A DNA stretch of 64,000 nucleotides from Roseivirga sp. E12 (lineage in GTDB: Bacteria; Bacteroidota; Bacteroidia; Cytophagales; Cyclobacteriaceae): the NCBI RefSeq assembly GCF_017592825.1, contig NZ_JAGFMD010000008.1:186001-250000 (forward strand), written 5' to 3'. Position numbers and translations under genes: made by a program. The notes beneath the pieces were generated by a model, which was given only the letters and a program-made list of their open reading frames with translations, was not told the DNA's origin and ran no database searches. Each line of letters starts with the position of its first letter. The stretch's first letter is position 1. Of this stretch, positions 1 through 64,000 are shown piece by piece.

Positions 1-2
1 CT

Positions 3-3000
3 ATTGGATCGCGTGATATGACCCAGTTTTGGTTGATCTCTCAGAATTCAAGCAATGGAGATATTGAGATACACAGTATTCCCGAGCCAAATGGCACATT
101 CACAATGGTGGATAACTTAACATTGGCAAATCCGATTGAAGCACTTCATTTTTCACACCATCAATTAAGTGGCCAAATTGCTATCGTCCCCTCCAACAAT
201 TCAAATATTCAGATAATCAGATTCACTGAAACCGGTCAGTCCCTCGACTTCGAAAGAACCTTACTCAATACCTTCATCCCCGGCAATACCTTTGGAGGTT
301 CGGCAGGTTGGTCTGCGACAGGACATTACCTCTACTTTAGTAGAAATACAGCAACGAATGGTAATGTCTATCGGTTTGATATGCACGACATCAGAGATGA
401 TGCCCCTTTGGATACAGTATTCAATACGCCTATTGAAGAAAGCCTCAGTTTATTACTAGCACCAGATAGTACCATATACCACATCTACAGAGATACTCCA
501 GGCGGTAGTCGTTTCATGGCTAAAGTAAATGAACCGGACAGCGCAATTGCTTTGATCGATTATGAGAGTGCTCTCTTTAATGGCACTGATGTCAATTCTG
601 ACTACTTCAGTCAGTTTATTCCAGAGGCTCTCATTATGCCGACAGTGAGTATAGTTCTTCAGGATGGAGATTTATGCATGAACAACCCTGTTCAGTTCTT
701 CCCCCTGATCGAGCCCTCCACAGCCATACCTACATCTTATTTTTGGGATTTCCAGTCCTTTGGATTGACTTCTGGTGAGCATGCTCCAATCATGAGTTTT
801 GAAGAGGCAGGACTACTATCAGCCACTTTGTCGGTGACTATTAATGGCCAAACTATTCGATCCAATACGGTAATGAGGCAAATTATGGAGAATGACCTCC
901 AAGTCTCCTTACCTGATACCACAATTTGTGAAGGCGAGACCTTAGAATTGGATGCTGAACCTGAGCAAGGTGGACAAGGTCAACAAGGAGGTGCCAGTGG
1001 CGGACCATTTGAATACCTCTGGAGTACAGGAGAAACAAGTTCAACCATTAATGTTTCGGAAGCTGGTGACTACTGGGTAGTTATTACGCCTACTACCGGC
1101 TGTCCTATCTATGCCGAAGCCCAAGTGGATGTATATGCCGATGAAAGCACCACAGCCAATATCTGGTATTTCGGAGATGGTGCAGGAATTGATTTCAATG
1201 AAGAGGATGGCCTGGACCCTCCCCCCAGAAGTATTACAACAGCGCATGCGATGAATGCCCCTGCCGGTACCTCTACAATATCAGATGCCAATGGCGATGT
1301 TTTGTTCTACTCTAATGGTTCCAGAACCTGGAATCGTGAAAATGACGTAATGCCCAATGGTACAGAGTTAGGCGGAGATAGTACCTCTGCCCAAGCAGTT
1401 ATTATCGTTCCTTTTATTGATGACGAAACGATGTACTACCTCTTTACTACCCAACAGGTTTATGGTGATAATACATTCGAGGTAAAGTACAGTGTAGTAG
1501 ACATGAAAGAAGACAACGGTCGAGGAGATGTTGTCATGAAGGATATTGTCCTATTTACCAGAAGTACAGAAAAGATTGTTGCTTTAGAAGGTGGAGGTGG
1601 TCATTGGCTATTGGCTCATGAATATGGAAATAATACGTTCCGAACATACCCCATTACTGCAGCGGGAATTGGGCCTCCAATTATATCGTCTGCGGGTGCT
1701 GTCCACTCTTTCAACGACCCACTGAGCGGTCAAGCGGGCATGAAGTTTTCTGAAGACGGGGAACGTGTTGCTGTGACATTGATAGAGGGTACTGAAGACT
1801 ATGTAGAACTCTTCGATTTTGATCCTATTCTAGGGGAAATCGTTGATTTCGAGTATCGGATTGACCTGAACGAAGGCGGTGGCGGAAACGACCAGGTTTA
1901 TGATGCCCATTTTTCTCAAGCGGGTGTCAAACTGTTTGTCACGATGAACAATCGAAATACTGGCACACCTGGAGGCAGAGTGCTGGAATACAGGGTCGAC
2001 AGTCTTTCTACTCCTGCTACAAGATTGGCTTCTAAAACAGATATCTCAGATGGTTTAAATATGAATGTCAATTTCGGGCAAATGCAAACAGGTCCCGATG
2101 GACAAATCTATATGGCAGTAGAAACACCAGGTAATCCGTCTGGTTCTGCATTTGTAAGTTCTATTTCAGCAGTAGACGACACCCTGTTTGTTTCTCCACT
2201 AAATCCTCAAGCGGTCCTTTTGACTACGGGAAATTCCAGACTTGGCTTGCCCAACTTTGTTCAGAATAGCGCCAATCCGCAGATGGATCCATCTATGTCT
2301 GCACCAGATTTAACTTGTGTGGATGAACGAATTGTAATGACAAGTTCAGGCACTTCGGATATTGATGAGTTCCTATGGTCCATTACCAACCAAGCCGATA
2401 ATAGTACCGTGTTTAGTGCAGCTGGAATGGACACGGCTTATACATTCCCACAGGGACAATCAGGACTTTTCAATATCTCCGTAAATATTTTCAATCGATG
2501 TGGTTTTGACACGACCATTGTTCAAGAGATACAGGTACTCGACATACCCGCTCCGCCAACAGTACCTCAAGCACTTTCTGTTTGTGAGGGAGATACTGCA
2601 CCCCTAGATGCCATCATGGGACAGCCTGATGACCCCAACCTGATTTTCGAATGGACTAATAGCCAGGGAGCAGTGGTCAGTACGACCAGGAATTTTCTAG
2701 TGACGCAACCCGAAATCTATACCGTCACCATTACCAATATTGCAGGCTGTAGTAGTTCCGCAGAGATATTTGCTGGGCCGCCTTTTGAAATTGCCCTTCC
2801 TGACGATGCGATCATATGTCAGGATGAAGAACTGATTTTAGATTCAAACGTCACAGCCAACAACTATATCTGGTCGGTTATTAACCCTGACGGGAGTATT
2901 ACAGGACCTCTTGCCAATGATAGGCGGGCCACGGTTGATTCCAGCGTACCGGGACTTTACACCTATGTAGTTTCAATAGAAGACCCCATAACACTCGGCT

Positions 3001-4799
3001 GTTTTGTCAATGACTCTACCAGAGTTACTGTCAACCCATTGGCACAAGCTACCTTAGGCACTGTGGTCAACGCTACCTGCGGTAGTAGCGATGGTAGTTT
3101 CGAATTTACCATCACCACTTCTGGTAATTACTCTTATGTTGTAACTGGAAACGCCTCAGGCAATGTGGCTCAAGGCAGCAATTTTACGGGCCCTGGCACA
3201 GAAACAATCACCGGTCTAGCTCCTGATGTATACTCAGTATTGATCACCGATAATAGTAGTGGGTGTACTAATACACTGGGAGGAATAGAAGTCCAGAATG
3301 ATGGTGCCGGTTTCACAATCGGCAATGTGGCCGTCACAAACGCGGACTGTGTGAATGCAACAGGTGATATAACAGTAACCTTGAGTGCTGATGTATATCC
3401 GATTACCTACACCTTGACCAACACGACTGACGGTACGAGCGTCACCGGTGGTGCTGCCGCTGCAATTCCTACGACAACATTTGACTTTCAGATTACTGGC
3501 CTAGCTGGCGGAACTTATGACTTGGCAGTAGTAGCAGGAGGATGCACCCAACTCCAAGCCGGAATTGTGGTCGATACCCCAACACCTGTCGACCTGACTA
3601 CCGATCCTTTTGTTGAAATTTGTGGTACTTCTGCACCTCTCACCGCCACCTCTACAACTGGGGGTGCTACCTTCTCATGGACTGGACCTAACGGTTTCAC
3701 AGCTACAGGTGGCAATGTAAATGCACCTGAAAGCGGAACTTATACAGTTACAGCAAGTGCAGCAGGAAGCTGCGATGTGACGGAGGTAGTGATTGTTGAC
3801 TTGACCATTCAGCCGATCATTCAAATTAATGAAGTGGGTGATGTTTGTACAGGGCAAATCACTCTCGAAGCCGAAGTCACCAACCCAGAAGCGGGCACAA
3901 CTTATGTTTACAATTGGGACAACGGTGCGAACACTAGAACCATCACTGTGGATGCAAGTGGCACATACAACGTAACTGTTAGACCTTCGGACAATTTAAC
4001 CTGTACGGAAACAGCGAGCATTGTTGTCACTATCCCAGAAGAAATTCAAGCGACAGTATCTTCATCACCAGCTTGTGACGATGGTTCAACCATTACTTTG
4101 ACTGTTGATGTACTCTCGGGTAACCCGAACTCTTTTACATGGACGAGGGATGGGCAAGCCATTTCTCAAAGTGGACCTACCATCAACATAACAGATCCGG
4201 ATGGTCAAGGGAGTTATACTGTTCGTATATCAGATGGTATATGCTTTATTGAGCGGAGTATTGAAATAAGAAGACAGACTGTACCTCCGGGACTGTTACC
4301 TGACACTGGATTATATTGCCCGACACGAGCAACGCAAGATATATTATTGGCAGGTAGAGGCTTCGAAACCTATGAGTGGACTCGCGATGGGGTGCCATTC
4401 CCTAATGCAGGCCAGACATTAACAATACCTGGGCCAGGTGTCTTCGAGGTGACCATGACTACCGCTACTGGCTGTGTTCAGGTTGACGAGGTAAGAGTGA
4501 TTGAAAGTTGCGATCCTCGCGTGGTAGCTCCCAATGCCTTTGCTCCAAGTAGCAACCCACCTAATAATGTATTCTCAGTAGTACCAAATGACTTTGTAGA
4601 CAATTTTGAGATCTTCATCTACTCGAGATGGGGTGAACTGATTTTCCAAAGCACTACGCTGGAATTTCAGTGGAATGGGGTTTTCAATGGAGAGCTTGTG
4701 CCTTTAGGCACTTATCCTTACGTCATGCGATTCACCTCACGTTTCGAGCCTGAGCGAGGCACCTTCGAGCAATCAGGGGCGATAACGGTCGTTCGCTAA
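3..4799 (+). CDS. T9SS type B (gliding motility-associated C-terminal domain) surface protein, 5'-partial
   Basis: Very large secreted or cell-surface protein. The frame is open to the first base of the window, no signal peptide follows the first ATG at 18, and the residues before that ATG read on smoothly, so the true start lies upstream. The visible part has a propeller-like N-terminal region, PKD/immunoglobulin-like modules with repeated Cys-containing strands (about residues 210-370 and 770-1500), and a last ~90 residues (PNAFAPSSNPPNNVFSV onward, ending GAITVVR) that match the CHU_C/type B T9SS sorting domain. A Gly/Gln-rich insert (about residues 315-328) interrupts one module. The family is exported by T9SS and kept at the surface or released. 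The ligand is unknown. A perfect hairpin terminator follows the stop. Confidence 0.85.
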   Translation: MGSRDMTQFWLISQNSSNGDIEIHSIPEPNGTFTMVDNLTLANPIEALHFSHHQLSGQIAIVPSNNSNIQIIRFTETGQSLDFERTLLNTFIPGNTFGGSAGWSATGHYLYFSRNTATNGNVYRFDMHDIRDDAPLDTVFNTPIEESLSLLLAPDSTIYHIYRDTPGGSRFMAKVNEPDSAIALIDYESALFNGTDVNSDYFSQFIPEALIMPTVSIVLQDGDLCMNNPVQFFPLIEPSTAIPTSYFWDFQSFGLTSGEHAPIMSFEEAGLLSATLSVTINGQTIRSNTVMRQIMENDLQVSLPDTTICEGETLELDAEPEQGGQGQQGGASGGPFEYLWSTGETSSTINVSEAGDYWVVITPTTGCPIYAEAQVDVYADESTTANIWYFGDGAGIDFNEEDGLDPPPRSITTAHAMNAPAGTSTISDANGDVLFYSNGSRTWNRENDVMPNGTELGGDSTSAQAVIIVPFIDDETMYYLFTTQQVYGDNTFEVKYSVVDMKEDNGRGDVVMKDIVLFTRSTEKIVALEGGGGHWLLAHEYGNNTFRTYPITAAGIGPPIISSAGAVHSFNDPLSGQAGMKFSEDGERVAVTLIEGTEDYVELFDFDPILGEIVDFEYRIDLNEGGGGNDQVYDAHFSQAGVKLFVTMNNRNTGTPGGRVLEYRVDSLSTPATRLASKTDISDGLNMNVNFGQMQTGPDGQIYMAVETPGNPSGSAFVSSISAVDDTLFVSPLNPQAVLLTTGNSRLGLPNFVQNSANPQMDPSMSAPDLTCVDERIVMTSSGTSDIDEFLWSITNQADNSTVFSAAGMDTAYTFPQGQSGLFNISVNIFNRCGFDTTIVQEIQVLDIPAPPTVPQALSVCEGDTAPLDAIMGQPDDPNLIFEWTNSQGAVVSTTRNFLVTQPEIYTVTITNIAGCSSSAEIFAGPPFEIALPDDAIICQDEELILDSNVTANNYIWSVINPDGSITGPLANDRRATVDSSVPGLYTYVVSIEDPITLGCFVNDSTRVTVNPLAQATLGTVVNATCGSSDGSFEFTITTSGNYSYVVTGNASGNVAQGSNFTGPGTETITGLAPDVYSVLITDNSSGCTNTLGGIEVQNDGAGFTIGNVAVTNADCVNATGDITVTLSADVYPITYTLTNTTDGTSVTGGAAAAIPTTTFDFQITGLAGGTYDLAVVAGGCTQLQAGIVVDTPTPVDLTTDPFVEICGTSAPLTATSTTGGATFSWTGPNGFTATGGNVNAPESGTYTVTASAAGSCDVTEVVIVDLTIQPIIQINEVGDVCTGQITLEAEVTNPEAGTTYVYNWDNGANTRTITVDASGTYNVTVRPSDNLTCTETASIVVTIPEEIQATVSSSPACDDGSTITLTVDVLSGNPNSFTWTRDGQAISQSGPTINITDPDGQGSYTVRISDGICFIERSIEIRRQTVPPGLLPDTGLYCPTRATQDILLAGRGFETYEWTRDGVPFPNAGQTLTIPGPGVFEVTMTTATGCVQVDEVRVIESCDPRVVAPNAFAPSSNPPNNVFSVVPNDFVDNFEIFIYSRWGELIFQSTTLEFQWNGVFNGELVPLGTYPYVMRFTSRFEPERGTFEQSGAITVVR

Positions 4800-4811
4800 A
4801 GAAGTTTAACC

Positions 4812-4851
4812 AAAACAAAAGGCAAGTTCATAAGAACTTGCCTTTTGTTTT
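4812..4851. terminator. Bidirectional rho-independent terminator
   Basis: Perfect 18-bp inverted repeat (4812-4829 and 4834-4851) with a 4-nt ATAA loop. It has an A-rich 5' flank and a T-rich 3' flank, so it can end transcription in both directions. It sits between the convergent surface-protein gene and pgk. Confidence 0.92.
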
Positions 4852-4869
4852 TTAAGATTACTGGACGCT

Positions 4870-6057
4870 CTAATCCTCTAATGCTGCAACGCCAGGCAGT
4901 ACTTTGCCTTCCATGTATTCGAGAAGAGCTCCTCCTCCAGTTGATACATAAGAGACATCATTACCATAACCTAGCTGGTTAACAGCCGCTGCAGAATCAC
5001 CTCCGCCAATTAAAGAGAAACCTCCATTATTGGTAGCCTCTACAATAGCTTCCGCAACCGCCTTGGTACCATTGGCGAAATTCTCCATTTCGAAAACCCC
5101 CATTGGCCCATTCCAAAGTATGGTTTTTGATTCCTTTACCACTCTTGAGAAAACCTCCGCAGCCTGTGGTCCAATATCGAGACCCATCCAGCCCTCTTCT
5201 ATTGCATTGTTCATGCTAATAGCCGTATTGGCTTCATTGCTAAAGTTATCAGCAACAACAGAATCAATCGGCAATTCGAGGTTCACACCCAATTCCTTCG
5301 CCTTTTTAATCAAGGTCAAAGCGAGATCAAGTTTATCCTCTTCTACCAGTGAGTTTCCAATACTTCCTCCCATGGCTTTGAAGAAAGTATATGACATTCC
5401 ACCACCAATAATGAGGTTGTCAACTCTTTCGAGCAACTGCTCAATAATCAATATTTTATCCGAGATTTTAGCCCCTCCCATAATGGCAGTTAATGGCCTT
5501 TCTCCTGACTCAAGGACTTTTTGAGCATTCTCAATTTCGGCTTGCATTACATAGCCACATCCTTTGTCTTCGAAAAACTGCGCAATGATAGATGTAGAAG
5601 CGTGTGCTCTATGCGCTGTTCCAAAGGCATCATTGATATAGATATCACCGTGATCTGCAAGCGACTTGGCAAAGTCCGCATCACCTTTGGTCTCTTCTTT
5701 GTAGAACCTTAGATTTTCCAAAAGGAGGACTTCACCACCTTTTAAGTTGGAGGAAACTTCCTTGCCTGCTGATCCTATACAATCATCCGCAAACTTCACT
5801 TCAGTACCGAATACTTCCGATAAGTGTGACACTAGGTGCTGCAATGAAAACTTATGCTCAGGGCCTTCTTTTGGTCTACCCAAATGTGACATCAATACAA
5901 CAGCGCCTCCGTCAGAAAGTATTCTCTTAATAGTAGGTGTAGCCGCCTTAATTCTAGTAAAGTCGGTAATTTCAAAGCTATCATTCAAGGGAACGTTAAA
6001 GTCTACTCTGATTAGTGCCCTTTTTCCTTTGAAATCGAAATCGTTGATGTTCTTCAT
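4870..6057 (-). CDS. pgk: Phosphoglycerate kinase
   Basis: Glycolytic and gluconeogenic enzyme that transfers a phosphate between 1,3-bisphosphoglycerate and ADP in the cytoplasm. At 395 aa it is the normal bacterial length. The N-terminal half shows the substrate motifs [16 protein letters not shown] and SHLGRPK. The C-terminal half shows GGAKISDKI and the nucleotide loop GGGDSAAAV. It is the last gene of a minus-strand operon after the TPR lipoprotein and sua5, with 3 nt between the sua5 stop and this ATG. Transcription should end at the hairpin at 4812-4851. No essential residue appears to be missing. Confidence 0.97.
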
Positions 6058-6060
6058 TAT

Positions 6061-7023
6061 TTATTCTTTTGCGGTTGCGCGTTTGATTCTATCGTTAATG
6101 GCTCTTCCCAAGCCAATATTAGGTACAAATTTGGTTACTATAGTTGTAATGTCTGGTCTTTGATCAAGGGTTCTTAAACCGGTAAAAAGGCGGCTGGCCG
6201 CTTCGTTCATATCACCAGTTTCTGACAGTACAAATTGGTTTTCAAGACTTATCCCATCAAAGTACTCATCAAACACTAATGCTCCCATTCCCTTAGTACC
6301 CTTTCTAAACTCAGGGTTCAAGTCATCCGAAATAACAATTTCTGTCTTTGGAGCATAGTGACTTTTTAGCATGCCGGGTGCATCGGGTTTAGAACTCGAA
6401 TGAATATTGACTTCTACCTCTCCTATCACCTCCTCGATGTCTTCGACCGACAGTCCTCCCAACCTTAAGACTTTTGGCATCTCTGATTCGAAGCTAACGA
6501 TAGTCGATTCTATCCCTACAGAACAGGGGCCCCCATCAAGGATGTAGTCCACCTCATGACCAAGCTGTTGATCCACATGGCTTGCAGTGGTCGGACTGAC
6601 GTAGCCGAATGGATTAGCACTTGGTGCTGCCAAAGGAAAATCGAGCGACTTTAACAACTGATGAGTCAAGCCATGCGCGGGCACTCGAATCGCAACTGTA
6701 TCTAATCCAGAGGTCACAATATCTGGAATAGACGACTTTCTTTTTAACAGAATGGTTAAAGGTCCTGGCCAAAAGCGAGACGCCAGCGCTTCGGCTTCTT
6801 TTGGGACTTCTAGTACAAATTCTTTCGCCTGATCTAAGCTGGAAACATGAACAATCAGTGGATCGAATGATGGACGCTTTTTAGCATTGAATATATTGGT
6901 CACCACAGCACTGTCTAAGGCATTTCCTGCAAGACCATAAACCGTCTCTGTAGGGATTGCCACTAAGCCCCCTGATTCGAGGACCTCCTTCGCGTGGTTA
7001 ATATCATGACCAATTTCAGCCAT
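6061..7023 (-). CDS. sua5: L-threonylcarbamoyladenylate synthase (Sua5/YrdC/YwlC)
   Basis: Makes threonylcarbamoyl-AMP from Thr, bicarbonate and ATP, the first step of the universal t6A37 modification of ANN-decoding tRNAs. At 320 aa it is the long Sua5 form: a YrdC domain (about 1-200, with PTETVYGLAGNA and the basic KKRPSFDPL segment) plus a C-terminal Sua5 domain. The ATG overlaps the stop of the upstream TPR lipoprotein gene by 1 nt (TAATG), which implies translational coupling. pgk follows after 3 nt. Confidence 0.95.
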   Translation of the reverse strand: MAEIGHDINHAKEVLESGGLVAIPTETVYGLAGNALDSAVVTNIFNAKKRPSFDPLIVHVSSLDQAKEFVLEVPKEAEALASRFWPGPLTILLKRKSSIPDIVTSGLDTVAIRVPAHGLTHQLLKSLDFPLAAPSANPFGYVSPTTASHVDQQLGHEVDYILDGGPCSVGIESTIVSFESEMPKVLRLGGLSVEDIEEVIGEVEVNIHSSSKPDAPGMLKSHYAPKTEIVISDDLNPEFRKGTKGMGALVFDEYFDGISLENQFVLSETGDMNEAASRLFTGLRTLDQRPDITTIVTKFVPNIGLGRAINDRIKRATAKE

Positions 7024-7739
7024 TATTGAACACAGTTCTGCCCGATGGCCTCGCTGGCTCCTTCAAAACTGAAAGTCTGGGCACTGAAGAGATATTCACA
7101 ACCCTGTGCCTTATTATCTTGTGCTAATTCGGCCAGACCTAACCAATAAAAGGCCTCTCCATATTCGGGCTGCATTTCAATGGCCTTCTTTAAGTCATAG
7201 ATCGCGTCTTCAGGGTTATTAATTCTCAATTCTGCTTTTCCTTTGTTAAGGTAGAGCAAGGCATTGTTTGGTTCAATCTGAAGTGCGAATTGAAAATCGA
7301 ACAGGGCTCTATCGAACTCTTGATACTTGAAAAGAATAGCTCCCCTGTTGATATAAGCGTCAGTAACGTCAGGTTGAATGTTGATCACATAATCATAGTC
7401 AAGCATCGCCTCATTGTCCTTACCTAGCAGTCGGAAGGCATTGCCCCTGTTAAAGAACGCCCTATAATTTGTGGTATCCGCATTAATCGCATTTCCAAAA
7501 GTAGCGATAGCCTCATCTAGTTGACCCAGCCTAAGTAGTGCCACACCTTTTGCGTTCAAGGCTGAATAATTTCCTGGGTTCTTGTCCAACAACTGGTTAA
7601 AAGTCTTGATGGCCTGAGCATAGTTATTCTCATCCATAAAAGACCTGCCTTGGGTGAGCAGTTCTTCCTCTGAAGGAGAACATCCCAAAACAAGCATTGT
7701 TAAAATCACTAAGAATTGAAGGCTTAATTTTTTTTGCAT
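7023..7739 (-). CDS. Tetratricopeptide-repeat lipoprotein
   Basis: 238 aa with a lipoprotein signal peptide (LVLGC lipobox, Cys20), so it is probably anchored in the outer or inner membrane facing the periplasm. Residues ~28-225 form about six TPR units with the usual spacing, for example AIKTFNQLLDKNPGN and AIYDLKKAIEMQPEYGEAFYWLG. TPR arrays bind partner proteins; the partner is not evident here. It is the first gene of the operon with sua5 and pgk. A TAnnTTTG -7 box lies about 20 nt upstream of the ATG. Confidence 0.88.
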   Translation of the reverse strand: MQKKLSLQFLVILTMLVLGCSPSEEELLTQGRSFMDENNYAQAIKTFNQLLDKNPGNYSALNAKGVALLRLGQLDEAIATFGNAINADTTNYRAFFNRGNAFRLLGKDNEAMLDYDYVINIQPDVTDAYINRGAILFKYQEFDRALFDFQFALQIEPNNALLYLNKGKAELRINNPEDAIYDLKKAIEMQPEYGEAFYWLGLAELAQDNKAQGCEYLFSAQTFSFEGASEAIGQNCVQ

Positions 7740-7757
7740 CGATCTGCGTTAAGCGTG

Positions 7758-7765
7758 CAAAGATA
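7758..7765 (-). promoter_or_regulatory. -7 promoter box of the TPR-sua5-pgk operon
   Basis: The minus strand reads TATCTTTG, a full match to the Bacteroidota primary-sigma -7 consensus TAnnTTTG, 18 nt before the lipoprotein ATG. The -33 element is weak (no clear TTTG at the expected distance). Confidence 0.65.
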
Positions 7766-7791
7766 AAGCAAGCTTACTAGACCTGAAAGGG

Positions 7792-10638
7792 TTATTGTCT
7801 TGTTAGAATAACCCGTCTTACAGTATTTTCTCTTAAGTGAGTGATCCTGATAAGATATATACCATCTGGAACAGGATTACCCAAAGTATTTGTGCCATCC
7901 CAAAAGAACTCATTCTCCCCAATAAAGCCCAAACCACTCGAAATTGTACGAATTTGATTACCTGATGAATCATAAATCCTTATCAGTACAAAGTTAGTTT
8001 CCGGAAGGTTTACCCTTACCGTAACGAGGTCGCTGAAAGGATTGGGAAAGACAGTGCTAATTTCGAAATTATCCGAACCGCTGATCGGTTCCGGTGGCTC
8101 AACATTTCCAATTTGCGAAGTAAACATTCCTCTACCATGGGTAGCTGCAACGATTTTCCCATCTACTCTGCGGTAATCAATCATGTTGACCACTGCATTA
8201 CCAATACCTTCAGCAGACTCTATCAACCAATTGGTCGACTGTCCATTCATTATGCCTGTGCTGTACAAACCTGTACTTGTTGCAGCCATATATAACTTAG
8301 ATCCATCGTCAAGTGGAACGATTGTTACCCACCTTACAGAAGGACCATTTCCTTCTCCAGAAGGATTCTCTTCTAAAGTTCCTGATACATCCTCAAAGCT
8401 TTGACCACCATTGGTCGACCTAAAAACACTCGGTATACCGTAGTTTGAGAATGAGACTAATAACTCATCAGCATTAAGAGGATCAACTGCAATGGACCTG
8501 ATGTATCCATCTACAGGAAACAGAGTTCCTGTAATGTCTTCTACCTCATACACCTCAGTGCTCGCATCAGTGACCTTAAACAATCGACCAGTCGATGTGC
8601 CATAATAGACGATATTCTTTGGTGTAGTTGATACTTGTACTGCTGTGATGGTTCCATCAGAAAGCTCGGTTTTATCCAATCGTGACCAGTTGGTAGTGGT
8701 AGTACTTTGCGATCCTGTCAATATCTGAGACAGGTTCCTATTTCTCCAAAGGAAATCACCTCCTGCCAAATACATGCGATTGGCATTATTAGGGTCTAAG
8801 GTATAGGGATTAATAAACTGATAAGGCTGTGATGGATCAGTACCTCCACCTGTTGGATCCACTCGTGCAAATGAAGTTATATCGAAATTCTGGTCCAGAC
8901 CAAGTCTGAAAATTCTGGAATTCTGAAATGACATATAGTAGAATACGCCAATAGGTGTTGTGGCAGCAAATGCACCATCACCTCCCAAAACTCTAGTGCC
9001 ATTATCCGCTCCATTGACAGCGGTATTCGTTGTCAATATACTTCCATTGTCCTGAGTACCTCCGATCACAAAATCGTCTGGTGGATACTGACTAAAAATA
9101 CCCGTATAAAACTGCGTTGTTACAAACCCATTGTTCAAGGAGGCATAAGAAACTTCGTTCGCCCGGCTGTCTTCAGTGACGAAAATACCTCCATCGTTAA
9201 ATGAAAACATCCGATCGGGATTAGAAGGAGAAAAGATAACTCCATGCTGATCGGGATGATGATTAGGATAGATTCTGGCGCCATTCTCTGCAGGATCGTA
9301 GCCGCCTATCCAGGTAATATTATTACTTGTTGAAAAGGCATCGGTCGATCGATAAATATTTGTTCCTCCCAAGAAAACTACATTTGGATCTGTTGGATGA
9401 ACAGATACAAACATATCGTAAGACCCTTGAGAGTCATACGCCTCAATATTGTTGCTACCATCAGGAACATTGGTCGACAAGTTGATCAATTGACTTGTCG
9501 ACATGGTGTACCTAAAGAGCCCATAATCAGATCCTTGATCTATGATGAAATAAAGGATGTCAGGATTAGAAGGCGATGAACCAATTTCAATCCTTCTCGA
9601 ATTTGTATTCGCAAAGTTGCGGAGCAAGGTCCAGTTTTGACCATCTGTAGAAGAGTACACTCCGGCTTGAGGAGACCCGACTGTTGCCACATTCGTAACA
9701 CTACTCAATGAGGCAATCAGCACATTATTCGCTGTACGATGGACGTCAGTATAGAAAACAGCCGTCACGTCATTCAGATCTCCATTGGCAGGGAAATTCA
9801 ACAAATCATTTCCTAGTACAGTCGTCCAATTCTGTCCACCGTCTACCGATCGTACGATGCCTCCATAAACGGCCGCGATGACCTCATCATCCGTTCCGTT
9901 AGGATTTGTCGTAATGTCCCAGACATATTGAAAAGGTGAATTGAATAATCCTGGGGAGTTTGATTGTGTAGAAGTCAGTGGCCTCCATGAGATACCATTA
10001 TCTGTCGATTTGAAGATACCATTACCTCTGAATGGCGCTCCTGGTGCTCGGGTAGAATTACCCACTAGCTCACCTGTTCCATAGTACCAAATATCTTCCT
10101 GCCCAGCTTTAATGTTTTGGGTTATGGCCGTCACACTTTGAATATCATCGGCTAGAGAGGTTCTTGTCCAGTTTTGTCCTTGATCTATCGACCGCCACGA
10201 GCCTCCCGACACTCCTCCAGCAATCATAAGATTCTCGTCCCGAACGTCCATTACTACAGCCCTACTACGTCCCCCAAAATTGTTAGGCCCTACTTGGCTC
10301 CAGTTCAGCGCTTGAATAGCACTACCACTGTTACTGCCGCTTCTTTGAAGACGCTGATCATTCAATAATTGAGTCCGATAGTTTTTCGCTGCAAAACTCA
10401 GCTCTTTGGCTCTTATTCCTTCCGGTATTTGGCCTGTAGTGGGGTTTGCTAATAGTTGACGTTCATACTCACTGCGAGATTGCCTGTCTTCTCTACCTTC
10501 GATTTCAGACTTATCATTTTCGATGATTTGAGCAATAGCAACCTCTTCATGTGCGGGAATGAAACTCCAAGTTATTGCAAAAAGGACATAGAAGAGAACT
10601 GTAATCAGTAAGTAGTTCTGCAGCTTTAGGTTACTCAT
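7792..10638 (-). CDS. Sortilin/BNR-type beta-propeller protein with T9SS type A sorting domain
   Basis: 948-aa secreted protein. It has an N-terminal hydrophobic segment (residues 8-28), then many Asp-box/BNR-like propeller motifs such as GGVSGGSWRSIDQGQNWTR, STDNGISWRPL and STNGGQSFEDVSG. This resembles VPS10/sortilin and exo-alpha-sialidase-type propellers, but no sialidase catalytic triad was identified. The last ~85 residues (VFPNPFSDLVTVRVNLPE to RRVILTRQ) are a type A T9SS C-terminal domain ending in the usual strand 'GIYLIRI'. Cargo role inferred: secreted or surface-bound propeller of unknown ligand. It appears monocistronic. Confidence 0.85.
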   Translation of the reverse strand: MSNLKLQNYLLITVLFYVLFAITWSFIPAHEEVAIAQIIENDKSEIEGREDRQSRSEYERQLLANPTTGQIPEGIRAKELSFAAKNYRTQLLNDQRLQRSGSNSGSAIQALNWSQVGPNNFGGRSRAVVMDVRDENLMIAGGVSGGSWRSIDQGQNWTRTSLADDIQSVTAITQNIKAGQEDIWYYGTGELVGNSTRAPGAPFRGNGIFKSTDNGISWRPLTSTQSNSPGLFNSPFQYVWDITTNPNGTDDEVIAAVYGGIVRSVDGGQNWTTVLGNDLLNFPANGDLNDVTAVFYTDVHRTANNVLIASLSSVTNVATVGSPQAGVYSSTDGQNWTLLRNFANTNSRRIEIGSSPSNPDILYFIIDQGSDYGLFRYTMSTSQLINLSTNVPDGSNNIEAYDSQGSYDMFVSVHPTDPNVVFLGGTNIYRSTDAFSTSNNITWIGGYDPAENGARIYPNHHPDQHGVIFSPSNPDRMFSFNDGGIFVTEDSRANEVSYASLNNGFVTTQFYTGIFSQYPPDDFVIGGTQDNGSILTTNTAVNGADNGTRVLGGDGAFAATTPIGVFYYMSFQNSRIFRLGLDQNFDITSFARVDPTGGGTDPSQPYQFINPYTLDPNNANRMYLAGGDFLWRNRNLSQILTGSQSTTTTNWSRLDKTELSDGTITAVQVSTTPKNIVYYGTSTGRLFKVTDASTEVYEVEDITGTLFPVDGYIRSIAVDPLNADELLVSFSNYGIPSVFRSTNGGQSFEDVSGTLEENPSGEGNGPSVRWVTIVPLDDGSKLYMAATSTGLYSTGIMNGQSTNWLIESAEGIGNAVVNMIDYRRVDGKIVAATHGRGMFTSQIGNVEPPEPISGSDNFEISTVFPNPFSDLVTVRVNLPETNFVLIRIYDSSGNQIRTISSGLGFIGENEFFWDGTNTLGNPVPDGIYLIRITHLRENTVRRVILTRQ

Positions 10639-10684
10639 AAGTCTAAATATAACGAACGAATGTGCTAAGGTATCATCCTCCCAA

Positions 10685-11245
10685 TCACATTTTTCTCCTT
10701 ATTGTTTCACATTTTTCAATCATTCTCAAAATAGAGTCGTTGCCATTGCATAAAGTCGGTATTTCCTTAAAAGACTTCCAAGCGACATCCTTCGATTCAT
10801 GATTCTTTTGAATGGTTTCTTCCATATCTCCCACAAACAAAAACCTTACGTCATAATGATCATGTTCAGGAACCTCTTTTCTTTCAGGAATCGTGTGAAT
10901 ATCAATGTCAAAAATCTTTTCAGAATAGAATCTGGTCTTCTTTAAACCAGACTCTTCACTCAATTCTGTTTCTGCAACAATGCGCAGGTTTTCTTCACCA
11001 TCGGCATGCCCTCCTAACTGAAGCCATCTGTCGAGTTTGGCATGATGTGTCAAAAGCGCATATTCAAAACCTGCATCAACGACCCATGTCGAAGCTGTAA
11101 AGTGGGCATGTAAGAGACTCCTTTCAAAACAGTTTTTATACTTAAGCAAGTCAATCATTTGCTTGCGAAAAAGCATCTCTGCTTCGTAAGAACTCTGATA
11201 ATCTTCCAAATTTTGTGTTAGCAGTCGCCTTTCTTCAGACTCCAT
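10685..11245 (-). CDS. NUDIX hydrolase with a variant Nudix box
   Basis: 186 aa. The Nudix box runs from Gly79 to Leu101 in the pattern G-x5-E-x7-x-E-U-x-E-E-x-G-U, keeping the metal-binding Glu residues (TELSEESGL). The usual Arg before the first Glu of REUxEE is Thr93. Family members hydrolyse nucleoside diphosphates linked to other groups; the substrate cannot be named. The N-terminal ~45 residues are a helical extension. It overlaps the upstream gene by 11 nt in a three-gene minus-strand operon (12190 to 10685). Confidence 0.85.
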   Translation of the reverse strand: MESEERRLLTQNLEDYQSSYEAEMLFRKQMIDLLKYKNCFERSLLHAHFTASTWVVDAGFEYALLTHHAKLDRWLQLGGHADGEENLRIVAETELSEESGLKKTRFYSEKIFDIDIHTIPERKEVPEHDHYDVRFLFVGDMEETIQKNHESKDVAWKSFKEIPTLCNGNDSILRMIEKCETIRRKM

Positions 11246-11603
11246 CCGAAATCACAACATTAGCTTTGTTCACCTTGCCCTTCGACAATTCACTAATGAT
11301 CTCTCCGCCCTCCGAATTGTCCATGTCACCTTTACGCACAATTACATAGTAGGACTTTGTATCCAAGTTTTTGAAGGTCACTCTACCCTTACTATCGGTA
11401 AGCTTATAAGGCTGCACGGGGTTCACTTCTTTGTTGTAGTCTGCCTCGCTCGCATAGAGGGTTACTCTTGCGTCTTTGACCACATTTCCCAGATCATCGA
11501 GCACTGTGATCTTAAGCTTAGTTGAAAAAACTTGTGCTGAAGCTTCTTGCGTTTGGGCCAAGGCCAAGCAAGAAATAAAGGCTAATAGGATTAATCTTTT
11601 CAT
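11235..11603 (-). CDS. Small secreted Cna-B/carboxypeptidase-regulatory-like protein
   Basis: 122 aa with a Sec signal peptide (MKRLILLAFISCLALAQ, cut near ASAQ). One beta-sandwich domain follows with the transthyretin-like pattern KITVLDDLGNVVKDARVTLY and TDSKGRVTFKNLDTKSYYV. Such domains occur as single periplasmic modules in Bacteroidota; no catalytic residues are seen. It overlaps the upstream gene by 4 nt and the NUDIX gene by 11 nt, so the three genes are co-transcribed. Confidence 0.72.
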   Translation of the reverse strand: MKRLILLAFISCLALAQTQEASAQVFSTKLKITVLDDLGNVVKDARVTLYASEADYNKEVNPVQPYKLTDSKGRVTFKNLDTKSYYVIVRKGDMDNSEGGEIISELSKGKVNKANVVISDGV

Positions 11604-12190
11604 ATTTCTATGGGTTTGAACAGCTGTTCTATTAATTCTGAAAATGGTTTCGCTTTTGTATATAATCTATCCTGATAGACGTTAGCCATTAGTTTTATGT
11701 AACTGGGTTTTCGGTCTATCTCGTTTTTCTCAATTAAAATATTCCCAAACTTCTGATCACTTAGCCCGGCTAAAACTTCTGCCTGCGGCTTCAGGTACCA
11801 CTTCTCGATGGTCTCTTCATAGGTTTCCTTATCCAACACTCTTCGATCACCTTGCGATAGCTTATAGCCTTGCTCAAGACCTCTCTCTTTCAGAAAGTCA
11901 AAGACATGATTAAAGCTTTCCTTGCTAAACTGATCATTGAAACTGATGGCAAAGCCATTGGAGTATTGAGAGTCTAACAAGTGAACTTCTACAGCTGAAA
12001 CTATGCCTTGTTTCTTCATAAAATAGCCGCGCTCAATATCTGCCATTAGACTACCTGCCTGTTCGGTTCCTTTCCACTTTTCGTAGGCCTTAACTTCTTG
12101 GTTTGACCTTTTGAGTACTTCATGAATAAAAGCCGTTTTTGGGCTTTGCTTATTAAAAAGCTTATCTACTATACTATCGAAGAAACTCAT
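11600..12190 (-). CDS. Hypothetical cytoplasmic protein
   Basis: 196 aa that I do not recognise. There is no signal peptide or membrane segment. It is mixed alpha/beta, with two charged helices and conserved-looking aromatic stretches (YKLSQGDRRVLDKETYEETI). It is the first gene of the operon with the Cna-B-like and NUDIX proteins (4-nt overlap downstream). Real coding status is supported by these overlaps and by normal codon use. Confidence 0.7.
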   Translation of the reverse strand: MSFFDSIVDKLFNKQSPKTAFIHEVLKRSNQEVKAYEKWKGTEQAGSLMADIERGYFMKKQGIVSAVEVHLLDSQYSNGFAISFNDQFSKESFNHVFDFLKERGLEQGYKLSQGDRRVLDKETYEETIEKWYLKPQAEVLAGLSDQKFGNILIEKNEIDRKPSYIKLMANVYQDRLYTKAKPFSELIEQLFKPIEI

Positions 12191-12226
12191 GATGTAAATG
12201 TATGAATTATCATCAGTCTAAAAGGG

Positions 12227-14161
12227 CTATTTATGGGTTCTTGAGATATTTAAATGGCCATAATCATCATAATGAAGCTCTCCATGGTCGATCAGTTCGG
12301 CAAGTAGGTCAAGAAACATTGACTTGTCTTTTGGCTTTAGAGTCTCCACCAATTTTTCCTCATTTAACTGATGTGAAGCACTCAACAGTTGAAGTATTTG
12401 TGACCTATAATGTTTTCTTTCCTTTTCATCATCTTGGTGCTTAGCCTTCTCAATACAGTTGTCGCAAATACCACAATGGTCATAATCAGTTTCACCAAAA
12501 TACGATAGCAAAAGCTGAGTTCTGCATTGCTTGCGCTCATGCACATAGGCTATGACAGCTTCCATCTTCGCAAGTTTAAGCCGTCTCTTGGCTTCAAGGG
12601 CTTGTTGATCGATGGGCAATTGGTCAATCTGCTGCTTTGGTAGCAAATAAGTAAGCTGTGGTTGATCCTTATGCCTCTGATAATCGATTATCTCACGTTC
12701 CGACAGTGCATTTAACAGATCGCGCACCTGATCGGTAGAAGTACCTAGCAAAGCGGCAACATTGGTCTCTTGAATTTGAATACTCTGATGATAGAGCTCG
12801 CCCCCATATAGGCGTAAAAGTCCTTTGATGACAGCGTCAAAACCTGAGTTCGAAACTTGAAACTCATACATCTTTCGCTGATCTAGTAAAAAGATCACTT
12901 TCGAAGGACTGTAAAAGGCCTCGGTCAGGTGGATAAGTCCATGTTCTTGTAGGGCCTTTATTGCATTAAACACTTCTAATGGATGCCGATCAAATCGTTG
13001 CGAGAATGCCTGGAAATCGAAATCGAAGCTTGTTTCCGGATGACTACCATTGGCTAACTGAAAGTGGTTGCCTAGCATTTGATAGACATCTTTGATCAGA
13101 GGCATTCCCGGCAGTGACTGCTCCGTCTTTTTTCTTAAATCATCAATATCCTTTTGGTTGCTAATGATCAATGCGAAAGCCTTACGCTCATCACGACCTG
13201 CTCTGCCCGCCTCTTGATAATAAGACTCTAGGTTATCAGGCAGATCCATATGGGCTACCAAACGTACATCAGGCTTATCGATGCCCATACCAAAAGCATT
13301 GGTGGAAACGACTACTCTCGTACGGTTATGTATCCAGTCCTCCTGTCTCTGACTTCGCTCTTGGTGGGTAAGACCAGCATGGTAGAAGTCAGCCGAAATC
13401 CCCTGTTTACCAAGCATCAACGCTATTTCTTTCGCATGCCTTCGGGTAGATACATACACGACAGACGAGCCCCCCACTCTATTGAGGGCTTCTAAAAGCT
13501 TTCGCTCTTTGTGTTCTTCAAATCGCACCGAATAGGACAAGTTTGCCCTAGCAAAACTCTTTGTGAAGACTTTCGGCTTCTTGAAGGCAAGCTTGTCTTG
13601 AATATCCTTTCTAACCTTTGGCGTAGCCGTAGCAGTTAAAGCAATAACAGGCGTGTCAGGCAAGAGCTCACGGACCTTTTCAATTTCTAAATAGGCAGGC
13701 CGAAAGTCATAGCCCCATTGAGAGATACAGTGTGCTTCATCGACAGCGATTAATGAAACACCGCGAGTTTCATGTACCCTTTTGATCCTCGCCTGAAATA
13801 TCTCTGTTTTGAGTCTTTCAGGTGAACAATAGAGAAATTTCAATTCGGAGTTTATGGCATTGTCTAGTGCGTAATCAATCTCTCTTTTGGACTGTCCGGC
13901 ATGCAGGGCAATGGCGCTTATTCCTCTTTCTTTGAGTTGATAGACCTGATCTTTCATCAAAGCGACCAGAGGAGAGATCACAAGGCATAAGCCCGGTTGT
14001 GCCATGGCTGGTACTTGAAAGCAGATGGACTTGCCCCCTCCTGTCGGAAGGAGTGCCAGGGTATCATGACCATCAAGCACCGACTGAATGATCTCTTCCT
14101 GCAAAGTTCTGAAGGTGTTAAAACCCCAGTAATGCTTAAGAATATCAATCTGTTGGTCCAT
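12227..14161 (-). CDS. recQ: ATP-dependent DNA helicase, RecQ family
   Basis: 644-aa 3'-5' helicase for recombination and replication repair. It has Walker A LPTGGGKS (residues 39-45), a DEAH box (141-144) followed by CISQWGYDFRP, helicase motif VI QEAGRAGRDE, and an RQC zinc-binding segment with four Cys (CRTQ...CGICDNC). A short winged-helix tail follows. There is no clear HRDC domain, as in many short RecQ proteins. It is 37 nt upstream of the 12190 gene and probably separately expressed. Confidence 0.95.
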   Translation of the reverse strand: MDQQIDILKHYWGFNTFRTLQEEIIQSVLDGHDTLALLPTGGGKSICFQVPAMAQPGLCLVISPLVALMKDQVYQLKERGISAIALHAGQSKREIDYALDNAINSELKFLYCSPERLKTEIFQARIKRVHETRGVSLIAVDEAHCISQWGYDFRPAYLEIEKVRELLPDTPVIALTATATPKVRKDIQDKLAFKKPKVFTKSFARANLSYSVRFEEHKERKLLEALNRVGGSSVVYVSTRRHAKEIALMLGKQGISADFYHAGLTHQERSQRQEDWIHNRTRVVVSTNAFGMGIDKPDVRLVAHMDLPDNLESYYQEAGRAGRDERKAFALIISNQKDIDDLRKKTEQSLPGMPLIKDVYQMLGNHFQLANGSHPETSFDFDFQAFSQRFDRHPLEVFNAIKALQEHGLIHLTEAFYSPSKVIFLLDQRKMYEFQVSNSGFDAVIKGLLRLYGGELYHQSIQIQETNVAALLGTSTDQVRDLLNALSEREIIDYQRHKDQPQLTYLLPKQQIDQLPIDQQALEAKRRLKLAKMEAVIAYVHERKQCRTQLLLSYFGETDYDHCGICDNCIEKAKHQDDEKERKHYRSQILQLLSASHQLNEEKLVETLKPKDKSMFLDLLAELIDHGELHYDDYGHLNISRTHK

Positions 14162-14180
14162 GAAACAATAAAACGTCTAG

Positions 14181-14954
14181 TTACTTCTGCTTGTTAAGGA
14201 AGTCTGCTATTCCTTTTTGACAATCTTCTGTCGCTCTGGCTTTAGCATTTTGCTCAGCTGCATAGTCCAGTCCCTCCTCTAAGCTCATGGCTTGAACCTG
14301 GGCGATCATTTGCTTGGTTGCCTTCATGGATTGACCTGAGTTTTTCTCAGCAAGTTTTTGGGCAAAGGCAGAAACTTTATCATCCAATTCATCTGATGGA
14401 ACAACGTCATTGACCATCCCCATTGCTTTCGCCTGTGGCGCATCTATCAAGTCACCAGAAAGTAAAAGCTCCTTAGATTTTCCCTCCCCGATCTTTCTCA
14501 ATAGAAAGACCATTACGATGGCCGGAATAAAACCAATTCTCACTTCCGTATAACCAAACTTCGCATGAGCAGCTGCAAAAGAGAAATCGCAGACCGCGGC
14601 CAATCCACTTCCACCAGCAATGGCGTGCCCTTGAATGCGGGCGATCACTACTTTAGGGTGAGTGTAGATTTGATAGAAAAGTTCTTTCAGGTGGTTCGAA
14701 TCGGCCAGATTTTCCTCATAGGTGTTTTGCTGAAGCTCTTGTAAATAAGCCAAGTCGGCACCTGCACAAAAAGCATCACCTGCTGCGGCAAGTACAATGA
14801 CCTTCGCTTTATCATCACTGGCAGCAAAAGCAAAAGCCTCCTTGAGTTCGGTGACTACTTGTGCATTTAGAGCATTCCGCTTTTCTGGTCTATTTAAGGT
14901 TATGGTAGCAACCTGATCAGCTACCATGTATCTCACAAATTCCTGCTTTTCCAT
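14181..14954 (-). CDS. Enoyl-CoA hydratase/isomerase family protein (methylglutaconyl-CoA hydratase-like)
   Basis: 257-aa crotonase-fold enzyme. Oxyanion-hole segments are FCAGADLAYLQ (about 60-72) and GHAIAGGSGLAAVCDF (about 107-123). A Glu in YTEVRIGF fits one of the two general acid/base positions of crotonases, while the second position is a small residue in IPAIVM. Close relatives are annotated as methylglutaconyl-CoA hydratases of leucine breakdown, but the substrate cannot be fixed from sequence alone. It lies 19 nt upstream of recQ on the same strand. It is not adjacent to the paa genes. Confidence 0.85.
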   Translation of the reverse strand: MEKQEFVRYMVADQVATITLNRPEKRNALNAQVVTELKEAFAFAASDDKAKVIVLAAAGDAFCAGADLAYLQELQQNTYEENLADSNHLKELFYQIYTHPKVVIARIQGHAIAGGSGLAAVCDFSFAAAHAKFGYTEVRIGFIPAIVMVFLLRKIGEGKSKELLLSGDLIDAPQAKAMGMVNDVVPSDELDDKVSAFAQKLAEKNSGQSMKATKQMIAQVQAMSLEEGLDYAAEQNAKARATEDCQKGIADFLNKQK

Positions 14955-15049
14955 TGTCTGTTATTAATCGACTCCTGATACGTTGGTTTTTCCCTATTGC
15001 CTGAAGCTAATAATCACTAAATTAAAAGAAACAATAGACACTATAACAC

Positions 15050-15883
15050 ATGATCTTAAACCACGAAGAGATAAAGAGCCATCAAGATGCGGATGGACAA
15101 AAAATTATTATTTCGGATCTAAAAGAAAATCATCTTACTCAAGGTAGTTACAACTTAAGTATTGGTAAAATATTCGATAATAAGGGTATTGAGTACAACG
15201 AAATATCTCTAGAGCCACAGGGAATAGTCTCGATTGTTTCGGATGAATACCTTGAAATGCCAAAGGATATTATGTGCTATACAACCATTAAGAATGGAAT
15301 GTCCAGAAAAGGCTTATTGGCGATTAACATTGGAATAATTGATTCTGGGTACAAAGGAAAAATATCAAGTCATCTCATCAATTTCGGTCGTGTTGCTGTT
15401 AAAATAAAAAAAGGAGAGCCGTTTCTCAGGTTGACATTTCACAAATTGAACATGCCGAAAGTCTCAAAGGACACTAATGTATTTCAGTTTGCTGAAAAAG
15501 TTTATGAGATTCAAAGAAGGGATGAGGCAATAGCCTACCTTGGTGATAAATTTCTCAATATTGACGATGCACTCACCAAATTGACTGATAAGGCAACAGA
15601 CAATTTGAAAAATGGGATGTCCTTTTGGTTCAATAAGATTAGTGTGATTGCTGCCGCCATCTCGATTGGTGCCTTTTTAATGTTTAACTATGTAGCCCCA
15701 GCATTCATTTATAGCTATAAAGAGAGGAACATAGAAAAGTTGAACAGAAAGATAGATTCTCTTGAAAATAAATTGACCAATATATCTAATATTGAGCCAA
15801 CTTTAATGGTCAATGACTCTTCCGATGCAAGGAGAGTTAAAGAAGAAGAAATGCCAAGAAAAGATTCAACTAAACAAAAATAG
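15050..15883 (+). CDS. Membrane-anchored DCD/dUTPase-fold protein, putative defence gene
   Basis: 277 aa. Residues ~1-150 match the dCTP deaminase/dUTPase trimeric fold: SYNLSIG (cf. Dcd SxDLRLG), KNGMSRKGL (cf. RSSLARLGL), GIIDSGYKGKISSHLINFGR and KKGEPFLRLTF. The position of the catalytic Glu of dCTP deaminase (E138 in E. coli) is His109, and the two Ser of the RSS motif are Asn82 and Gly83, so ordinary dCTP deamination is doubtful. Asp98 in GIIDSGY is kept. A transmembrane helix (~197-221), a coiled coil (~224-246) and a charged tail follow, which is unusual for this family. The next gene, a cytidine-deaminase-fold protein, starts 6 nt later. Confidence 0.75.
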   Translation: MILNHEEIKSHQDADGQKIIISDLKENHLTQGSYNLSIGKIFDNKGIEYNEISLEPQGIVSIVSDEYLEMPKDIMCYTTIKNGMSRKGLLAINIGIIDSGYKGKISSHLINFGRVAVKIKKGEPFLRLTFHKLNMPKVSKDTNVFQFAEKVYEIQRRDEAIAYLGDKFLNIDDALTKLTDKATDNLKNGMSFWFNKISVIAAAISIGAFLMFNYVAPAFIYSYKERNIEKLNRKIDSLENKLTNISNIEPTLMVNDSSDARRVKEEEMPRKDSTKQK

Positions 15884-15889
15884 CAGTAG

Positions 15890-16279
15890 ATGTCAATTAA
15901 ATTGGATTGGGATTCCTTATTTCAAAGAGCTTGGGAAGCACGTGAGAATGCAAGCATTCTAGGAAACACAAAAGTTGGCTCCGCACTGATAACAAAACAA
16001 GGAAACATTTTTGGTGGCTGTAATATAGAACAAACTTATAGAAACAAAGATATTCATGCTGAAGTGAATGCGATATCTACCATGGTTGGAGCTGGAGAGA
16101 AAGAGTTTCTAGCAATTGCCATTGTAGCACAAAGAGAATTTTTTACACCTTGTGGCACATGCTTGGACTGGATTTTTCAGTTTGGTGGGCCCGATACAAT
16201 TGTCGGGATTCAAAATTCTATACAAGGTGAAACTAAGTTTTATAAAGCATCAGAGTTAATGCCACACTACCCTTATTAA
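15890..16279 (+). CDS. Cytidine deaminase-fold zinc deaminase (HAE variant)
   Basis: 129 aa. The zinc-deaminase signature is complete: His56-Ala-Glu58 and Pro-Cys88-Gly-Thr-Cys91. The frame VGSALITKQGNIFGGCNIEQ resembles small cytidine deaminases (VGAAL...G.NVE), but those usually have Cys in the first zinc-ligand position (CAE); HAE is typical of dCMP deaminases and APOBEC-type enzymes. The substrate could be a free nucleoside, a nucleotide, or a nucleic acid base; this is not decidable here. It is in an operon with the DCD-fold gene (6-nt gap). It converges on the cytosine methyltransferase with a 4-nt overlap. Confidence 0.85.
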   Translation: MSIKLDWDSLFQRAWEARENASILGNTKVGSALITKQGNIFGGCNIEQTYRNKDIHAEVNAISTMVGAGEKEFLAIAIVAQREFFTPCGTCLDWIFQFGGPDTIVGIQNSIQGETKFYKASELMPHYPY

Positions 16280-17235
16280 TTGGCGTGTTTAAGCATTTCA
16301 TTGGCTAACTCCCTTATAACATTGACTGCAACGCTGTTTCCAAATTGACGATACAATTGCGCATCAGAGACTTCTTCGGGCAAAATAAAGTCTTCTGGAA
16401 AGCCTTGAAGCCTAGCACACTCTCTCGGGGTCAACCTACGTGGATTAAGCCCGTCTTGCTGTATTAATATCTCACTACCATCTTTATAGTATCTGGCACT
16501 AAGTGTATTAGCATAGGGTGAATCATGATTAAACAGGCTGTAGCCGAAACCCTTTCCTTTTAACTTATTCTCCCTTTTTCTTCTTCTATGACCTTCCCAC
16601 AATTTGTCTGAAATTGTATAACGGTCATCAACTACATCGGATAAAATATCACCTAATCTAGTCGTGTTGTTCTCGTCAGGAGTAGGAAATTGGAATTCAA
16701 CATTATGATTTAAAAAACCCACTATATACACTCTTTCCCTATTCTGTGGTAAGCCAAAATCTCGAGCTCTCAATACTTTCCAGTAAACTTTGTAGCCAAT
16801 GTCCTCCAAAGTTTCCAAGATAATTGAGAATGTCCGTCCAAACCTATCACGTTTGTCCTGCTTGTCATGCCCAACTAGTTGTTTAACATTTTCTAACAAA
16901 AACATTTGAGGCAACTTACTCCGTAAGACCCTCTCAATATCAAAGAAAAGAGTCCCTCTAGTATCATTAAAACCCTGTTTCTTACCTGCCTGACTGAACG
17001 GTTGACAAGGAAACCCTGCTAAAAGGATATCATGATCAGGTATTAACTGAGTCTCTACTTGGGTAATATCTCCAAAAATAACCTCATCGGGGTAATTAGC
17101 ATTATAAGTTTTCACAGCATATTTATCCCATTCTGATGTAAAAACACATCTAGTTTCGAAATTAAAGCCCTCTGAAGCTTGTTCAAAGCCCCTTCTTATC
17201 CCACCAATTCCTGCAAAAAGATCTACAACATTCAT
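16276..17235 (-). CDS. DNA (cytosine-5-)-methyltransferase of a type II R-M system
   Basis: 319 aa with the ordered m5C motifs: I DLFAGIGG (5-12, SAM binding), IV GFPCQPFSQAGK with catalytic Cys77, VI LLENV, VIII QNRERVYIVGF, and X GNSVAVNVI near the C-terminus. The target-recognition region (~175-260) lies between VIII and IX. It methylates cytosine to protect host DNA from the partner nuclease. The ATG overlaps the end of the endonuclease gene by 4 nt, so the pair is translationally coupled with R upstream of M. The exact site is not readable from sequence; an EcoRII-type CCWGG or CCNGG site is a guess from the partner. Confidence 0.95.
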   Translation of the reverse strand: MNVVDLFAGIGGIRRGFEQASEGFNFETRCVFTSEWDKYAVKTYNANYPDEVIFGDITQVETQLIPDHDILLAGFPCQPFSQAGKKQGFNDTRGTLFFDIERVLRSKLPQMFLLENVKQLVGHDKQDKRDRFGRTFSIILETLEDIGYKVYWKVLRARDFGLPQNRERVYIVGFLNHNVEFQFPTPDENNTTRLGDILSDVVDDRYTISDKLWEGHRRRKRENKLKGKGFGYSLFNHDSPYANTLSARYYKDGSEILIQQDGLNPRRLTPRECARLQGFPEDFILPEEVSDAQLYRQFGNSVAVNVIRELANEMLKHAN

Positions 17236-18128
17236 TTACTAGTCCAATAATTTAAGGTATGAGGTATTTCGTCCTTGAACAGAGTGTCAAAGTCAATGAC
17301 GTTATCGTAATTCTCGTATTTTGTTTTAATCCAATGGTAAGTCACAACCGTAATATTCTGAGATTTCATTTGTATCAAAACGCCTTCTGTAAGCCCCTCA
17401 TCCAATGTCAAAAGGTAAATGTGAGGAATATTTGTCCTGTTCAACTCTTCTACAACCTCTTGCCACCTTTCTCTCAAAGTAGTCTTCATTGTAATTATAA
17501 GACACTTGCTTCTATTTTGCTCATAGGCTTGCCGGCTCGGAATTACACCATCAACCATCTTTCCCACTCCATTTTCAGAGTAAAATTTCGTACCTAAGAC
17601 TGCTTGATTTTCGTAAGGGTAATTATAAACCCTTGTTATAAAGAAGTCTATTAGCGCTTCAAAAGTCGAACCCGCCCTTGACCTTCTTGAGTTCGTAGTG
17701 CTCAAACTTAGTTGATAAATATAAGGCATAATACGCCCTGCAAAGTCACCTACAACCAGACTAAGTTTGGCAAACAATTCACTTTGATTAAATCGATTCT
17801 CTTCAAGTTCTGACAAGAGGTTGTTTTCTATAACTTTTTCAAGAATAGTTCTAGGTATATCCCTGTGCATAACTAAATGGGAAATAACCTCTTTATGAAA
17901 ATTCACCTCATCCTTTAAGTAAATATTCCAACAATTCTCACGTAGGGTGCTTATAGAACTGGATATATCGTCTTTAAATCGAGACGAGTCTCCCAGTTCA
18001 TCTCCAGTGACCTTAAACACGTAGTAAGACGGTTTCCTTACAATGTTATTTCTAAACCCTTGAATTGTAGCCTTCCACCATTTCAATTCATCTTCGGGCA
18101 GGTCGAAAATTAGTGTAATGTCACTCAT
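17232..18128 (-). CDS. Type II restriction endonuclease, EcoRII C-terminal domain-like
   Basis: 298 aa. Residues ~147-290 carry the EcoRII-C pattern: RRSRAGSTFEALI (Glu157), VDGVIPS with Asp193, TMKTTLRERWQEVVEEL with Lys215, then IYLLTLDEG. This gives a D...K PD-(D/E)xK centre and the basic K-TT-x-R-W segment typical of the family. EcoRII itself is about 400 aa with an N-terminal effector domain; here the first ~145 residues are a different, shorter module, so this looks like a stand-alone catalytic form. It is the first gene of a two-gene operon with the methyltransferase. It is AT-rich relative to flanking housekeeping genes. Confidence 0.85.
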   Translation of the reverse strand: MSDITLIFDLPEDELKWWKATIQGFRNNIVRKPSYYVFKVTGDELGDSSRFKDDISSSISTLRENCWNIYLKDEVNFHKEVISHLVMHRDIPRTILEKVIENNLLSELEENRFNQSELFAKLSLVVGDFAGRIMPYIYQLSLSTTNSRRSRAGSTFEALIDFFITRVYNYPYENQAVLGTKFYSENGVGKMVDGVIPSRQAYEQNRSKCLIITMKTTLRERWQEVVEELNRTNIPHIYLLTLDEGLTEGVLIQMKSQNITVVTYHWIKTKYENYDNVIDFDTLFKDEIPHTLNYWTSK

Positions 18129-18233
18129 ATGATTTCTACTTTGGAAAGTTTTTCTCGAGGTCTACAACTATATACTCTTTCGACCATTTATTGAGCAATA
18201 AACCAAATTCATTTTACAATACATAAACCTGAA

Positions 18234-18668
18234 TCAACTCAAAACCTTCTTCATTAGAAAGTGCTCAATACTGGCCTCTACAAACTTCTCACCTACTTTT
18301 TGGAATCCGTAGCGTGAGTATAGCGGCATGGCATCTAGCTGAGCATGTAGATAGAGCAAAGTACCTGACTCGAAAGTAGTTTCAATTTGACCGAGGGCCG
18401 TTTGGACTAAGCGCTTGCCCACTCCTTTACCACGATGTTCTTTCAATACCGCAAAGCGTTCCAGCTTTACACCCTTGTCAGTTGTACGATAGCGGCTAGT
18501 GCCTACAGGTTCTCCCGAGATATAGGCAATAAAGTGAATGGATTCATCATCAAAGCCATCAAATTCCTCCTCTGGAGGACAGGCCTGCTCGTCAATAAAT
18601 ACTACTTCTCTAACCTTGAATGCCTGCTGCAGTTCCTGGTCAGTCTCTATCTTTTTTACTCTTATCAC
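18234..18668 (-). CDS. GNAT family N-acetyltransferase
   Basis: 144 aa with the acetyl-CoA binding motif A LKEHRGKGVGKRLV (about residues 76-89) and the late strand YSRYGFQKVGEKF typical of GNAT folds (ElaA/PhnO-like). The substrate is unknown. Its start lies 29 nt inside the end of phoH on the same strand, so the two are expressed together. Confidence 0.9.
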   Translation of the reverse strand: MIRVKKIETDQELQQAFKVREVVFIDEQACPPEEEFDGFDDESIHFIAYISGEPVGTSRYRTTDKGVKLERFAVLKEHRGKGVGKRLVQTALGQIETTFESGTLLYLHAQLDAMPLYSRYGFQKVGEKFVEASIEHFLMKKVLS

Positions 18669-19611
18669 TTTTCGATTGTTCTTTGTCGTATGCGTTTATA
18701 ATGTCTTTAACCAGCTTATGCCTAACCACGTCTTTAGTGGTTAGTTCAACGGTTGCAATCCCCTTTACGTTACTCAATAGCCTCACAGACTCTGATAACC
18801 CAGATTTTTGATGATGCGGTAAATCGACCTGTGAGCGGTCTCCCGTAACGATAACTTTAGAGTTCGGCCCCATTCTGGTCAGGAACATCTTCATCTGCAT
18901 GGCGGTGGTGTTCTGCGCTTCATCCAGCAATACAAAGGCATTGTTCAGTGTTCTACCCCGCATATAAGCCAGCGGTGCAATTTCGATGATATTATGTTCT
19001 TGATAGTTCTTAAGCTTTTCCATGGGGATCATATCTCCCAAGGCATCATAGATCGGTCGTAAATAGGGATCAATTTTCTCCTGAAGGTCACCCGGAAGAA
19101 AACCGAGGTTTTCACCCGCTTCTACTGCCGGGCGGGTAATGATGATCTTTTGTACCTCTTTATTCTTCAAGGCACGAACGGCCATGGCCACAGAAATATA
19201 GGTTTTTCCCGAACCGGCTGGTCCTATCGCGAAGACCAGATCATTGTCTTTGACAGCTTTTACCAAGGCTCGCTGATTGGCAGTCTTCGGCTTAATACCA
19301 GCGCCTCTCGTGCCATAGACAAGGGTATCATCACGATCATCAGAGGCCATATATTCTGATTCGCGCTTAATATAAGCCTCCACATTATCACGCGTAATCT
19401 TACCGTATTTATGATAGTGTTGGATAAGGGCATGTATCACATCGTTGATCTGAATGATCTCGGATGCGTTCCCCTTTATCAAGATTTCATTTCCTCTCGA
19501 GACGATTTTGCTCTTCGGAAATGCAGAGGCTACTTCTTTTATATTTCGATTTCCTACACCAAGGAAATCTACCATAGCCATGTTTTCAAGTGTGATTAGC
19601 TTTTCTACCAA
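18640..19611 (-). CDS. phoH: PhoH family P-loop ATPase
   Basis: 323 aa cytoplasmic NTPase of the PhoH/PhoL type, thought to be an RNA-linked ATPase/helicase. It has Walker A GPAGSGKT (130-137), TRPAVEAGENLGFLPGDLQE, Walker B FVLLDEAQN, and motif VTGDRSQVDLP. The N-terminal ~80 residues form the KH-like region of PhoH-like proteins. It ends in a basic/Ser-rich tail (KEQSKSDKSKKDRD). The gnat gene overlaps its 3' end. Confidence 0.94.
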   Translation of the reverse strand: MVEKLITLENMAMVDFLGVGNRNIKEVASAFPKSKIVSRGNEILIKGNASEIIQINDVIHALIQHYHKYGKITRDNVEAYIKRESEYMASDDRDDTLVYGTRGAGIKPKTANQRALVKAVKDNDLVFAIGPAGSGKTYISVAMAVRALKNKEVQKIIITRPAVEAGENLGFLPGDLQEKIDPYLRPIYDALGDMIPMEKLKNYQEHNIIEIAPLAYMRGRTLNNAFVLLDEAQNTTAMQMKMFLTRMGPNSKVIVTGDRSQVDLPHHQKSGLSESVRLLSNVKGIATVELTTKDVVRHKLVKDIINAYDKEQSKSDKSKKDRD

Positions 19612-19633
19612 TAGTAAGAAGCGATTTTAGTGA

Positions 19634-19663
19634 TTGCCTAGGCTTAAAATTTCAATAATTTTG
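19634..19663 (+). promoter_or_regulatory. Promoter for the SAM adenosyltransferase-ABM pair
   Basis: The -7 box TAATTTTG at 19656-19663 matches TAnnTTTG. A TTG at 19634-19636 lies 19 nt before it, as expected for the -33 element. The gene start is 40 nt downstream. Confidence 0.6.
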
Positions 19664-19702
19664 TTGGCGTCTAAATTATAGAATAAACGCCAATAGTCGT
19701 TC

Positions 19703-20458
19703 ATGACCCTTATCACTTTTACATCAGATTTTGGCTTAAGTGACCATTACGTGGCGTTTACGAAGGCGGGCATTCTAAAAGAGTACCCTGAAGCCCAAAT
19801 TGTGGACATTAGTCATCAGGTCAAACCATTTGATTTGGCGCATATGTCTCACATCCTCCACGGCACTTTCCGTGAGTTTCCAGCCGGCACGGTTCATTTG
19901 ATTGGGAATGAAAGCACTCAGAAGCCTCCTTCATACATAATTGCAGCCATCGAAGAACATTTATTCGTAGGTGCCAATAATGGCGTGATGAGCCTGGTTA
20001 GCGAAAAGGCTCCAACCGAAGTCTATGAAATTAGTCTGGAGTCAGGCGAAGGCTTTTCCAAACTTTCTGCAATTGTTGCCAAATTAGCCAAGGGAGATTC
20101 GGCTGGATCATTTGGTGGGCCTTGCGAAAACTTTGTTCAATATATGCCGCGTAAGGCACGAGCTACCAAGAAGGAAATCGCTGGGCATGTTATTCATGTG
20201 GATCACTACGGTAACTTGATTACCAATATCGAAAAAACGGACTTCGACATTCTAAGCCGTAACCGATCTTACCGGATTACCTTTGGGCGAGATGCGGTGA
20301 CGGAAGTCAATGCTCAAATTTCTGAGGTCGAAGCAGGAGAGGTATTCTTTACCTTCAGTTCCAACGGCCGATTGATGCTCGGCATCAATCAGGGGCATGG
20401 AGCACAACTATTAGGGCTTGAATATGACAGCCCTGTCATCATACACTTTGAAGACTGA
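19703..20458 (+). CDS. S-adenosyl-L-methionine hydroxide adenosyltransferase family protein (DUF62)
   Basis: 251 aa. The N-terminal domain starts with ITFTSDFGLSDHYVAFTKAGI and VDISHQVKPFD, the substrate-binding signature of the fluorinase/duf62 family. GHVIHVDHYGNLITNI begins the C-terminal domain. Non-halogenating members hydrolyse SAM to adenosine and methionine. The 23-residue loop found in true fluorinases is not evident. The stop overlaps the ATG of the ABM-fold gene by 1 nt (TGATG). Confidence 0.93.
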   Translation: MTLITFTSDFGLSDHYVAFTKAGILKEYPEAQIVDISHQVKPFDLAHMSHILHGTFREFPAGTVHLIGNESTQKPPSYIIAAIEEHLFVGANNGVMSLVSEKAPTEVYEISLESGEGFSKLSAIVAKLAKGDSAGSFGGPCENFVQYMPRKARATKKEIAGHVIHVDHYGNLITNIEKTDFDILSRNRSYRITFGRDAVTEVNAQISEVEAGEVFFTFSSNGRLMLGINQGHGAQLLGLEYDSPVIIHFED

Positions 20459-20754
20459 TGCTGATTAGAATCGTAAGGATGACATTCAGACCCGAGGAAA
20501 GAGATGCTTTTCTTTCACTATTTGATGAGAAGAAGGAGAATATCAGACATTTCGCGGGCTGCAGTCACCTAGAACTTCTAGAGGATTATAGCGACTCCAA
20601 TGTATTTTCTACTTACAGTTATTGGGAAGACGAAGAGGCACTGAACGCTTATAGAAACTCAGATTTATTTGCCGAAGTATGGACCAATACCAAGAGCAAG
20701 TTTGCGGCAAAACCGGTTGCTTTTTCACTCAAGAAATTCGTTCAAGTCGATTGA
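20458..20754 (+). CDS. Antibiotic biosynthesis monooxygenase (ABM)-fold protein
   Basis: 98-aa dimeric ferredoxin-like fold protein. It opens LIRIVRMTFRPEERDAFL, followed by GCSHLELLEDYSD and STYSYWEDEEALNAYRNSDLF, which is the ABM/YgiN pattern. These small proteins act as quinol monooxygenases or haem-binding proteins; the specific role is unknown. It is translationally coupled to the SAM adenosyltransferase gene. Confidence 0.85.
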   Translation: MLIRIVRMTFRPEERDAFLSLFDEKKENIRHFAGCSHLELLEDYSDSNVFSTYSYWEDEEALNAYRNSDLFAEVWTNTKSKFAAKPVAFSLKKFVQVD

Positions 20755-20774
20755 TATTTTCGTAGGTCGGCTTG

Positions 20775-20805
20775 TTGGATAATCAAAAATCTTTACTCAT
20801 TTTTG
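20775..20805 (+). promoter_or_regulatory. Candidate tRNA-Leu promoter
   Basis: CATTTTTG at 20798-20805 matches the -7 box TAnnTTTG at 7 of 8 positions (the T at position 1 is C). TTG at 20775-20777 sits 20 nt upstream. A transcript from here would include both 5' repeat copies before the mature tRNA at 20938. Confidence 0.45.
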
Positions 20806-20824
20806 CACACCCAATTCAAGAATG

Positions 20825-20938
20825 CCTAGGTGGCGGTCCCGAACCTTCAGGAGGTAGACCGCTACTCAGGCACAAGCACCAGCCCAGGTGGCGGCCCCGA
20901 AGCTTCGGGGGGTAGCCGTTGCTTAGGACAAATACCAG
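20825..20938 (+). repeat. Two tandem 56-58 bp repeats resembling the tRNA-Leu 5' end
   Basis: Unit 1 (20825-20882) and unit 2 (20883-20938) align along their whole length, and both end in ACCAGC. Each starts with C(C/T)AGGTGGCGG, then a 16-nt segment (CCCCGAAGCTTCGGGG in unit 2, a perfect palindrome), then GGTAG(A/C)CG. The tRNA has CCAGGTGGCGG-AATT-GGTAGACGC. So each unit looks like the first ~25 nt of the tRNA with its D-loop replaced by a hairpin. The remaining tRNA arms are absent. Confidence 0.8.
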
Positions 20939-21019
20939 CCCAGGTGGCGGAATTGGTAGACGCGTTGGTCTCAAACACCAATGCCTTCGGGCGTGCCGGT
21001 TCGACTCCGGCCCTGGGTA
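20938..21019 (+). tRNA. tRNA-Leu (anticodon CAA)
   Basis: 82-nt class II tRNA. The acceptor stem GCCCAGG/CCTGGGT has a G-U first pair and discriminator A at 21019. The D arm contains AATTGGTAGACGC. The anticodon stem TTGGT/ACCAA encloses CTCAAAC (anticodon CAA, reads UUG). A long variable arm TGCCTTCGGGCGT and T arm GCCGG-TTCGACT-CCGGC complete the fold. The CCA end is not encoded. A hairpin terminator starts 13 nt downstream. Confidence 0.96.
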
Positions 21020-21031
21020 CATAAGCGATAG

Positions 21032-21058
21032 AAGCTCCTCCACAAGAGGAGCTTTTGT
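21032..21058 (+). terminator. tRNA-Leu terminator
   Basis: 9-bp stem AAGCTCCTC/GAGGAGCTT with loop CACAA, followed by TTTTGT. Confidence 0.85.
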
Positions 21059-21116
21059 CGTTTATAGATCAGCCGGAGGAGAAGTCTATCCCGATGAAGC
21101 GCAGCGGATATCGGGA

Positions 21117-21133
21117 ACTCCGGCCCTGGGTAC
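21117..21133 (+). repeat. Second copy of the tRNA-Leu 3' end
   Basis: The 17 nt ACTCCGGCCCTGGGTAC are identical to 21004-21020, the 3' end of tRNA-Leu. This copy also forms the right arm of an outer inverted repeat GCCGGAG/CTCCGGC (21072-21078 and 21118-21124) that encloses TCCCGAT/ATCGGGA. A further hairpin terminator follows, so the unit 'tRNA tail plus terminator' occurs twice. Confidence 0.85.
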
Positions 21134-21140
21134 TAGAAAC

Positions 21141-21167
21141 AAAAGGCTCCTCATAGAGGGGCCTTTT
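21141..21167 (+). terminator. Second hairpin terminator after the duplicated tRNA tail
   Basis: Stem AAAAGGCTCCTC/GAGGGGCCTTTT with a 3-nt ATA loop (one G-U pair), followed by a T run. It is similar in layout to the terminator at 21032-21058. Confidence 0.8.
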
Positions 21168-21275
21168 TTGTTTGCCAGGTTGTTGGTGAGAACACCAACA
21201 ACAGTACAGATGACTACTCCTATCCTTTAAACAATCAAATCTCAACAAAAAACACAATACTGCCTGCGATAATTT

Positions 21276-21357
21276 AACGGTCGTGTCATAAGCACTATTG
21301 AAATAACCGCTCTTAAACGCCATTTTACTATATTGTTTTCAAGCTTAGTTAGCCTCA
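21276..21357 (+). repeat. attC-like intergenic element 1
   Basis: Starts with ATTTAAC (last three bases 21276-21278), contains CATAAGCAC, and ends with the arm CATTTTACTATATTG...AAGCTTAGTTAGC. It precedes the STAS-Shedu gene. The right arm lines up with those of the other four elements (22643, 23168, 24829, 25525); the left arm is the most divergent of the set. Confidence 0.45.
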
Positions 21358-21368
21358 AATGACCGTTT

Positions 21369-22469
21369 ATGAATTTTCGAAAAAAAAAGCTTCTGTATCA
21401 TCCCGAGGATCCAAAGAAAATCATAAGATCCAATAGTGGCCACATAAAATTTGAAATTAGAGAACAGGGTAACTGTTGGATTTTAAAATGTCTAGGCGAT
21501 TTAATTGGAGAGAATGATGGTCCAATACTAATGGAAGAATTAAATTCTAGAGGGATTTTATACGATTTTGGAATAGTGGATATAGAACAGGTTAGGTATG
21601 TTAATTCCGCAGGACTTGGTGTTCTTATTACATTATTGACAAAGTTTAGGAATAATGGAGGAGAATTGATTTTGTTATCACCTTCTGAACACATGACTAG
21701 ACTTTTGGAAATAACTAAACTAAAGGCAGTTTTTTCAATAGAGGAAAGCCTTAATTCTGCCAAAGATAAGTATGACCTAAGAATTGGTGATGATAATGAG
21801 GCTATGATGGGCTTAACCCTGATCGATGGAAAACTTAGTTGCGTATCATTATCGAAGCAAGATGGACAATTTAAAGTGGTCGAAGCTACAAGCGAGAAAA
21901 TATTTGATATCCTAAGGACTTATCGATCTTATTCGTCATCAGTGAAGGAAAAAATAGAAGAGTTTGAATATCTGATTAATAAAAAGAATGTGCGGGAACA
22001 AGAACTGCACTTTTTCTTTGAAAAGAATCCAGACTTCTTACTTTTCAATGATAACTATCACAAGCTGAGGTCAAAGATTGTATTGGAAAGTACTGAGGGT
22101 AATTTAATCCCAGATTTCGTTCTCGAACCATATGATGATTATTACTCAGACCTTGTTGAACTAAAACTCCCTACAAAGAAAATATTCTCTGGAACGAATA
22201 AAAACAGAATAAAATACTCACAAAATGTTGCGGAGGGAATTGCACAACTCAGAACATATTCAAATTATTTTCAAGATTCGAACAACAGAAACATTGTAAA
22301 GAGCAAATATGATATTGAGATTTACAAACCCACAATGTATCTCATCATCGGAAGAACAACTGATCTTGATCCTGCAATAAAAAAGGATGTTAATTACGAG
22401 TTGCCAGATAATTATGAAGTTATTTCTTATGATCAAATTCTTAACCGCTATGAAAGAAAACACAAATAG
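21369..22469 (+). CDS. STAS domain-Shedu (DUF4263) nuclease fusion protein
   Basis: 366 aa, no membrane segment. Residues ~22-130 form a STAS/anti-sigma-antagonist domain: CWILKCLGDLIGEN, then YVNSAGLGVLITLLTKF and GGELILLSPSEHMTRLLEITKL. Ser80 matches the phosphorylated Ser58 of SpoIIAA. A linker (~135-200) follows. Residues ~205-366 match the DUF4263 PD-(D/E)xK core of Shedu: Glu212 in the helix EQELHFFFEKNPDFLL, Asp249 in IPDFVLEP, Glu264-Leu-Lys266 in DLVELKLP, Gln293 and Tyr297 in GIAQLRTYSNY, and YLIIGRTTDL. Shedu (SduA) proteins are single-gene antiphage nucleases with variable N-terminal domains. Here STAS would be the sensor or regulator (inference). The gene is AT-rich, stands alone, and lies just downstream of tRNA-Leu. 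Confidence 0.82.
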   Translation: MNFRKKKLLYHPEDPKKIIRSNSGHIKFEIREQGNCWILKCLGDLIGENDGPILMEELNSRGILYDFGIVDIEQVRYVNSAGLGVLITLLTKFRNNGGELILLSPSEHMTRLLEITKLKAVFSIEESLNSAKDKYDLRIGDDNEAMMGLTLIDGKLSCVSLSKQDGQFKVVEATSEKIFDILRTYRSYSSSVKEKIEEFEYLINKKNVREQELHFFFEKNPDFLLFNDNYHKLRSKIVLESTEGNLIPDFVLEPYDDYYSDLVELKLPTKKIFSGTNKNRIKYSQNVAEGIAQLRTYSNYFQDSNNRNIVKSKYDIEIYKPTMYLIIGRTTDLDPAIKKDVNYELPDNYEVISYDQILNRYERKHK

Positions 22470-22568
22470 GTGCAACTCCGGAGGATCCTAACATACACTG
22501 AGCTTTAGCCACTTGCAAAAGGCTCTTGGGATAATTGAAAGGTTAAGCAGACAGAGCTTAGTTAGACT

Positions 22569-22612
22569 GTTAACCCTATCTTATAATCGCCAGCCTACCC
22601 AAGCCATAACAA
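22569..22612 (-). pseudogene. Degenerate copy of the 3' end of the PorU-like gene
   Basis: These 44 nt align without gaps to 25976-26019, the end of the PorU-like gene, at 33 of 44 positions. Read on the minus strand they give GLGRLAIIR-stop, against GFGKLVIIR-stop in the intact gene. Upstream of this stretch the similarity stops. It may instead be the tail of another T9SS substrate, since type A sorting domains often end in this way. The rest of 22470-22642 has no ORF I can support. Confidence 0.45.
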
Positions 22613-22642
22613 TGACTGTGATTAACCCAACCATAATGGCAT

Positions 22643-22702
22643 AACTATTATAGGCTTGGAGGTCATTTCACTACATTGCTGTTATTCACCAGCTGTACAC
22701 CA
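22643..22702 (+). repeat. attC-like intergenic element 2
   Basis: Starts AACTATTATAGGCTTGGAGG and continues CATTTCACTACATTGCTGTTATTCACCAGCTGTAC. It ends 5 nt before the DinB-like ATG. The right arm is close to that of element 5 (CTATTTTGCTACATCGCTTTTATACACAAGTT). Confidence 0.5.
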
Positions 22703-22707
22703 TTAAA

Positions 22708-23148
22708 ATGAAGAACGAACTACTAAGACACATTATCTCGACTATAAAGTATCGATTTGAAAAGTCGGTAAAAGGAAGCCATGAGACTTTCGGTGATTTT
22801 AGTTTAAGCAAGGGTAGCAGAAGCGCCAAAGAGATAGTTCATCATATGAACGATGTCATCTATTCAACAAGGTTCTTTATTGAACATGAGTCAATGCCGC
22901 AAAAGGGAATAGAGAAATTGAATTTTGAAAACGAAGTCGAGCGATTTAAAACTGAATTAAGCAGAATCGACCAGTTATTGAATTCAAATGACTTAGATGT
23001 TAACTATTCGAAAAGACTCTTTCAAGGACCTTTTTCGGACGTTCTAACACATATCGGACAAATTGCAATGTTGCAGAGATTGGCTGATAACCCGATAGCC
23101 GCAGAAGATTTTTCAAGAAGCGCAATTAAGACAGGTATCAATGATTGA
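22708..23148 (+). CDS. DinB-like four-helix protein
   Basis: 146 aa, predicted all-alpha. It resembles the DinB/YfiT-like metal-binding superfamily: His45/His46 in EIVHHMNDVIYSTRFF fits the first metal ligand and LTHIGQIAMLQRL (His115, Gln118) the last helix. Related proteins are bacillithiol or mycothiol transferases or have unknown roles; no function is assigned here. It is a single gene flanked by attC-like elements on both sides, with no operon partner. Confidence 0.7.
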   Translation: MKNELLRHIISTIKYRFEKSVKGSHETFGDFSLSKGSRSAKEIVHHMNDVIYSTRFFIEHESMPQKGIEKLNFENEVERFKTELSRIDQLLNSNDLDVNYSKRLFQGPFSDVLTHIGQIAMLQRLADNPIAAEDFSRSAIKTGIND

Positions 23149-23167
23149 AAAGTAAAAAACAGGGTAC

Positions 23168-23237
23168 AACAGGGTATAGCGCAAATGGGGTGATATTCAA
23201 CTTCTATATTCTAGATAGCGGCAAGCTGACTGCAACT
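23168..23237 (+). repeat. attC-like intergenic element 3
   Basis: The left arm AACAGGGTATAGCGCAAATG (next bases GGG) is very close to element 5 (AACACTGGATATCGCAAATA then GGG). The right arm is more diverged (GATATTCAACTTCTATATTC...CAAGCTGACTGC). It lies between the DinB-like and hydrolase genes. Confidence 0.5.
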
Positions 23238-23284
23238 AATAGATGGATAATCGCATCTTTCAAACAATCACTAACCCAGTCATT

Positions 23285-24817
23285 ATGCGATTGACGATCT
23301 TACCGATTCTAATACTCTTCCAAGCCAATTTAATTGTTGCACAAACATCACTTGCGGAAATTGACCTTGAAAAGGGGAAATACAATGTAGGGTTCAAGCA
23401 CTATACAACTTCTGATAGCACAAGAACTTACAGTAGAGCCTATGACTATACAAACAAGGAAGTCGATAGACCTATTCCTGTTAGTATGTGGTATCCATCT
23501 GAACAAAATTTAGATGACCTAGAACCGTTCCAGGTTTTAGATTACCTCGAAATTCTCAAAGAAGAAGAGGAATGGGAACATTTGCCCAATGAACAAATCT
23601 TAAACTGGTTTTACTACGCTAACACTCCAGCGAATCAAAAACATCTTGTCGAAAAAACTACGGCACACCATAACTCGGAATTCTCAAAAGGAAGGTTTCC
23701 TGTAGTTATTTACGCACCAAGCTATCAAGCATCATCAATTGAAAACTTTTCTCTTTGCGAGTATTTGGCAAGTCATGGTTTTGTCGTCATATCAAGTCCA
23801 AGTCGAGGAACTAAAACTCGCTGGTTCAGCATTAACAATGCAATGGAAATGGAAACTCAAGCGAGAGATGTAGAGTTTTTGATGAAAGAAGCACGTAAAA
23901 TTCCGATTGCAGATAATGACAAGATTGCAATTATGGGGTTTAGTTTTGGTGGCTTATCGAATATCATCGTCCAAAATCGCAATGACAAAGTGAAAGCCAT
24001 TGTTAGTCTTGATGGGACAGAAAGGTACCAATATGGAATATTAAATCAGTCACCTTCTTTTGATGCACAAAATATAGATGTTCCATACATGCATATGGCA
24101 CAAAAAGACATTCCCGAAACTGTCTTGATAGAAGATAAGATAGATGCCGAACTTAACACGAGATTCCAATTATTTGACAGCATCACAAATAGTAGGACAC
24201 ATCAATTAAAATTTCACAATCTGACGCATAGTTATTTCAGTACTTTAGGTGTGCTCTTCGCAGATAGAGACAAGAGACAGGACAAGAGCGATATTGAAAT
24301 AATGAAGTCGTATAAGCTGGTTACGCTTTACACCTTAAATTTTTTGAACTCAGCGCTAAATCAACTTGACAAGGCATCTACATTTATTGAAAATGATCCG
24401 TCCTCTAATGGAATAGCAAATGACTTGATTACCCAAAAAATTAAACAGTCCTCAATAGAGGACATTTTTACTTTTCGAGATTTTAATGATTTGGCGTCAG
24501 GTCAGAACTATGAAAACTTATCGCAATTCTATGATTCAATAATCAAAAAACATCCTTCGTTTAAAATAGCTGAAGGCAACTTAAACACGCTTGGGCTACA
24601 ACTGGTTTTCAACCCCAATACCGCATCACAAGGAGTAAACGTGTTTCTATTAGCAACAAGACTTTATCCGAATTCTGCAAATCTTTACGACAGTTTGGCC
24701 GAGGGATACCTGTTCAATGGTATCGAAGAAAAGGCGATTGAAAGTTTTGAAAAATCCTTAGAGTTGAATCCGCAAAATCAAAACGCTATTAGTCGTTTGA
24801 GACAATTAAGGAAATAA
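23285..24817 (+). CDS. Secreted alpha/beta hydrolase with C-terminal TPR
   Basis: 510 aa from the ATG at 23285. I chose this over the ATG at 23243 because it gives a clean signal peptide (MRLTILPILILFQANLIVAQ). The domain resembles dienelactone hydrolase/PAF acetylhydrolase-like enzymes: RPIPVSMWYPSE, FPVVIYAPSYQAS, the nucleophile elbow GFSFGG (Ser220), VSLDGTE and the late LTHSYFSTLG (His). The last ~70 residues hold TPR-like helices (GYLFNGIEEKAIESFEKSLE). A probable periplasmic esterase; substrate unknown. It is a single cassette-like gene. Confidence 0.8.
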   Translation: MRLTILPILILFQANLIVAQTSLAEIDLEKGKYNVGFKHYTTSDSTRTYSRAYDYTNKEVDRPIPVSMWYPSEQNLDDLEPFQVLDYLEILKEEEEWEHLPNEQILNWFYYANTPANQKHLVEKTTAHHNSEFSKGRFPVVIYAPSYQASSIENFSLCEYLASHGFVVISSPSRGTKTRWFSINNAMEMETQARDVEFLMKEARKIPIADNDKIAIMGFSFGGLSNIIVQNRNDKVKAIVSLDGTERYQYGILNQSPSFDAQNIDVPYMHMAQKDIPETVLIEDKIDAELNTRFQLFDSITNSRTHQLKFHNLTHSYFSTLGVLFADRDKRQDKSDIEIMKSYKLVTLYTLNFLNSALNQLDKASTFIENDPSSNGIANDLITQKIKQSSIEDIFTFRDFNDLASGQNYENLSQFYDSIIKKHPSFKIAEGNLNTLGLQLVFNPNTASQGVNVFLLATRLYPNSANLYDSLAEGYLFNGIEEKAIESFEKSLELNPQNQNAISRLRQLRK

Positions 24818-24828
24818 AGCCAGCTGCT

Positions 24829-24890
24829 AACGTTGGCTATAAGCAATTGGGGTCTATTTTGCTATCTTACATTAACATGCTAGTTGTGTT
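24829..24890 (+). repeat. attC-like intergenic element 4
   Basis: Starts AACGTTGGCTATAAGCAATT then GGGG, and continues TCTATTTTGCTATCTTACAT...CTAGTTGTG. It starts 11 nt after the hydrolase stop and ends 9 nt before the zinc-ribbon ATG. GCAA and TTGC in the two arms can pair. Confidence 0.55.
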
Positions 24891-24899
24891 CAATTGAAA

Positions 24900-25538
24900 A
24901 TGCGATTTAATAAACCACCATATCCGACAGTATATTTTAGTGAAGAGATTTGGGTTAAGTGTCCAAAGTGTTCTGAGCCGGCAATGGTAAAGACTGAGCT
25001 ACCAAAATATACGATTCCTTTTCCTTGGGGGCATAAATCGGTCTGCAACTGCAATCACTGCGGGTTTCAAGAAACGGATCATAATAGTTGGTCAGGATAT
25101 CTTCAAGGGTTTGTAAACCGAGCCTGTGGTAAGTGCGGAAGTAGAATTTCACATACCACAGAGCCTACAAGAGATCCGTATGAAACATCAAATGTTGCCT
25201 GTGAAGTATGTAAGGATGTCAGAGCATATGAGATTCAATGGTATCGATACCGAAATGACAAGCCTACTGATCCCTACTTTGGGTTTGACCTTTGGTTTCA
25301 AACAAGTATAAAAGACAATGTCCTTTGGCTGTACAATATTGACCATTTAGATTATCTAAACGAATATGTCAATGCCAAACTCAGAGAAGGTGATAGCAGA
25401 CATAAATATTCGATGATAACAAATTTACCTCAGTGGGTGAAGTCAAGTAAAAACCGTGATGTGATCGTTAAAAAATTAAGCAAACTCAAACGGGAGTTTG
25501 AAAAGACAACTGTACACAACACTGGATATCGCAAATAG
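24900..25538 (+). CDS. Multi-zinc-ribbon protein
   Basis: 212 aa from the ATG at 24900; an in-frame TTG at 24894 is the alternative start. The N-terminal half holds four Cys pairs: CPKC, CNCNHCGF, CGKCG and CEVC, consistent with two zinc ribbons such as those named 'TFIIB-type zinc ribbon-containing protein' in Bacteroidota. The C-terminal half is aromatic-rich (FDLWFQTSIKDNVLWLYNIDHLDYL) and then basic (SKLKREFEKT). Possibly nucleic-acid or protein binding. The stop codon lies inside attC-like element 5, as often seen in gene cassettes. Confidence 0.7.
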   Translation: MRFNKPPYPTVYFSEEIWVKCPKCSEPAMVKTELPKYTIPFPWGHKSVCNCNHCGFQETDHNSWSGYLQGFVNRACGKCGSRISHTTEPTRDPYETSNVACEVCKDVRAYEIQWYRYRNDKPTDPYFGFDLWFQTSIKDNVLWLYNIDHLDYLNEYVNAKLREGDSRHKYSMITNLPQWVKSSKNRDVIVKKLSKLKREFEKTTVHNTGYRK

Positions 25539-25580
25539 GGCGCTATTTTGCTACATCGCTTTTATACACAAGTTATAACC
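25525..25580 (+). repeat. attC-like intergenic element 5
   Basis: Contains GATATCGCAAATAGGG, then CTATTTTGCTACATCGC and TTTTATACACAAGTTATAAC. GCAAATAG and CTATTTTGC form a short hairpin. If the preceding AACACTG is included, the left arm starts at 25518. It spans the end of the zinc-ribbon gene and ends 17 nt before the next ATG. Confidence 0.55.
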
Positions 25581-25597
25581 CATGCAAACAAGACCTT

Positions 25598-25957
25598 ATG
25601 AACAGAAGTTTAATAATCATTTTGGTGACCTGCTTGTTCAGTTGCTCAAGTCAGTCTCCTAATTTTTTTATCGGTAAATGGCAAATCTTAAGTGTTGTCG
25701 AAAATGACCAACATATTGTTTTGAAAAATAACTGGATGCACCTAAAGGAGGATGGTAGTTTCGATAGCTATGATGGGGATTCTGATAAAAGTGAGACTGG
25801 GAATTGGGAGTACGAACCCAAAGAAAAGCTATTGAATATTATTGGTAATGCAGGTGATGAAGATAATAGTAAATGGATCTTATTAATGAGAAATGATACT
25901 CTAATATTTACCTCAAGTGAGAATAATTTAGAGCTAAAAGCTATAAAAATGAAATAA
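25598..25957 (+). CDS. Small lipocalin-like lipoprotein
   Basis: 119 aa with a lipoprotein signal (VTCLFSC, Cys16). The rest is beta-rich with a GKWQILSV opening strand, LKEDGSFDSYDGDS and GNWEYEPKEKLLNI, which is the pattern of the lipocalin-like/DUF4488-type Bacteroidota lipoproteins. Likely membrane-anchored in the periplasm; ligand unknown. It is the last gene of the plus-strand cassette-like run. The PorU-like gene ends 26 nt further on, on the other strand. Confidence 0.7.
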   Translation: MNRSLIIILVTCLFSCSSQSPNFFIGKWQILSVVENDQHIVLKNNWMHLKEDGSFDSYDGDSDKSETGNWEYEPKEKLLNIIGNAGDEDNSKWILLMRNDTLIFTSSENNLELKAIKMK

Positions 25958-25982
25958 TTCAAAACAAGGCGTGGCGTTAATA

Positions 25983-28900
25983 TTACCTAATAATCACCAG
26001 CTTACCGAAGCCATTATCAAAGGCCTTGTCTTTGGAGGTAGATCGTCTAGTCAGACTGTTGCCACTACTATGCTGGATTTGCACGCGATAGAGATAGGTA
26101 CCATTGGCCAGAAGGTCGCCAAATTCATCACGACCATCCCAAGCATACTCTGAAATATTATTACCTATACGCAGTGGTCCTAGTTCGTTTTGCGTGATCT
26201 CTCGCACTAGCTTACCGGATACCGTAAAGATCTGAATCTTGATCTGGTCAGGTATCTCACTTCCCGTCAATGTAAAGACAAAGCGCGTGCTCGTTGAGAA
26301 TGGATTAGGATAGGGATAGAAGTGCGTGACAGTCGATTCATTCACCACTTCGAAGTTGATCTCGTAAGGCCCAATCCCTGCTTGATTCCCTGAGGCATCA
26401 GTGGCATTCACTTGGAATAGGTAGGTCCCATCTGAGAATTCATTTGGCTGATATTGCACTTTAAAGTTTTCGTTTTCCGAAGCTGGCGTAAACGTTACTC
26501 TTGGGTCGGAGAAGTTAATGCGCTGCGGTTCGCACCCACTTTCGCAAATCTCAGTAAGAGTCATTTCCACACCTAGGGTATCTGTTTTGAAAATAAAGTT
26601 GTTGTTATCGCGAAGCTCCACCTCGATAAGTGGTGTTGGAGAAATGACATCACCATCAACTATATACACGCCATCAAAAGTGACATCCATAGCTGGGCTG
26701 ACCTCGTCTCGAATCACATTAAAGAATGACTCTAGTCGAATTACATTGTTGCTCGTAAATTGCTCTATCTCATCTCCAAGGTTAATTACTACCTCTAAGT
26801 CATTTAGACCAATGCGCCCTGCTGTTGCAATTGGCAAATCGAAAGCCACTGTCTGACCTGCAGCTACGGGAGGAATTTGTGCCGTCTCTGTGCTTTCCTG
26901 ATTAGTATTTTGATTGGTGAGCTTATAACGGATGTTCAGGTTACCCTGAAAGTCGTAATCAGAAATATTAGTGAATTGGAAAGCTGCATTGAAAGGCTCT
27001 CCCTCCTCCAATTCAATATCTTGATTGCGATCGTTCTGCAGCGTTATAATTCCTTCAGGAACACCTTGATAACTGACCGACCATTGATCCAACTGAGCTG
27101 GAGTAGCCGAAACTCTATCAACCATATTGACATAAAGCCTTACAAAAGGATATTGATTAGGGTCAATACTACTTAAGTCTACTTCATCCACACTATTGAC
27201 GGTAAACAAAGTCACCTCTGTTCCATCCACTTGTCGACCTCTTACTTCAAACTCTACTTCGTCTTCAGCCGGGTCTGTAATAATATTTTTTACCAACCTG
27301 CCCCACTGACTTACTGGCCCAATCACTGGTGAAAAGACAGTACCGCTATCGGTGCTTGCGTTGATGGTTGTTGAAAAATTAATTTCTGTTGTAGAGGCAT
27401 CTGGTTCGGCACCAGCAGGTACTCCTTGAATAAAGTCTGCGCTCCCTTCAGCTGCTCCTTTAGTACCAAAAATAATCAAAGGATCACTGTTGGAAGAAAT
27501 AGTATTTAGGTCAAAAATAGAGACACCAACTCTAGCAAAATCAGCTTTGGTTTCATTGTCCCAATTACTAAATAACGCAGATCCAATGGTGAAGAAGAGC
27601 ACTCTATCTCCATCATCCATTCCATTGATGTATTGACGGAGAAGTCTCTGATCACCTGTTGTATTGACATCGTTGAACATGGATGGAGTGAACCTATTGA
27701 TAAACTGAGGTGTGACACCGCAGTTTAAGGGATCTTGCGTTTCAAACTCCTGCCCTGGTGTCTGTAAGATCAAGTAAGGTCTTCCACTATCCTTGTTAAA
27801 AGCTATTGCGTTAAGGGAATTCGTAGCACAAAAGCGATTGGGCTCATTGCTAAACAATGAGAAACCATCGATCTCTATAGTAACATCCAATGGCCTTCCT
27901 CCTGAAGGGTGGTTATCACCAAATGTAGCTACGTCTATTGTAGTTGAGGTTCCTGCAAAAATCCATGAGTCTGCATCCTCACGTTTACTGAGAGATGATA
28001 GACTAAGTTCCTCAAATTGATCAAACTCTGTCTGTGCCCAGCCTTCTGTTCCGTTTTCAATAAATGTAAATGTGGAATTGGTCCAAGGCTGAGGATCATC
28101 TGCTAATTCTTCCTCAAAAATACTTCGCCAATAATAGCGTATAGTATCATTGACAGTGGCCGGAAGTAATTCAACATCCCAGGTTGCCACTCCTTTTCCA
28201 GTTAAGGTTGTCGTTTGCAGGTAGGGACTGTCAAAGGTGTTCACAGTATCGAGCTGAACTCTGAATGTTTTGTCATTCACCTTCAGGTCTGACGACTGAA
28301 GGACTAAACTAATATCTGTCTCATTGATAGTTGAGAAATTCGCTGGAGCAGTATTGAAAGTCCCGGATGCTGTAAAGAAGAAAACACTCTCTGCCGTATT
28401 GTTCAACTCGCTTCCCTCGTCTACCTCATTCTGTAGATCTAAGAAAACCTCAAACTTGTTCTCTCCAAACACATCGAGCCCTTGATTACTTATCTCATAA
28501 TAAACGGTATCTCTATTTCTAATTGCCGGCACTTCGATTTCCGGCAACTCTAAGACCCTACCATCTGATAATGTCCTTCTCACCGTTACAGTTACCGGGT
28601 CGGTCGTTGTTCTACCCGCATTGTTAATAACAACCCCAAGATTGAAGAACTGAGTCGTTGATGTGATAGGTCTGCCATCAATTGATTCTCTAAAAATATC
28701 TTCTTCACGAACAATGTAGTCCACTTTATCATGAGCAAAAACTTGTAATGCCGGATCTCCCTGAAGCACTGTTTGTTCAACAGCGGCAAAATCAGCATCA
28801 TCTGGTAGAAAGCCATTAAGCTGTCTCAAAATAGTCTGTTGTTGAATTTCACCTATAGACTGCGTCATATACAAGGTGTCAGCCATTATCTTATAGAAGT

Positions 28901-31064
28901 TCTCAGTATATTCTTCCAAGACATTTGGAATCCCTACATCGCTATGCGCCAGGAAGTTGACAGCTCCTTTATCCTGAGCACCTATCCAGTTTTCACCAAA
29001 AGATGAAAAGAAGAATATTTCTCCACCCCTACATCCGTTCACTATGAAAACCGGATAGCGTCCTTTGTTATCATAGCCTGAATTTGGATCAGTTACATTT
29101 CCGATATCGATATCCGTGAACCTTGCTGAAGAGTGTCCAAAAAAAGTAACGAAGCCGGTTCCTTTATTAATCTGCTCTGAGATATTAAAATTTTGAACCG
29201 CATTGTTATTGCTTTTTGAAAGGTTAGTTACTGCCGCACCCAAGTAGTCGTCTTCAACAACGTCTTTGAACTTATCTATAAAAAACCTGAAACGGTTAAG
29301 TTCGTCTGTGTTCAGCCCTCCACTGAGTTGAATAAAGTTCTTGGTCCATGGTGAGTCTTTCAAAGTCGCTTCTTTCTCCTTGGCCTTGTCCAAATAGTAA
29401 GCAACATTCGCTGGTTCCGTAACTGAGAGTCTACCCACTGGGAAAGTCGGAAAATGTGCCCTTCCATCGAGTGCTTCGACATACATAATATCAGAACCAG
29501 GAGCGCCCATGGTTGGGACTAGTTCTCTTCTGGATGTCGCCAATGGATCTTGCAAACGTTGAGATCTAATATCTACCCTACTCGATTTTCCAATGATAAA
29601 GAGGTATTCCGGAACGCCTTGAGCGTATGCCGATACCATGAACCTTCTAATGGCCAGGGGAGTGAACTCACCATAACCAAACTCATCATACAAATCGGGA
29701 GCATCTGCATATAGTACATTGTAAGAACCGCCTTCGACTGACTCTCTGTAGTCTACATAAGCCTGAACGGGATCGTCATAAAAACCGTCAACAGCCTGTT
29801 TCAAATATGGATGTGATATGATATAATAGTTGAATGCCGAAAGGTCTTGAAACTTAAAAGTCACAGGTTCGATGGTCGGCTGGATAATGTCACCTGTTCT
29901 TTTCAAGAATAGCTCCTTACCATTAGCATCATTCCCGAAGCCAGCAATAAATGAATTTCCAGAAACTTGCCCTGCGATCCTTTTGGGTCTTTGATAATCA
30001 GTTAGGTCATAAAGTCCGACATCACCATTGATATTGGCAATCTCTACTCGCTGATTTCCAGCCGATGGGTTTATGTGGATTCTTTTATCCTCTGACTGCG
30101 CATCAATTCTTTGAGGGTACTTAAGACTTATATATCCCACAGCCATCCGATCGTCTACCACCTCATCGAAACCAACGGTTTCTACGCGAACAATCACACG
30201 ACCATTTGCCACATCAGTCCACTCAATCTGAGTATTTACAGTGCCAAAATTATTGTAGTTGATGTGAACATCTTTACGAATCAATCTAAGGTTATCTGTA
30301 TCCGGACCTACATAGACCGAAGCATTATGTAGCACGTTGTTGAAGCCAATGATTTGAACCGTAAGCTGTGGTTTCCCTTGAGATTCGTCTTGTAATGATA
30401 TACCATTAAGCGGTATGTCCAAAAAGTTAAGGTCACGGGATAGGCCAAAGTCATTACGCATAATCTCTCGACTCATAAACATCTGGCCGCGGTCATAAAG
30501 TGATCGCTTCACTTCCCCGGAAGGGTTTCCAATAGGATAGTATTGTCCGAAGCTGAACTTGTTGGTTTGTATATCTAGAATCTCTTCAGTATGCAGATTG
30601 ATAGGCGTCAAGGAAGTCGGATCAATATTGACTGACTCCATTCTCAAGCCCGGATCGTTAGCCTGTGTCAGGAAAAAGGAAGTGGTGTCAGAGAAAAGGT
30701 TGTAGTACTTATGAATTTGATCAGCCGCTCGATAGAACAATTCAGTGTCTTGCGTACCGTCATTTCTTCTACCATAGAATTCGATGTAGTCATTGCCATC
30801 CAATACACCATCTCCTCCATCTTCGACATGGATTGCCACTTCAGTTCCACGGTGATAAAGCTGAAGGTTTGACAAATTTAAGGTTGTCAGATCAATCCCA
30901 GCAGCTTGCAAGGCAGCCGGTGTCAGGCGATGAATATCATCCGAACCCGTCTTAATCTTGAAATAACTCTGATTATAACTAATCCATTCGTTGCCCTGAC
31001 GCTGGGCAAAGCCAGAGACAACAACAGTCATTAAGAAGAGGAATAATGCCAGCCTAATTCTCAT
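25983..31064 (-). CDS. porU: PorU-like C25 (gingipain-type) cysteine peptidase with T9SS sorting domain
   Basis: 1693 aa with a signal peptide (ALFLFLMTVVVSGFAQ). The C25 domain (~400-780) has the catalytic pair His644 in FFGHSSARFTDID and Cys678 in VNGCRGGEIFFF. Long beta-sandwich regions follow, then a C-terminal T9SS domain (HFYPYPNPFSTSTRFVFTL to FGKLVIIR). PorU is the T9SS sortase that removes sorting domains and links cargo to A-LPS at the surface. This protein is longer than the ~1100-1300 aa of classical PorU, so it may be a PorU2-type paralogue. Its start overlaps the upstream PorV-like gene by 11 nt. Confidence 0.85.
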   Translation of the reverse strand: MRIRLALFLFLMTVVVSGFAQRQGNEWISYNQSYFKIKTGSDDIHRLTPAALQAAGIDLTTLNLSNLQLYHRGTEVAIHVEDGGDGVLDGNDYIEFYGRRNDGTQDTELFYRAADQIHKYYNLFSDTTSFFLTQANDPGLRMESVNIDPTSLTPINLHTEEILDIQTNKFSFGQYYPIGNPSGEVKRSLYDRGQMFMSREIMRNDFGLSRDLNFLDIPLNGISLQDESQGKPQLTVQIIGFNNVLHNASVYVGPDTDNLRLIRKDVHINYNNFGTVNTQIEWTDVANGRVIVRVETVGFDEVVDDRMAVGYISLKYPQRIDAQSEDKRIHINPSAGNQRVEIANINGDVGLYDLTDYQRPKRIAGQVSGNSFIAGFGNDANGKELFLKRTGDIIQPTIEPVTFKFQDLSAFNYYIISHPYLKQAVDGFYDDPVQAYVDYRESVEGGSYNVLYADAPDLYDEFGYGEFTPLAIRRFMVSAYAQGVPEYLFIIGKSSRVDIRSQRLQDPLATSRRELVPTMGAPGSDIMYVEALDGRAHFPTFPVGRLSVTEPANVAYYLDKAKEKEATLKDSPWTKNFIQLSGGLNTDELNRFRFFIDKFKDVVEDDYLGAAVTNLSKSNNNAVQNFNISEQINKGTGFVTFFGHSSARFTDIDIGNVTDPNSGYDNKGRYPVFIVNGCRGGEIFFFSSFGENWIGAQDKGAVNFLAHSDVGIPNVLEEYTENFYKIMADTLYMTQSIGEIQQQTILRQLNGFLPDDADFAAVEQTVLQGDPALQVFAHDKVDYIVREEDIFRESIDGRPITSTTQFFNLGVVINNAGRTTTDPVTVTVRRTLSDGRVLELPEIEVPAIRNRDTVYYEISNQGLDVFGENKFEVFLDLQNEVDEGSELNNTAESVFFFTASGTFNTAPANFSTINETDISLVLQSSDLKVNDKTFRVQLDTVNTFDSPYLQTTTLTGKGVATWDVELLPATVNDTIRYYWRSIFEEELADDPQPWTNSTFTFIENGTEGWAQTEFDQFEELSLSSLSKREDADSWIFAGTSTTIDVATFGDNHPSGGRPLDVTIEIDGFSLFSNEPNRFCATNSLNAIAFNKDSGRPYLILQTPGQEFETQDPLNCGVTPQFINRFTPSMFNDVNTTGDQRLLRQYINGMDDGDRVLFFTIGSALFSNWDNETKADFARVGVSIFDLNTISSNSDPLIIFGTKGAAEGSADFIQGVPAGAEPDASTTEINFSTTINASTDSGTVFSPVIGPVSQWGRLVKNIITDPAEDEVEFEVRGRQVDGTEVTLFTVNSVDEVDLSSIDPNQYPFVRLYVNMVDRVSATPAQLDQWSVSYQGVPEGIITLQNDRNQDIELEEGEPFNAAFQFTNISDYDFQGNLNIRYKLTNQNTNQESTETAQIPPVAAGQTVAFDLPIATAGRIGLNDLEVVINLGDEIEQFTSNNVIRLESFFNVIRDEVSPAMDVTFDGVYIVDGDVISPTPLIEVELRDNNNFIFKTDTLGVEMTLTEICESGCEPQRINFSDPRVTFTPASENENFKVQYQPNEFSDGTYLFQVNATDASGNQAGIGPYEINFEVVNESTVTHFYPYPNPFSTSTRFVFTLTGSEIPDQIKIQIFTVSGKLVREITQNELGPLRIGNNISEYAWDGRDEFGDLLANGTYLYRVQIQHSSGNSLTRRSTSKDKAFDNGFGKLVIIR

Positions 31065-32262
31065 CTTTCGCTTCCTTCTTTTTTATCCTTCTCTTGTTAC
31101 GCGCATATATTCCTGGTAGTGCCTCTAGGGAATATCTAATTGAAAAAACGTGTGAGTAGGGAGACTCAGCTACATTCCCAATATCTGTCAGTGCATAGTC
31201 AATGGTAAAATCTTCCAACTTCACACCCATACCCATGTTGGGTTGAAAGCTCCAGAATGTGGTTTCAGAGCTCGCATCTCCAGTAGAAAAGTCTTTTACC
31301 CTTTGAAAATTTCCGAAGCCCATTCGAAGAAAGAATTTGTTTTCGTAGCCAAACTCAAAGCCCATCTGAGGATCGAGAGAAGAGAGCTTGCTCGAAACCA
31401 ATACGTTTCTACGACCATCAAATGTGAATACCAGGTCGGCCGAAGCCAACATTGTAACCTTATCCGTCAGCGTAAAAGTGCGCGATGCGCCAAAGATTAA
31501 TTTCGGTAGTGTGAGCTCCAGTGTATTGCTTGGGAGTGAGTTATTGGTCTGAGAAAAAGAAGACCTTAAAGCTTCCTTGTCAATTGACCATGCATTGAAG
31601 GTGGTAGTGATATCGCGTAGCATTAAGCCAAAATCCCAATCATTGATTCGGTATTTGGCCGATAAATCAAGACCAAAACCCCAGGCAGTAGCAAAGGGGC
31701 CGATTTTCCTTCTTACCACTTTGAAGCTAGTCCCAAAAGTAAGCCCACCACCATCTATAAAGTCTTCACCACCAATAAAGCTTACCCCTCTGGCGTAAGA
31801 CAGAATGAAAGCCACGTCCGATGAACTAAAAAACTGAATCCTACTATAGTCAATCCTTCCCTGATCGTCAAATAGCAATCGGGTATCAGGAATATCATCA
31901 ATACCCAGACGGATAATGGCCAAGCCCAAGTGGCTATCAGTATCAATTGCCATAGCCGCCCCTATATAATCGTAGTTGGCCACGCCAGCAAAATAAGCGG
32001 CATGTTGAAAAGCAAACTGGTAGCGATGTTCAATGTCGGTAAGCGCAGCAGGATTCCAATAGGCGGCAGTTACATCATCAACTACGGATGTCATGGCATT
32101 TGACATGCCCAATGCACGTGCGCCTACTCCAATAGAAAGAAATTCGTTGCTGTACTTTGGCGTAGTTTGTGCCAAAGTATGAAGGGGATAAAATAAGATG
32201 GGGATGAGTAGTGCCCCCCAGAAAACTCTGAATATTGATCTCAAAACTGCTTTTATCAGCAC
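31054..32262 (-). CDS. PorV/PorQ-family outer membrane beta-barrel protein
   Basis: 402 aa with a signal peptide ending at HTLAQ. The opening KYSNEFLSIGVGARALGMSNA with VVDDVTAAYWNPAAL is the hallmark of PorV/PorQ-family FadL-like barrels. The body alternates barrel strands, and a short basic tail ends in KKKEAKDEN. PorV recruits T9SS cargo to the outer-membrane attachment complex; with the PorU-like partner 11 nt overlapping downstream it should form a two-gene attachment module. Whether it is PorV proper, PorQ or a PorV2 paralogue is not decidable by eye. Confidence 0.83.
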   Translation of the reverse strand: MLIKAVLRSIFRVFWGALLIPILFYPLHTLAQTTPKYSNEFLSIGVGARALGMSNAMTSVVDDVTAAYWNPAALTDIEHRYQFAFQHAAYFAGVANYDYIGAAMAIDTDSHLGLAIIRLGIDDIPDTRLLFDDQGRIDYSRIQFFSSSDVAFILSYARGVSFIGGEDFIDGGGLTFGTSFKVVRRKIGPFATAWGFGLDLSAKYRINDWDFGLMLRDITTTFNAWSIDKEALRSSFSQTNNSLPSNTLELTLPKLIFGASRTFTLTDKVTMLASADLVFTFDGRRNVLVSSKLSSLDPQMGFEFGYENKFFLRMGFGNFQRVKDFSTGDASSETTFWSFQPNMGMGVKLEDFTIDYALTDIGNVAESPYSHVFSIRYSLEALPGIYARNKRRIKKKEAKDEN

Positions 32263-32428
32263 TAATACACTTCAAAAATAAATATACCTACTCTATCAAA
32301 CGAATTTTATTGGACAACTTATTGAATCAGTGAATTTTTAATCAAAAACCGTCTTCTTGGTGTCATTAGCATAGTTTTCTCTCTCGACAAACGGCCCAAA
32401 TATACTGCAAGGTAATATTTTTTGTATA

Positions 32429-32449
32429 GTACTATGCAACACATAGTAC
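32429..32449 (+). promoter_or_regulatory. Palindromic operator, probably for the PadR regulator
   Basis: GTACTATG-caaca-CATAGTAC, a perfect 8-bp inverted repeat 53 nt before the padR start. PadR-type regulators commonly bind such repeats in their own promoters. A TAATATTTTTTG promoter-like stretch lies directly upstream. Confidence 0.6.
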
Positions 32450-32501
32450 CTTTTTACGTATGTTTGCATTACAACGGTCAACATCTTAAAAGAAAAACAA
32501 G

Positions 32502-32834
32502 ATGAATTTAGAAAACACTCAGGTGCAAATGCGGAAGGGAATCCTCGAATTCTGCATTCTGAACATTATTTCCAGAGGTGAAGTGTATGCATCGGATATG
32601 CTAGAAGAACTGACCTCCGCCAAAATTATGGTGGTGGAAGGCACACTCTATCCATTGCTCACGAGGTTACGCAAAGCCGGCTTGGTCGACTATAAGTGGG
32701 TAGAATCCAACTCGGGACCACCGAGAAAATACTACACCATTACAGATTCCGGACAAGAGTTTTTAACAAGTCTCGGCAGCACTTGGCAAGAACTCGTCAC
32801 CTCAACTTCTCAAATCATCTCAAATACTAAGTAA
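32502..32834 (+). CDS. PadR family transcriptional regulator
   Basis: 110 aa winged-helix protein of the short PadR type: MRKGILEFCILNIISRGEVYASDMLEEL, VVEGTLYPLLTRLRKAGLVDYKW and GPPRKYYTITDSG (recognition helix and wing). It represses genes until an effector or membrane signal is sensed. It is followed after 6 nt by the PspC/DUF2807 gene, a pairing common in Bacteroidota, and preceded by a matching palindrome. Confidence 0.93.
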   Translation: MNLENTQVQMRKGILEFCILNIISRGEVYASDMLEELTSAKIMVVEGTLYPLLTRLRKAGLVDYKWVESNSGPPRKYYTITDSGQEFLTSLGSTWQELVTSTSQIISNTK

Positions 32835-32840
32835 GCGGTC

Positions 32841-35306
32841 ATGAAAAAGAACATAAGCATAAACATAAGCGGCATCATCTTCCACATAGAAGAAGACGGT
32901 TATGATAGATTCAAAAAATACCTTGATTCCATCAACAAGTACTTCGCCTCTTATGAAGACAGTGAAGAAATTATAGCTGACATAGAAAGTCGGATTGCAG
33001 AACTCTTTTTAGAGAAGCTTGATGACGGTAAGCAAGTCATATCCAATGACGATGTGAATGCCTTGATCAGTACCATGGGTCAAATCTCTGACTTTGAAGC
33101 CATGGAAGAAGAAGCTGACTTTGCTCAAGCCAGTAATGACAAGACCAATGCTAAGGCTGAGTCAAAAAAGAAAACATCAGATAAGAAAAAAGCACAAAGA
33201 CCTGAAGATGGTCCTAGAAAATTTGAAAGAGATACAAGCAATCAACTCATTGGTGGTGTTGCTGCTGGTTTAGCACACTATTTCAATATTGATTCCATTT
33301 GGGTTCGAGTATTGTTCATTATCCTATTCCCTACAAGCCTATCGCTCTTTGTATATGTAATTCTATGGGTTGTAATTCCAGGAAACGACAACCTTGTGAT
33401 TAACGAGAATGTAAAAAAACTCTATCGAGACCCGGATGATAGGGTCCTGGGAGGAGTAGCATCCGGTTTGGCAAACTACTTCAGAACTGATGCCATAGTT
33501 TTCCGGATTATATTCATTCTTTTAACCTTCGGGGGCGTAGGAGTCTTAGCATACATTATCCTTTGGATCATCGCTCCAAAGGCTAATTCGCTTACGGACA
33601 AAATGCAGATGAAAGGTCAGAAAGTGACGCTTTCTAACATTGATTCAAACATTAAGAAAACCAAAGAAGAAAGTCTTAACCCTAAGGGTGAGAACACATT
33701 CACTACCGTATTGCTCTTTCCATTCAGGTTGGTGGGCAGAGTATTCAGTGCGTTGGGCAAGGCACTTGCTCCTCTTATGCTTTTCATCGTAGCGGCAATC
33801 AGGATATTCACTGGAGGTATTGTACTAATAGTCGGCCTCTCTGTAATGTTCTCATTATTGGTCACCGCTGGGGTACTAATGGGCTTATACAATGGAGATT
33901 GGTTCTTCCATGGCGATGATTTCACCTACTTCCCATATGAGGTGTTCACAAATACCTTCCCAGAATTAGGCGTCCTTTTTGTACTCACGGCCATATTCAT
34001 TCCATTCCTCTATGTCTTTATTGCGGGCATTACGATCATAGCTAAGAGACGTGTAATGAGCAGTTCTGTAGGATGGAGTATTCTTGGCATTTGGATGATA
34101 GCAGTGGTAGGTTCTTTCGCACTTGTTCCTAATGTGATTAGAGATTTCAGGGATGAAGGCTACTATGAGGAATCCGAAGTCTTGAACATCGAAGCAGATA
34201 CCCTATTGTTAGACATTAATGTAATCACAAATAGAGGTTTTGATTCCAGAAGATATAGAACTAATACGCAGTACGAATGGGAATCAGAATTCACCGACCT
34301 GGACTTGATCGCAAGTCGAGATGGGGAATTCAGTATCAAAAAGAGATTCCATGCTAGAGGTCGCAATCCTAGAGATGCGGAAATGAACGCTCAGGATGTT
34401 AGTTATGAATATACTGTTGAGGGCTCTAAAATCACTTTTGATTCTGAACTTACCTTTAATGACAGAGCTGAGTTTAGATTTCAAGAAGCAGACGTAACAC
34501 TATACATTCCGAAAAACGTTCCTTTCAAGCTAGAGAGAGATATGAGCTTAGTTCTCCATCACTTTAGCTACCGATACTCGTGGTTTCAAATCTACAGGAA
34601 CACCTGGATGTTTGATGACAATGGTCGACTGAACTGCTTGACGTGTGAAGAAACAGGGTCAAGAGCAAGGTCAAATGCAAACAGCAACAATTACAGTCGT
34701 TCTTTGAATGTCGAAGATTTTTCAACCATTGAAATCTGGGACAACATGGATGTGACCTTTACACTTGACGAGAAATACTCGGTGAGTATCGAAGGCCCAC
34801 AGTCGAAAATAGATCGAGTTCTTGGTAGTGTCACAAGTGATAAACTCGTTATAGATGAAGACGGTTCGGGTGGAAATTGGTCAAATGTCAAGATTTACAT
34901 AAGTGCCCCGGCTGTGGACAGAATCACACTGAAGAATGGTGCCAAGTTGACCATGGAGGCCAAAGACATGGATTTCCTTGAAGTCAGAACTGATGAAGAC
35001 TCTAGATTCTCGATTGATGGCTCAATAGATAAGCTGGACTTAAAAATTATGGGTAATTCCAGAGTGGATATGTCTGCAACAGTCGACAAACTTGAGGCAC
35101 TCGTAGTCAAAAAAGCCAGGCTTTACGCCTATGAAGCAATTGTTAGAGAAGCAGATATTGAAACCGGCTCAGAAGCTCGTGTGAGAGTAAACGTGAGCGA
35201 TTACCTGAAAATCCAAGCCCTGGGCTTTTCATCTATCCGCTACAAAGGCAATCCCGAAGTGGATATAGTTGAAGAAGGAAACTCAGCAACAATTAGTAAA
35301 TACTAA
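32841..35306 (+). CDS. Tandem PspC domain membrane protein with C-terminal DUF2807
   Basis: 821 aa. The N-terminal ~100 residues are an acidic cytoplasmic region. Two PspC domains follow (about 127-185 and 196-254), with RKFERDTSNQLIGGVAAGLAHYF and LYRDPDDRVLGGVASGLANYF, each with a membrane helix. Four or five further transmembrane helices lie at about 290-430, and a periplasmic beta-helix DUF2807 region (~630-815) ends the protein. PspC proteins are part of the envelope phage-shock response in other phyla; here the role is inferred to be envelope-stress sensing under PadR control. Confidence 0.88.
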   Translation: MKKNISINISGIIFHIEEDGYDRFKKYLDSINKYFASYEDSEEIIADIESRIAELFLEKLDDGKQVISNDDVNALISTMGQISDFEAMEEEADFAQASNDKTNAKAESKKKTSDKKKAQRPEDGPRKFERDTSNQLIGGVAAGLAHYFNIDSIWVRVLFIILFPTSLSLFVYVILWVVIPGNDNLVINENVKKLYRDPDDRVLGGVASGLANYFRTDAIVFRIIFILLTFGGVGVLAYIILWIIAPKANSLTDKMQMKGQKVTLSNIDSNIKKTKEESLNPKGENTFTTVLLFPFRLVGRVFSALGKALAPLMLFIVAAIRIFTGGIVLIVGLSVMFSLLVTAGVLMGLYNGDWFFHGDDFTYFPYEVFTNTFPELGVLFVLTAIFIPFLYVFIAGITIIAKRRVMSSSVGWSILGIWMIAVVGSFALVPNVIRDFRDEGYYEESEVLNIEADTLLLDINVITNRGFDSRRYRTNTQYEWESEFTDLDLIASRDGEFSIKKRFHARGRNPRDAEMNAQDVSYEYTVEGSKITFDSELTFNDRAEFRFQEADVTLYIPKNVPFKLERDMSLVLHHFSYRYSWFQIYRNTWMFDDNGRLNCLTCEETGSRARSNANSNNYSRSLNVEDFSTIEIWDNMDVTFTLDEKYSVSIEGPQSKIDRVLGSVTSDKLVIDEDGSGGNWSNVKIYISAPAVDRITLKNGAKLTMEAKDMDFLEVRTDEDSRFSIDGSIDKLDLKIMGNSRVDMSATVDKLEALVVKKARLYAYEAIVREADIETGSEARVRVNVSDYLKIQALGFSSIRYKGNPEVDIVEEGNSATISKY

Positions 35307-35398
35307 CCCAAAGGTCATGATTAAAAGGAGGCAAGGTTGTCCTTGTCTCCTTTCTTATTTAAAACACATTAAACCATCATTAATATTACTTTTACATA

Positions 35399-35444
35399 GG
35401 GATGCAGCCCTTTGAGAAAAAAAATCTCTCTTAGGGTGCAACCC
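35399..35444 (+). promoter_or_regulatory. Paired GGG(A/-)TGCA(G/A)CCC palindromes upstream of the ECF sigma gene
   Basis: GGGATGCAGCCC (35399-35410) and GGGTGCAACCC (35434-35444) are two near-palindromes with the same outer and central bases. A GAGA-A(n)-TCTC hairpin lies between them. The position, 43-88 nt before the ATG, suits an operator or leader structure for the sigma operon. Confidence 0.4.
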
Positions 35445-35486
35445 ATTTTATCATTCATACATCTACCCTGTGTAGTCAACCAAAAA

Positions 35487-36068
35487 ATGCTTCAAATCAA
35501 ACGGTCAAAAACTGAAGAGAAGCTTCTCGAAGGTTGCCGTAAAGGCGACAGAAAAGCGCAACGGGACCTGTACGAAAAGTACTCGTCCATGATGTTCGCT
35601 GTATGCCGTAGGTATATCAGCGACAGCTCTGAGGCAGAAGACGTTTTGGTTTGCGGATTTACAAAAGTGTTTACCAAGATCGACCAGTTTAAATCAGAAG
35701 GAAGTTTTGAAGGCTGGATTCGAAGAATAATGGTTAATGAAGCACTCTCATACATCCGCAAGAATAAGAGCATGTATTTGGAGGTTGAGATTGAAAAAGC
35801 AGATAGAGAGCCTGATTACCGTCAGGTTCAAGATCAGCTAGAGGTGGAAGATCTACAGAAATTGATAGATCGACTACCCTCAGGTTACAAGACCGTTTTC
35901 AATCTATATGCCATTGAAGGCTTTTCGCATAAGGAAATAGCAGAGCAATTGGGAGTAAGTGAAAACACTTCGAAATCTCAATTGAGCAGAGCAAGAGGAC
36001 ATTTACAAAAACTCTTGATCGAAGCTGAGGATTATTTGAATGATAAAAAAGTAAGATATGAAGGGTAA
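35487..36068 (+). CDS. ECF-type RNA polymerase sigma factor
   Basis: 193 aa from the ATG at 35487. A longer TTG start at 35412 would add a non-conserved N-terminus that begins inside the palindrome pair, so I reject it. Sigma-70 region 2: DRKAQRDLYEKYSSMMFAVCRRYISDSSEAEDVLVCGFTKVF. Region 4: LQKLIDRLPSGYKTVFNLYAIEGFSHKEIAEQLGVSENTSKSQLSRAR. Probably released by the anti-sigma-like product of the next gene, which overlaps its 3' end by 11 nt. Likely targets include the two outer-membrane genes downstream. Confidence 0.92.
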   Translation: MLQIKRSKTEEKLLEGCRKGDRKAQRDLYEKYSSMMFAVCRRYISDSSEAEDVLVCGFTKVFTKIDQFKSEGSFEGWIRRIMVNEALSYIRKNKSMYLEVEIEKADREPDYRQVQDQLEVEDLQKLIDRLPSGYKTVFNLYAIEGFSHKEIAEQLGVSENTSKSQLSRARGHLQKLLIEAEDYLNDKKVRYEG

Positions 36069-36882
36069 TAAAATCGATGACTTGTTCCGCAAAGGACTCT
36101 CATCTAATAAAATAAGCGCTCCTTCAACCGCTTGGGAGAAGATTGAGACACAGCTCCCTACAAAATCTAAGAAAGGCATATACTTCTGGATCAGCATTGC
36201 TGCATCTATTCTATTAGTCTTTGCCTTTGGCTGGATTATGCTTGCCAATTCTGGCAGCGAAATGCTCCCAACAGACGGCCTTAGTCAGAACGTAAAACCA
36301 GAAACAGAAAAATTAGAGCCAGCACAAAAATCTCCTGAACCTGTTCAATCACCGATAATCGCTCCTGAAGTAAAAGAACCACAACAGTTAGTAGCAGAGA
36401 ATACTCAAGAATCTAAGCCTGAGAAAGAGGATGAAGTAATATCCGCACCTTCAAGAGAAGCTGTCAACCATGTTGTCTCGTCAAACGAACAACCTGCTGA
36501 AGACATTCAAGACATAGTTGTTAGAGAGCCTTTGAATATCGAAATGATCAGCATTTCTCAAAGATTTGCTCCTAAATTCTACATCACCGAAAGAATGGCA
36601 CAAAGGAACCTTATGATCGACCTTTCGATCGATTTAGATTCATTTATTAACAGCAATACAGTAGTTGCTGACATACCAGAGAAAAAGAAACGCTTCAGTC
36701 TTCTTAGTGGCTTGGTTACAGTAGCTAAGGGCGTTAACAGCGGAAAGATTGGCCTCTCTGAAATGAGAAAATCCAAAAACGACTTCTTCAATAATGACCT
36801 GAAATATGGCAGCGATGAAGGAGAAGAGGAAGACTTGGATGAGGATCTCGATAAAGAGGAAGACGATATCAATAAAAAGTAA
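36058..36882 (+). CDS. Putative anti-sigma factor, single-pass membrane protein
   Basis: 274 aa. The cytoplasmic N-terminus (1-40) has PSTAWEKIETQL, a pattern seen in Bacteroidota RskA/anti-sigma-like proteins. One membrane helix lies at ~41-63, then a Pro/Glu-rich periplasmic region. The last ~20 residues are strongly acidic (GEEEDLDEDLDKEEDD). The ECF gene overlaps its start. The anti-sigma role is inferred from position and topology. Confidence 0.65.
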   Translation: MKGNKIDDLFRKGLSSNKISAPSTAWEKIETQLPTKSKKGIYFWISIAASILLVFAFGWIMLANSGSEMLPTDGLSQNVKPETEKLEPAQKSPEPVQSPIIAPEVKEPQQLVAENTQESKPEKEDEVISAPSREAVNHVVSSNEQPAEDIQDIVVREPLNIEMISISQRFAPKFYITERMAQRNLMIDLSIDLDSFINSNTVVADIPEKKKRFSLLSGLVTVAKGVNSGKIGLSEMRKSKNDFFNNDLKYGSDEGEEEDLDEDLDKEEDDINKK

Positions 36883-36905
36883 TCAATAACTCAAAATCTA
36901 TAAAA

Positions 36906-37781
36906 ATGAAAACTATCTCTAAACTCACCATGGTGCTAATGTTGGTCGCATTCAGCCTGAGTGAAGTTAATGCACAAGATCAGGTGATTAATACATCCCT
37001 GGAAAGACTCTCTGTTTTGACAGAGGTCACGGACTGGAAAACAGAGGACCTATACAAAGAGGAGTATAAAAACAGAGATACGGATATCTCAATCACTCGA
37101 AGAAGCCGAAGGGGCAGACGAATCAATGGCTTCTGGGATAGAGAATGGGGAATCGACAAATATTACCCGAGAAGAGGAACGGAAAACTTTGTCAATGTAT
37201 ACTTGGGACTTAATAACTACCTACAAGATGGTGACTTGCCCAATAGCAACTCATTACTAAGCCTTCAGCCGCTTACATCATGGTATGCTGGACTAAATTT
37301 TGACAATGTCACCCATGTATTCGGTCCACTTTACCTAGACTGGGGAGCAGGAGTAAGTATTCAAGACTTCAGCTTTGAGAATACACGTGTGAGACTGCAA
37401 AAAGGAGCAAATGACATCACACTTACCGAAGACGCTAACATCTCCGGTAGAAAGAGCAAACTTAGCATGAGTCATATCAACCTCCACTTTGTACCGACCA
37501 TTTCTTTCGGGCGATACAGATCATTTAGAATAGGATTAGGGGGATATGCAGGTTACAGAATTGGAGCACATGCCAAGTATAAATACGATGATGCCGAAGG
37601 TGATAAGCAAAAAGAGAAAATCAAGGATAACTGGTTTATCAACCCATTCAGATATGGTGTAAGAGCCACCGTAGGTTGGGATTTCTTTGATCTCTTTTTC
37701 AACTATGATCTTACAGAATTATTCGAAGATGACGTGAACGCCCCTAGGCTAAACCCTGTCACTTTCGGAGTAATCTTTTAA
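36906..37781 (+). CDS. Outer-membrane beta-barrel-like protein A (paralogue pair)
   Basis: 291 aa with a signal peptide (ending SEVNAQ). An Arg-rich linker (ITRRSRRGRR) precedes alternating strands: VNVYLGLNNYLQDGDLPNS, VFGPLYLDWGAGVSIQDFSFEN and a C-terminal LNPVTFGVIF with Phe as the last residue, as in outer-membrane barrels. It shares these blocks with the next gene at clear though moderate similarity, so the two arose by duplication. It follows the sigma/anti-sigma genes by 24 nt and probably belongs to their regulon. Confidence 0.75.
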   Translation: MKTISKLTMVLMLVAFSLSEVNAQDQVINTSLERLSVLTEVTDWKTEDLYKEEYKNRDTDISITRRSRRGRRINGFWDREWGIDKYYPRRGTENFVNVYLGLNNYLQDGDLPNSNSLLSLQPLTSWYAGLNFDNVTHVFGPLYLDWGAGVSIQDFSFENTRVRLQKGANDITLTEDANISGRKSKLSMSHINLHFVPTISFGRYRSFRIGLGGYAGYRIGAHAKYKYDDAEGDKQKEKIKDNWFINPFRYGVRATVGWDFFDLFFNYDLTELFEDDVNAPRLNPVTFGVIF

Positions 37782-37803
37782 ACAACATTTCAATAACTCA
37801 AAA

Positions 37804-37875
37804 TGGCAAGACCCATTGGTTGATATCTCATACTTAGGTAGGAGCATATCAACCAATGAAGGTCAAGTCTTGCCA
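37804..37875. repeat. Long intergenic stem-loop between the paralogous OMP genes
   Basis: Nested inverted repeats: TGGCAAGAC (37804-37812) with GTCTTGCCA (37867-37875), and inside it ATTGGTTGATAT (37815-37826) with ATATCAACCAAT (37846-37857). No T-run follows, so a plain terminator is less likely than an RNA processing or stability element. Confidence 0.7.
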
Positions 37876-37892
37876 ACAAAAAATTCAGACAT

Positions 37893-38840
37893 ATGAAACA
37901 CATATACAGAATATTACTCATTTGCATCATAGCGAGCTTTTCAGCTCAAACGGTGGATGCCCAATGGCGCTGGGGTAGATATAATGACTTTGAACGACTA
38001 GATACCATCGTTAGCATTCCAAAGTATGAGAGCAACAGCCTATACATTTCAGACAATGACTTCTATTTGAGGTTTGGATTCCTGGGCATCGATCTAGAAA
38101 TAGAAGACGACTGGGATAGAGATTGGAGAAGTAGAAGAAGGAGATCAAGAAATGTAGAATACTATGAGCAACATGATCACGGTACACTTAAGGGACTCAA
38201 TTTTGAGTATGGTCTAGCCAACCTTTTAAATGATGGAGAATTCCCATCATCGAGCGATCTCTATCAGGTAAAACCTATTGGCTCAACCTTTGTTGGTCTG
38301 AGCTGGAACCACGTTTCGTATGTCTCAGGCCCTCTATATCTAGACTGGGGTGCAGGACTCACCTGGTACAACTATAAGTTTGAAAATGCTGCTACGAGGT
38401 TAGACCCAAATGGTGGACAGCTTAATTTTGTTGAAGATCTTACGATCAATAGTGCTATCAAGAGTAAACTAAAAGTTACTTATCTAAGTTTTACAGCTGT
38501 CCCTATGTTTGACTTTGGCCGTGGCAAAAGGCTCGTTAGAGTTTATGAGGAAGACGATGTAAGAATCGCAGTGAGCTCGAAGAAAGGCTTTAGGATAGGT
38601 GTTGGACCATATGTCGGCCTTCGCTTGAGTAACAAAGCGAAATACATCTTTAAAGATGATGGTGGTAGAGACAAAGTAAAGGACAAGGGTGGTTTCTTTC
38701 TGAATGACTTTAGGTATGGTCTTAGACTGCAATTGGGAATAGACGGGTTCGATATGTTTGTGAATTATGACATGAACGAACTCTTCGAAGATGGCAGAGG
38801 TCCTCAACTCAACCCAGTGAGTATTGGTGTCATATTCTGA
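37893..38840 (+). CDS. Outer-membrane beta-barrel-like protein B (paralogue pair)
   Basis: 315 aa with a signal peptide (ending TVDAQ). It has the same plan as protein A: an Arg-rich stretch (WRSRRRRSRN), LNFEYGLANLLNDGEFPSS, YVSGPLYLDWGAGLTWYNYKFEN, GFRIGVGPYVGLRLSNKAKY and the terminal LNPVSIGVIF. It differs from A by an insertion around the DFGRGKRLVRVYEEDD segment. A strong hairpin terminator follows. Confidence 0.75.
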   Translation: MKHIYRILLICIIASFSAQTVDAQWRWGRYNDFERLDTIVSIPKYESNSLYISDNDFYLRFGFLGIDLEIEDDWDRDWRSRRRRSRNVEYYEQHDHGTLKGLNFEYGLANLLNDGEFPSSSDLYQVKPIGSTFVGLSWNHVSYVSGPLYLDWGAGLTWYNYKFENAATRLDPNGGQLNFVEDLTINSAIKSKLKVTYLSFTAVPMFDFGRGKRLVRVYEEDDVRIAVSSKKGFRIGVGPYVGLRLSNKAKYIFKDDGGRDKVKDKGGFFLNDFRYGLRLQLGIDGFDMFVNYDMNELFEDGRGPQLNPVSIGVIF

Positions 38841-38856
38841 TAAACAGATACACTCC

Positions 38857-38894
38857 AAAAAAGGCTTCAACAGTTTATTGTTGAAGCCTTTTTT
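38857..38894. terminator. Terminator of the sigma-OMP operon
   Basis: 16-bp perfect stem AAAAAAGGCTTCAACA/TGTTGAAGCCTTTTTT with a 6-nt loop. The A and T tracts allow both directions. Confidence 0.9.
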
Positions 38895-38927
38895 ATTTGG
38901 ACGTACCTAATTTGGATAAAACGACTT

Positions 38928-40094
38928 TCACAAATCTGCTAGACCCAATCTGTAAAAATCGAGAACTTCTTCTGAAGGCCCTTTCCCGTAATACTTGAGA
39001 TACAAACCATCCTCGTTAACAAAATAATAGTTTTCAGAAATCCTTGTTTTGATTGGAAACTCAGTGAGCCCGATCAACTCTAAATCTTCATTGAGAATAA
39101 GAATGGCCAATGTCCTTTTGGAGGCCAATTCGACCATATCTTGCATATCCTTAATTTCGCGATCTGTATCAAAGTAAACTCCGATTCTATAGAATACATT
39201 TCTCCATTTATCGTAAATGAGTTTATGATAGTATCCGTTGTTCTGTTGCCTGAGTGCATTGATCTCTCTACTGTCAGACCGCGTTCCAGCATCTCGTATC
39301 TTCTTGGTACCAACGTATTTTTTATTCAGTAATTCTCCCTGCAAATTGTATTCATAGACATATGGAGACTTGGTGAAATTCATATAAATTTTACCCTTTG
39401 CAAATACGCTACTTCTATCAGAGTCATTTGTCGACCAGGTCGTACCATGAAATTCTTCAGGAAATCGAACCATCTTCTCAAACCTTTTCTTCCTCAAGTC
39501 AAATCTCCCAATCAAATAAGATTTCTTAAATGTAGATTTATCCCTAAGCGAATAGTACTCGGTTAGATCAAAGTAGACCTGATCATTTATGCGTAGTAAT
39601 TCAGGGTTTTTATTCAGCCCATTATAATTCTCAAGCCCACTGGGAGAAAAATTGTGTGAACTCAAAACTTGTGCACTTCGGTCTAATTCTATTATCTGAT
39701 TCCCTACTATTGGAAAATAAAACATTGTACTATCTCCAACAATTTTGAATCCTCCCTTACTATAGACTTGATTGGGGCCATCTCTATTTAATCGATGTCT
39801 TGACCATGTTTCATTTTTGAAATCGTAGCGATTCAAGTGCATTATCGGTTCTTCCATTTCTGTCAAAAAGCTAAACCCGTTGTCATCATATGACCAGAAA
39901 ACCGCAACTTCATAATCCGGATCTCTGATATCTGATGGCAGGCTAATCCTTAGAGAATCGATCACCTCCATTTTTTTTGAAAAAACAAAATCCTTCTCTA
40001 CTTCGGCATTCTTAACAGAACATCCAGAAAAGCAGAAAAGGATCAAGGGGAATACATTGACTCCACTAAATACATTATACCTAATAGCAAGCAC
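38928..40094 (-). CDS. DUF4221-type beta-propeller lipoprotein
   Basis: 388 aa with a lipobox (FCFSGC, Cys25). The body repeats a propeller-like pattern (WSYDDNGFSFL, YFPIVGNQIIELD, FDLRKKRFEKMV, VYEYNLQGELLN) and ends with YGKGPSEEVLDFYRL, as in DUF4221 lipoproteins of Bacteroidota. Role unknown. The upstream 146 nt (40095-40240) are very AT-rich and show no feature beyond a TAATTA-rich stretch. Confidence 0.75.
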   Translation of the reverse strand: MLAIRYNVFSGVNVFPLILFCFSGCSVKNAEVEKDFVFSKKMEVIDSLRISLPSDIRDPDYEVAVFWSYDDNGFSFLTEMEEPIMHLNRYDFKNETWSRHRLNRDGPNQVYSKGGFKIVGDSTMFYFPIVGNQIIELDRSAQVLSSHNFSPSGLENYNGLNKNPELLRINDQVYFDLTEYYSLRDKSTFKKSYLIGRFDLRKKRFEKMVRFPEEFHGTTWSTNDSDRSSVFAKGKIYMNFTKSPYVYEYNLQGELLNKKYVGTKKIRDAGTRSDSREINALRQQNNGYYHKLIYDKWRNVFYRIGVYFDTDREIKDMQDMVELASKRTLAILILNEDLELIGLTEFPIKTRISENYYFVNEDGLYLKYYGKGPSEEVLDFYRLGLADL

Positions 40095-40240
40095 TAAGCA
40101 GGGTATTAATTATAATTAATTAATTTTCAATATAATTATTACATCTAAATAAAACTAATTGACATACAGAATCTCGTTCAAACACCAATTGGTTGAATAT
40201 GTCTAAGAGATAAATAAAGAATTAAGATCCGAAGGCGTAC

Positions 40241-40756
40241 CTAGTTCTTGGACTTCAACATCCAATCCTTTTCCTCGCCTTTGAGGCTAAAAAATTTGAC
40301 AAAGTAACGTTCACTAGGTCGATTAGAAGTGATAAGCAATAAGAATACGGTAAATACTAAGGCATACACCATATCACCTTTCTCATATAGACCATAAGCG
40401 CCAATACCCGCACCCATGGCCCACATTAGATTCCTGTAAATAATCGGCTTGCGCACGGCCGACATCTTTGCATCCAACTCCTGAGTTTTGTCTAAGGCCC
40501 TTAGAATATCTCTTTTCCAGGTAGCAGTAGTTCTCATTAGAATGTAGCCAATTCCAATAGCCATCACACTATGAAACATTACATCGGTATTCTCAAAAAA
40601 AGTAGCTCTAAGCCCTCCTACCTTCTCCTTTTCTAAAAAAACCCAGCCAAAAGCCACCAAGGGTAGGACAAGAAAAAGATACACGATTGATTCTAAAGAT
40701 TTTATAAACTTCGTTTTGTCGAAATCGGAGTCGCTCAGTTTCATATATTTAGTCAA
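40241..40756 (-). CDS. Predicted inner-membrane protein
   Basis: 171 aa, family not recognised. Hydrophobic helices lie at about 24-42, 62-78, 110-124 and 128-142, with a basic cytosolic loop (RTTATWKRDILRALDKTQE) between the second and third. It diverges from the TetR gene and shares the short intergenic region that carries the TetR-type palindrome, so it may be in the same regulon as paaABCD. Confidence 0.65.
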   Translation of the reverse strand: MTKYMKLSDSDFDKTKFIKSLESIVYLFLVLPLVAFGWVFLEKEKVGGLRATFFENTDVMFHSVMAIGIGYILMRTTATWKRDILRALDKTQELDAKMSAVRKPIIYRNLMWAMGAGIGAYGLYEKGDMVYALVFTVFLLLITSNRPSERYFVKFFSLKGEEKDWMLKSKN

Positions 40757-40778
40757 TATTGGTCAAAACAATAATTTG

Positions 40779-40792
40779 CTAACGAACGTTAG
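40779..40792. promoter_or_regulatory. TetR-type operator CTAACG-AA-CGTTAG
   Basis: Perfect 6-bp inverted repeat with a 2-nt centre, between the divergent membrane-protein gene and the TetR gene. The distance and symmetry are typical for autoregulating TetR proteins. Confidence 0.7.
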
Positions 40793-40798
40793 TATGCT

Positions 40799-40806
40799 TA
40801 CCTTTG
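40799..40806 (+). promoter_or_regulatory. -7 box of the TetR-paa operon
   Basis: TACCTTTG matches TAnnTTTG. It ends only 5 nt before the ATG at 40812, which predicts a nearly leaderless mRNA. The operator lies just upstream, so bound repressor would block polymerase. Confidence 0.55.
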
Positions 40807-40811
40807 AATGA

Positions 40812-41393
40812 ATGGAAATTCTAGTCAAAAAGAATCGTAAGCAGCAGATCGAGGAAAAGGCTACAACCCTTTTTAGAGAAAGAGGTTATGCGGCAACTTC
40901 CATGAGAGATCTTGCTCAAGTACTCGGTATAGAAGCTGCTAGTCTCTATTCTCACATCAAATCTAAAGAAGAAATTCTTCAAAAAATATGTTTTCGCATG
41001 GCGGATGAATTTTTTGAGGCTTGGAAAGGTGTTGAGTCGGAGCAAAACAGCGCTGCAGCCAAAATGAATAAGGCAGCCATCGCACATGTAAAGGTGATAA
41101 CTAGAAATACTGATGCATCTGCCGTATTCTTTAACGAATGGCGTCATCTAAGTGAGCCCTATCTCGGTGATTTCTTGGCCATGCGCGATGACTATGAAGG
41201 CAGATTTATCCAAATCATAAAAGATGGTATTGCTTCTGGCGAGTTCGAAGTAGTGGACGAAAAATTTACAATGCTGACCATTCTGTCCTCTTTAAACTGG
41301 ACACATAATTGGTACAAACCAGAGGGTTCTCTTACACCGGAAGAAGTGGGTGTTAAACTCTCGAACTTAGTTTTAAACGGCTTAAAAAAATAA
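40812..41393 (+). CDS. TetR family regulator, probably of the paa operon
   Basis: 193 aa. The N-terminal helix-turn-helix spans residues ~8-55: RKQQIEEKATTLFRERGYAATSMRDLAQVLGIEAASLYSHIKSKEEIL. The ligand domain is the C-terminal ~130 residues. It ends 3 nt before paaA, and a TetR-type palindrome lies in its promoter. By analogy with PaaR-type regulators it may respond to phenylacetyl-CoA (inference). Confidence 0.88.
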   Translation: MEILVKKNRKQQIEEKATTLFRERGYAATSMRDLAQVLGIEAASLYSHIKSKEEILQKICFRMADEFFEAWKGVESEQNSAAAKMNKAAIAHVKVITRNTDASAVFFNEWRHLSEPYLGDFLAMRDDYEGRFIQIIKDGIASGEFEVVDEKFTMLTILSSLNWTHNWYKPEGSLTPEEVGVKLSNLVLNGLKK

Positions 41394-41396
41394 GAT

Positions 41397-42383
41397 ATGT
41401 ACGGAGGTGGAAACGTATTTGAAACAATGAAAGCCACGGCTTTGGCCGAGGAAGATCCGATCAAATTAGCGGAATTTGAAGCTCGAATTGATCGAGGCGA
41501 AAAAATTGAACCTACCGATTGGATGCCACAGCTTTATAGAAAGCAGCTAATCCGTATGATTGAGCAGCATGGTCACTCTGAAATTATCGGTGCGCTACCT
41601 GAAGGTACTTGGATCACAAGGGCACCAGGCTTCAAAAGAAAATTGGCCTTGATGGCCAAAGTGCAAGATGAAGTAGGTCATGCACAATTGCTTTACTCTG
41701 CTGCCGAAACACTCGGCAAACCCAGAGAGCAAATGATTGAAGACTTGATTTCTGGTAAGTCAAAGTATTCCAACATTTTCAACTACCCTGCCTTCACATG
41801 GGCAGACTCATGCTTTATTTCTTGGCTGGTAGATGCAGGAGCTATTGTTAACCAATTGGCCAATTCTAAAGGAAGCTACGGACCATATTGCCGTGCACTA
41901 GAGCGTATCTGTGCTGAAGAGTCTTTCCATTTAAAGTATGGGCACCACTGCGTGATCCACTTGGCAACGGGTACCAAGACACAGCGTGAAATGATGCAAG
42001 CTGCTGTCAATAGATGGTGGGCACCTATGATGCACTTCTTTGGTCCTTCGGACAAGATTTCTGTCCACTCAGAAATCTTAATGCGTTGGAAAGTTAAGAT
42101 GGCTTCTAATGACGAGTGTCGTCAGCAGTTCTTAGATATGTATGTGCCTAAAATTTGGGAGCTAGGATTGACTATTCCTGATGAAAACCTGAAAAAGAAT
42201 GAGGCTACAGGCACTTGGGAGTTTACTGAGCCTGATTGGGAAGAGTTTAAGAGAGTAATCAATGGGGATGGGCCTTGCAATAAGGAACGTCTCGCAGTAA
42301 GAAGAATGGCTGAAGAAAGAGGCCGTTGGGTGAGACAAGCACTCTTAGCACCACAAGCCAAATACGTTACCCCACTAGCATAA
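41397..42383 (+). CDS. paaA: 1,2-phenylacetyl-CoA epoxidase, catalytic subunit A
   Basis: 328 aa. Catalytic di-iron subunit of the PaaABCDE complex, which epoxidises the ring of phenylacetyl-CoA with O2. Ferritin-like iron ligands are visible: [10 protein letters not shown] (Glu92, His95) and [13 protein letters not shown] (Glu174/175, His178). [15 protein letters not shown] matches the family N-terminal region. It starts 3 nt after the regulator stop and is followed by paaB after 5 nt. Confidence 0.96.
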
Positions 42384-42388
42384 GCACC

Positions 42389-43009
42389 ATGTTAAAATCA
42401 CTCGACCCAAGAGTAAACAGATTGGCATTGCCAGAAGAGTTCGAAGCTCCAATGGCTAGCAAAGAGCAATTGGACCAGTTTGAAACCTATCAGGCGTTTG
42501 TTCAAACGAAGGAAGGTAAGCCCTTCGAACATGCAGGAATCGTTCATGCACCTAACGAGGAAATGGCCTTTCTTTTTGCCAAAGAACAGTTCAGTAGACG
42601 AGGTATGTTCTGCAATGCGCTTTGCGTGGTAAAGACAGAACTAATTCAGGTAACTGAATTCACCGACAACGGACAAGATGTTTATGACACTTTGGAAGGC
42701 AACTACTCTGGTGAGACTTCTGAGTCGTTTGAAGTATTTCATCTTTTAAAGCGTGGAAAACAGCATAAGTACATTGGTAATGTACAAGCCAAAGATTTTG
42801 AAGATGGTCTGTTAGCGGCCAAGGAGACTTACTCTAGAGATAAACCAGTACTCAACGTTTGGATTACCAAATCAGAAAATATTTTAATGTCTGACGAAGA
42901 AGATGTAGACATTTGGAATACGTTGAAGGAAAAAAAATACCGCGATGCCATTGATTATAGGGCAGCGGATAAAATAAAAGCGTTTAAAGAAGAACAAGCT
43001 CAAGGATGA
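42389..43009 (+). CDS. paaB: Phenylacetyl-CoA epoxidase subunit B, tandem-domain form
   Basis: 206 aa from the ATG at 42389. An upstream in-frame start at 42326 would overlap paaA by 58 nt and gives an unrelated leader, so it is not used. Typical PaaB is about 95 aa. This one carries two PaaB-like blocks: FETYQAFVQTKEGKPFEHAG...RRGMFCNALCVVKTELI (about 30-95) and FEVFHLLKRGKQHKYIGN...SRDKPVLNVWITKSENIL (about 112-165). It probably bridges PaaAC heterodimers. It overlaps paaC by 4 nt. Confidence 0.85.
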   Translation: MLKSLDPRVNRLALPEEFEAPMASKEQLDQFETYQAFVQTKEGKPFEHAGIVHAPNEEMAFLFAKEQFSRRGMFCNALCVVKTELIQVTEFTDNGQDVYDTLEGNYSGETSESFEVFHLLKRGKQHKYIGNVQAKDFEDGLLAAKETYSRDKPVLNVWITKSENILMSDEEDVDIWNTLKEKKYRDAIDYRAADKIKAFKEEQAQG

Positions 43010-43761
43010 ATCAAGAAGCAATCAAAGACCTATTGTACAAGATGGCCGATGATCAGTTGATCCTTGGTCACAGAAATTCTGAATGGACAGGTTTTGGTCC
43101 TCTACTAGAAGAAGACATTGCCTTTTCTTCTATGGCACAGGACAAAGTTGGCCAAAGCTGGCAGCTTTATAAAATCCTGAACGAACTGGGTGAATCTGAT
43201 CCCGACATAGTGGCATTCATGAGAAACGCAGACCAGTTTCATAATTCGCAATTCGTTGAATTACCTAATGGCGAATATGATTTCAGTCTTATCAGGCACT
43301 TTCTATTCGATACAGCCGAATTAATTCGTTTCCAAATGCTCTCTGAATCGAGCTTTGAGCCTTTGGCCAACCTGGCCAAGAAAATCAAAGGCGAGACCAA
43401 GTACCACAGCATGCATGCCAAAATTTGGATTAAGCAGCTAGGTTCAGCTACAGAGGAGAGTATTTCTAGACTTCAGGGTTCCTTAGATGAGGCCATGCCG
43501 TATGCCTTTGGCCTCTTCGAAGTTTCAAAATTTGAGCAAGAACTGATCGATACTGGAATCTTTGCAGGAGAAGAAGCACTTAAAGCGCTTTGGAAGAATG
43601 CCACTACAGAGGTCATATCTGAGACTCGTTTGACATTGCCAGATATGGAAAGCATAACTCCTGTTTTTGGCGGTAGATATGGAAGTCACACCGAGCATCT
43701 TCAGCCATTGTTGGACGAAATGTCAGAAGTATTTAAAGTAGACCCTACAGCAGACTGGTAA
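43006..43761 (+). CDS. paaC: Phenylacetyl-CoA epoxidase subunit C
   Basis: 251 aa, the structural ferritin-like partner of PaaA. Features are DDQLILGHRNSEWTGFGPLLEEDIAFSSMAQDKVGQS near the N-terminus and KYHSMHAKIWIKQLG in the fourth helix. It overlaps paaB by 4 nt (ATGA) and precedes paaD by 11 nt. Confidence 0.93.
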   Translation: MNQEAIKDLLYKMADDQLILGHRNSEWTGFGPLLEEDIAFSSMAQDKVGQSWQLYKILNELGESDPDIVAFMRNADQFHNSQFVELPNGEYDFSLIRHFLFDTAELIRFQMLSESSFEPLANLAKKIKGETKYHSMHAKIWIKQLGSATEESISRLQGSLDEAMPYAFGLFEVSKFEQELIDTGIFAGEEALKALWKNATTEVISETRLTLPDMESITPVFGGRYGSHTEHLQPLLDEMSEVFKVDPTADW

Positions 43762-43772
43762 TTGAATAACAG

Positions 43773-44261
43773 GTGAAAGGTCTTACTAACGATATTGTCA
43801 AAGAGTGGCTCGATGAGGTTAAGGACCCTGAAATACCTGTTCTTTCCTTAAATGATCTAGGCGTTATTACTGGAATTGATATTGATCATCAAGGAAAGGT
43901 TACCGTTGACATGACTCCCACCTTTACTGGCTGCCCAGCTATGGATGTAATGAAACAGGATGTCCTTGATGTTTTGGAAAAAAGAGGTGTCTCTGACTAT
44001 GATGTGAACATATCTTTCAAAACCCAGTGGAACTCAAATATGATTTCCGAAAAGGGTAGAAAGGCTTTGAAAGACTTTGGGCTTGCCCCTCCTCCACAGC
44101 ATGACATGATTGTTGACATTGACATCATTGAAAGGGCCAATTGCCCTCATTGTGGAAGCGAAAACACTGAAATGAAAACTCCTTTCGGTCCTACCCTCTG
44201 TCGTTCTATGCACTATTGTCACAGTTGCCTACAGGCATTCGAACAGTTCAAACCAATCTAG
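43773..44261 (+). CDS. paaD: Phenylacetyl-CoA epoxidase maturation/assembly subunit D
   Basis: 162 aa, GTG start. The N-terminal MIP18/DUF59 domain reads VKDPEIPVLSLNDLGVITGI and TFTGCPAMDVMK; the C-terminal zinc-ribbon has CPHCGSENTEMKTPFG and CHSCLQAFEQF. PaaD helps Fe-S or metal assembly of the epoxidase system. It overlaps the convergent esterase gene by 4 nt. No paaE follows here. Confidence 0.93.
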   Translation: MKGLTNDIVKEWLDEVKDPEIPVLSLNDLGVITGIDIDHQGKVTVDMTPTFTGCPAMDVMKQDVLDVLEKRGVSDYDVNISFKTQWNSNMISEKGRKALKDFGLAPPPQHDMIVDIDIIERANCPHCGSENTEMKTPFGPTLCRSMHYCHSCLQAFEQFKPI

Positions 44262-45031
44262 GTTCCGAAGAAATAGATAAGTGCGTCATCAAGCAGTGGC
44301 TGCCAATTTCTCCAGTTATGTCCTTCATCTACCTCGATGTATTTAAACTCGTACTTCTTTAGTTCTAAGCTCTCTTTGAGTCTTCGGGCATGAACCTCAG
44401 TATCGTTTGTGGATCCTGTACTAAGGAAGATTTTTACAGGCAGAGGCTTCCTCATTTCATAGTACCTATATATATCGGGTACTGGATGCAAAGCCGGAGA
44501 TTGAATACCCAACATGTGAAATATATCTGAAGCCTTAGCACCAAAATAGGTAGCGTTCAAACCACCAAAAGACAGCCCCATAATGGCCCTATCTAATTGG
44601 CGAGTGCTCACTTTATAACTTTCCTCTATATGAGGTACCAACTCCTTTTTGTAAAACTCCACATAGTTATCGTAGCCTAAGAATTGTTTGACCCTTCGGT
44701 TATCTCTTAGGTTATGTGGATCTCTATTATCTACAAATACAGCTACAATGGGTTTGATTTTGCCTTGAGAAATTAAGAAGTCAATTTCTTCGTGCATTCT
44801 TCCATTCTGAATATACCACTGACCATCCGTTAAGTAGATTACGGGTACGTCAGAAAGCTCATCATAGTTGGGTGGTGTATAAACTCGATACCACAAGTCA
44901 TAACCAAGTACATTGCTTGTTATAAGCAGGTTTTCACTTAATGACCCTTGAAGTTCTGGAGTCTTGGAAAATGAGGTAGAGAAACTTAGCGCGAGAATGA
45001 CAATCAAATAGTTCTTCATCGAGAAAGTCAA
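44258..45031 (-). CDS. Periplasmic esterase (esterase D/Fes-like alpha/beta hydrolase)
   Basis: 257 aa with a signal peptide (the ATG five codons in, at 45019, is also plausible). The fold shows DVPVIYLTDGQWYIQNGRMHEEIDFL, the nucleophile elbow GLSFGG in AIMGLSFGGLNATYF, and the catalytic His in DEGHNWRNWQPLLDD. Related proteins hydrolyse ferric siderophores or acyl esters; substrate not known. It lies 27 nt downstream of egtD on the same strand and may be co-transcribed. Confidence 0.82.
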   Translation of the reverse strand: MTFSMKNYLIVILALSFSTSFSKTPELQGSLSENLLITSNVLGYDLWYRVYTPPNYDELSDVPVIYLTDGQWYIQNGRMHEEIDFLISQGKIKPIVAVFVDNRDPHNLRDNRRVKQFLGYDNYVEFYKKELVPHIEESYKVSTRQLDRAIMGLSFGGLNATYFGAKASDIFHMLGIQSPALHPVPDIYRYYEMRKPLPVKIFLSTGSTNDTEVHARRLKESLELKKYEFKYIEVDEGHNWRNWQPLLDDALIYFFGT

Positions 45032-45058
45032 CGAAGAAAGTATTGATTAGTTACACTC

Positions 45059-46024
45059 CTATCGCTTTCGCCAAAGCGAGTCCACAAAGTACTGGTTGGA
45101 ATCGATGAAATTTCTTACGATCTCAAAACCGGCTTCTTCGGCATATTCTTGTATCATCTTATGAGAATATTTCTGTGATACCTCCGTGTGAATGGCTTCC
45201 CAAGCATCGAAAGAAAACGACTCGTCTAAGGCTTCGATGTATACTGTTTGTTCCTTCTTTGAGACGATATGGCTCTTAGTTTCTCCGGTTAACGGGTCAT
45301 ATGTTGGAAAATGATCGAAGTTGTCAATATTGAAATTCGCCCCCAGTTCATTATTAATCCTGGTCAGTAAATTTAGGTTGAAAGCCTTAGTAACACCTTC
45401 CTTATCATTATAGGCGGATAGTACTTTCTGAGGGTTTTTCATCAGATCAAAACCAATAAGCAATAGATCTCCTGATGAAAGATTTTCTCCCACATGAGTC
45501 AAAAAGCTGACTCCGGCAGCTCTGTCAAAATTTCCAATATTGGAGCCAAGAAACAATACAACCTCTTTCGAAGAGTCATTGGAAGCTAAGTCTTCCAAGG
45601 CTGAAAAGTACTCACCAACAATGGGCTCAACTTTCAATGAAGGCAACTCTCCATTGAGGTCTTCTTTTAATTGATCCAATACATTTCCAGAAATGTCTAT
45701 TGGAGAATAGGTAAAGGAAATGGCCTTGTTCAAGAAGTGTGCTAACAAAACTTTTGTTTTGGTACCATCTCCGGCACCTAGCTCCACTAACCGGAAGGTT
45801 TGATCATCTCCTAAAAAGGCGTCAAGTATTTCCTCCTTTTGGCGAACAAATATTTCAAACTCCGCTCTGGTAAGGTAATACTCATCCAGGTCCATGATTT
45901 TCTGGAATAGGGCATCCCCCGTCTCATCATAAAAATACATTGAGGGCAAGCTCTTCGGTGATGATTGAAGTCCTCTTTTTATGTCAATTGCAAAGGCATT
46001 TAGCGCCTCTTTTGTCTCACTCAT
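45059..46024 (-). CDS. egtD: L-histidine N-alpha-methyltransferase
   Basis: 321 aa. Trimethylates histidine to hercynine with SAM, the first committed step in ergothioneine synthesis. SAM motif I is LVELGAGDGTKTKVLL. FLGSNIGNFDRAAG and the opening YFYDETGDALFQKIMDLDEYYLTRAE match the EgtD family. It starts 1 nt after the egtB stop. The EgtA, EgtC and EgtE partners of mycobacteria are not in the window. Confidence 0.93.
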   Translation of the reverse strand: MSETKEALNAFAIDIKRGLQSSPKSLPSMYFYDETGDALFQKIMDLDEYYLTRAEFEIFVRQKEEILDAFLGDDQTFRLVELGAGDGTKTKVLLAHFLNKAISFTYSPIDISGNVLDQLKEDLNGELPSLKVEPIVGEYFSALEDLASNDSSKEVVLFLGSNIGNFDRAAGVSFLTHVGENLSSGDLLLIGFDLMKNPQKVLSAYNDKEGVTKAFNLNLLTRINNELGANFNIDNFDHFPTYDPLTGETKSHIVSKKEQTVYIEALDESFSFDAWEAIHTEVSQKYSHKMIQEYAEEAGFEIVRNFIDSNQYFVDSLWRKR

Positions 46025-46025
46025 A

Positions 46026-47297
46026 CTATAATGTCTCCGCTAGTCTTAAGCCGGTGAACTGCCAACGTAAATGGGGGTGAAAAAAGTTTCGATAAGTAGG
46101 TCTAATGTGGTTCCTCATTGTGGCATAGGACCCTCCTCTTAAGACCATTTGATTAACCATGAATTTGCCATTATACTCTCCCAATGCGCCTTCAACTTTT
46201 TGATAGAAAGGGTAAGGCTGATAGGCACTATTGGTCCATTCCCAAACATCTCCGTAAAACTGATAATCATTGCCAACACGAGGCATTGTTCTGAAATGTC
46301 TCTTATCTAGGAAATTCGCAGCTTCAGGGATATCTGGTTGATGTTTTTGACAAGCTACCTCCCATTCAAATTCGGTAGGAAGCCTCTTGCCTTTCCACTT
46401 GGCAAAAGCATCTGCCTCATAAAAGTTAACATGTGTAATAGGTTCATTCGGATTGACATTTTCAAGTCCAGAAAGTGTGTAGTGCTTCCAAACTCCGTCT
46501 TCTTTGAACCAGTAAAAAGGTGCTTTTATAGCCTCCTTTTTCGCCCATTCAAATCCTTCCATAAGCCAATAATTATGATCTTCATAACCACCTGCTTCTA
46601 TAAACTCAATGAACTCGCCAGCTGTGATCAGTCTGTCTAAGACTTGATATTCATGTAGGAAAACTTTGTGTCTACCTTCCTCATTGTCAAAATGGAAATC
46701 AGTTCCTTCATAGCCAATATCGTAGATACCTTCTTCAACCTTCAAATAGTTTTCTTTAAGGCTGGGCTTTGTCTGGGTGTCGCTAAAAGGTTTATAAGTC
46801 GGAAAAAGGGGGTTAATACCAAGTATATGCTTGATATCATATACTAGCAATTCCTGGTGTTGCTGTTCGTGATGGATACCAATGGTCAGCACTGAAACTA
46901 GATCATCATTTAGCTTCTCTTCTTGTAGAAAATGCTTCATATGGTCATCTACATATTTGCGATAAGCCATAATCTCATTAACCCAAGGCCTGGTCAAAGC
47001 ACCTCTTTCTGACCTAACCCAACGGTCCCCTTCTGTTTCATAATAACTATTGAAAAGAAAGTGATAGTCCTTGTCAAAGGGTTTGTAATCCGTGAGGTGG
47101 TTTTTAAGGATAAAATTCTCGAAGAACCAAGTCGTATGCGCCAAATGCCACTTTGGTGGGCTCACATCTACCACGGGTTGTACGACAAAATCCTCTGGCT
47201 GAAGAGGTTCGCACACCTCTTCAGTGATGCGTCTTACCTCTTGGTATTGTGAGAGGAGTGCCTCGTTGTTTATTGTAATCTGCTCCTTCAGCTTCAT
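46026..47297 (-). CDS. egtB: Ergothioneine biosynthesis sulfoxide synthase
   Basis: 423 aa. Non-haem iron enzyme that joins hercynine to a thiol. It has an N-terminal DinB-like domain with PPKWHLAHTTWFFE (His51/His54) and the iron pair HHEQQHQE (His143, His147), then a C-terminal FGE-sulfatase domain: THVNFYEADAFAKWKGKRLPTE and VWEWTNSAYQPYP, RGGSYATMRNHIRPTYR. It is the first gene of the minus-strand egtB-egtD pair. Whether the thiol donor is cysteine or gamma-glutamylcysteine is not decidable here. Confidence 0.95.
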   Translation of the reverse strand: MKLKEQITINNEALLSQYQEVRRITEEVCEPLQPEDFVVQPVVDVSPPKWHLAHTTWFFENFILKNHLTDYKPFDKDYHFLFNSYYETEGDRWVRSERGALTRPWVNEIMAYRKYVDDHMKHFLQEEKLNDDLVSVLTIGIHHEQQHQELLVYDIKHILGINPLFPTYKPFSDTQTKPSLKENYLKVEEGIYDIGYEGTDFHFDNEEGRHKVFLHEYQVLDRLITAGEFIEFIEAGGYEDHNYWLMEGFEWAKKEAIKAPFYWFKEDGVWKHYTLSGLENVNPNEPITHVNFYEADAFAKWKGKRLPTEFEWEVACQKHQPDIPEAANFLDKRHFRTMPRVGNDYQFYGDVWEWTNSAYQPYPFYQKVEGALGEYNGKFMVNQMVLRGGSYATMRNHIRPTYRNFFHPHLRWQFTGLRLAETL

Positions 47298-47389
47298 TTT
47301 TCTGATTTAATGAAAATATGCCTAAAAGGCAAAAATCACTTACTATGCCTTAGATATATCTATGTCGGATGTGTTACAACTTTGGGGAC

Positions 47390-47418
47390 AAAAAAAGCCC
47401 GAAGAATATCTTCGGGCT
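47390..47418 (-). terminator. Terminator downstream of paaE
   Basis: 10-bp stem AGCCCGAAGA/TCTTCGGGCT with a 3-nt loop. On the minus strand a run of 7 T follows, so it ends transcripts coming from the PaaE-like gene before egtB. Confidence 0.88.
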
Positions 47419-47438
47419 CAAACTTTCTTTTTTCGGGA

Positions 47439-48527
47439 TTAGCCTATTTCGATGACCACGTCATCGGTGAGAGGGTGACTTACACATGGTAATACATATC
47501 CTTCGTTAATTTCTGCCTCGGACAGACCCTCGTCTTCATCCATCTTGACCTTTCCTGTTAGGCATTTACCTCTACAAGCTGTACAAAGCCCGCTTTGACA
47601 AGAGAAAGGTAAATCAACATCTTCATCCAGGCCTTTCTCTAAAATCGTCTCGTTTGGTTCAACAGTGTATTTGTACTCATCGCCATCATAGATAATAGTG
47701 ACCTCGCGCGCGACCAACTCCCCATCATTGACATTTTCTTCCTTTGTAGCAGCAGCTGAAACAAAGCTCTCTTTTCTCACCTGACTGTCTGGTATGCCTA
47801 ATGATGAAAGGGATGAGAGGGTTAGGTCCATCATTGGAGTTGGTCCACAGATAAAGATTTCCGCTTTACCTATTTCTATGCTCTTTAAGACATCACCTAT
47901 GATATCTTGACTCAGATAACCTTCATGACATTCGAATTCGCTAGTGACGGCTTCAAGCACATGAATGACATCAAACCGATCGTCAGCGCTCATTTCTTTA
48001 ATTGCCTCATTAAAGATGATACTCTCTTTGTTTCGGTTGGCGTAGACCAAAGTCACTTTTGAATTAGGCTCTTGATCTAAAGTCGATTTAGCAATCGACA
48101 TAAGGGGTGTAATACCACTTCCTCCACCAAAGAGTACTACATGCCTTTCATTTGAAGAAGTAAACTCCGTGGTAAAGTTGCCATTTGGCTCCATGAGTTT
48201 CACTATATCTCCAGCACTTACCGAATCATTCAGATAATTCGATACTATTCCTCCTTCAACTCTCTTAACAGCAACAGCTGGGTAAGCATCAACAAATGGA
48301 GATGAACAAAGAGAATATGCTCTTCTCTCCTCTTTTCCATTAACATTTGCAACAACCGTCAAAAACTGGCCTGATTTATAGGAAAGTGTACCGTCTTCTG
48401 GTTGTTCGAAATGGATACTTACAGCGTCTTCTGTCTCACGAATTACCTCCTTCACTTTAAGGTTTAAAAAGCCTGTCTTCACTTCTGGAACCTTGTTTTC
48501 TTTCTTCTTAAATAAGCCGAACGCCAT
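47439..48527 (-). CDS. paaE: Ferredoxin-type NAD(P)H reductase, PaaE-like
   Basis: 362 aa with three parts. An FAD domain (about 20-125) carries RRAYSLCSSP. An NAD(P)-binding domain (about 128-255) carries VVLFGGGSGITPLMS and EIFICGPTPMMD. A C-terminal plant-type [2Fe-2S] ferredoxin domain has CQSGLCTACRGKC plus a fourth Cys in VLPCVSHP. This is the layout of PaaE, the reductase that feeds electrons to the phenylacetyl-CoA epoxidase, and of related HCP/HmpX reductases. It lies about 3.2 kb from paaABCD on the opposite strand, so assignment to the complex is inference. Confidence 0.82.
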   Translation of the reverse strand: MAFGLFKKKENKVPEVKTGFLNLKVKEVIRETEDAVSIHFEQPEDGTLSYKSGQFLTVVANVNGKEERRAYSLCSSPFVDAYPAVAVKRVEGGIVSNYLNDSVSAGDIVKLMEPNGNFTTEFTSSNERHVVLFGGGSGITPLMSIAKSTLDQEPNSKVTLVYANRNKESIIFNEAIKEMSADDRFDVIHVLEAVTSEFECHEGYLSQDIIGDVLKSIEIGKAEIFICGPTPMMDLTLSSLSSLGIPDSQVRKESFVSAAATKEENVNDGELVAREVTIIYDGDEYKYTVEPNETILEKGLDEDVDLPFSCQSGLCTACRGKCLTGKVKMDEDEGLSEAEINEGYVLPCVSHPLTDDVVIEIG

Positions 48528-48697
48528 AGTCTAAATTCTAAAATTCAAATACTCTTTGCTTAACTCTTAAGGGCCAGTATTAGTTTAATACCATCACCAC
48601 TTTTTGATCACGCAAAAGTAAGGACTATATCACAAGAAAGGAAGTGATCTTAAGAGCATTAGCATCATCAATGGGTAGTAGTACTCTATTGATTTTG

Positions 48698-48705
48698 TAT
48701 CTTTG
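48698..48705 (+). promoter_or_regulatory. -7 box of purB
   Basis: TATCTTTG, a full TAnnTTTG match. It ends 27 nt before the ATG at 48733. The upstream in-frame TTG at 48703 falls inside this box and so would not be in the transcript, which supports the later start. Confidence 0.65.
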
Positions 48706-48732
48706 GCCTTTCTCAGAAATGAATCGGATTTA

Positions 48733-50076
48733 ATGGAATTGAATAGCCTTACCGCCATCTCGCCTGTAGATGGTAGATACCGCAGAGTCACCTCGTCACT
48801 TGGTGCCTACTTTTCAGAATTTGCACTAATCAAATACAGGGTAGAAGTAGAAATTGAGTACTTCATAGCGCTGTGTGAAATGCCTATACCTCAGTTAGAA
48901 TTGGTAGATCATGAACTCTTTGACTCCTTAAGAGCTATTTACAGAGATTTCTCTGAGTCGGATGCTACTTCTATCAAAGAGATTGAAAAAACAACCAATC
49001 ATGATGTCAAGGCAGTTGAATATTTCATTAAGGAAAAATTCGACCAGCTAGGGCTAAACGATTATAAAGAGTTTATTCATTTCGGCCTTACCTCTCAAGA
49101 CATTAACAATACTTCCGTTCCATTGACCTTAAAACGAGGTCTTCATGAGGTAATTGAACCTGCTTTGTTGGAGGTGAATGCATTGATCAAAAATATGGCG
49201 GAGGTTTGGGCGAATGTCTCCATGCTTGCCAAAACACATGGGCAACCAGCCTCTCCAACAAGACTTGGTAAAGAAATGGAGGTTTTCAGCGCCAGAATTG
49301 ATGAGCAGTTGGTTCAGTTAGGAGATGTACCATTTGCCGCAAAGTTTGGCGGGGCGACTGGTAATTTCAATGCACACCACGTAGCCTACCCTAAAAATGA
49401 TTGGATTCAGTTTGGAGATCACTTTGTCAGCGAGTACTTAGGGCTCAAGCGCAGTCATCCTACTACGCAAATAGAGCATTACGATCACTTGGCAGCGCTG
49501 TTTGATGCTTTGAAACGAATCAATACTATTTTGATTGACTTCTCTAGAGATGTATGGCAGTATGTCTCAATGAACTATTTCAAGCAGAAAATCAAAGCAG
49601 GAGAAATTGGATCATCAGCGATGCCCCATAAAGTCAACCCGATTGACTTTGAGAATGCTGAAGGTAACCTTGGGGTTGCCAATGCATTATTTGAGCATCT
49701 GTCAGCGAAACTCCCCATTTCAAGATTGCAAAGAGACTTAACAGATTCTACAGTGCTGAGAAATGTGGGGGTTCCATTGGGTCACACCTTAATTGCTCTA
49801 AAATCATTAGTAAAGGGAATCAACAAATTGGAACTCAATCAAGCCGCCATTGATGCAGATTTAGAAGACAACTGGGCGGTAGTAGCTGAGGCTATTCAGA
49901 CCATTCTAAGAAGAGAAGGCTATCCAAAACCTTATGAAGCACTAAAAGGTTTGACGCGCAAGAATACAAAAGTAACAGAAGCTACCATTAAGGAATTTAT
50001 TGAAACGCTTAATGTCTCGGAAGAGATCAAATCAGAGCTAAGGGTAATTAGTCCGTTTAATTATACAGGGCAATAA
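48733..50076 (+). CDS. purB: Adenylosuccinate lyase
   Basis: 447 aa from the ATG at 48733 (MELNSLTAISPVDGRYRR, the usual PurB opening). It cleaves SAICAR and adenylosuccinate in purine synthesis. Family signature SSAMPHKVNPIDFE and the catalytic-loop region TSQDINNTSVP are present, as is KTHGQPASPT. The promoter box at 48698 argues against the 10-codon longer frame. A terminator hairpin follows directly. Confidence 0.96.
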   Translation: MELNSLTAISPVDGRYRRVTSSLGAYFSEFALIKYRVEVEIEYFIALCEMPIPQLELVDHELFDSLRAIYRDFSESDATSIKEIEKTTNHDVKAVEYFIKEKFDQLGLNDYKEFIHFGLTSQDINNTSVPLTLKRGLHEVIEPALLEVNALIKNMAEVWANVSMLAKTHGQPASPTRLGKEMEVFSARIDEQLVQLGDVPFAAKFGGATGNFNAHHVAYPKNDWIQFGDHFVSEYLGLKRSHPTTQIEHYDHLAALFDALKRINTILIDFSRDVWQYVSMNYFKQKIKAGEIGSSAMPHKVNPIDFENAEGNLGVANALFEHLSAKLPISRLQRDLTDSTVLRNVGVPLGHTLIALKSLVKGINKLELNQAAIDADLEDNWAVVAEAIQTILRREGYPKPYEALKGLTRKNTKVTEATIKEFIETLNVSEEIKSELRVISPFNYTGQ

Positions 50077-50109
50077 AAAAGGTCCTTCCAAAATTCGGAA
50101 GGACCTTTT
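50077..50109. terminator. Bidirectional terminator between purB and the TolC gene
   Basis: 13-bp perfect stem AAAAGGTCCTTCC/GGAAGGACCTTTT with a 7-nt loop, between two convergent genes. Confidence 0.9.
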
Positions 50110-50124
50110 CTTTCTGCCGGTCTC

Positions 50125-51645
50125 TTATTTATTCTGTATTCTTTCTACCATTGAATCTGACTTAGGATCATATTCTAGTAACGGGTTGTATAGAAGTCTA
50201 CGTTCCCTAAAGTCGTATAATGTGAGTGTTCTCAATTCATAATATGCATTCCAATACTGTCGCAAGGCATCAATATAATTTCGAATAGCTGAGTCCTTAG
50301 TATCTCTAGCATTATTAAGCTCAAGTATCCCTACCTTACCAGCTAGGTATCTGCCATTGGTAACTTCAAATCCTCGTTGTGCAATTTCTTGCCTTTTCAA
50401 GGAAATCTCAATTTGCGTTCGAATTTGTTCAAAGTTTCTAATTGAATTAGCAATCTCTTGCTCAAAGTTGACTTGATTCTGTTCTATATTAAATTCGACC
50501 CTTTTTTGACTTTCTAAAGCTTGATTCATTCGAGCTCTATTCCTTCCACCATCAAGAATTGGCATGTTGAAATTCAGTCTAACGGTAGAACCTGCAGCCA
50601 AATTATTACCACTGTACACACCGCTAAGGTCATTAACTTGAGGACTAACATAACCAAAGGATGCACTCAATGAGGCATTAAAGCGCCTCGCTCTTGCTTC
50701 AGCTACAGTACGTTGAGCCTGCAGGCGTTGCAATTGAAAGTCCAAAAACTCAGCACGATTCTTTTTCGCATATTCCAGAGCTTCATCATAGTCTATTTGA
50801 AATTCCGGAGCATCAGCAGGTGGCACCAACTCTAATTCAACATCGTCAGTCAAACCAATAAAGTTTCTAAGTTCAAGCGTTCGAGTTTGGACATCAATGG
50901 CAGCTTGGGCAGCCTGACTCTGAGCCGTAATTAAATTGAGTTCCGCATTCAAGACTTCATCTTCCGTAGTAGTGCCAATGTTATATCTACCTTGTTGAAT
51001 TTTGTTAATCGTGTCATTAGCTGCTCTATTCTGTTCTGCTATCTCCAAATTCTTCTGCTCGATCAAGAGTTGGAAAAATCTTCTAGCCGCCTCTTGCGAA
51101 GCCAATTCAATATCTTGAACATATGCTCTTTTCGATTGCTCATAATTCAAAGGTTCAATCTGCTTATCCCATTTAAAAGGATTCACTGTAAACAATGGCT
51201 GTGTAATAGTTATACCCACAGGGTCTCCTTGATAGAGTGTTTGCTCAGCCCCTTCTAAGTAATTATCGAATCTTGAAATGTTAGTTTCAAATGACACGGT
51301 AGTGTTTGTCCATGGAAGCACCTGCTCCAAACCCAAACTTAGGTCGGAATTATTCTGATTTACCGTTCTAAAAGCAACAGTACCATTATTTTGTGTTGTC
51401 GGTATTGCCCTATCTACATAACTCGGAACTGTACCTCTCAAAAGTAGTTGAGGTTGTAAACCAGCCTTATATACTCTGAAGTTCCAGTAATCTACATTTC
51501 TTCTTGTCTCAGCCAGCTGAGCACTTCTTGAGTTAGCCTTTGCCAACTCAATAACTTCTTCAAGTGTTAATACTCTTTTTTGTTGAGCAAGTGATATTTG
51601 AGATAGGCAAAAAATCGCCAGTGATAGAAAAATGACCTTTTTCAT
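50125..51645 (-). CDS. TolC family outer-membrane efflux channel
   Basis: 506 aa with a signal peptide (SLAIFCLSQISLAQ). Two repeats of outer-membrane efflux protein (OEP) helices and strands follow: EEVIELAKANSRSAQLAETRRN, GTTTEDEVLNAELNLITAQSQAAQA and GKVGILELNNARDTKDSAIRNYIDALRQYWNAYYELRTLT. It is the last of three genes in the minus-strand efflux operon (54529-50125), 10 nt after the permease. It forms the outer-membrane exit duct. Confidence 0.92.
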   Translation of the reverse strand: MKKVIFLSLAIFCLSQISLAQQKRVLTLEEVIELAKANSRSAQLAETRRNVDYWNFRVYKAGLQPQLLLRGTVPSYVDRAIPTTQNNGTVAFRTVNQNNSDLSLGLEQVLPWTNTTVSFETNISRFDNYLEGAEQTLYQGDPVGITITQPLFTVNPFKWDKQIEPLNYEQSKRAYVQDIELASQEAARRFFQLLIEQKNLEIAEQNRAANDTINKIQQGRYNIGTTTEDEVLNAELNLITAQSQAAQAAIDVQTRTLELRNFIGLTDDVELELVPPADAPEFQIDYDEALEYAKKNRAEFLDFQLQRLQAQRTVAEARARRFNASLSASFGYVSPQVNDLSGVYSGNNLAAGSTVRLNFNMPILDGGRNRARMNQALESQKRVEFNIEQNQVNFEQEIANSIRNFEQIRTQIEISLKRQEIAQRGFEVTNGRYLAGKVGILELNNARDTKDSAIRNYIDALRQYWNAYYELRTLTLYDFRERRLLYNPLLEYDPKSDSMVERIQNK

Positions 51646-51655
51646 ATGAGTTTGA

Positions 51656-53023
51656 TTATTCGTGTCTTAATGATGTAATAGGATCTTGTTCGGCTGCCCT
51701 TTTTGCGGGAGTGATACCAAAAATTAGTCCCACAGTTGCTGCAACACCAAATGAAATCAGTATTGACATAAAGCTAATTTGGGTTGGGAAATCTGCCAGG
51801 CTAGAAACAGCATAGGCCAAGCCAACACCAAGAATTACCCCAACTATGCCTCCTGTAACCGAAATAACGACAGCTTCGAAAAGAAACTGCATAATGATAT
51901 CATTCTTTTTGGCTCCTATCGATAATCTCAATCCAATTTCCTTAATACGCTCCAGTACCGAAGCCAGCATGATATTCATAATACCAATACCTCCTACTAA
52001 TAGTGATATGGCTGCGATAGCCGCAAGCACTATATTAAAAATGTTTTGTGTCCTTTGCTGTTGTTTTAATAGTAGCTCAGGAATGGATATTTCAAAATCA
52101 ACCACTCCATAATGTCTTCTTTCAAGCATTCTCGCCATTACATCAGCAGTAGGGTTCAGTTTTACAGACTCACTCACCTGTACAACCAACCTATCTATCT
52201 GATGATAATTGCTCGGTTTATCATCATCTGAAGCAGCTGTCGTGGTGATTGAGAAACCTCCTCTACCACCAAACCTGAAGCTAGTTCCAAAGTTCTTTTT
52301 AAGACCAGAACCTGTTACTAAGTCCCTGTTGATATACCTTATAAGTACGGTCTGTATAGGTGTATATACGTCCATGTTATAATCCCTGATTCCTAAGTTA
52401 GAAATCGCTTTTTCAGAGATATACCTTTCCTTTAAAACTCCAATAACTTCAAGCCATTGGCTTCCTACTTTAATCTTTTTACCAATAGGATTCTCTCTCG
52501 CAAAAAACTTTGACTGAATTGCTTTACCGATGATGCAAACAGGAGCGCCCTTTTCAAGCTGTTTCTCTGAGAACATTTTGCCCTCATAAAGCTCAAAGTT
52601 GGCCACTTCAAAATAGCTAGGCTCGACACCTACCAATTTTGAAGATCTCCTAATCCCATTTTTGATGATATAGGTTTCCAAGAGTATCTCAGGGCTCATC
52701 TTTTTAATGCCGGGAATACTCTTCCTAATGCTTTCTACATCAAGAAGCTTAAGTCCTGGAGAAAACTTTTTAGAGTCCTCCTCTTCATCACCCAAAGACT
52801 GCTCTACTTGCTCAACCATTGGCTGCACAATGATGTTGTTCACTCCCACTAATTCTATCTGTTCTAGAATCTCGGACTGTGCACCATTTCCTATCGCTAA
52901 CATGGCGATTACAGCAGCTACTCCAAAGATTATACCTAGTGCTGTCAACAGCGAACGCACCTTGTTGGCAATCACCGCTTCCATTGCGATATAAAAATTG
53001 GACAATAAACTCTTCTTATTCAT
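51656..53023 (-). CDS. MacB/FtsX-type ABC transporter permease
   Basis: 455 aa. Four membrane helices: one N-terminal (about 22-45, LLTALGIIFGVAAVIAMLAI), a large periplasmic MacB-PCD domain (about 50-320), and three C-terminal helices (about 330-440). LVGGIGIMNIMLASVLERIKEIGLRLSIGA is the FtsX signature. There is no ATP-binding domain, unlike MacB itself. It lies between the HlyD-like adaptor (15 nt upstream) and TolC (10 nt downstream). The ATPase must come from elsewhere. Confidence 0.9.
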   Translation of the reverse strand: MNKKSLLSNFYIAMEAVIANKVRSLLTALGIIFGVAAVIAMLAIGNGAQSEILEQIELVGVNNIIVQPMVEQVEQSLGDEEEDSKKFSPGLKLLDVESIRKSIPGIKKMSPEILLETYIIKNGIRRSSKLVGVEPSYFEVANFELYEGKMFSEKQLEKGAPVCIIGKAIQSKFFARENPIGKKIKVGSQWLEVIGVLKERYISEKAISNLGIRDYNMDVYTPIQTVLIRYINRDLVTGSGLKKNFGTSFRFGGRGGFSITTTAASDDDKPSNYHQIDRLVVQVSESVKLNPTADVMARMLERRHYGVVDFEISIPELLLKQQQRTQNIFNIVLAAIAAISLLVGGIGIMNIMLASVLERIKEIGLRLSIGAKKNDIIMQFLFEAVVISVTGGIVGVILGVGLAYAVSSLADFPTQISFMSILISFGVAATVGLIFGITPAKRAAEQDPITSLRHE

Positions 53024-53038
53024 GTTCAGCGGTCTAGA

Positions 53039-54529
53039 TTAGTTATTCGGTTGTCCTGATCTCGCAGCACCACCTCTGGCTCCACCACCGCCTCTTTGGC
53101 CTCCGCGACCGCCACCAAACCGCTTCATCATTTCAGTGGCTTGTTTAGCATCCATTCCACGATCCTTAAACCTTTGGATCACTTCTGGTGACATTTCGGT
53201 GCCATCAGGCATTAGCCACTCACCTTCTCCATTAAGAAGTTCTTCTGGTGCAGATTGGTACTTCTGCATTCTAGTACCGTCCAACTCAGCTAGAAGCCTA
53301 GGCACTTTCCCCTCAGCTGAAGCTGGCAGAGACATGTTAATCATTTCGCCTTCATTTACTCCTAATTCTATTACTGCCTCGTTGCTATTAGTCTGCCCCA
53401 CTTTTACCTCTTGCAAGACACCACCTTTTTTCACAACATAATTGATGGAGTCGTTATAAACGTGAAGACATTCAAGCGGTAAAAAGATAACACTATCTAA
53501 CTTTTGAGTAACAATAATATTACTTGTAGTCATAGCTGGTCTTAAGTCACCGTCTCTTTCATTAAGCCTAACCACAACTTCAAACACCTTTGCATCAGAG
53601 TTTGGATTTTGCTGACCTACTCTAGCTACTCGAAGCACTCTGCCCGATAATTGTTTCTCAGGAAATGCATCCAATCCAATATCTACAGGCTGGCCTGACT
53701 TTACTTTCCTAATATCTACTTCATTAATGTATGTTGTTGAAATCATGCTCGAAAGATCTGGTAACTCAGCCACATTAGGCGAGTAAGGACTGATAGAAGA
53801 ACCTTCAATGATTCTATCTCCTCCAAAACCTCCTTTTGTATAAATCACCATGCCTGATTGAGGTGCCAGGATTGTAAAATCACTGATCAATTTCTGCATT
53901 CTGTCGTACCTATTTTGTACCCGCTTCAGGTCCGCTGTTGCTTCGATCAACTTAGATTTGGCTTGTTCTATTTTTAAACCGTAGTTCTCAATAGCGCGCA
54001 TTTTATCACGCTTTAATTTTTCAAGCTCATTCTCGTATTTCTTGATGGTTGCAGGTGGCTCATACTGAGACTGCTCTAATTGGAGTTGCTTTTCTTCAAT
54101 GTTGTAATCAAGATTAATAAGCTTATCTCTTTCGGCACTAAGTGTTAGTGCTGTATCTATCTTTGCGTTATCATATTCAGCAGTCTCCGCATCTAGTCTG
54201 TCTTTTTCTGCCTGAATTTTGTCGTAGAGTTCTCCTGGATCGAGCTGAGCTACAAATTCTCCTGCGCTAACTTGGGTACCTTCGGCCACAAGCCTTTGAA
54301 CAGTCATTGTTCTAATACCAAAGTCTCTTGCTGACGCAGGTCCAATGATCTTAGTTGACCTTTCGGCAGATAGCTCACCTGTTGTGGTCACTTCCACAGT
54401 AAACTCACCCTTCTCCGCTTTTGCATATAGGGATGTGGTCTCCTCGGCCTTCGAAGGATTGAAGAACTGCACAGCAGCAATGATCACTACCACTATGATG
54501 ACACCAAAAATGATTAACTTATTTCTCAT
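53039..54529 (-). CDS. HlyD/MacA-type periplasmic adaptor
   Basis: 496 aa with one N-terminal membrane anchor (about 5-22, IIFGVIIVVVIIAAVQFF). Barrel-sandwich and long coiled-coil hairpin regions (about 40-230) follow, with GEFVAQLDPGELYDKIQAEKDRL and LAPQSGMVIYTKGG. A beta-barrel domain and a C-terminal tail rich in Gly/Arg (FGGGRGGQRGGGGARGG) end the protein. It couples the inner-membrane permease to TolC. It is the first gene of the operon. A weak minus-strand -7 box TAATTTCG lies at 54568-54575. Confidence 0.9.
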   Translation of the reverse strand: MRNKLIIFGVIIVVVIIAAVQFFNPSKAEETTSLYAKAEKGEFTVEVTTTGELSAERSTKIIGPASARDFGIRTMTVQRLVAEGTQVSAGEFVAQLDPGELYDKIQAEKDRLDAETAEYDNAKIDTALTLSAERDKLINLDYNIEEKQLQLEQSQYEPPATIKKYENELEKLKRDKMRAIENYGLKIEQAKSKLIEATADLKRVQNRYDRMQKLISDFTILAPQSGMVIYTKGGFGGDRIIEGSSISPYSPNVAELPDLSSMISTTYINEVDIRKVKSGQPVDIGLDAFPEKQLSGRVLRVARVGQQNPNSDAKVFEVVVRLNERDGDLRPAMTTSNIIVTQKLDSVIFLPLECLHVYNDSINYVVKKGGVLQEVKVGQTNSNEAVIELGVNEGEMINMSLPASAEGKVPRLLAELDGTRMQKYQSAPEELLNGEGEWLMPDGTEMSPEVIQRFKDRGMDAKQATEMMKRFGGGRGGQRGGGGARGGAARSGQPNN

Positions 54530-54872
54530 GATTGTTTAATTAAACTCGATTTCTTTTAAACGCTTTGCGAAATTATACTTTATAACATTGTGTTTCTCCC
54601 CGTCCAAAAAAGTTTGACGCCTCTGAAATAATCAACAACTACTCCAATAGTTCTAAACTCCTCTAATCCAGTCTGTAAACCCTTACCTACTGCAAATGTT
54701 TAACGACAAACGGAAAAATCCATACTTATTTAGATGTTTTGAAGAGGCCTAGCGTTTAATCCAATTCTTCGATTTATAAGAACGGCAAATAGACAAGACC
54801 ACAAGGTCAATCATAATGTAGATGGTCAGACATACTTAACGATGGATTTTTATCTTTGTCGAAATTTAATTC
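54530..54872. other. Intergenic region with divergent promoters
   Basis: 343 nt without an ORF I can support. TATCTTTG (54851-54858) is a clear plus-strand TAnnTTTG box 14 nt before the methyltransferase ATG. A weaker minus-strand TAATTTCG (54568-54575) faces the efflux operon. No hairpin or repeat was found in the middle. Confidence 0.6.
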
Positions 54873-55640
54873 ATGAAAAAGCTCATAAGCTTCATGTTGA
54901 GGAACATTCCTCGTAAGTACCTCCAGTACTTCAGTCACTACGGCCTCCGGTTTATCAGTCTTTTCATGAGGGGAAACAATGTGGAATGTCCTATTTGCGA
55001 AATCTCATATAGAAAATTTCTTCCCTATGGCCGATTGAATCCAAGGCCGAACGCACTTTGTCCGGACTCCCTGTCGCTCGAAAGGCATCGTCTTATGTGG
55101 CTTTATTTGGAAGAACGTACGAATTTCTTTACTAAAGATCTTAAGCTGCTTCACGTAGCACCAGAGCTATGTTTTATTAAGAAATTTAAATCCATGCCCA
55201 ACATTGACTATACATCAGCGGACCTTGAGTCTCCACTGGCAGATGTCAAAATGGATGTCCATGACATTCCCTTTGATGACAACACATTCAATGTGGTTTT
55301 TTGTAATCATGTTATGGAACATGTCGAAGATGACATTAAAGCGATGAGCGAAATTCATCGCGTCCTAAAACCTGGTGGATGGGCAATAATTCAGTCCCCT
55401 CAAGACTACAGTAGAGAAACTACTTTGGAAGATCCTACGATCACTGACCCTAAAGAAAGAGAGCGTATTTATTGGCAAGACGATCACGTGCGCTTGTTTG
55501 GACTTGATTACGGTCAGCGCCTTGAAAAAGCAGGGTTCAAAGTCACCGAAGACCGATTCGTTATGGAGCTTCCTAAAGAGACAGTCGAACGCTACGCTCT
55601 ACCTCCAAATGAGATTATTTACTTTTGCGCGAAGGGCTGA
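54873..55640 (+). CDS. SAM-dependent methyltransferase (class I), glycosylation-associated
   Basis: 255 aa. An N-terminal segment has a single Cys pair (CPIC) and a third Cys (ALCPDS), suggesting a small metal-binding motif. The methyltransferase core (about 80-215) has LKLLHVAPEL, DVHDIPFDDNTFNVVFCNHVMEHV and EIHRVLKPGGWAIIQSP. The substrate is unknown; the adjacent glycosyltransferases suggest surface carbohydrate (inference). The 3' end overlaps the convergent glycosyltransferase by 22 nt. Confidence 0.85.
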   Translation: MKKLISFMLRNIPRKYLQYFSHYGLRFISLFMRGNNVECPICEISYRKFLPYGRLNPRPNALCPDSLSLERHRLMWLYLEERTNFFTKDLKLLHVAPELCFIKKFKSMPNIDYTSADLESPLADVKMDVHDIPFDDNTFNVVFCNHVMEHVEDDIKAMSEIHRVLKPGGWAIIQSPQDYSRETTLEDPTITDPKERERIYWQDDHVRLFGLDYGQRLEKAGFKVTEDRFVMELPKETVERYALPPNEIIYFCAKG

Positions 55641-56599
55641 TTGCCTCGAGGACTAAGTTTTTCAGAAATCAATCCCATGCCGTAGGCAAACAACTGAACG
55701 AAGGACGTCAGCAAGCTAATAACTCCTACTTTCAGACTTTTTGTCTTCATTAATGAATGGACGAGTATCAACAAGAAAAAAGCAGATAGAACGGCCGAAC
55801 CTAATCTGAAAAGATCCTCATTCCATAGCATTGTCGTCAACCATCCCAAAAAACCTAGGGTAAAAAAAGCAGGTAAGAGATGAACAGTCTTTAGCTCTCC
55901 AGGGAAAAAACGATTCACATTGATTCTTGCGCGACCAAAAAAGTGGAGTTGCTTGTAGAACTGCGAAATGCTTGTCCGCCTTTTATGATAGACAAAGGCA
56001 TCTTCAATCAGAGCAGTCGAAAATCCACTATTGATAACCCTGATACTAAACTCAATATCTTCACCCATTCGAGTCAATTTATAGCCCTTAGTAGCCTCAT
56101 AAACATCTCTAGAAATCCCCATATTGAAACTTCTAGGGTGAAACTTCCCAACATGTTTCTTGTTGCCTCTTATACCTCCAGTAGTAAAAGGAGAGGTCAT
56201 TGAATAACTAATCGCTTTTTGTAAGGTTGTAAAAGAGTTATGGGCAGCGTCAGGTCCTCCGAAGGCACCTACACTGTTGTTAATTAAGAACTGGTCTACC
56301 GTTTCAAAATACGATGGTGGTATCAGGCAGTCAGAATCAAAAACGATAAAGTAGTCCCCCTTAGCTCTTTCAAAACCATAGTTTCGGGTAAACCCCTGTC
56401 CAGAATTCTCTTTGAAGTAATAGTGAATATCCAGTGCTGTTTTAAATGAGTTTACGATCTCTTCACAAGAATCTTTTGACCCGTCTTCAATGATCAGCAC
56501 TTCAAAATGCTTAAAGGTCTGAGAAGCGAGTGATTCAAGAAGTTCTCTCACCTCATCAGGTCGATTATATACTGGAATTACAACCGAATAGAAGTTCAT
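55619..56599 (-). CDS. Family 2 glycosyltransferase, membrane associated
   Basis: 326 aa. GT-A domain with SVVIPVYNRPDEVRELLESL, LIIEDGSKDS and the metal-binding acidic triad in YFIVFDSDCLIP. RMGEDIEFSIRVI carries the catalytic ED motif. Membrane helices at ~235-255 and ~262-280 plus a third near the C-terminus anchor it. It is the last gene of the 61979-55619 minus-strand run, overlapping the previous glycosyltransferase by 4 nt. Confidence 0.88.
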   Translation of the reverse strand: MNFYSVVIPVYNRPDEVRELLESLASQTFKHFEVLIIEDGSKDSCEEIVNSFKTALDIHYYFKENSGQGFTRNYGFERAKGDYFIVFDSDCLIPPSYFETVDQFLINNSVGAFGGPDAAHNSFTTLQKAISYSMTSPFTTGGIRGNKKHVGKFHPRSFNMGISRDVYEATKGYKLTRMGEDIEFSIRVINSGFSTALIEDAFVYHKRRTSISQFYKQLHFFGRARINVNRFFPGELKTVHLLPAFFTLGFLGWLTTMLWNEDLFRLGSAVLSAFFLLILVHSLMKTKSLKVGVISLLTSFVQLFAYGMGLISEKLSPRGNQPFAQK

Positions 56600-57558
56600 T
56601 GATCTAAGCCAATGGTATTGTCAAATATGTAATCGTTTCGCTTATGAGAATTCATTACCATCATTTCTCCTACAAAACCTGCCAGAAAGAGTTGAACCCC
56701 AATGATTATTGCGGCAATAGCCAAGAAAAACAAAGGTTGCTCAACTATTTGACGGTAATCATCTGTTTTCAAGATATAGATAGCCCTGACCTTCTCCCAA
56801 GTGATCCCCAAAACGAAAACAAAGCCTAGCACAAACGAAAGAGTACCTAAAGTGCCGAAAAAGTGCATTGGACGCTTCTTGTATCTTGAGACAAAGGATA
56901 TTGATAATAGATCTAAAAACCCATAGATAAAGCGCTCTATACCAAACTTAGTCTGACCATACTTTCGAGCTCTGTGCTCAACGACTTTCTCACTGATCTT
57001 GGTAAAGCCATTTCTTTTGGCAATCACTGGTATATAGCGATGCATTTCACCATAGATATCCAGCGTTTTCACCAATTTCTTATCATAGGCCTTTAACCCA
57101 CAGTTGAAATCATGGAGTTTAATTCCCGATAATATTCTGGTTACACCATTGAATAGTTTGGAAGGGATGGTTTTAGTAATTGGATCAAAACGCTTCTTTT
57201 TCCACCCAGAAACCAAATGGCTCCCTGACTTCACCATTTCATATAGTTCAGGAATTTCATCTGGACTATCTTGTAAATCGGCATCCATAGTAATGATCAC
57301 CTCACCTTCAGCATGCTTGAATCCAACATTCAATGCAGCTGATTTGCCATAGTTCCTATTAAATTTAATTGCCTTAATAGGATGCTTTTGAGATAACCCT
57401 TCAATCACTTCCCAAGAGTCATCAGTACTCCCATCATCCACCATCAGGACTTCATAAAGAAAGCCATGCTTTTCCATTACACGGCTTATCCAATCAATGA
57501 GTTCAGGTAGTGACTCCTCTTCGTTGTAAAGGGGTATTACTATAGATATTTGTGTCAA
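56596..57558 (-). CDS. Family 2 glycosyltransferase, polyprenyl-phosphate (DPM1/ArnC-like) type
   Basis: 320 aa. The GT-A domain has SIVIPLYNEEESLPELIDW, MVDDGSTDDSW and ITMDADLQDSPDEIP (DxD), plus the lipid-sugar transferase signature FNCGLKAYDK and HRARKYGQTKFG. Two C-terminal membrane helices lie at about 235-255 and 270-292. It probably moves a sugar to undecaprenyl phosphate for envelope glycans. It lies 4 nt downstream of the DUF4199 gene. Confidence 0.92.
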   Translation of the reverse strand: MTQISIVIPLYNEEESLPELIDWISRVMEKHGFLYEVLMVDDGSTDDSWEVIEGLSQKHPIKAIKFNRNYGKSAALNVGFKHAEGEVIITMDADLQDSPDEIPELYEMVKSGSHLVSGWKKKRFDPITKTIPSKLFNGVTRILSGIKLHDFNCGLKAYDKKLVKTLDIYGEMHRYIPVIAKRNGFTKISEKVVEHRARKYGQTKFGIERFIYGFLDLLSISFVSRYKKRPMHFFGTLGTLSFVLGFVFVLGITWEKVRAIYILKTDDYRQIVEQPLFFLAIAAIIIGVQLFLAGFVGEMMVMNSHKRNDYIFDNTIGLDQ

Positions 57559-57561
57559 TTT

Positions 57562-58071
57562 CTAAAAATCTTCAGCTTCGTTCTTATTCACCGCAGAGAC
57601 AATTGATCCCCAAATCAATGCACCAAGAAGTACAAACACAATTCCTAATACCAAGGTAATTTCTGGATTTGATATTCCGGCTGAAAAGCCAGACATCTGT
57701 TCGATTTGCTCCTCAGACATTCCTTGTTCTCTCCAACTATCCTCTACAGCCTGCTGAATCCTTTGCATTACAGTATCATCAATGAATTTCACATATACGT
57801 AGGTCACGAGGTTCCGCATGACACCCGCAATTAAAGCAGCAACCATACTGATTCTAAAACCTTCTCCGAAGGTCATAAAACCGCCATTCTCTGTTTTGAA
57901 TTCCTTCGTAGCTAGTGCGTACATTGCTACTGCAATCACAATATTGACCACGGGCCACCAAGAGGCTTGTATTTCAAGCAGAAGTGGAACTAGATTAATT
58001 ACTGTGGCCACTAAGCCATAAATTAATCCCCATTTTTTGGCCACTTGGCCTGTAGTTATTTGTTCTTCCAT
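57562..58071 (-). CDS. DUF4199 membrane protein (1)
   Basis: 169 aa with four predicted helices (about 13-29, 36-52, 70-88, 138-158). The opening KKWGLIYGLVATVINLVPLL and central FMTFGEGFRISMVAALIAGV are DUF4199 hallmarks. The acidic/Met-rich stretch between helices 3 and 4 is periplasmic or cytosolic. Function unknown. It sits between the second DUF4199 gene and the DPM1-like transferase. Confidence 0.82.
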   Translation of the reverse strand: MEEQITTGQVAKKWGLIYGLVATVINLVPLLLEIQASWWPVVNIVIAVAMYALATKEFKTENGGFMTFGEGFRISMVAALIAGVMRNLVTYVYVKFIDDTVMQRIQQAVEDSWREQGMSEEQIEQMSGFSAGISNPEITLVLGIVFVLLGALIWGSIVSAVNKNEAEDF

Positions 58072-58191
58072 GTTAGTCTAATAAAGGTTGACAAGTTGAA
58101 AAATACTTATTTTCCACAAGTTTACCTACTTATCACTGATCACCGATTCTTTTTTACTTAAGTGAATTATTAAAGGGATTAACGATTGATT

Positions 58192-58731
58192 TTAAGCTTG
58201 GCGGGTTCTTAACACAATTGAAAAAATTGGAGCGAGAAAGATTCCAAAAATGAGTTTCTTTAAAAAGGAATCAAATATTAGGCTCGATTTAGTGATTTTG
58301 TCGAGTGAGGCCAGTTGCTCAGAAAAGTAAATTTCAGGGTCAGTTTCAACCCCTTGCAATATCATGTCCTTCCTCAATTCCATATCTGATTTAGCGGTTT
58401 CAATAAACAGATTGAGGAAGTCAGGCTCTATCCATTGCATAAACACAAGATAAAACACAGCAAAAACAAATGCGATAGTACTATAACATATAAAGCCAAG
58501 GCTCATCCCATGGTAGAACCTTAATTCACCGTTGTTGTAGTTAGACCTGAAGTCCTTTATGGCAAGAAAGGAGAACAGACCCACTATTAGAATGTCCAAC
58601 ATAAATGAGATGAGATTTCTCCAAGGCTGTTGACCTAAATAAAAAAAGACAAGGAATGCCACAATGGCCATGAGCCCACCTGCCAATCCATACCTAAATG
58701 AAATCCTCGGAATTACCGGATTAATCTTCAT
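58192..58731 (-). CDS. DUF4199 membrane protein (2)
   Basis: 179 aa with four predicted helices (about 15-31, 42-58, 72-100, 150-170). It shares the DUF4199 pattern with the next gene (FRYGLAGGLMAIVAF; GELRFYHGMSLGFICYSTI) at low identity, so the two are old paralogues. Its start overlaps the dihydroorotase homologue by 11 nt. The 120 nt downstream (58072-58191) contain no gene. Confidence 0.78.
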   Translation of the reverse strand: MKINPVIPRISFRYGLAGGLMAIVAFLVFFYLGQQPWRNLISFMLDILIVGLFSFLAIKDFRSNYNNGELRFYHGMSLGFICYSTIAFVFAVFYLVFMQWIEPDFLNLFIETAKSDMELRKDMILQGVETDPEIYFSEQLASLDKITKSSLIFDSFLKKLIFGIFLAPIFSIVLRTRQA

Positions 58732-59989
58732 AATTATTGAGGCAAAGCTCCCCTTTATTTATAACACCGATCACTGTTCCTTCAAGTGTCTGATCGAAAA
58801 CTGGTGATGCCACCGACTTAGAAGCGTTGGTTTTCGTATTCAATGCCCACTTCTTTTTTGGACTAAAAAGCGTAAGGCAGGCATCGGCTCCTTCTTCAAT
58901 TTTAGGCACTTCTAAGCCGAGTATTTCTCTTGGCTTGGTAGTAAACCGATCAATGACACTATCTAGTTTATTACCCAGTGCATCATTCGCAATACTATAA
59001 AAAGCCTGTTGGTTGGTTGACCCGAAGTCCGCGAGATCAAACTCTAGTTTCTTGCCTTCTTCATCATGAGGGTTGTGGTCCGTAACCACAACATCAATGG
59101 TACCATCCAAAACACCTTGAATAAGTGCTTCTCTATCTTCTTCCAGCCTATAGGGTGGATTAACTTTTAGGTTTGTATCGTACTGCTCCAAGTCTTGATC
59201 AGTAAACTTAAGGTAATTGACACCTACATCACAAGTCACACTCAGTCCGTTAGCCTTAGCCTTTCTAATCAAATCCACGCTCTCCTTAGTCGAGATTAGG
59301 CTAAAGTGAATCTTTCCACCGGCATACTCCAGTAATTTCAAATCTCTTTGAATCATAATTGATTCTGAAAGAGCTGGCATTCCCTTAAGTCCAAGTACGG
59401 TACTCACATGGCCTTCATTCATATGGCCAAATGCTGTCAAATGCTGATCCTCTGGCCTGTTGATTAAAAGGCCATCAAACTTTTGTAAATACTGAAGTGC
59501 CTTCAATAGTATATCAGTATGCCAAATGGTTTTCAAACCATCAGTAAATGCAATGGCCCCAGCGTGATATAAATCTATCATTTCTGTTAGCTCTTTACCT
59601 TCACAATCAATAGTAACAGCTGCCATAGGGTGAAGGCTCACTGGCGATACTTTGTTGTGCTTCTGATAGTAAACAACGCTATTCTTTGTACTGACTACTG
59701 GGTTTGTATTTGGCAATAGGACTACATCTGTAAACCCTCCTGATAATGCCGATTGTGTACCACTATCCACATCTTCTTTGTGTTCAAAACCTGGGTCATT
59801 ATAATGGGCACGCATATCGAACCATCCAATACTCAGTTTTAAACCCTCAGAAGTCACCACTTGACCATCAAAATCAATATGGTCAGAGATCTTCTTGATC
59901 TTTCCATTTGAGATTAGTACGTCCTTGGTGGATTTGTGAAGGGGAGAATCAGGGTGCAGAATTTCAGCAGCACGAATCAAAAATTCCAT
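58721..59989 (-). CDS. Dihydroorotase homologue lacking metal ligands (pseudo-enzyme)
   Basis: 422 aa amidohydrolase-fold protein of the class I dihydroorotase family (DMRAHYNDPGFEHKEDVDSG; VVTDHNPHDEEGKK; GSTNQQAFYSI). Four ligand positions can be compared with active class I enzymes: the first His of DxHxH is Arg60, the HxED His is Arg178, and the CHVST His is Leu231. Asp150, His62 and Asp304 remain. Three of the expected ligands are lost, so catalysis is unlikely. Inactive homologues (PyrC') support assembly of aspartate transcarbamoylase in some bacteria; that role here is inference. It lies 1 nt after the BatA gene. Confidence 0.85.
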   Translation of the reverse strand: MEFLIRAAEILHPDSPLHKSTKDVLISNGKIKKISDHIDFDGQVVTSEGLKLSIGWFDMRAHYNDPGFEHKEDVDSGTQSALSGGFTDVVLLPNTNPVVSTKNSVVYYQKHNKVSPVSLHPMAAVTIDCEGKELTEMIDLYHAGAIAFTDGLKTIWHTDILLKALQYLQKFDGLLINRPEDQHLTAFGHMNEGHVSTVLGLKGMPALSESIMIQRDLKLLEYAGGKIHFSLISTKESVDLIRKAKANGLSVTCDVGVNYLKFTDQDLEQYDTNLKVNPPYRLEEDREALIQGVLDGTIDVVVTDHNPHDEEGKKLEFDLADFGSTNQQAFYSIANDALGNKLDSVIDRFTTKPREILGLEVPKIEEGADACLTLFSPKKKWALNTKTNASKSVASPVFDQTLEGTVIGVINKGELCLNNYED

Positions 59990-59990
59990 G

Positions 59991-61979
59991 CTACAAATAT
60001 CGGATTAATATTATTTCTAAAAAAAGAAAAAGCAAAGCCCCTAACAACGCATACTTCCAAAGTGGTATTCCGTCAATACCTGAACGAATTTCCTCCCTAA
60101 CAGATTGGCCTCCATCCCCATTCAACAAGGTTATGCTGGGCGAGGCACTGAGTTCTTCTAGATAATCAAAATCTATGGTATGAACATTCGATTCCTCCTT
60201 CGGTATATTGAAGGCCAAAGTGCCAACTACCTGATTATTCAACACCAATTCATAGTGCCCAGCCAATATTTGGTCCTTTGGGATTTCCATAATCAACCGG
60301 TTCTCTTCTTGTCTTTGGTCAGGAATTAGTAAAACTTCCCCTCTTCGTAATTCATAAATATTACTTCTATCCTGACCATTAATGGGGTATACAATGGTTT
60401 CATCATCCGTGCTATAGTATAAATTGGACAGGTTCGCCTTACTACCAAGTGCTAGCTTGTACAATACTGGAACAAAAAGTGCATGATTCGGAAATGAAGT
60501 AATGCTTTCATCGAAACTACTCGAAAAGAAGAATAAGCTGCCATTGCTCAATACCTTGGACAAAAACGAGCGACCGTTTTTGAAGCTTAAATAAGGGAGC
60601 TCTTCATTAATCAACCTAAAATAAACTCTTGCATTAGGCATCTCTAGATTTTGAGAATTCTCCACAAACACGCCTTCGAAAAATGGGTTCTCATAATCAG
60701 GAACTTCCAAGTCGACTCTCTGTCGCGTATCGCCTGTAACTCTCAAACCAAGTCTATTCAGCTCGCTGGAAGTCGATTGCCTTGAAGGAACTACCAAAAC
60801 CGTCTTACCATCATCGATTGAATTGGAGATAGCGTTAGTCAATTGATTTGTGTATGAAGACAGTTGGTTGATGAGAATAAAATCCGCTGCTTCTATTTTT
60901 TGATTATCCAATGAATTGGCATTCACTCTTTCAAACTGAAACAACTCGTTGTCCTCAAACAATGACGACACATATGATGGTGTTCCTGATTGATATACTT
61001 CAAGTACTCGAATTTTATCCAGTTGATTAATTGCCAAATAGTAGTCGTTGTCAAAGGCCAAGCCAGGATCGTCTATGGAGATCCTTATTCTGTCCATGCC
61101 TTGGTCTATGGCAGGTATTTCAAAATCGTAATTGGCTAAAAGATTATCCTCAAAACTCACCTGGCTGGTACCTGAAAGTCTATCATCTAGGTAGAGTTTC
61201 ACGTTTACTCGATCGGTACTCCTATCATTTCTTCTCAAACGAATGCGCAAGAGGTTTGTCACACTGCCCGACAGAAAAGTGTTTTGGAGATATACACTGT
61301 CTATGTAGACATTGCTATACTCAGAACCCGATACCGGAACTAAAAAATAATTACTTGTAGTGTCAGATTGCAAAGAACTTAAACCTGTATTGTCCTGAAA
61401 GTCCGATACAAAGTAGACGTCCCCCTTGATGCCCTGTCCGGTTTGCCTGTTGGCAATCTCCTGAAAACTTCGATCAACCCCAACTTGCTGGATTTCAGTA
61501 AGATTATCAGTTAAGGTTGACCTTGTAAACTCGGTGGCAATAGAGTTGGCGTATGCGTTCTCAATAAAGCGAAAAACTGTTCCGTCAGGATAGGCGTTGA
61601 CTAAATCCTGCGTGAGGCTATAGGCATTGTCAAATGCCGTTTGTTGGCCATTATCCTTTACAGAAAGGCTGAGCGAATTATCCAGATAAATAAGAACTTC
61701 ATCTTGCAAACTAAGGTCATTCTCCTTGTTCTTGTAGACAGGTCTAGCGAATGTCAGAACTAAAAAAATCACTCCCAGAATTCTTGAAATAAGTATCAAA
61801 AGTTCAACAGGCTTTCTTTTAGCAGAGCTCTCTTCCTTAACCCTTTTTAATAATGAAGTATTGGAAAACTCAACCCTTTTAACCCTTCTTAAGTTAAACA
61901 GGTGAATAATTATCGGAATTGCTACCGCAAGGAGACCCCATAAAACATTGGGGTTAAGAAAATTGATGACTGCAAGCAT
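59991..61979 (-). CDS. BatA-domain (aerotolerance N-terminal) von Willebrand-like membrane protein
   Basis: 662 aa. BatA N-terminal domain with FLNPNVLWGLLAVAIPIIIHLFNLRRVKRVEFSNTSLL and a second helix (ELLILISRILGVIFLVLTF). A von Willebrand A-like region follows, with the MIDAS-like DNSLSLSV, then a long periplasmic beta domain and a C-terminal membrane helix (WKYALLGALLFLFLEIILI). It is common in Bacteroidota and of unknown function. It is the first gene of the minus-strand run to the glycosyltransferases. Confidence 0.88.
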   Translation of the reverse strand: MLAVINFLNPNVLWGLLAVAIPIIIHLFNLRRVKRVEFSNTSLLKRVKEESSAKRKPVELLILISRILGVIFLVLTFARPVYKNKENDLSLQDEVLIYLDNSLSLSVKDNGQQTAFDNAYSLTQDLVNAYPDGTVFRFIENAYANSIATEFTRSTLTDNLTEIQQVGVDRSFQEIANRQTGQGIKGDVYFVSDFQDNTGLSSLQSDTTSNYFLVPVSGSEYSNVYIDSVYLQNTFLSGSVTNLLRIRLRRNDRSTDRVNVKLYLDDRLSGTSQVSFEDNLLANYDFEIPAIDQGMDRIRISIDDPGLAFDNDYYLAINQLDKIRVLEVYQSGTPSYVSSLFEDNELFQFERVNANSLDNQKIEAADFILINQLSSYTNQLTNAISNSIDDGKTVLVVPSRQSTSSELNRLGLRVTGDTRQRVDLEVPDYENPFFEGVFVENSQNLEMPNARVYFRLINEELPYLSFKNGRSFLSKVLSNGSLFFFSSSFDESITSFPNHALFVPVLYKLALGSKANLSNLYYSTDDETIVYPINGQDRSNIYELRRGEVLLIPDQRQEENRLIMEIPKDQILAGHYELVLNNQVVGTLAFNIPKEESNVHTIDFDYLEELSASPSITLLNGDGGQSVREEIRSGIDGIPLWKYALLGALLFLFLEIILIRYL

Positions 61980-62048
61980 TAGGAACTTGAAAGGCTTTGA
62001 GGTTCAACTCTAAAGACATAACTACGTAATTTAAGTAACTTTATGTTC

Positions 62049-62068
62049 AAGAATTTGCGAAAATTCTT
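62049..62068. promoter_or_regulatory. Perfect palindrome upstream of the LytS kinase gene
   Basis: AAGAATTT-gcga-AAATTCTT, 26 nt before the kinase ATG, between divergent genes. It could be a LytTR or other regulator site; LytTR consensus boxes were not recognised. Confidence 0.4.
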
Positions 62069-62093
62069 CGAATGGAATACACATTCATAATTC

Positions 62094-63206
62094 ATGATGC
62101 TTTTTCAGAAGGTTAATTCACATAGCGTTCGCTTACTCCTAATCAACTTTACTTTCTGGTTATTCATCACCTTGATTTCGGCAACGCAACTATACGTCCG
62201 TTTCCAGGATAGCTACGATGGCGGTTGGTCAAACTTTGTATGGAGGCAATCTGTTGTTTGGGTTGGCTGGGCAGTTCTCACGCCATTTATATTTTACTTG
62301 GTAAAGCGGATTAAAAACGAACACCGTCTGCGAAGTGGCTTAATCCACTTCGGCTATGCTGTTGGTTTTACATTGGTTTATTCGGTCATTCTAAGCGTGC
62401 TCAGTCAGATATTTTTCAATCCTGAGACTCCTATGTTAGATTTCATAAAAATGAACCTAACTACCAGTGCCGCTGCCAATTTGTTGGTTTACCTACTCAT
62501 AGCTGCCTTTAGTATGCTGATTATCTTTTATCAAAAAGCTAAACTGGGCAAAGAGCGACAGTTACAGCTAGACTTAGAAGTTCAGTCCTTGGAAAAACAA
62601 CTCTTGTCTGCTCACTTAGAGACTTTAAAGGCACAAATCCAGCCACACTTCCTTTTTAACTCCTTACACTCTATAGCCTCATTGATTAGGAAAAACGAGC
62701 TGACATTGGCAACAGAAACCATCGCTACCCTAAGCGAACTCCTAAGGGCCACTCTACGAAATCAGGAAAAGAATATGATAAGCCTAGAAGAAGAGATGGA
62801 GCTTATCGCCAAGTATTTGGCAGTAGAAAAAATTAGGTTTGGCGATATGTTGAGTATCCAAGTCAGCATTGATGAAGACGCTAAGAATGTGCCGATACCT
62901 GCATTTATTTCACAACCTATTGTAGAGAATAGCTTCAAACACGCCTTTAAAACAACAGATGATGCTTCATTGAAAATTTCAGCGGAATTGAGTGGCTCTC
63001 AACTTATACTTCTGATAGAAGATAACGGTTCCAATCTCTCAGGTAGCTGGGAGCAAGTGACTCATGCCGGAATGGGAATCAAGAATGTTAGACAAAGACT
63101 ATCTACCGTCTATGGAGTTTCGGCAAGTTTCTCTTTGCTGGAAAGTGAGAAAGGAAATACTATTGCCAAATTTGAAATTCCAATAAGTCCAGCTTTCAAT
63201 GAATGA
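62094..63206 (+). CDS. LytS/AlgZ-type sensor histidine kinase
   Basis: 370 aa. Four membrane helices (about 13-32, 57-71, 87-105, 126-146) and a coiled segment come before the His_kinase (PF06580) domain: KAQIQPHFLFNSLHSIAS with His185, then FISQPIVENSFKHAF and a glycine-rich HATPase motif GMGIKNVRQRLSTVYG. The next codon at 62097 is also ATG. It overlaps the response-regulator gene by 8 nt. Confidence 0.93.
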   Translation: MMLFQKVNSHSVRLLLINFTFWLFITLISATQLYVRFQDSYDGGWSNFVWRQSVVWVGWAVLTPFIFYLVKRIKNEHRLRSGLIHFGYAVGFTLVYSVILSVLSQIFFNPETPMLDFIKMNLTTSAAANLLVYLLIAAFSMLIIFYQKAKLGKERQLQLDLEVQSLEKQLLSAHLETLKAQIQPHFLFNSLHSIASLIRKNELTLATETIATLSELLRATLRNQEKNMISLEEEMELIAKYLAVEKIRFGDMLSIQVSIDEDAKNVPIPAFISQPIVENSFKHAFKTTDDASLKISAELSGSQLILLIEDNGSNLSGSWEQVTHAGMGIKNVRQRLSTVYGVSASFSLLESEKGNTIAKFEIPISPAFNE

Positions 63207-63966
63207 TTTCCATTACAAAGTGTTAATTGTCGATGACGAACCTCTTGCCCAAGACTCTATCAAGATACTCTTGGAGAAAGTGAAGGACTGTAATATTGTT
63301 GGCATAGCATCCAATGGAAAAGATGCTTTGAATCAAATTTTGACACTTGAACCCCATATAGTATTTATGGATATTCAGATGCCCCATTTGTTGGGTACTG
63401 AAGTAGTGGAACAACTAAGCCATCAGGCAAATACCTACTTCATTTTTGTAACTGCTTTTGACGACCAAGCTGTCAAGGCTTTTGAACTAAATGCCCTAGA
63501 TTACTTGCTAAAACCCTATACAGATCAGAGATTTTATCAGAGTTTAAATAAGGCTAAGGCCCATTGCAGATCAAATGGCGTTGTCCGGTCACTTGGTGAT
63601 CTAAATTCTATTAATCAAGTACCACAGAGAAAATATCGAACTGAATTTGCCATTAAATCGGTGGGGAAAATTGAGATTGTTCCTCTCTCGGATGTCATAT
63701 ATCTAGTTTCATCTGGAAACTACATAGAAGTAAATACGACTGATAGAAAGTATCTCATGCGAGGAACAATTGGTCAATTAGAAAAAGGATTGGACCCTGA
63801 GCTTTTTGTCAGAATTCACAGATCCAGCATTGTTAGAAAAACCGAGATTAAAGAACTACAGAACTATTTCAATGGTGAATATTTGGTGATACTGAAAAAT
63901 GGTCATCAACTTAAACTCAGCAGATCCTATAAAAGTGCTCTTAAGATGATTGTCAGTTTAGACTAA
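63199..63966 (+). CDS. LytTR-type response regulator
   Basis: 255 aa. Receiver domain (1-125) with acidic pocket VDDEPLA, phosphorylation site Asp58 in FMDIQMP and LDYLLKPY. A LytTR DNA-binding domain (about 150-250) has RTEFAIKSVGKIEIVPLSDVIYLVSSGNYIEV and RIHRSSIVRKTEIKELQ. It is co-transcribed with the LytS kinase (8-nt overlap). Targets are unknown. Confidence 0.94.
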   Translation: MNDFHYKVLIVDDEPLAQDSIKILLEKVKDCNIVGIASNGKDALNQILTLEPHIVFMDIQMPHLLGTEVVEQLSHQANTYFIFVTAFDDQAVKAFELNALDYLLKPYTDQRFYQSLNKAKAHCRSNGVVRSLGDLNSINQVPQRKYRTEFAIKSVGKIEIVPLSDVIYLVSSGNYIEVNTTDRKYLMRGTIGQLEKGLDPELFVRIHRSSIVRKTEIKELQNYFNGEYLVILKNGHQLKLSRSYKSALKMIVSLD

Positions 63967-64000
63967 CAACATTCCACCAGAATCGGGCACTTTATCACAT

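Follow-up and report, generated by a model that had tools for sequence, protein, structure and literature searches.

A gene joining a STAS domain to a Shedu-type nuclease domain in Roseivirga sp. E12

Shedu proteins are nucleases with diverse N-terminal domains (PMC12904381, PMC12137116, accessible text of both), and these domains regulate the core according to the accessible text of PMC12137116. In our reading of the papers, the family has one common nuclease and differing sensors, and a signal has been assigned to few of the sensors. Gu et al. 2025 (Mol Cell) reportedly sorted the Shedu N-termini into 79 types and eight classes. A gene in a 64,000-nucleotide stretch of the Roseivirga sp. E12 genome (the window) has a STAS domain at this position, which raises the question of what a STAS domain might do on a Shedu nuclease. 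STAS chemistry is understood: RsbW-type kinases phosphorylate a serine of the domain, and SpoIIE-type phosphatases remove the phosphate.

Two domains in one reading frame

The initial annotation described the gene as a fusion of a STAS domain with a Shedu (DUF4263) nuclease, and Pfam, PADLOC and Foldseek all agreed with this description. The joining of the two in one gene is, with near certainty, real. The features of the gene are listed below.

21369..22469, + strand: STAS-Shedu fusion gene, 366 aa (open reading frame, Pfam, PADLOC)
21450..21761, + strand: STAS domain, residues 28-131, grouping with fur-purA STAS (PF01740, tree, conservation, Foldseek match to RsbV 6m36)
21606..21608, + strand: codon of Ser80, the equivalent of RsbV Ser56 (alignment to 6m36_B)
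21804..21938, + strand: stretch between the domains, residues 146-190, predicted to form three beta strands plus a helix (AlphaFold2, pLDDT about 46-57)
21939..22466, + strand: Shedu PD-(D/E)xK nuclease domain, residues 191-366 (Pfam SduA_C, profile match to 8ti8/8ps4, Foldseek match to 8ti9)
22113..22115, + strand: codon of catalytic Asp249 (32/32 aligned Shedu cores)
22158..22166, + strand: catalytic Glu264-x-Lys266 (E in 32/32 and K in 27/32 aligned Shedu cores)
22245..22247, + strand: codon of conserved Gln293 (32/32 aligned Shedu cores)

The open reading frame (21369-22469, + strand) starts with ATG and comprises 366 codons in a single unbroken frame. In Pfam, PF01740 (STAS) matched residues 28-131 (E 3.3e-12, 46.6 bits against a cut-off of 22.6), and PF14082 (SduA_C) matched residues 209-358 (E 1.5e-13, 51.7 bits against a cut-off of 27). 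Furthermore, nine PADLOC models of SduA matched the protein, with a best E-value of 1.2e-19, and the NCBIfam model TIGR00377 (ant_ant_sig, the anti-sigma factor antagonist superfamily) matched the STAS half with a score of 56.5 against a cut-off of 53.45.

An AlphaFold2 model of the fusion protein was built from an alignment of 16 rows (the fusion protein and 15 Shedu cores from viral contigs), and it had a mean pLDDT of 65.6 and a pTM of 0.52. Counted from residue 191, 12 of the 18 ten-residue blocks of the nuclease half had a pLDDT above 85, and the lowest had 62. The blocks of residues 21-130 in the STAS half showed low values of 34-64 because the alignment contained no STAS rows, and the single-chain model gives no fixed placement of the STAS domain relative to the nuclease. 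In the Foldseek search, the B. cereus Shedu nuclease 8ti9 ranked first (E 3.4e-6, probability 1.00, target-normalised TM 0.71) and B. subtilis RsbV 6m36 ranked third (E 5.4e-5, probability 1.00), so that the structure check recovered the fold that had been proposed for each half. Residues 146-190, between the STAS domain and the nuclease, had no Pfam match; this region, modelled at low confidence, may be a transmission element.

Two trivial sources of the fusion were rejected. The G+C contents of the two halves of the gene are nearly equal (32.8% and 33.4%), which speaks against two sequences having been joined in assembly; together with the single frame, this ruled out an assembly chimera. 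A chance domain match was ruled out by the Pfam E-values and by the Foldseek matches for both halves.

The Shedu core alignment consists of 32 rows, the fusion protein and 31 others; L024 and L050, which are copies of the fusion locus, and a second, short fragment of L053 were left out. Ser80, D249, E264, K266 and Q293, the residues singled out in the initial annotation, are all in place by alignment. A profile of 13 cores matched three solved Shedus (8ti8, 8ps4 and 8ti9), each with an E-value no higher than 5e-27. The protein scores above the curated domain cut-off, carries the PD-(D/E)xK residues, is predicted to adopt the fold of a solved Shedu and has a distinct N-terminal domain, all of which place it in the Shedu family. 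It resembles the type I Shedus (B. cereus SduA 8ti8/8ti9 and the effector 8ps4/8ps5) in its nuclease core, its catalytic residues, its distinct N-terminal domain and its organization as a single gene. However, no STAS match was returned for these type I proteins (8ti8/8ti9, 8ps4/8ps5), whereas residues 28-131 of the fusion form a SpoIIAA/RsbV-type STAS domain.

The nearest nuclease in the family sample, at locus L147, shows 34% identity to that of the fusion over 115 residues. Its N-terminus differs from that of the fusion and, by eye, resembles that of L142. A related nuclease with a different N-terminus suggests that the nuclease stays while the sensor is exchanged. The N-terminal regions of L147 and L142, both near nuclease relatives, had no Pfam match, and their common region is another candidate Shedu sensor.

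Rarity and genomic setting

Other fusions of this kind were sought in several genome samples, which overlap and all count the own genome. The full-length fusion was found in the own genome only, both among 99 relatives (1/99) and among 395 genomes of the class (1/395), the class search being one that a distant fusion could escape, since its threshold was E 1e-24 and no more than five first-look candidates were scored in each genome. The C-terminal half had matches in 4 of 390 genomes of the order, the own genome included; the three others carry no STAS, and one of them (L027) is not a Shedu by profile. SduA_C itself was present in 28 of 395 genomes of the phylum and in 30 of 390 of the family.

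We fetched 87 other Shedu-match loci (L025-L057 minus the own L050, L095-L117, L118-L120 and L121-L149) together with roughly 1.5 kb of sequence past the nuclease (a longer stretch for L118-L120, a shorter one at contig ends). Several viral loci among them are near-identical, and five second-copy matches from the phylum and family SduA_C searches lie outside this set. A Shedu core was detected by profile in 86 of the 87 loci, and a STAS domain in 0 of the 87 by a profile that was built from close STAS domains and could overlook distant ones. Nor did Pfam report a STAS in the 19 of these 87 proteins that were scanned with it.

Searches of mobile elements with tblastn gave six plasmid records, none with both halves, and no match in phages. 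Peptide patterns applied to IMG/VR found nothing when taken from the entire protein, from two pieces of the Shedu or from the STAS alignment, and those derived from two Shedu alignments found 7 and 16 loci. The single find of a contig pattern search with the fusion was a metagenome STAS; the patterns did not lie on conserved stretches, and therefore the misses of this search mean little. In the literature, the sole match for Shedu with STAS was a review whose main text has no STAS passage, and the sole match for STAS domain, anti-phage and nuclease was the CapKS paper (PMC13373217). Among the matches listed in a broader search, none had the Shedu and STAS terms together. The novelty suggested in the initial annotation held in that no second fusion was found among the 87 loci, but it is narrowed by the diverse Shedu N-termini and the STAS/kinase immunity already published. 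With one known copy of the fusion, there is no sign that selection maintains it.

The fusion gene sits between a tRNA-Leu and a large, presumably PorU-like gene that encodes a Peptidase_C25 domain. Two features mark the tRNA side of this interval.

20938..21020, + strand: tRNA-Leu (CAA), edge of the variable interval (ARAGORN, Rfam)
21117..21133, + strand: 17 bases identical to the 3' end of the tRNA-Leu at 21004-21020 (repeat comparison)

The G+C content is 33% for the fusion gene, 33-39% for the other genes of the interval, 43-44% for the flanking core genes and 41% for the 64-kb window. We read the region in eight genus-mates: the contents of the interval differ, and the adjoining core genes are kept. 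The interval holds three other genes in G001, six genes including a C5-methyltransferase in G002, and one other gene each in G011, G018 and G003. It has no ORF longer than 82 aa in G008, and in G009 the large gene is missing as well. In G016, it contains a block that opens with a serine recombinase, and the stretch read stops short of the large gene. We read the tRNA-Leu interval as a cargo hotspot and the fusion gene as A+T-rich cargo.

The 17-base copy may be interpreted as an att-like scar. Just upstream of the tRNA-Leu, two related 34-base stretches (20824-20857 and 20882-20915, families D1 and D3) are like its 5' part, and together with the 3'-end copy they could be repeated scars at one tRNA. 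The serine recombinase of G016 (Resolvase and Recombinase domains, L091:10327-11946) abuts the same tRNA-Leu and is followed mostly by small genes; its block is a candidate integrative element using the tRNA-Leu site. A promoter scan gave 7 promoters against 7.1 expected. The genes downstream of the fusion (hydrolase-like, others without a clear family) were considered as parts of the system and rejected.

About 3 kb upstream of the fusion gene, beyond core genes, lies a type II restriction-modification pair (16276-18128, - strand), in which a C5-cytosine methyltransferase stands next to an EcoRII-C-domain restriction enzyme. This neighbouring pair, the intact active site of the Shedu core, and the carriage of the gene as A+T-rich cargo in a variable interval that contains a cytosine methyltransferase in one relative make it very unlikely that the fusion is not antiphage at all, namely a housekeeping or toxin-like nuclease under stress control, or an intact gene without a role. 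Such a reading would fit with its being a singleton in the genomes searched and with the overlap of stress and immunity pathways described in the accessible part of PMC13373217.

Ancestry and conserved residues of the STAS half

The own genome also encodes a stand-alone STAS protein between the Fur and PurA genes, which is 48% identical to the fusion over residues 26-131. When the full fusion protein was compared with the 99 genomes, the own one included, 86 gave some match at E 0.001, and among the matches listed all but the fusion itself end by residue 182. At the best 19 loci outside the own genome, Fur and PurA both lie beside the STAS gene in 18 and PurA alone in one. The STAS genes of this group lie at L002:1480-2293 and in L005-L023.

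A tree of 23 STAS rows was calculated, with L024 and L050 (copies of the fusion locus) and a single weak antisense match in L011 omitted. The fused copy fell among the fur-purA rows at the end of a long branch, of 2.09 changes per column, and its fork (82/86) is open, so that these rows gave no sure branching point for it. With a long branch and an unsure fork, descent of the fused STAS from the fur-purA STAS group is likely, though unproved. The long branch also implies that its partner may have changed.

Among 20 stand-alone fur-purA-type rows, 41 columns were conserved at 90% or more. The fused STAS keeps 35 of them, and its remaining six changes are conservative. Of the same 41 columns, two other STAS proteins, L003 (a paralogue from the own genome) and L004 (a metagenome protein) keep 14 and 19, respectively, and leave-one-out comparisons of four members of the fur-purA group gave 35-37 kept of 37-40 columns. 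Outside the conserved columns, identity to the own-genome fur-purA paralogue is 14/64 for the fused copy, 14/67 for L004 and 8/67 for L003. A core that is kept amid drift elsewhere suggests that the fused domain still functions as a STAS. Part of this conservation is due to constraint on the fold, and much of it may serve the fold alone.

In RsbV, Ser56 is the residue that RsbW phosphorylates, and D23, Y53, S56, R84/R87 and I91 are bonded to RsbW (PMC7340262, accessible text). The equivalents in the fusion are Y77, S80, His108, R111 and I115, four of the five being identical and R84 being replaced by His108; D23 lies outside the aligned stretch, and the chain numbering of 6m36_B was taken as the residue numbering minus one from the matching letters. 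Equivalents of Tyr77, Ser80 and Ile115 are present in every STAS row compared, including L003, L004 and the SpoIIE-adjacent STAS, which indicates a competent STAS and no particular partner. As evidence for a given partner, the kinase-contact positions are thus weak. The residue before Ser80 is Asn, as in 18 of the 20 fur-purA rows, versus Asp in RsbV.

The STAS half passes the STAS and ant_ant_sig cut-offs and has Ser at the phosphosite position, as expected of an anti-anti-sigma (RsbV/SpoIIAA) protein. It shares the STAS fold and the phosphosite Ser with RsbV and SpoIIAA (PDB 6m36, 1tid); however, those proteins stand alone and control sigma factors, whereas the STAS of the fusion is joined to a nuclease. 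On sequence grounds, the fusion is probably a single-protein Shedu-type nuclease that senses through a STAS domain related to the fur-purA anti-anti-sigma-type protein.

The relationship to one specific housekeeping STAS, with fur and purA beside it at 18 of 19 loci, also bears on the idea of an integrated decoy, in which the fused domain would mimic the fur-purA STAS and a phage protein or phage-caused stress hitting the host switch would fire the nuclease. The host retains its own 48% identical fur-purA STAS, and His108 is common to 16 of the 20 fur-purA rows and to none of the three other STAS proteins (L003, L004 and the SpoIIE-adjacent STAS), in line with such a decoy. However, the same data are compatible with ordinary partner-switch gating, and we know of no phage factor that attacks the fur-purA STAS switch; we regard the decoy as quite improbable. 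It also seems unlikely, if less so, that a Shedu captured a copy of the housekeeping STAS as a decoy and that the stress-signalling phosphorylation state of the host, beyond phage DNA alone, licenses cleavage.

Candidate partners and control of the nuclease

The own genome contains 21 HATPase_c_2 matches (E up to 0.1) and two SpoIIE phosphatases. Two of the HATPase_c_2 genes, on contigs C29 and C32, are strongly RsbW-like. One lies directly after SpoIIE and STAS genes, so that SpoIIE, STAS and HATPase genes are consecutive at one place in the genome. The other, which is unlinked, lies beside ybeY (L058:1486-1899). Contig C34, which carries the fusion, has none of the 21 HATPase_c_2 and neither of the two SpoIIE matches, and no adjacent GHKL kinase gene of the CapKS/VapKSC kind was found near the fusion gene. 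Partner-switch control of the fusion is plausible, since its STAS groups with an anti-anti-sigma-type family and keeps the columns of that family, and since the genome has RsbW-type kinases and SpoIIE phosphatases.

Known systems offer precedents for such control. The variety of Shedu N-termini presumed in the initial annotation is borne out by the accessible text of PMC12137116, which includes VcSduA, a Shedu with an N-terminal GHKL ATPase whose ATPase and nuclease residues are both needed for defence. Like VcSduA (type I-D), the fusion has a Shedu core beneath an N-terminal signalling-type domain, but this domain is a STAS instead of a GHKL ATPase; GHKL-type kinases act on STAS proteins in partner-switches. 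In PMC13373217 (2026), as far as its accessible text goes, the ssDNA-activated kinase CapK phosphorylates the STAS protein CapS, which de-represses immune operons, and in VapKSC the nuclease VapC is held by a STAS protein, VapS, which fails to hold it when Ser48 is changed to the phospho-mimetic Glu. The fusion shares with these systems a STAS with a conserved Ser, which serves there as an immune input and, in VapKSC, as a direct inhibitor of a nuclease. However, CapKS and VapKSC, as described in that text, consist of separate genes with an adjacent kinase, whereas the fusion is one chain with no kinase on its contig; VapC is described there as a PIN-domain nuclease, and the nuclease of the fusion is of the PD-(D/E)xK type.

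From this comparison, we tentatively propose that the STAS domain gates the Shedu nuclease through Ser80 under a host kinase or phosphatase, an account to which we give somewhat less than an even chance. In an uninfected cell, the STAS domain would keep the nuclease in an inactive assembly. Infection or DNA damage would alter the state of the kinase/phosphatase switch, upon which an RsbW-like kinase of the host, encoded elsewhere, would bind or phosphorylate Ser80, or a SpoIIE-type phosphatase would strip its phosphate. The altered surface at Ser80 would then rearrange the assembly and free the PD-(D/E)xK domain to act on DNA. The fusion would thus be a one-chain analogue of VapKSC, with inhibitor and nuclease joined and the kinase borrowed from the host.

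The lack of a kinase or phosphatase partner gene on the contig of the fusion counts against this account and would suit a different role, in which the STAS domain serves mainly for structure or oligomerisation, or binds a nucleotide or lipid ligand, the Shedu core itself senses DNA ends as in characterised Shedus, and Ser80 is an inherited relic. E. coli Shedu senses DNA ends by an N-terminal clamp, with no kinase mentioned in the accessible part of PMC12904381, and a STAS domain serves otherwise in MlaB of an ABC transporter (PMC7367683, accessible text). The three kinase-contact positions kept across all STAS rows compared fit this role as well, but the retention of 35/41 conserved columns against 14/64 elsewhere seems, in our judgement, beyond the needs of a scaffold. 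We consider a structural role possible but rather doubtful, and STAS gating through Ser80 is the best supported account ahead of it.

The joining of STAS and Shedu suggests that a defence enzyme may be wired to the kinase signalling of the cell itself. The sensor of the fusion has a fold of understood chemistry, and its own genome offers identifiable candidate partners. Single-residue variants could therefore directly probe the working of a Shedu sensor. Gating of the nuclease by phosphorylation, if it occurs, would tie general stress signalling to an immune effector that cuts DNA on one polypeptide chain.
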